DNA from: Methylomicrobium sp.
GTDB taxonomy: Bacteria; Pseudomonadota; Gammaproteobacteria; Methylococcales; Methylomonadaceae
Length of the DNA stretch: 13,895 nt
NCBI GenBank assembly: GCA_007135635.1
Contig: SLIO01000461.1
Location: 1 to 13,895 of the forward strand
Direction: 5' to 3'
The stretch's first letter is position 1; each line of letters starts with the position of its first letter. Both the position numbers and the translations under genes were made by a program. Under the pieces are notes generated by a model. That model saw nothing but the letters and a program-made list of their open reading frames with translations, made no database searches and was not told the origin of the DNA. Of this stretch, positions 1-13,895 are shown one piece after another.

Positions 1-47
1 CTACACGGACGTATTCACGGCGTCCTGCCAAGCGAGTGACCGAACCC
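1..47 (-). repeat. Palindromic element copy A, partial at window edge
   Basis: This is the right-hand end of a dispersed palindromic element whose other end lies outside the window. Positions 24-47 closely match the right terminal arms of the copies at 9375-9398 and 11961-11983, and the inner part at 9-26 contains the same GTATTCACGGCGTCCTG stretch as 9362-9378. It lies 48 nt after the flgL stop codon, in the same orientation relative to that gene as the other two copies have to theirs. On the flgL-sense strand it would be the 3' untranslated region of the long flg transcript. GGACG and CGTCC at 8-12 and 21-25 can form a short stem. No simple T-tailed terminator is visible between flgL and this element. 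Confidence 0.8.
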
Positions 48-95
48 TCAACAAGGCTCATAGTTCCGGGACGTTATTTATTACGAAATCCTATG

Positions 96-1004
96 CTATA
101 AGTAATTGAATAGAGAGAGTCTCTGTACTGTGGTAAACGTTTGTTGAGCGGCTTGTAACGATATTGTCTGTAAATTGAACCGGCTTATGGCTTCGGCATA
201 ATCGAGGTCTTCCGTTTCCGACAATACCGTTTTCATGTTCAATAGGCTGTCGTCATTGTATATTTCTTGACGATCTAGCGCGTTTAACCGAATACCTACC
301 GATGATTGAATGGATGCAACTCTCTCCATAGCAACATCCAGTTCACCCAGTGTTGCCGATTGCGGATTATTATTTTTAAATTCATCCGACATCTTCCGAA
401 CGATATCGAGCATATTATCGACTCCGCCGGGCGTTGAAGGGCCGAACACGCTCGCACCATCATCGCCGTCGCTAATCAACCTTGCATCACCGATCTTCAC
501 CAAACGCCGAGTATTGTCCCCAACATATTCATAAAAAGGTGGGCCAATCGCAGTATTGTCATACTCAAAAGGAGCAGCAAGCGATGCCAATCCGGCAAAC
601 AAATATTCGCCGTTAGCATTTTTAGTATTAGCCAAGCCTGTCAATTGTTCGTTCAATCTATCCAATTCGTCCGCTATCGCAAGCCTTTCAGAGGGACTGT
701 TGATAGCATTCAAGCCTTGCAGAGCGAGGTCTCGAATCGAAAAAACCACATCGGTTACAGTTTCTAGCGTTATATATTCCAAAGAAAGTCTTTGCCGCGC
801 AGTCCCAATATTACGTTGATATTGCTCGGTTTCTTCGATACGTTGTTTAAAATCCAAAATTCTGACCGCGGCAACCGGGTCTTCCGATGGCGTCAAAATC
901 TTCTTGCCCGACGATAGCTTTAACTGGGTTTGATTGAGCTGCGCACTCTGTTTAAGCATTGAGTTAAGGCTTAACTGATGGGAAATCACTGTTGAAACTC
1001 GCAT
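96..1004 (-). CDS. flgL: FlgL, hook-filament junction protein (HAP3)
   Basis: FlgL forms the second junction zone between hook and filament and is exported by the flagellar type III apparatus. The 302-residue product is slightly shorter than the roughly 317 residues of Salmonella FlgL. It has the flagellin-like N-terminal helix (residues 1-60, including KLSSGKKILTPSEDPVAA), a variable middle with acidic loops (about 145-205), and a C-terminal helix ending LQAAQQTFTTVQRLSLFNYL, as expected for a protein that assembles through coiled coils of its two ends. The ATG has an AGAGGA ribosome binding site about 6 nt upstream. The gap to flgK is 13 nt, so it is translated from the same transcript, and it is the last gene of the operon. 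FlgL rather than flagellin is supported by size, position and similarity of the ends. Confidence 0.95.
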   Translation of the reverse strand: MRVSTVISHQLSLNSMLKQSAQLNQTQLKLSSGKKILTPSEDPVAAVRILDFKQRIEETEQYQRNIGTARQRLSLEYITLETVTDVVFSIRDLALQGLNAINSPSERLAIADELDRLNEQLTGLANTKNANGEYLFAGLASLAAPFEYDNTAIGPPFYEYVGDNTRRLVKIGDARLISDGDDGASVFGPSTPGGVDNMLDIVRKMSDEFKNNNPQSATLGELDVAMERVASIQSSVGIRLNALDRQEIYNDDSLLNMKTVLSETEDLDYAEAISRFNLQTISLQAAQQTFTTVQRLSLFNYL

Positions 1005-1017
1005 GATTAATCCTCTG

Positions 1018-2664
1018 CTACCTGAACGCGTTCAGCATCGTGTCGAATAAAGTGCGTGCGACATTAACAGATTGCGCCGCAGCTTGATAAGAATTTTGAT
1101 ACTTGATGAGATTAGCCGCTTCTTCATCGAGATTAACTCCGGCAAGGTTTTCTCTGGCTTGATTGGCTCTGTTGAATAATATTTCCTGAGCCGTCCGGCT
1201 CACATTAGCCGAATGAGCAGCAACACCGATTTGCGATACCAATTGACCATAAGTCTGTGTCAAAGACCGGCCTCCGATCATGAAGGCTCCCGACTCCAAA
1301 CCCGCCAATTTCAATGCATTGCGGTTGTCACCCGGCAACGCCATTCCTCCTAGGGGCACTTGTTCGGCAGCTGCGATCAAAGCGGGATTTTTTATTTCGG
1401 TTTTGATATTTCTAGCCGCATTATACGTCGGCCGGATCAAAAAGCTGGCATCGCCGGTTGGGGCTGTCGTCACATCAATCTCGATACCGCCGACCGTTTC
1501 GGGAAAAGCACCCGAAACAGGAATATTCACGTTATCGCTCAAGCGCGTCAAACTATAGCTCCCGCCGATATAATCGAGACGATAATCGCTGGCTTGCAAT
1601 TGATTAATCGTTGCGGGATCGAAAACCGCACTGACGGCACCGCCTCCGGGAAAAGTATGATCTCCTATCACTGCAATGTCCGGGTTGCCCATCGAAAATA
1701 GGTCCAGCCCATCATCGCCATTCAAATCGGAGCCTTGTTGATGCAGCGCATTGAATTGTACGCTCAATCCAGCCGCAACCAAGCCTAATCGCTGCTGAGC
1801 GGGATCGAGTATTTCATCGCGAAAACGCATCACTCCAGCCAATTGTCCGCCGGTAATGAACTTCGAAACATTTTGATCTCCGATGAATACTTGCTGCCGG
1901 TCAGGCTCGGCATTGGAAGGCTTCAAGCTTACAGTCGAGGCACTCACTCCCAACACAAGCGATTGGCCTTGCCCGATGAAGACGCTAACAGTACCGTTTT
2001 GCTGATTAATCACCGAGACATTAGTTAATGTTGCCAATTTTTGTAACATTAGGTCTCGACCATCGAGCAAATCATTTGGCATTTTACTGCCGGAAGATTG
2101 GCCTATATCGGAAGAGATGCGTTTGTTTAAATCGGCAATACCTGAGGCCAATAAGTTAATCTCATTAACCATGGATTGCATATCGACATTGACTTGATTG
2201 CGCAATGAATCCAATTGCCCCGCCATCATGTTAAAGTGATTCGCTAGCGAATCTGCTTCCCCAAGCATGACTTGCCTGACCGGTATCGATGTCGGGTCGC
2301 CTGCGACATCGTTTACGGATTTAAAAAACCCACTTAATGAAAATGCGAGCCCTGTTTCATCGTTGGCAACAATAAAATCGACTTGCCTAGCCATCGATTG
2401 CAATTTATCCGCTTCGCCAAATCCCGAAGCGCTGGAACGTAATTGCGCACTGATGAACTGATCGTAACTTCGGGTAATATCGGTAACCTGTACGCCTCCA
2501 CCCACATAACCGGATCCGGTAAATTGCGCCGGCATTGTTGACAATTCGGTACGCTGCCGGCTGTAGCCTTCGGTATTGACATTGGCAATATTATGACTGG
2601 TCGTTGCCAGCGAGCGCTGAAAAGCCATGAGCCCTGAAACTGCCGTGCCTAATATTCCACTCAT
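1018..2664 (-). CDS. flgK: FlgK, hook-associated protein 1
   Basis: FlgK is the first hook-filament junction protein, placed on the finished hook after the FlgD cap leaves. The 548-residue product is close to the roughly 553 residues of the Salmonella protein. The N-terminus (MSGILGTAVSGLMAFQRSLA, then the SHNIANVNTEGYSRQR motif at about residues 23-38) is the flagellar rod/hook signature in its FlgK form. The C-terminus (about 500-548, NLIKYQNSYQAAAQSVNVAR) is the matching helix that packs against it. Between them are a helical domain (about 90-230) and beta-rich variable domains. The ATG is preceded by AGGGC about 7 nt upstream, a modest ribosome binding site. The gap from flgJ is 41 nt. 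I see no convincing separate sigma-28 promoter directly upstream, although flgKL has its own late promoter in many bacteria. Confidence 0.96.
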   Translation of the reverse strand: MSGILGTAVSGLMAFQRSLATTSHNIANVNTEGYSRQRTELSTMPAQFTGSGYVGGGVQVTDITRSYDQFISAQLRSSASGFGEADKLQSMARQVDFIVANDETGLAFSLSGFFKSVNDVAGDPTSIPVRQVMLGEADSLANHFNMMAGQLDSLRNQVNVDMQSMVNEINLLASGIADLNKRISSDIGQSSGSKMPNDLLDGRDLMLQKLATLTNVSVINQQNGTVSVFIGQGQSLVLGVSASTVSLKPSNAEPDRQQVFIGDQNVSKFITGGQLAGVMRFRDEILDPAQQRLGLVAAGLSVQFNALHQQGSDLNGDDGLDLFSMGNPDIAVIGDHTFPGGGAVSAVFDPATINQLQASDYRLDYIGGSYSLTRLSDNVNIPVSGAFPETVGGIEIDVTTAPTGDASFLIRPTYNAARNIKTEIKNPALIAAAEQVPLGGMALPGDNRNALKLAGLESGAFMIGGRSLTQTYGQLVSQIGVAAHSANVSRTAQEILFNRANQARENLAGVNLDEEAANLIKYQNSYQAAAQSVNVARTLFDTMLNAFR

Positions 2665-2705
2665 TTTAATGCCCTGCTATTACCGTTTATGTAGACTGTT
2701 CTCAA

Positions 2706-3710
2706 CTATTTCATCGCCAAGACGGCATTCGGTTTAAAGCCCGCCACATCGTCGCTGTGATAAATCCTCATCACCTTATCGGCATAATGCGGATCGGTCG
2801 CATAACCGGCTTTTTGCAACTCTTGCATATAGCGACCTGGATTGTTTGCATGTTTTAATGCTTGACTGTAACGCGGGTTATTTTTAACTAACCGGACATA
2901 GTCGTCGAAACTTTCCTGATAAGAATGATAAGACCTAAACCCTGCCATCTGCTTTTGGGGAATACCTTTTTCGTATTCCAACGTGGCAACATTCGTCCGC
3001 TTGCCTTTCCATGAAGATCCCGCCTTAATATTAAACAAGTTAAAACTGCTACTGCCGTCCTTATGCTTTATCACCGATCTGCCCCAACCGGTTTCCAACG
3101 CGGCTTGAGCGAGGAGCACCTTCGGTTCAACGCCCAATTCGGCGGCCGCTTTCTCGGCATAACCATGCAATTGTTCGACAAACTGCCCGGATGATCGAAT
3201 CGGCTGCTGCGACTGTGACCTTGCGCGATCAATGAGTCTTGATTCTATTGATGGTATCGGCCGATCGCCTTCTTCTATTAGTCTTGGTCTGACTCTTGAT
3301 GAAATCGGCATGAATGCTGACACATCCTTCTTGGCGCTGTGTGCGGATGAAATTCGCTGAACCGGATTGTTCAAATAATCGTCGAGCGCCATTCTTTCCG
3401 TTTCGCCGGTTTTTTCGCCACCTAATTGTTTAACGATTAAATCGGCTAGACCGACACCCGGTTTGCCTGATAAATGTACAGCCAATTGTTGATCGTACAT
3501 TTCCCGATAAAATTTGCTCTGATCGTTATCGAGCATGCTGTCGGCCAATTTAGCCTCTCGCATACTTTTCAGCACCATGTTTAAAAATAACGATTCGAAT
3601 TGTTTAGCGACCTCGTTGATCGCCCCCGGCGTTTCTTGTTTGGCCTGATTTCGTAACCGGGCCAAACCGGAAAAATCGGTATAGACATCGGCACTGCTTG
3701 GATTCAACAC
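2706..3710 (-). CDS. flgJ: FlgJ, rod cap and peptidoglycan hydrolase
   Basis: FlgJ caps the growing rod and cuts peptidoglycan so that the rod can cross the cell wall. The 334-residue product has both expected parts. The N-terminal rod-binding domain (about 25-97) contains AKQFESLFLNMVLKSMREA. A polar linker (about 98-165) follows, then a C-terminal glucosaminidase-type domain (about 166-320, GH73 family). The likely catalytic glutamate is E206 in ALETGWG, with the downstream SFNLFNIKA motif and YAT/DPHYADKV segment typical of the family. It is a little longer than Salmonella FlgJ (about 316), the extra length being in the linker. The start is GTG at 3710, four bases after GGGGTG; no in-frame ATG lies nearby. 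The gap from flgI is 11 nt. The dual-domain form fits a gammaproteobacterium. Confidence 0.95.
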   Translation of the reverse strand: MLNPSSADVYTDFSGLARLRNQAKQETPGAINEVAKQFESLFLNMVLKSMREAKLADSMLDNDQSKFYREMYDQQLAVHLSGKPGVGLADLIVKQLGGEKTGETERMALDDYLNNPVQRISSAHSAKKDVSAFMPISSRVRPRLIEEGDRPIPSIESRLIDRARSQSQQPIRSSGQFVEQLHGYAEKAAAELGVEPKVLLAQAALETGWGRSVIKHKDGSSSFNLFNIKAGSSWKGKRTNVATLEYEKGIPQKQMAGFRSYHSYQESFDDYVRLVKNNPRYSQALKHANNPGRYMQELQKAGYATDPHYADKVMRIYHSDDVAGFKPNAVLAMK

Positions 3711-3721
3711 GATTCACCCCG

Positions 3722-4822
3722 CTAAATAACAATCAATTCCGCACGAAGCGAACCGGCAGACTTAAGTGCTTCTAATATGGCTACTAAATCGCTCGGCGCC
3801 GCACCGATATTATTGACCGCAGCGACGATTTCATCGAGCGAAACACCGGGATTAAACACAAACATTCGGTTATTTTCCTCTTCGACGGTAATATCGGTTT
3901 GCGGAACTACAACCGTCTCCCCTGCACCAAATGGAGCAGGTTGACTAACTTGCGGACTTTCACTAACCGTTACGGTCAAGCTGCCGTGCGTCACAGCGGC
4001 TGGTTGCACTGTTACTTTACCGTTGATTACGACTGTACCGGTTCTGGAATTAATAATAACCCGTGCGGGCGCATCGTCGGGCGCTAGCGTCAAATTCTCG
4101 ACCATCGAAGTAAACATGACCCGCTGAGACGTTTCGGAAGGCGCGCTGACCTTAACGGAAGTCGCGTCGACTGCTGACGCGGTATTCTGTCCGAACGTTC
4201 GATTAATTTCTGCGGCCATCCGGTTGGCATTGGTAAAATCGGCGTTATGCAAATTGAACATCAGAAAATGACCGTCGGCAAATGGCGTCGCCACCTCCCG
4301 CTCAACCGTTGCACCATTAGGAATCCGACCGACAGCCGGGTTGTTGATGGTAATTTTGGATCCGTCTAAACCGCCGGCGCTCAAGCCGCCCACGACAAGA
4401 TTACCCTGAGCGACAGCATAAACTTGACCGTCCGCGCCTTTCAGCGGACTCATTAGTAACGAACCGCCACGCAAACTTTTCGCATCGCCGATCGACGACA
4501 CCGTCACATCAATAGTTTGCCCCGGTTTGGAAAAAGGCGGTAAATCAGCATGGACCGAAACCACAGCAACGTTCATCGCCCTCGGATTCATATTCGGCGG
4601 CAGAGTCAAACCTAGACGCGCCAACATGCTTCGCAGAGCTTGTCCGGTAAATAAGGTTCTATCACCGGATTTATCAAGACCAACAACCAAACCATAACCT
4701 ACCAATTGGTTGGTTCTGACGCCTGCTACCGTGGCTAAATCTTTAATCCGTTCAGCATGAGCCGTTGGCATTAAGCCAAACCAAAGCAACGCAATGACTA
4801 TTAAAGTCTTAAATTGTTTCAT
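3722..4822 (-). CDS. flgI: FlgI, flagellar P-ring protein
   Basis: FlgI forms the P ring, the bushing around the rod in the peptidoglycan layer. The 366-residue product matches the family length (about 365). It starts with a Sec signal peptide (residues 1-23: charged MKQFK, hydrophobic core [11 protein letters not shown], cleavage after AHA), and the mature protein begins [20 protein letters not shown], a highly conserved FlgI start. Other family stretches are [26 protein letters not shown] and the C-terminal [26 protein letters not shown] ribosome binding site stands about 7 nt before the ATG. FlgI folding and ring formation need the chaperone FlgA, encoded divergently at 13339 in this window. 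The gap from flgH is 31 nt. Confidence 0.97.
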
Positions 4823-4853
4823 TGTCAGTCCTCACAACTGGTAAATTCCTGAA

Positions 4854-5528
4854 TTAAAAAGGAAACCACGGACTCATGAAAAAGCGCGCCAACCAACCCA
4901 TTTTGCTGGCGTCGGCAACGGCACCATCACCGGTATACATGATCGTTGCATCAGCCACTCGACTCGATAGCACGCTGTTCGCGACATCGATGTCAACCGG
5001 CCGAACAATGCCGGACAAGCGGACATATTCACTGCCTTGATTGAGCGCGACACGTTTTTCACCCCGGACTCTCAAATTCCCGTTCGGAAGCACCTCGACG
5101 ACCGTCACTGAGAGATCACCGGTTAGACTGTTGCTTTGATTGGCCTCGCCTTCGCCGGTAAATTGATGTTTTGTTTGCACTTCGGTTTCGACATCATGTC
5201 CCAGTAATTGAGCCGCTTCCATTCCTAAGATCAATGGCGCCTTTACCGACAATGAAGTATTTTTTCTTGCTTCCATATCCGATAATTTCTTCGCTTGCGT
5301 TCTTTCGACCAAGCGAATCGTCAACACATCGCCGACACGTTTGGCTGTATGATCTTCGAATAAACGCATATCGTAATTGGCTTGATAAATCGAACCGCTA
5401 TTTTGGGCGGGCGCTCGCAAATCCGCGGGCTCGACCGGCGCAAACGCTGGATCGCGGGTCGGTAAGGGCGTGCAAGCAACCGTCAAAAGCGGCAATAATA
5501 AAAACATTCTCAATTTAGTATGCGCCAT
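4854..5528 (-). CDS. flgH: FlgH, flagellar L-ring lipoprotein
   Basis: FlgH forms the L ring in the outer membrane. The open frame extends to 5537 through GTG and ATG codons, but I place the start at ATG 5528, because AGGTG at 5539-5535 then has a normal 6-nt spacing; the upstream candidates would touch or overlap it. The product is 224 residues (Salmonella about 232). A lipoprotein signal is visible: hydrophobic FLLLPLL, then T-V-A-C with the acylated cysteine at C19. The usual leucine at -3 is replaced by threonine, so the lipobox is degenerate. The mature part has the FlgH hallmarks YDMRLFEDHTAKRVGDVLTI, FTGEGEANQSNSLTG and NLRVRGEKRVALNQGSEYVR. It is 9 nt after flgG and translationally close-coupled. 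Confidence 0.94.
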   Translation of the reverse strand: MAHTKLRMFLLLPLLTVACTPLPTRDPAFAPVEPADLRAPAQNSGSIYQANYDMRLFEDHTAKRVGDVLTIRLVERTQAKKLSDMEARKNTSLSVKAPLILGMEAAQLLGHDVETEVQTKHQFTGEGEANQSNSLTGDLSVTVVEVLPNGNLRVRGEKRVALNQGSEYVRLSGIVRPVDIDVANSVLSSRVADATIMYTGDGAVADASKMGWLARFFMSPWFPF

Positions 5529-5537
5529 GACCATCAC

Positions 5538-6326
5538 CTAAAGTTGTTGCGTCACGTAAGACAACATCTGATCGGTCGTAGATATAGCCTTTGAATTCAT
5601 TTCGTAAGCACGTTGCGTTTCGATCATATTGACCAGTTCTTCAACGACATTGACATTCGAGGTTTCCAAAGACCCTTGGAACACGGCGCCGAATTCGTTT
5701 TCGCCTGGGATACCCAATACCGGAGGGCCGCTCGCTACAGTTTCGCGAAACAAATTTTCGCCGACCGGCTCAAGACCCGCATAATTGATAAAATCGGCCG
5801 TTTGAATTTGACCTAATTGAACCGCCGCCGGGCTTCCCGGCTGCACGACGGAAACAGTACCGTCCCGTGTAATCGACAAACTGATCGCATCATTAGGAAC
5901 GGTAATCGCCGGTTCCAATAACAAACCGCCGGCCGTAACAATTTGGCCTAAAGAATCCAATTTAAATGAGCCGTCTCGAGTGTAAGTAATGTCACCGTTA
6001 GGCATCAAAACCTGAAAAAACCCCCGCCCACTGATTGCAACATCCAAGGAGTTTTCGGTTTGTATCATATTCCCCTGAGTATGCAATTTCTCTGTCGCAA
6101 CAGTTCTAACTCCGGCCCCTAGTTGTAAACCGGTGGGTAGTTCGTTACCTTGATTGGTTTGCGAACCGGCTTGACGGATATTTTGATAGATCAAGTCTTC
6201 GAAGATCGCTCTGGACTTCTTAAAACCGGTCGTATTAACGTTGGCCAAGTTGTTGGCGATTACCGCCATCCGTGTTTGCTGGGCATCGAGGCCCGATTTA
6301 GCCACCCATAATGCTCTTTCTGTCAT
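5538..6326 (-). CDS. flgG: FlgG, distal rod protein
   Basis: FlgG makes the distal rod, the part of the drive shaft inside the L and P rings. The 262-residue product matches the family (about 260). The N-terminal rod signature is [25 protein letters not shown] (about residues 25-49). The body contains [20 protein letters not shown] and [14 protein letters not shown], and the C-terminal helix is [20 protein letters not shown]. These are FlgG-type rather than FlgF-type, notably the presence of [13 protein letters not shown]. The ATG follows TAGGAGATTATC, a strong ribosome binding site. The upstream gap of 63 nt to flgF is the largest inside the D-to-L part of the operon and begins with a small hairpin across the flgF stop codon. 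Confidence 0.96.
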
Positions 6327-6378
6327 GATAATCTCCTATGACGACGAATTACCGTCTTTACCGACTTTTCTATCTAAT

Positions 6379-6393
6379 ATAAGCACAGCTTAT
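6379..6393. repeat. Short perfect inverted repeat at flgF stop codon
   Basis: ATAAGC and GCTTAT, separated by three bases, form a 6-bp hairpin that contains the flgF stop codon. It has no T-run after it, so it does not look like a strong terminator. It may slightly affect message processing or may be chance. Confidence 0.4.
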
Positions 6394-7133
6394 GCCATTT
6401 GCATCAACTTTGCGCTAACACCCGCATTGTCATCGACTTGCTTCATCACTTTGGATTGCAATTCAAAATTTCTGGCCAGTTCGATCATCGCAACCATTGC
6501 ACCGATCGTACTGACATTACTCCCTTCCAGAGCACCTTGCGCTAGCGTGACACCGGCACTAGCTGCCGCAACACCATCACTCTTTAGGTAAAGCAATCCG
6601 TCGTTCTGTTTTTCAAGATCGTCGAGCGATGGATTAACTAACTTGATGCGTTCAACGATAACCTGATTCGCCGCGTTCGTTTCACCTAGCGGAATGATGT
6701 TAATGGTGCCGTCCGGCATGATCGACACCTTGGAAGCCGGAGGTACCGAAATCGGGCCGTCATTTCCGATCACCGGCAAACCGGTACCGGTTTGCAGCAA
6801 GCCTTCCGGTGTCAAACGTAAATCGCCAGCCCGGGTATAGGCTTCCTTGCCGTCCTGTCCTTGAACCGCAAGCCAACCTTCGCCGTTGATCGCTACATCC
6901 AGATCCCGCCCGGTAATTTGCATTGGCCCTGCACTCAAATCGACTCCCGGCCTTTCAGACATCGCATAAACACGCGTCGGAAAGCCCGGACCGAATACCG
7001 GCATGCTGCGAAACTGCTCGAAATCGGATTTAAATCCGGCGGTCTGCGAATTCGCCAAATTATTGGCGTTAGCCGATTGCGCCAGCAAGGTTTGCTTGGC
7101 GCCGCTCATTGCGATGTAGAGGCTACGATCCAT
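6390..7133 (-). CDS. flgF: FlgF, proximal rod protein
   Basis: FlgF is a proximal rod component exported through the flagellar type III system. The 247-residue product is near the usual 251. The N-terminus MDRSLYIAMSGAKQTLLAQS and the motif NNLANSQTAGFKSDFEQFRS (about 24-43) are the FlgF version of the rod signature. The middle has LDVAINGEGWLAVQGQDGKE, and the C-terminus has LEGSNVSTIGAMVAMIELARN, where a FlgG protein would have a QRAYE-like motif. The ATG is 8 nt after AGGAG. The gap from flgE is 22 nt. FlgF and FlgG are paralogues, and their order here (F then G) is conserved. Confidence 0.96.
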   Translation of the reverse strand: MDRSLYIAMSGAKQTLLAQSANANNLANSQTAGFKSDFEQFRSMPVFGPGFPTRVYAMSERPGVDLSAGPMQITGRDLDVAINGEGWLAVQGQDGKEAYTRAGDLRLTPEGLLQTGTGLPVIGNDGPISVPPASKVSIMPDGTINIIPLGETNAANQVIVERIKLVNPSLDDLEKQNDGLLYLKSDGVAAASAGVTLAQGALEGSNVSTIGAMVAMIELARNFELQSKVMKQVDDNAGVSAKLMQMA

Positions 7134-7155
7134 AACGGGCTCCTGTTAGTCGTTA

Positions 7156-8454
7156 TTACCGGATATTCAGAATAGTTTGCGTGATCGTGTTTTCAGTACT
7201 GATTGTTTGCGCGTTGGCCTGATAAGCCTGCTGCGCGATAATCAGTCGCACCAATTGCTCGGACAAATCCACATTCGAACTTTCCAAGGCTGCCGACTGC
7301 ATGATGCCGAAATTATTGGCGCCCGCTGCACCGAATACCGGCTGCCCGGAAATTCCACTTTCACCCCATGTCGTATCGCCTAACTTGGCTAGCCCTTGAT
7401 TATTGGGAAACCTGGCCATCGCGACTTGACCTAACGGCCTTGATCCACCATTACTGAAGCGTGCGAACATAACACCTTCACTGGTGACATCGATGCCAGT
7501 CAAATTACCGGCAGGTAAACCGTCCTGATTCAATTCGTTGACGCTGAACGGACTGCTGAGTTGCGTTGAACCGAGAAAATCGATATCAAACAACAACGGA
7601 TCGACTTGGATATTCGGATCGATTAATGAAAGGTTGATAGGGCCATAGTCCACACTGGTATTTCCGGCCGAGCCGACATAATTCAATATTCCTGACTCGG
7701 TAAAGGTGATCGGTGTAGCAGCCGGCGTAACGCCAACAGCCGTGACGCCCCCGCCCGGCTCGATCCCTCTCCCATTCACATAAGTATGGATATTCCATTG
7801 ATTCGGCGTTGCTGTTTTGACTAAATACATTGATGCGGTGTGAGCATTCCCCTGCGAATCGAAAACGGTAACCGATGTCGTATTGTTGAAACTGTTCGGA
7901 TTAGTCGGATCAAACGTCGCAACAGCAGGAACGTCCAAGCTGCCATTCAAATTAATCTTTGTATTGATGTTTTCAGTTGCCGAAGGCAAGCCTTGCGAAG
8001 TATCGATAAAAAGCGGCTGAAATACACCTTGACTGAAACCTTCCTCCACCGTCTTACCATTTGGCGCATAGGCCATCAAAAAACGCCCGCGGTCGTCGAC
8101 GACAAAACCGTTTTTATCCAGTTGAAAGGCACCGTTACGTGTAAAACTGGTCGGTCTCGATGAATTGGCATCATCAGCCAATGTAAAGAAGCCATTACCG
8201 CTGATCGCCAAATCCAAACTGTTTTCGGTAAATTCGATATTGCCTTGGGTAAATTGCTGAGCGACCTCAGTCACTCGCACTCCGGCACCTGGTTGGGTTT
8301 TCGGCACCCCCCCGAAACTGCTGGCATAAACATCGGCAAATTCGGCGCGCGATTTTTTAAAGCCCGTTGTGTTTGCATTTGCGATATTATTGCCCGTAGT
8401 CTTCAAGTCGGTCGATGCGGCCTTCAAGCCGCTTAATCCTGTTGCAAAACTCAT
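7156..8454 (-). CDS. flgE: FlgE, flagellar hook protein
   Basis: FlgE polymerises into the hook, the flexible joint between rod and filament. The 432-residue product is about 30 residues longer than Salmonella FlgE (about 403); the extra length is in the surface-exposed middle (about 170-350), the part that varies between species. The N-terminal signature is MSFATGLSGLKAASTDLKTT, followed by [19 protein letters not shown]. Next comes SLDLAISGNGFFTLADDANS. The C-terminal helix has LESSNVDLSEQLVRLIIAQQ and ends in TITQTILNIR. The ATG follows CAGGAGAGCGATC, a strong ribosome binding site. It sits 24 nt after flgD, whose product is the cap under which FlgE subunits add. Confidence 0.97.
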   Translation of the reverse strand: MSFATGLSGLKAASTDLKTTGNNIANANTTGFKKSRAEFADVYASSFGGVPKTQPGAGVRVTEVAQQFTQGNIEFTENSLDLAISGNGFFTLADDANSSRPTSFTRNGAFQLDKNGFVVDDRGRFLMAYAPNGKTVEEGFSQGVFQPLFIDTSQGLPSATENINTKINLNGSLDVPAVATFDPTNPNSFNNTTSVTVFDSQGNAHTASMYLVKTATPNQWNIHTYVNGRGIEPGGGVTAVGVTPAATPITFTESGILNYVGSAGNTSVDYGPINLSLIDPNIQVDPLLFDIDFLGSTQLSSPFSVNELNQDGLPAGNLTGIDVTSEGVMFARFSNGGSRPLGQVAMARFPNNQGLAKLGDTTWGESGISGQPVFGAAGANNFGIMQSAALESSNVDLSEQLVRLIIAQQAYQANAQTISTENTITQTILNIR

Positions 8455-8478
8455 GATCGCTCTCCTGATGAAATAACG

Positions 8479-9147
8479 CTAAAAAATCCGTCTGACATCG
8501 TTGAATCTCACCGAGTCAAGACCGTTTAAACTTAATTGAATGCCGTTGCTGCTATTACCCAGTGTGACGCTGTTGACGCCTGCATTGACAAAGGTTTGTA
8601 GAGCCGTGTTTTTATTGTCGATACTCGCGCTGGCTTTGATTTTATAGGCACCGGGATTGGCAAAAGTCCCGTCATCTAATTGACCATCCCATTCGAACTC
8701 GACATTACCGGCCGATTGCCGCCCCAAATTGAGCTGCTTAACCGTGACGCCGTTACGATTTTGAAATTCGACGATGAGGTTATCGGTAGCCCCTGTCAGT
8801 GCGACTTCCCCTTTCATATTGTCATTGAGCGAAAGTACCCCTTCCGAACCGGGCACTAGCACCGACCGGCCGACTAAGCTGGCTGCCTGTAGCGCCTGAT
8901 TAGAACTGATCGAACCGGCAAATTCAGCGAACGATTTCTGCAAGTCTTGAATACCGCTGACAGTGCTGAACTGCGCCATTTGTCCCAAAAAATCGCCGTT
9001 TTCCATAGGCTTGGTTGGGTCCTGATGAGTCAATTGAGTGGTCATCAACTTCAAGAACTGTTCCTGACCTAACGATTGCTTTTTTACAGGGGAATCTTCG
9101 ACTGTTCTAACACCGAGGTTTTTTAACGCGTCAAAATTGATGGACAT
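8479..9147 (-). CDS. flgD: FlgD, hook capping / assembly protein
   Basis: FlgD is the scaffold at the hook tip that allows FlgE to polymerise and is later replaced by FlgK. I choose ATG 9147, which follows GGGAGGAAAAGCCA, an excellent ribosome binding site. The frame stays open upstream to 9234, but those 29 codons have no site of their own and do not look like FlgD. The product is 222 residues (Salmonella about 232). The conserved N-terminus is GQEQFLKLMTTQLTHQDPTK (about 31-50), then NGDFLGQMAQFSTVSGIQDL. The C-terminal half is an immunoglobulin-like/tudor hook-cap region with FEWDGQLDDGTFANPGAYK. The gene is separated from flgC by 306 nt, unusual for this operon, because a palindromic element lies between. 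Confidence 0.95.
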   Translation of the reverse strand: MSINFDALKNLGVRTVEDSPVKKQSLGQEQFLKLMTTQLTHQDPTKPMENGDFLGQMAQFSTVSGIQDLQKSFAEFAGSISSNQALQAASLVGRSVLVPGSEGVLSLNDNMKGEVALTGATDNLIVEFQNRNGVTVKQLNLGRQSAGNVEFEWDGQLDDGTFANPGAYKIKASASIDNKNTALQTFVNAGVNSVTLGNSSNGIQLSLNGLDSVRFNDVRRIF

Positions 9148-9244
9148 TGGCTTTTCCTCCCAATTATTACTGTGAAAGTTCGTAGATATAGACCCTTTAT
9201 CTAATTTTTCGATATACGGCGCTCGACAGAACAAATGCCGGTTC

Positions 9245-9403
9245 CGGAGAGGGTGCGGTTGCTCGACCGACAGGCGTCGGCGGCAGGGCAGATTTTTGCT
9301 CCTGCAAAATCTGCATTCACGCCATCCTTGGCGTTCGATCCGCCGTCGAGCCTACAGAGACGTATTCACGGCGTCCTGTCGGGCGAGTGACCGCACCCCT
9401 CCG
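9245..9403 (-). repeat. Palindromic element copy B, complete, between flgC and flgD
   Basis: The element has terminal inverted arms at 9251-9274 and 9375-9398 (21 of 24 positions pair). They extend to 9245 and 9403 through CGGAG/CTCCG with one extra base, and weakly further to CAAATG 9232 / CATTTG 9419. Inside are two hairpins with TCCT loops on the plus strand. The element fills most of the 306-nt flgC-flgD gap, starts about 50 nt after the flgC stop, and would be transcribed within the flg operon. No direct target duplication and no coding sequence are visible, so it resembles a REP- or MITE-like repeat, not an insertion sequence. The remainder of the gap (9148-9244 and 9404-9453) shows no recognisable promoter. 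Confidence 0.88.
9288..9334 (-). promoter_or_regulatory. Two GGA-loop hairpins in copy B, possible CsrA/RsmA sites
   Basis: On the flg-sense strand, the first hairpin (9319-9334) has stem ACGCC/GGCGT around the six-base loop AAGGAT. Its CAAGGATG fits the RsmA/CsrA consensus CANGGAYG at every defined position, and the loop fits the ARGGAU hexaloop known for CsrA. The second hairpin (9288-9314) has an 11-bp stem with one bulged base and a loop AGGA closed by GC pairs. It presents GGA but does not fit the longer consensus. Binding is inferred from sequence only. The hairpins are about 140-190 nt upstream of the flgD start, so direct blocking of the flgD ribosome site is unlikely; an effect on message stability would be more plausible. 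Confidence 0.4.
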
Positions 9404-9453
9404 CCACCAGAGAACTTTCATTTGCCGGGGCGATTGCCAGGCCTTCATGAACG

Positions 9454-9870
9454 TTACTGACCTATTCTCAAAGTTTGCAAAACCAATTCTTTAGCGGTAT
9501 TGAGCACTTCGACATTATTTTGATATGAGCGTGAAGCCGACATCATATTGGCCATTTCTTCGACGATGTTGACATTGGGCTTATAGATATAGCCGGATTG
9601 ATCGGCCATCGGATGATTCGGCGCATACTCCATGACCGTCGGCGCCTGACTTTCGACTACACCCAAGACATTAACCTTGCTCGCGGCATTTTGCTTATCC
9701 ATGATGTTTTTCAATTCTGCCGCAAATACCGGTTGCCGCGATTTATAGGTTTGATCAATGCTGCTGCTAACGCTGTTGGCGTTGGAAATATTACTGGCAA
9801 CCAGATTCAACCTCAGCGACTGGGCATTCATGCCGCTACCGGAAATATCGAAAATACGGAATGAGCTCAT
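9454..9870 (-). CDS. flgC: FlgC, proximal rod protein
   Basis: FlgC is a proximal rod subunit next to the MS ring and export gate. The 138-residue product is close to the usual 134. The N-terminus MSSFRIFDISGSGMNAQSLR and the NLVASNISNANSV motif (about 22-34) are the FlgC form of the rod signature. The C-terminus has the conserved YIYKPNVNIVEEMANMMSAS and ASRSYQNNVEVLNTAKEL. It starts 2 nt after the flgB stop, and its ribosome binding site AGGAG lies inside the last codons of flgB, so the two are probably translationally coupled. The gene is followed by copy B of the palindromic element, about 50 nt after its stop. Confidence 0.97.
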   Translation of the reverse strand: MSSFRIFDISGSGMNAQSLRLNLVASNISNANSVSSSIDQTYKSRQPVFAAELKNIMDKQNAASKVNVLGVVESQAPTVMEYAPNHPMADQSGYIYKPNVNIVEEMANMMSASRSYQNNVEVLNTAKELVLQTLRIGQ

Positions 9871-9872
9871 AA

Positions 9873-10265
9873 TTACTCTCCTTTAATGGCCGACATTAAA
9901 CCCGAAAATTTACCGTTCAGAAAACGCAGACTGGCTTGGTACTGCACGGCATTCTCCGCATACTTGGCCTGCTCGACATGGCCTTCTACGGTATTACCGT
10001 CCAACGAAGCCTGATTCGGAGTGCGATACATCATATTTGCACCCAAGAGCGTATTGCTTGGTGCGATATGTCCGGCCCGTGTGCGCTCCACCGGCAATGC
10101 ATCCGGTATCGCGGTTTTTAGAATCGATTGAAAATTAAGATCCCGTGCTTTATAGCCAGGAGTATCAGCATTAGCCAGATTGGAGGCAAGCACCTCTCCG
10201 CGTTTTTCGCGCAATGCCAATGCCTGGGAATGAACACCTAATGCTTTATCGAAATTAATTGTCAT
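9873..10265 (-). CDS. flgB: FlgB, proximal rod protein
   Basis: FlgB is a proximal rod subunit that connects to the FliE/MS-ring base. The 130-residue product is slightly shorter than Salmonella FlgB (about 138). The N-terminus has FDKALGVHSQALALREKRGE and then VLASNLANADTPGYKARDL (about 25-43), the typical FlgB form of the rod signature. The C-terminus, QAKYAENAVQYQASLRFLNG, is the partner helix. The ATG follows GAGAGGCTATTTCC, and the predicted sigma-54 start point lies about 25 nt upstream. It is the first gene of the eleven-gene rod-hook operon. Confidence 0.96.
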   Translation of the reverse strand: MTINFDKALGVHSQALALREKRGEVLASNLANADTPGYKARDLNFQSILKTAIPDALPVERTRAGHIAPSNTLLGANMMYRTPNQASLDGNTVEGHVEQAKYAENAVQYQASLRFLNGKFSGLMSAIKGE

Positions 10266-10300
10266 GGAAATAGCCTCTCACACTTGTTGCTTATTAAACA

Positions 10301-10316
10301 AGCACGTCTTATGCCA
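10301..10316 (-). promoter_or_regulatory. Sigma-54 promoter of the flgB operon
   Basis: Read on the minus strand, the site is TGGCATAAGACGTGCT. It has GG at -24 and GC at -12 with exactly 10 bases between, and matches TGGCA and TGCW of the sigma-54 consensus. The predicted start, near 10290, leaves a leader of about 25 nt that still holds the flgB ribosome site. A sigma-54 promoter here fits the flgB promoters known in Vibrio-type hierarchies, where an enhancer-binding activator (FlrC or FleQ type) is required. Confidence 0.8.
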
Positions 10317-10359
10317 CTAGCTATTTCTACTGATAAATCATTATTTTACAAATAAAGGC

Positions 10360-10373
10360 GTCAATTTTTTCAC
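10360..10373. promoter_or_regulatory. FleQ/FlrC-like box, proximal
   Basis: GTCA and TCAC separated by six bases match the Pseudomonas FleQ consensus half sites (GTCA, six bases, TGAC) at 7 of 8 positions; the middle bases differ from it. The site is about 45 bp upstream of the -24 element of the flgB promoter. The assignment is by similarity only. Confidence 0.3.
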
Positions 10374-10433
10374 GGCCTCGGTAAATCCGCCCGGCAATAT
10401 CTAACCGCCGACCTTATGATGTTGCGGAAGTGG

Positions 10434-10489
10434 TGAATGGTGAATGGTGAATGGTGAATGGTGAATGGTGAATGGTGAATGGTGAATGG
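10434..10489 (+). repeat. Eight tandem copies of TGAATGG
   Basis: Eight perfect 7-bp units run without interruption, preceded by a partial TGG. The array lies in the 363-nt gap between flgB and cheR, 118 bp upstream of the flgB -24 element and between two FleQ-like boxes. Perfect tandem heptamers can gain or lose units by slipped-strand mispairing. Each unit changes spacing by 7 bp, about two thirds of a helix turn, so copy number could alter how an activator bound at the distal box reaches the promoter. It is probably not transcribed from the flgB promoter. Confidence 0.97.
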
Positions 10490-10498
10490 ATAAAGCTT

Positions 10499-10512
10499 GT
10501 CAACCCCTTGAA
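10499..10512. promoter_or_regulatory. FleQ/FlrC-like box, distal
   Basis: GTCA and TGAA separated by six bases match the FleQ half sites at 7 of 8 positions. The box lies within a larger symmetric stretch, AGCTTG at 10494 and CAAGCT at 10521, with TTGTCAA repeated directly at 10497 and 10517. It stands about 185 bp upstream of the -24 element, a distance usual for sigma-54 enhancers, and on the far side of the heptamer array. Confidence 0.35.
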
Positions 10513-10591
10513 TATATTGTCAAGCTATTTTTCAGTTAGACGAGCCTTGACATTAAACTTAAACCTGAAAAAGTAGAAAAGTAAACGCAAG

Positions 10592-10622
10592 TAAAAATAT
10601 AGGCGATTACCAATGTTTCGCC
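10592..10622 (-). terminator. Possible weak terminator after cheR
   Basis: On the cheR-sense strand, GGCGA and TCGCC (10618-10622 and 10602-10606) form a 5-bp stem with an 11-base loop, followed by TATATTTTTAC. It begins 6 nt after the cheR stop codon. The stem is short and the loop large, so termination may be incomplete, and some cheR transcription could run into flgB. Confidence 0.4.
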
Positions 10623-10628
10623 GGCGCA

Positions 10629-11450
10629 TCAGCCGATTTTTCGATAATACCGACCGCGTTCGCCGCGCACCGTTTCAAATCCGAACACAGTTGCAGGCAG
10701 CACCTCGCTGCTACTCAAGAAAAGAAATCCGCCAGGTTCGATAGCTTGCGACATACGCGTCAAAATATCTTTTTTCATCGCGTCGGAAAAATAAATTAAT
10801 ACATTCCTGCAAAAAATCACATCGAAGCGTCCCAATGTCGAAAAAGGCTTGAGGAGGTTCAACTGCTGGAATTGTACCCGGGCGCTAATTTTCGGTTTAA
10901 CACGAAAACCCTCTTCAACTGGTACAAAAAAACGCTTTTGCTGCCTAGCATCAACACCTCGTAACAATGCCGCCTCCGAATACACTGCCTGTCTAGCTTG
11001 TCTGAGCACGGTTTCCGAAATATCGGTTCCGACAATACTTACCGACAATGATTTACCCTGACTTTTGATCATATCTTCGACGCACATGCTGATCGAATAA
11101 GGCTCCTGCCCCGAAGAACAAGCCGCCGACCAGACTTTAATCGTGCTCCGTTTGACCGCAAGCGACGGTAAAACGGCGCCAGCCAATTCAGCAAAATGAC
11201 TTTCATCGCGAAACCAAAATGTTTCGTTGGTCGTCATCGCATCAATGGTTGCAACCTTAATTTTTGACGATACAAGAGACTCGCTTTGCAGTACGTCAAG
11301 CAAATCTGAAAACGATCTCAAACCGAAGCGCGGCAACAGCCCAGACAAGCGATTCCTCACTAAATATTGCTTACTATCGGACAAAACAATACCGCATGCT
11401 TGAACGAGAAACTGCTGAAAACATTTAAATTCCTGCTGCGTCATTTCCAT
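10629..11450 (-). CDS. cheR: CheR, chemoreceptor glutamate methyltransferase
   Basis: CheR transfers methyl groups from S-adenosylmethionine to glutamates of methyl-accepting chemoreceptors, tuning their sensitivity opposite to CheB. The 273-residue product has the N-terminal helical domain (about 1-72), the TTNETFWFRD motif (73-82), the SAM-binding motif VWSAACSSGQEPYS (106-119), an acidic SAM contact in GTDIS (D143) and CRNVLIYF (214-221). These are the standard features of an active CheR. No TPR extension is present, so it is the simple form. The start is ATG 11450 or ATG 11444; neither has a strong ribosome site (only GGAAAA upstream). It lies between cheV and flgB as in Vibrio and Pseudomonas, and is separated from cheV by a large repeat. 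Confidence 0.95.
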   Translation of the reverse strand: MEMTQQEFKCFQQFLVQACGIVLSDSKQYLVRNRLSGLLPRFGLRSFSDLLDVLQSESLVSSKIKVATIDAMTTNETFWFRDESHFAELAGAVLPSLAVKRSTIKVWSAACSSGQEPYSISMCVEDMIKSQGKSLSVSIVGTDISETVLRQARQAVYSEAALLRGVDARQQKRFFVPVEEGFRVKPKISARVQFQQLNLLKPFSTLGRFDVIFCRNVLIYFSDAMKKDILTRMSQAIEPGGFLFLSSSEVLPATVFGFETVRGERGRYYRKIG

Positions 11451-11605
11451 TAGTTATTTTTCCAATTAAGCATTCATTCCCTTTTGAAAAAAAGGTTTAA
11501 AAAAACAGAGCGCCTCTAATACCCTTTTTTTCTGATCGCCGGCAGACACTCTAGGCGAAGCATGAACGCTTACACCCAAACTTGGCGATTCAAGCATAAT
11601 GATTA

Positions 11606-11632
11606 TTATCTGCTATATCGATCATTTACTTA
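11606..11632 (-). promoter_or_regulatory. Possible sigma-28 (FliA) promoter upstream of cheR
   Basis: On the minus strand TAAG, a 15-base spacer and GCAGATAA resemble the FliA consensus TAAA-N15-GCCGATAA with one difference in each half. It would give a leader of about 150 nt before cheR. The rest of 11451-11670 is AT-rich with A and T runs, and shows no other clear signal. This could explain how cheR is expressed despite the repeat between it and cheV. Confidence 0.3.
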
Positions 11633-11707
11633 GGAACGAGCATGAAATAACTTCGACAACTGTTGGAAGGGGTTTCGGTGGCTCGACTGACAGGTGTCGG
11701 CAGCAGG

Positions 11708-11805
11708 GCAGATTTTTGCTCCTGCAAAATCTGCATTCACGCCATCCATAGCGTTTGCAGATTTTTGCTCCTGCAAAATCTGCATTCACGCCATCCATAG
11801 CATTT
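11708..11805 (-). repeat. 49-bp tandem duplication in copy C
   Basis: Two 49-bp units start at 11708 and 11757 and differ at one base near their ends (GCGTTT against GCATTT); a third begins at 11806. Each unit holds the same pair of hairpins as copy B: an 11-bp stem around TCCT and a shorter stem around TCCA (plus-strand sense). On the minus strand, the shorter stem uses a U-G wobble where the plus strand would have an unpaired C and A, which hints that the minus-strand RNA is the structured one. Confidence 0.95.
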
Positions 11806-11880
11806 GCAGATTTTTGCTCCTCGGCAATTGCTCCTGCATTGCCCTAATACACGCCATCCATGGCGTAATGCAAAATCTGC
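11806..11880 (-). repeat. Unit inserted in the loop of another unit
   Basis: The third unit is split by 48 bp (11822-11869) placed exactly after its TCCT loop bases. The outer stem halves 11806-11817 and 11870-11880 still pair. The insert is itself a unit of the same design: a stem GGCAATTGC/GCATTGCC around TCCT, then ACGCCA/TGGCGT around TCCA. Its first stem differs in sequence from the other units but keeps full pairing and even the same single bulged T. On the minus strand, CATGGATG in the second hairpin fits the CsrA/RsmA consensus CANGGAYG. The whole can fold as a junction with two inner arms. Confidence 0.88.
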
Positions 11881-11885
11881 ATTCA

Positions 11886-11950
11886 CCCAGCGCCTAAATT
11901 CCATAATCCATTGTTTATGGTTAACTATCTTAGATAATTTAGGTGCTGGG
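11886..11950. repeat. 15-bp inverted repeat within copy C
   Basis: CCCAGCGCCTAAATT (11886-11900) pairs with AATTTAGGTGCTGGG (11936-11950) with one G-T wobble. The loop region holds smaller palindromes, CCATAA/TTATGG and TATCT/AGATA. Copy B has no counterpart, so it may be a separate sequence inserted in the element. No T-run follows on either strand. Confidence 0.85.
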
Positions 11951-12009
11951 TTCAGGGCGTCCTGTCAAGCGAGTCACCGAACCGCCGTAAAGCCAACTAC
12001 TTGTAAAAG

Positions 12010-12963
12010 TTATTTTGTGCATATTCCTTGCTGGTCATTTAAGGTATGAAATATCTGCAAACGTTTTTGAATGGTTTTGACCAGCTCGTCCGGTTCAAAT
12101 TTCGCCAGGAATTCGTCGGCACCAACCTTCTGCACCATCGACGAATTAAACACACCGCTTAGCGAAGTATGCAATACCAAATAGATATGCTTCAATTTAG
12201 GGTCTTTTTTGATCTTGGTCGCCAGCGTATAACCGTCCATACGCGGCATTTCCACGTCGGAAATAATCATCGCGTAATAGCTTTCCAAGTCAACATCATC
12301 CTGAACCAAACCCGACAAATGCTCCCAGGCTTCCAAACCGTCTTTCAACACATCGTATTGAAGATTGAGTTGATCACAAACTTTTTTGATTTGATTTCTG
12401 GCAACCATAGAATCATCAACGATCAATACTCGATCGCCTACACCCGACACATCTTTATCAATCACCTCTTCGCTGGCTTGTTCGCGCAAGCCGATGACTT
12501 CCTTCATTACTTTTTCAACATCAATTACCTCGATCAAATCGCCATCGACCTCGGTTACCGCCGTTAAATAACCTTCCCGACCCAAACCCGAAGGTGGCGC
12601 TTTCACTGAGCCCCAACCGATATTGATAATCCTATCCACCGAACCCACCAAAAAGCCCTGTATGGTTCTGTTGTATTCGGTGACGATGACATAAGATTTC
12701 TCGTCTCGATCTATCGGCCTCATGCCGATCGCCAGTGACAAGTCCAAAACCGGAATCGTCTTTCCGCGCAAATGCGCGACGCCGCATATTACCGTATGCG
12801 ACTTCGGAATTTGCGTCAAAGCCGGGCATTGAATCACCTCTTGAACTTTAAACACATTGATACCGAATCGCTGACGCCCGCCAAGCTTAAACAACAATAA
12901 CTCAAAGCGATTATGCCCTGCCAGCTGAGTACGCTGATCAACCCCATCTAAAATTCCAGCCAT
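12010..12963 (-). CDS. cheV: CheV, CheW-receiver chemotaxis coupling protein
   Basis: CheV couples chemoreceptors to the CheA kinase through a CheW-like domain and adjusts this coupling by phosphorylation of its receiver domain. I choose ATG 12963, because GGAG at 12975-12972 then has an 8-nt spacing and the product begins MAGILDGVDQRTQLAGHNRF, as CheV proteins do; the in-frame ATG 12969 and GTG 12972 are too close to that site. The product is 317 residues. The CheW-like domain covers about 15-160. The receiver domain covers about 175-300, with acidic pair D183/D184, phosphorylation site D236 in SDVEMPRMDGY, T266 and K288. All key residues are present. The gene heads cheV-cheR; a TATAAT at 13049-13044 has no good -35 partner. 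Confidence 0.95.
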   Translation of the reverse strand: MAGILDGVDQRTQLAGHNRFELLLFKLGGRQRFGINVFKVQEVIQCPALTQIPKSHTVICGVAHLRGKTIPVLDLSLAIGMRPIDRDEKSYVIVTEYNRTIQGFLVGSVDRIINIGWGSVKAPPSGLGREGYLTAVTEVDGDLIEVIDVEKVMKEVIGLREQASEEVIDKDVSGVGDRVLIVDDSMVARNQIKKVCDQLNLQYDVLKDGLEAWEHLSGLVQDDVDLESYYAMIISDVEMPRMDGYTLATKIKKDPKLKHIYLVLHTSLSGVFNSSMVQKVGADEFLAKFEPDELVKTIQKRLQIFHTLNDQQGICTK

Positions 12964-13120
12964 TGACATCACTCCGATAATAATTGGTTTCTAACCGAAA
13001 ATAGTTTGTATTGAATATAGGCCAATACCAAATTGCGCGCGCAATTATAACCTTTTTCGGCTCCAATTAGCGGGCTGAGGCCTGATTAGAGCGCGTTGCA
13101 AAACCTTTGAAAAGCCAGGT

Positions 13121-13244
13121 ACGGTGAACATGCTAACTTTCGGAAACAAACTTAATCGTCATAGTCTCCACAACGAATGCCGAAATTGAGATAAGCGAGG
13201 AGCATAACCTCAATCAGTATTCACCGTTTCCTGACGTCCGAAAG
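13121..13244. repeat. Paired inverted repeats between cheV and flgA
   Basis: ACGGTGAA at 13121-13128 has its reverse complement at 13220-13227, and CTTTCGGA at 13137-13144 has its reverse complement at 13237-13244. The order is crossed rather than nested, so both stems could not form in a simple hairpin. ATTGAG 13185-13190 and CTCAAT 13208-13213 form another small inverted repeat in between. The 375-nt gap (12964-13338) otherwise holds only the flgA sigma-54 promoter and a TATAAT toward cheV; no gene was found in it. Confidence 0.45.
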
Positions 13245-13286
13245 GATTATAATCAATTTCGATCAAACTTCTTATCGATTAATACC

Positions 13287-13302
13287 TGGCACTATTCCTG
13301 CT
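13287..13302 (+). promoter_or_regulatory. Sigma-54 promoter of flgA
   Basis: TGGCACTATTCCTGCT has GG and GC exactly 10 bases apart and matches TGGCAC and TGCW of the sigma-54 consensus. The predicted start, near 13313, leaves a leader of about 26 nt before flgA, the same geometry as at flgB. No FleQ-like box with at least 7 of 8 half-site matches was found upstream by eye. Confidence 0.85.
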
Positions 13303-13338
13303 TGACCTATAACATCGTCATAAAACCGGCAGAACACC

Positions 13339-13895
13339 ATGCTCATCAAACTTTTCGTTGTTCTGATTGCCATGCTTGCAGCGAGCCACAACGGGTTCGC
13401 TTCGCCTCGTTATCAAAAGCATGCATCGATCTATCAAACAGTGACTCGCTTTATTACCAGCCAATTAGGGCCATCCGCCGACTATGACATTCATGTTTCG
13501 CCGTTGGATAGCCGTTTGAAATTGCCGAAATGCGCCGACGAATTAACCGCCTTCACCGCGCATAACGAAACGCTTCGAGCCGGGCGTTTTTCAGTCGGGG
13601 TACGCTGTGGTGAGGGACCAAAACCCTGGTCAATTTTCACGACCGGCTCATTAAAAATAATGCAAGACGTATTAGTCCTGACTCAACCGGTCAGTCGCGG
13701 TCAGATTTTGACGCGTCAAATGCTCGCCATCGAAAAACGCGACCAAGCCAATATTAGACGCGGCTATTTCAGCGAAATCGAGGCCGTCGAAAACAAACAA
13801 TCGTTACGCGATCTGCCGGCAGGATCCGTCATTACTTTTAACAATGTGACTGATGCGGTATTGATTAAACGTGGAGAAAAAATAACCATTAGTGC
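13339..13895 (+). CDS. flgA: FlgA, P-ring assembly chaperone (3' end outside window)
   Basis: FlgA is the periplasmic chaperone that helps FlgI assemble into the P ring. 185 codons are visible, with no stop before the window ends. A Sec signal peptide covers about residues 1-21 (MLIKLFVVLIAMLAAS, cleavage probably after GFA). Two cysteines, C65 in LPKCAD and C90 in VRCGEG, are spaced like the conserved disulfide pair of FlgA. The C-terminal SAF-like domain is recognised by VLVLTQPVSRGQILT, IEKRDQANIRRGYF and VLIKRGEKITI; the family's last residues lie just beyond. The ribosome binding site is poor. It is transcribed away from cheV, and related genomes have flgM and flgN next to flgA, which I would expect just outside the window. 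Confidence 0.93.
   Translation, partial: MLIKLFVVLIAMLAASHNGFASPRYQKHASIYQTVTRFITSQLGPSADYDIHVSPLDSRLKLPKCADELTAFTAHNETLRAGRFSVGVRCGEGPKPWSIFTTGSLKIMQDVLVLTQPVSRGQILTRQMLAIEKRDQANIRRGYFSEIEAVENKQSLRDLPAGSVITFNNVTDAVLIKRGEKITIS

Follow-up and report, generated by a model that had tools for sequence, protein, structure and literature searches.

The flagellar and chemotaxis genes of the window, by which we mean the whole 13,895-nt stretch analysed, include flgC, flgD, cheR and cheV (assigned by Pfam), and two of the gaps between them hold complete hairpin-rich elements, copies B and C, in addition to the partial copy A at the edge of the contig (Table 1). Contig ends are the site of several further copies in the source genome.

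Table 1. Elements, nested modules and flanks in the window
Feature	Position	Strand	Remarks
Copy A, 3' fragment of a further element, with the P5 side and the P1 right arm	1-47	+	contig left end; shares direct repeat family D4 with 9352-9398
Copy B, complete mobile element, 284 nt	9170-9453	.	flgC-flgD gap, at flgC stop codon
Copy B flanks	TTA 9167-9169, TTA 9454-9456		exact ends from our own reading of the sequence
Copy B host module	9252-9397	+	alignment A1 row L001:1508-1653; pair counts
Copy B outer stem P1	9252-9274 with 9375-9397	+	within host module
Copy B stem P2	9276-9284 with 9339-9347	+	within host module
Copy B P5 hairpin	9353-9364	+	reads TACAGAGACGTA, GGA lost
Copy B 49-nt double-hairpin unit	9288-9336	-	HP1 9288-9314, linker 9315-9319, HP2 9320-9333, tail 9334-9336
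Copy C, complete mobile element, 395 nt	11633-12027	.	cheR-cheV gap
Copy C terminal inverted repeats, imperfect	11632-11659 / 12001-12028		inverted repeat I6, 75%
Copy C flanks	TTA 11630-11632 / TTG 12028-12030
Copy C P1 arms	~11671-11694 with 11961-11983 (span 11671-11983)	+	enclose nested modules; repeat families D1, D4
Copy C 49-nt unit 1	11708-11756	-	tandem repeat
Copy C 49-nt unit 2	11757-11805	-	tandem repeat
Copy C third HP1 copy, another GGA double hairpin nested in its loop	11806-11880	-	HP1-like 11823-11843, HP2-like 11851-11866
Copy C second, unrelated 65-nt palindrome CCCAGC...GCTGGG	11886-11950	.	TTCA on both sides: 11882-11885, 11951-11954

Mobile elements with nested hairpin modules

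Both complete copies, B and C, are non-autonomous mobile elements, of a type carried by methane-eating bacteria. The limits given to them in an earlier note, 9245-9403 and 11671-11983, proved too narrow, and comparison with sites that lack the elements widens them to those of Table 1. In all five genus mates both copies are missing from their exact sites: the flgD-flgC spacer, measured between the same anchors, is 304 nt here versus 11-22 nt in the mates, and their cheR-cheV gap is without copy C. Identical 3-nt flanks, TAA or TTA, were found in 20 of 23 end pairs, compared with 11 expected from re-pairing and a maximum of 17 in 2000 trials; the target site duplication is TTA/TTA for copy B and TTA/TTG for copy C. 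Terminal inverted repeats are present in copy C and its relatives and unclear in the copy B type. Among the end pairs of the loci examined there was no related autonomous insertion sequence; a 945-nt candidate was rejected as a fragment adjoining a full element.

Matches to copies B and C occur once per 12.5 kb of wino1; a unit-free relative gave none over 400 kb. Each of five complete genomes of the genus holds 55-108 HP1 sites with at most two mismatches, and the HP1 sequence recurs unchanged in named genomes that represent at least five families of gammaproteobacteria. The copies resemble MITEs in being short, dispersed and polymorphic between species, with no gene found in them, a 3-nt duplication and, in the copy C type, imperfect terminal inverted repeats. 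They differ from MITEs in that they contain hairpin modules, nested and inserted separately, whose loop motif is fixed, in that the parent insertion sequence was not found and, for the copy B type, in lacking a clear terminal inverted repeat.

The 49-nt double hairpin keeps its 27+5+14+3 layout at 230 of 247 HP1 sites and in copy C forms a tandem repeat of period 49 (11708-11821, 98% matches). The 65-nt palindrome of copy C is present or absent within the orthologous pairs L131/L145 and L121/L166. An identical 4-nt flank is seen in 58 of the 80 listed rows, in which each element is counted on both strands.

Conserved GGA loops at a constant spacing

The earlier note had described hairpins with GGA loops on the minus strand, and every one was found at its place (repeat families D1, D2, D7 and D8). 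The loop is AAGGAT at 9319-9334 (HP2 of copy B), AGGA at 9288-9314, 11708-11734, 11757-11783 and 11823-11843, and ATGGAT at 11851-11866, 11739-11754 and 11788-11803, the last two with a weakened stem. Two hairpins contain CANGGAYG exactly, as claimed: CAAGGATG (9319-9334) and CATGGATG (11851-11866). In copy B the predicted minus-strand fold leaves the GGA of both loops (9327 and 9302) unpaired with P = 1.0, compared with 0.0-0.67 for the four GGAs found elsewhere on that strand. For copy C the corresponding values at 11859, 11834, 11820, 11796, 11771, 11747 and 11722 are 1.0, 0.96, 0.68, 0.71, 1.0, 0.71 and 0.35, with 0.01-0.49 at the remaining four GGAs. The minus-strand fold has a z-score of -6.9 (9245-9403) and -10.3 (11630-12035). 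That the loops lie on the gene-sense strand held for these named hairpins and failed for the repeat family at large, which also has plus-strand GGA hairpins (P2 and P5), and the GGA loops are therefore not restricted to that strand.

Across copies, the loops are kept and the stems change with compensation. With the anchor placed outside the loop, 110 of 140 HP2 sites fold with a stem of 3 bp or more and a 6-nt loop, which on the TCC strand reads A (104 of the 110), T (108), C (108), C (109), a free fifth position and T (107). Read from its flanks, P5 gives TACA-N-GGA-N-GT in 81 of 101 copies and GGA in 93, and in a set of 65 copies its N is T, C, A or G. In unit-free elements P2 has GGA in 25/25 listed loops and A-N-GGA in 23/25 by our own reading. 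HP1 shows nine distinct 5' arms around TGC-TCCT-GCA, with 7 or 8 of the 8 arm positions paired at 208 of 235 sites. Both-side cells of covariation number 53, versus 21 in shuffles. The N of P5 (ACA-N-GGA) is the most variable of 150 columns in an alignment of 34 elements, at 1.88 bits, and the N of HP2 is among the seven columns above 1 bit. A-N-GGA is kept above the stem bases, with compensated stems and a free N, and the condition under which the earlier note would have been refuted, loop GGA no better kept than the stem, does not hold.

The loops also come in pairs. Within the 49-nt unit the GGA loops of HP2 and HP1 lie 22 nt apart on one strand; those of P2 and P5 in unit-free hosts lie 21 nt apart in five of seven cases (19 and 20 in the other two), and a sequence-unrelated module of genome G243 has a spacing of 22 nt. 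Of the distinct stem-pair families, 20/40 on the same strand and 2/41 on opposite strands fall at a spacing of 18-25 nt (p = 3.5e-6); by our own count HP1-type stems occur in 12 of the 20 same-strand families and are absent from 8. In evenly spaced 400 kb of wino1, NGGA was the commonest tetraloop class for stems of at least 6, with 19 distinct stems compared with a class median of 4, and under the same stem test it had 2 stems and rank 48 in the unit-free relative. At stems of at least 7 NGGA ties for first with AAA in wino1 (6 stems), and G243 gives it rank 9 or 3; when the criterion was loosened to accept GGA or TCC at any place of the loop, on stems of at least 8, there was no excess (14/81 versus 9/69 in the control).

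Speaking against a role as RNA, copies across the genome fall between convergent genes (35 of 210) much as often as between divergent ones (32). The sense-strand bias is weak (57 versus 32 copies; per site 41 versus 24, p = 0.046), perhaps as a consequence of GGA favouring the G-rich strand (108 versus 62). Wobble pairs favour, in each module, the strand on which its own loops read GGA: by 38 versus 7 in HP2 and, on the opposite strand, by 109 versus 13 in host P1; counted by lineage the bias for HP1/HP2 is 28 versus 15 (p = 0.066), and for distinct sequences of HP1 alone 8 versus 5.

Possible CsrA-type sites or targets of a DNA enzyme

The preferred CsrA site is given as RUACARGGAUGU, mostly in hexaloops, with one dimer bridging sites 10-63 nt apart and best at more than 18 (excerpts of PMC7652899). 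Both features recur here, ANGGA in hairpin loops and at least two sites within 10-63 nt on one strand (22 nt in the unit, 19-21 nt in the host). The sequence comparisons thus support the view that the loops behave like CsrA/RsmA sites, with ANGGA kept, N free and pairs at bridging distance. We consider recognition of the GGA-loop hairpins by CsrA/Rsm at the RNA level about an even bet, and the best explanation overall, to which we give a probability of roughly 0.5, is that these are mobile modules kept as CsrA/RsmA-binding RNA, in effect transposable decoys. Each nested module offers two A-N-GGA hairpins ~21-22 nt apart, HP2 with HP1 on the minus strand or P2 with P5 on the plus strand, and the modules would be maintained as RNA because a CsrA/RsmA homodimer could bind both loops of one module. 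A transcript through a copy would then become a Csr/Rsm-binding RNA, acting as a decoy by titration and possibly as a local modifier of its host transcript in cis, and could be selected for that effect; read-through RNA of the flg operon would carry one loop pair from copy B, and RNA of the cheR-cheV gap three or more from copy C. The decoy RNAs CsrB/CsrC and RsmX/Y/Z likewise have several one-strand ANGGA hairpin loops at spacings within reach of a CsrA dimer. Unlike them, the copies are dispersed mobile DNA, with tens of units per genome, both orientations and no dedicated gene, and a comparison of the window with Rfam models, those of the CsrB/RsmZ families included, had no hit at E values up to 1.

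Against CsrA binding stand the long, stable stem of HP1, given that the SELEX ligands of CsrA mostly have at most 4 base pairs (excerpts of PMC7652899), and the loss of GGA from P5 of copy B. A csrA gene was not found in the source genome (79% complete). It is present in 5/5 genus mates, in 18/18 other unit-bearing genomes of the order sample and in 13/13 further unit-bearing genomes; since 184 of the 201 genomes of the order sample have it anyway, this says little.

Single-stranded DNA with AnGGA loops was also bound by an Rsm protein in vitro (excerpts of PMC9928087), and sequence alone therefore cannot separate RNA from single-stranded DNA. This bears on a less probable reading, in which the likeness to CsrA sites is coincidental and a single-strand-DNA mobility enzyme uses the hairpins as recognition and target structures, the loops being conserved because the enzyme would read and cut them (AGG^A). 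One of the orthologous loci L084 and L167 has exactly one 49-nt unit variant more than the other, inserted in an AGGA hairpin loop at AGG^A with no duplication, and host elements measure 99 nt without the unit (6/7) and 148 nt with it (25/34), joined at the P2 ANGGA loop. G precedes the unit junction (base -1) in 30 of 34 clusters, A or G follows it (base +1) in 31, and the joined targets form hairpins above shuffled flanks (6/34 at p <= 0.05; overall p = 0.006). The G-rich-strand preference and the presence of GGA loops on both strands also fit such an enzyme. Taken singly, however, 28 of the 34 joined targets fall short of p 0.05 when tested for hairpins and 10 show GG^A itself, the host elements, with their 3-nt duplication, have the same loops, and the enzyme alone predicts neither a free N nor a constant 21-22 nt pairing across unrelated stems. 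Insertion sequences that target REP palindromes likewise insert into palindromes (PMC1525189); unlike them, the unit is the hairpin pair itself and has no gene.

Ordinary REP/MITE-like palindromic DNA, with loops that no protein reads and that are conserved only because the copies descend from few recent ancestors, is already disfavoured and seems improbable. The copies of the source genome are indeed 72-100% identical across matched parts, but the loops stay constant across genera as stems change with compensation, P2, P5, HP1 and HP2 share a loop on unrelated stems, and the motif's N is its most variable position. Nesting in loops is known from the hairpin elements of Allomyces mitochondria. 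The mitochondrial double-hairpin and repetitive hairpin-forming elements are also small hairpin units spreading in a genome (PMC2800124), from which the unit differs in being bacterial, with one conserved loop motif, a fixed 49 nt and an occurrence in several bacterial families. REP, REPIN and CGTC-tagged repeats are also short, palindromic and often paired, and REP dimers are reported inside longer palindromes (excerpts of PMC3733652). These families are defined by their tag, whereas the unit has a constant ANGGA loop and a variable stem; by eye no GTAG/CGTC tag was seen at the ends of the 49-nt unit, which starts GCAG or ACAG and mostly ends GTC, ATC or TTC.

The flagellar and chemotaxis region and wider meaning

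The link to flagellar and chemotaxis genes drawn in the earlier note is weakened by the absence of copies B and C from their sites in the five mates and partly survives in that other copies lie nearby in four of them. These four carry copies of three different kinds in the flgB-cheR gap, one common to G167 and G125, with G165 and G092 each having their own; in every case the plus strand is the TCC strand, as it is here. Beyond cheV, G165 and G092 hold further element pieces. Together with the sense-strand GGA loops of copies B and C, this could be taken for a CsrA-controlled device of the flagellar and chemotaxis operons, kept by repeated insertion and not as one conserved copy. We think this very unlikely: G008 has no copy in the region, the G092 copy lacks the unit so that its GGA loops are antisense, and copies elsewhere are scattered beside unrelated genes. 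Matches in the region come every few kb, at a higher density than over wino1 as a whole (a computed one per 3.2 kb is overstated because ten loci overlap in pairs), and seven clusters in ~30 kb versus 2.4 expected are a mild, after-the-fact excess with shared ancestry. Least probable is another GGA/AGGA-reading factor, such as ribosome sequestration by the AGGA and AAGGAU loops that resemble Shine-Dalgarno cores, which does not account for the constant A ahead of N, the C-G pair that closes the loop or the paired spacing.

Returning to the transposable decoys, we tentatively suggest, at somewhat under even odds, a superfamily of transposable Csr/Rsm dimer sites in many gammaproteobacteria, in which independent mobile modules share a selected ANGGA loop pair at the reach of one CsrA dimer. 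The smallest would be the 49-nt double hairpin inserting into GGA loops, by which decoys would be seeded, multiplied and nested, and copy number would tune the level of free regulator. Should the loops instead serve a DNA enzyme, a 49-nt mobile unit moved by a hairpin-reading enzyme would be of interest in itself. If the decoy reading is true, it would explain why unrelated repeat modules have one loop in common, and transposition would be a source of bacterial global post-transcriptional regulation: every new copy would bring further binding sites for CsrA, and decoy capacity would follow copy number.

GGA loops and the CsrA consensus

The window belongs to a genome assembly of 2.78 Mb (498 contigs, 79% complete). 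Its minus strand encodes cheR, cheV and a flagellar cluster of flg genes; the flgB/flgC-type rod proteins, flgD, cheR and cheV were checked by Pfam, and the other flg names were assigned by reading. An earlier note had likened the GGA-loop hairpins of two mobile elements among these genes, copies B and C, to CsrA/RsmA targets. All of the hairpins it named were found, each with GGA in the loop on the minus strand and two with an exact CANGGAYG, and this observation stands, in a stronger form than its author knew. In the predicted minus-strand fold the two loop GGAs of copy B, spaced by 22 nt, are entirely unpaired, and the seven of copy C are unpaired with probabilities of 0.35-1.0, at consecutive spacings of 22, 11, 21, 22, 21 and 22 nt.

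Elements and repeats in the window
Feature	Position (nt)	Setting	Remarks
Copy A	1-47	at start of contig	3' part only
Copy B	9170-9453	between flgC and flgD	
Copy C	11633-12027	between cheR and cheV	
CCCAGC...GCTGGG palindrome, 65 nt	11886-11950	nested in copy C	separate mobile palindrome; 4-nt duplication TTCA
Tandem array	10431-10489	between flgB and cheR	perfect 7-nt repeat TGGTGAA, 8.4 copies

Two building blocks recur in these elements. The first is a 49-nt unit consisting of a hairpin HP1 (27 nt), a 5-nt linker, a second hairpin HP2 (14 nt) and a 3-nt tail, and its loops read GGA on the window's minus strand. The second is a common host module in which an outer stem, P1, of ∼22 bp encloses two hairpins, P2 and P5, with loops that read GGA on the plus strand. 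When HP2 is anchored outside its loop, A-T-C-C-N-T is kept, with N being T, A, C or once G, after setting aside 30 of 140 sites that lack a hairpin with a 3-bp stem and a 6-nt loop. HP1 holds TGC-TCCT-GCA constant between nine different outer arms, sites close to a locus end being left out of this count. P2 has GGA in 25 of the 25 loops listed for unit-free elements, and P5, anchored on its flanks, reads TACA-N-GGA-N-GT in 81 of 101 copies. The N of P5 is the most variable position (1.88 bits) in an alignment of 34 elements over 150 columns, and the stems covary, with 53 both-side cells against a shuffled mean of 21.

According to a review (PMC7652899), SELEX ligands of CsrA share the consensus RUACARGGAUGU, in which ACA and GGA are invariant; most form hexaloops, with pairing between AC and GU, and CsrA can bridge two sites separated by 10-63 nt. 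On its sequence, P5 is close to this consensus. Measured from GGA to GGA, the two loops lie 22 nt apart in the unit, 21 nt in 5 of 7 unit-free hosts, and 22 nt in an unrelated module of G243, another unit-bearing genome. Of the distinct stem-pair families in the unit loci, a separation of 18-25 nt is found in 20 of 40 with both stems on the same strand and in 2 of 41 with the stems on opposite strands (p = 3.5e-6); HP1-type stems occur in 12 of the 20 and are absent from 8. NGGA is also the top tetraloop class among stems of at least 6 bp in 400 kb of strain wino1 (19 distinct stems, compared with 2 in a unit-free relative and 9 in G243); a looser loop test gave no GGA excess. Other repeats with stems unrelated to the unit (L153, L211, L072, L124, L089, L101 and L217-L219) carry two long perfect hairpins with GGA loops 24-25 nt apart. 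No earlier description was seen among the literature matches listed, most subscription journals lying outside that search.

Insertion and spread of the elements

Copies B and C are recent insertions. Between fixed anchors, the flgD-flgC spacer measures 304 nt in the window and 11-22 nt in all five genomes of the same genus that were compared. The cheR-cheV gap is 610 nt in the window and 213 (G167), 218 (G092), 180 (G165), 182 (G125) and 535 nt (G008) in these relatives, none of which has copy C there; in this gap 21 nt of G165 match an element end, and a similar stretch was seen by eye in G125. Copy B has TTA on both sides, of which the right one serves as the stop codon of flgC; the flanks of copy C are TTA and TTG. 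Across the loci examined, the 3-nt flanks are identical in 20 of 23 end pairs (11 expected). Among the 23, three pairs (66, 945 and 1475 nt) may each combine two separate elements, which is the case for the 945-nt pair. A candidate autonomous copy, L236:7993-8938, was ruled out as a fragment plus a full element, and no transposase for these element ends was found in the loci examined.

The unit itself appears to be inserted as a piece. Host elements that contain it are 49 nt longer, at 148 nt (25 of 34), than those that lack it, at 99 nt (6 of 7). Of the orthologous loci L084 (strain 5G) and L167 (G092), one has an additional 49-nt variant of the unit, placed within a hairpin loop that it splits as AGG^A. 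The TCC of HP2 lies at a fixed offset from HP1 in 230 of 247 HP1 sites; with the 17 sites that lack it left out, 137 distinct junctions gave 34 clusters, and G precedes the junction in 30 of them. An IS66 transposase gene is interrupted by the unit at L055/L198 (Pfam on both sides, in L055 only), and by eye IS66-like genes in L197, L199 and L207 carry the unit at this site too (HDHW^KPYF or similar), making four places in three genomes altogether. In L200 and L201 a group II intron maturase domain (Pfam GIIM) follows immediately downstream of the unit, whose junction, TTGG^AAA, resembles that in IS66. In a Pleionea tRNA array (L099, 5063-5202) it stands between tRNA-Val and tRNA-Gln in a tRNA's place, and ARAGORN found no tRNA at that position. 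A third piece is a palindrome, mostly 64-65 nt with a 4-nt duplication, which is present or absent in two orthologous pairs; in copy C it occupies 11886-11950. By eye, five Marinobacter copies (L036, L062, L069, L080 and L087) have two additions: another RTCCNT motif on the 5' side of HP1 and, inside a longer outer stem, one more hairpin whose loop reads ATCCNT.

The exact HP1 27-mer occurs in at least 103 stretches of named genomes. Carriers among the matches listed include Methylotuvimicrobium, Marinobacter, Microbulbifer, Thalassolituus and Pleionea (Methylococcaceae, Marinobacteraceae, Microbulbiferaceae, Oceanospirillaceae and Pleioneaceae, respectively) as well as Natronospirales. At up to 2 mismatches it was found in 19 of 201 genomes sampled from the order, and in a phylum sample in 2 of 397, the source genome and G243, which belong to the same class. 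Neither copy C nor one Microbulbifer unit with its flanks had a match in plasmids, phages or E. coli (the last by a near-match search), and the exact 27-mer was absent from viral contigs.

The CsrA reading competes with one in which a DNA mobility enzyme recognizes these loops, and the AGG^A cut within a hairpin loop would be consistent with the latter. That the elements are ordinary REP or MITE palindromes and nothing else we consider improbable; they are mobile and palindromic, and their loops keep GGA while the outer arms of HP1 vary. The least credible of the alternatives is a Shine-Dalgarno-like reading of the loops.

The flagellar and chemotaxis region

The link between copies B and C and the flagellar and chemotaxis genes, to which the earlier note had drawn attention, holds in part. 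As conserved flagellar or chemotaxis elements they are rejected, both sites being empty in all five relatives. Other elements, however, occupy the flgB-cheR gap in four of the five, namely G167 and G125 (one common insertion), G165 and G092, and therefore the flagellar link is not dismissed. These are of three different kinds and, like the copies of the window, all have the TCC strand on plus; the gap contains no element in G008 or in the window. Element pieces also lie past cheV in G165 and G092. In wino1, matches occur once per 12.5 kb across 400 kb (32 clusters), with none in the unit-free relative compared. The region is thus somewhat rich in copies, attracting or keeping them somewhat above average, yet no single copy is kept, and a regulatory device of these operons upheld by repeated insertion seems to us quite unlikely.

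The loci concerned are L284, L285, L286 and L287 for the GGA-hairpin elements of the flgB-cheR gap, and L288 and L292 for those past cheV. Heptamer arrays or traces related to that of the window (GAGGAAA or GGTGAAA), of varied lengths, lie in the flgB-cheR gap of the five relatives.

Strand preference of the GGA loops

G-T pairs favor the GGA (minus) strand in HP2 by 38:7 (25:7 for distinct sequences, p = 0.002) and in HP1 by 26:5, the 8:5 for distinct sequences not being significant. Among elements with at least 12 of the 22 P1 positions paired, P1 has the opposite bias, 109:13 (66:13 without the dominant types), which favors the strand where P2 and P5 read GGA. Opposite biases inside one kind of element argue against a mutational strand bias. 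Counted by lineage, column and type, the bias of the unit is 28:15 (p = 0.066), and we regard it as support, not proof; the same sign is expected from single-stranded DNA.

The position of the copies has a weak bias toward the sense strand. Of 210 copies, leaving out those at an edge (36), far from genes (13) or spanning (5), 57 are GGA-sense and 32 antisense between co-directional genes, 35 are convergent and 32 divergent; per orthologous site the figures are 41 sense and 24 antisense (p = 0.046). The flanking gene ends that face the copies comprise 159 3' ends and 153 5' ends. In unit-bearing loci, the GGA strand of the unit also favors the locally G-rich strand by 108:62, a count that omits loci shorter than 5 kb or rich in N, as well as 21 of the remaining 191, whose skew was weak. 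By eye, the strand order along the wino1 chromosome has no simple two-replichore pattern. For the GGA loops of these elements as candidate CsrA sites, the support is real but indirect.
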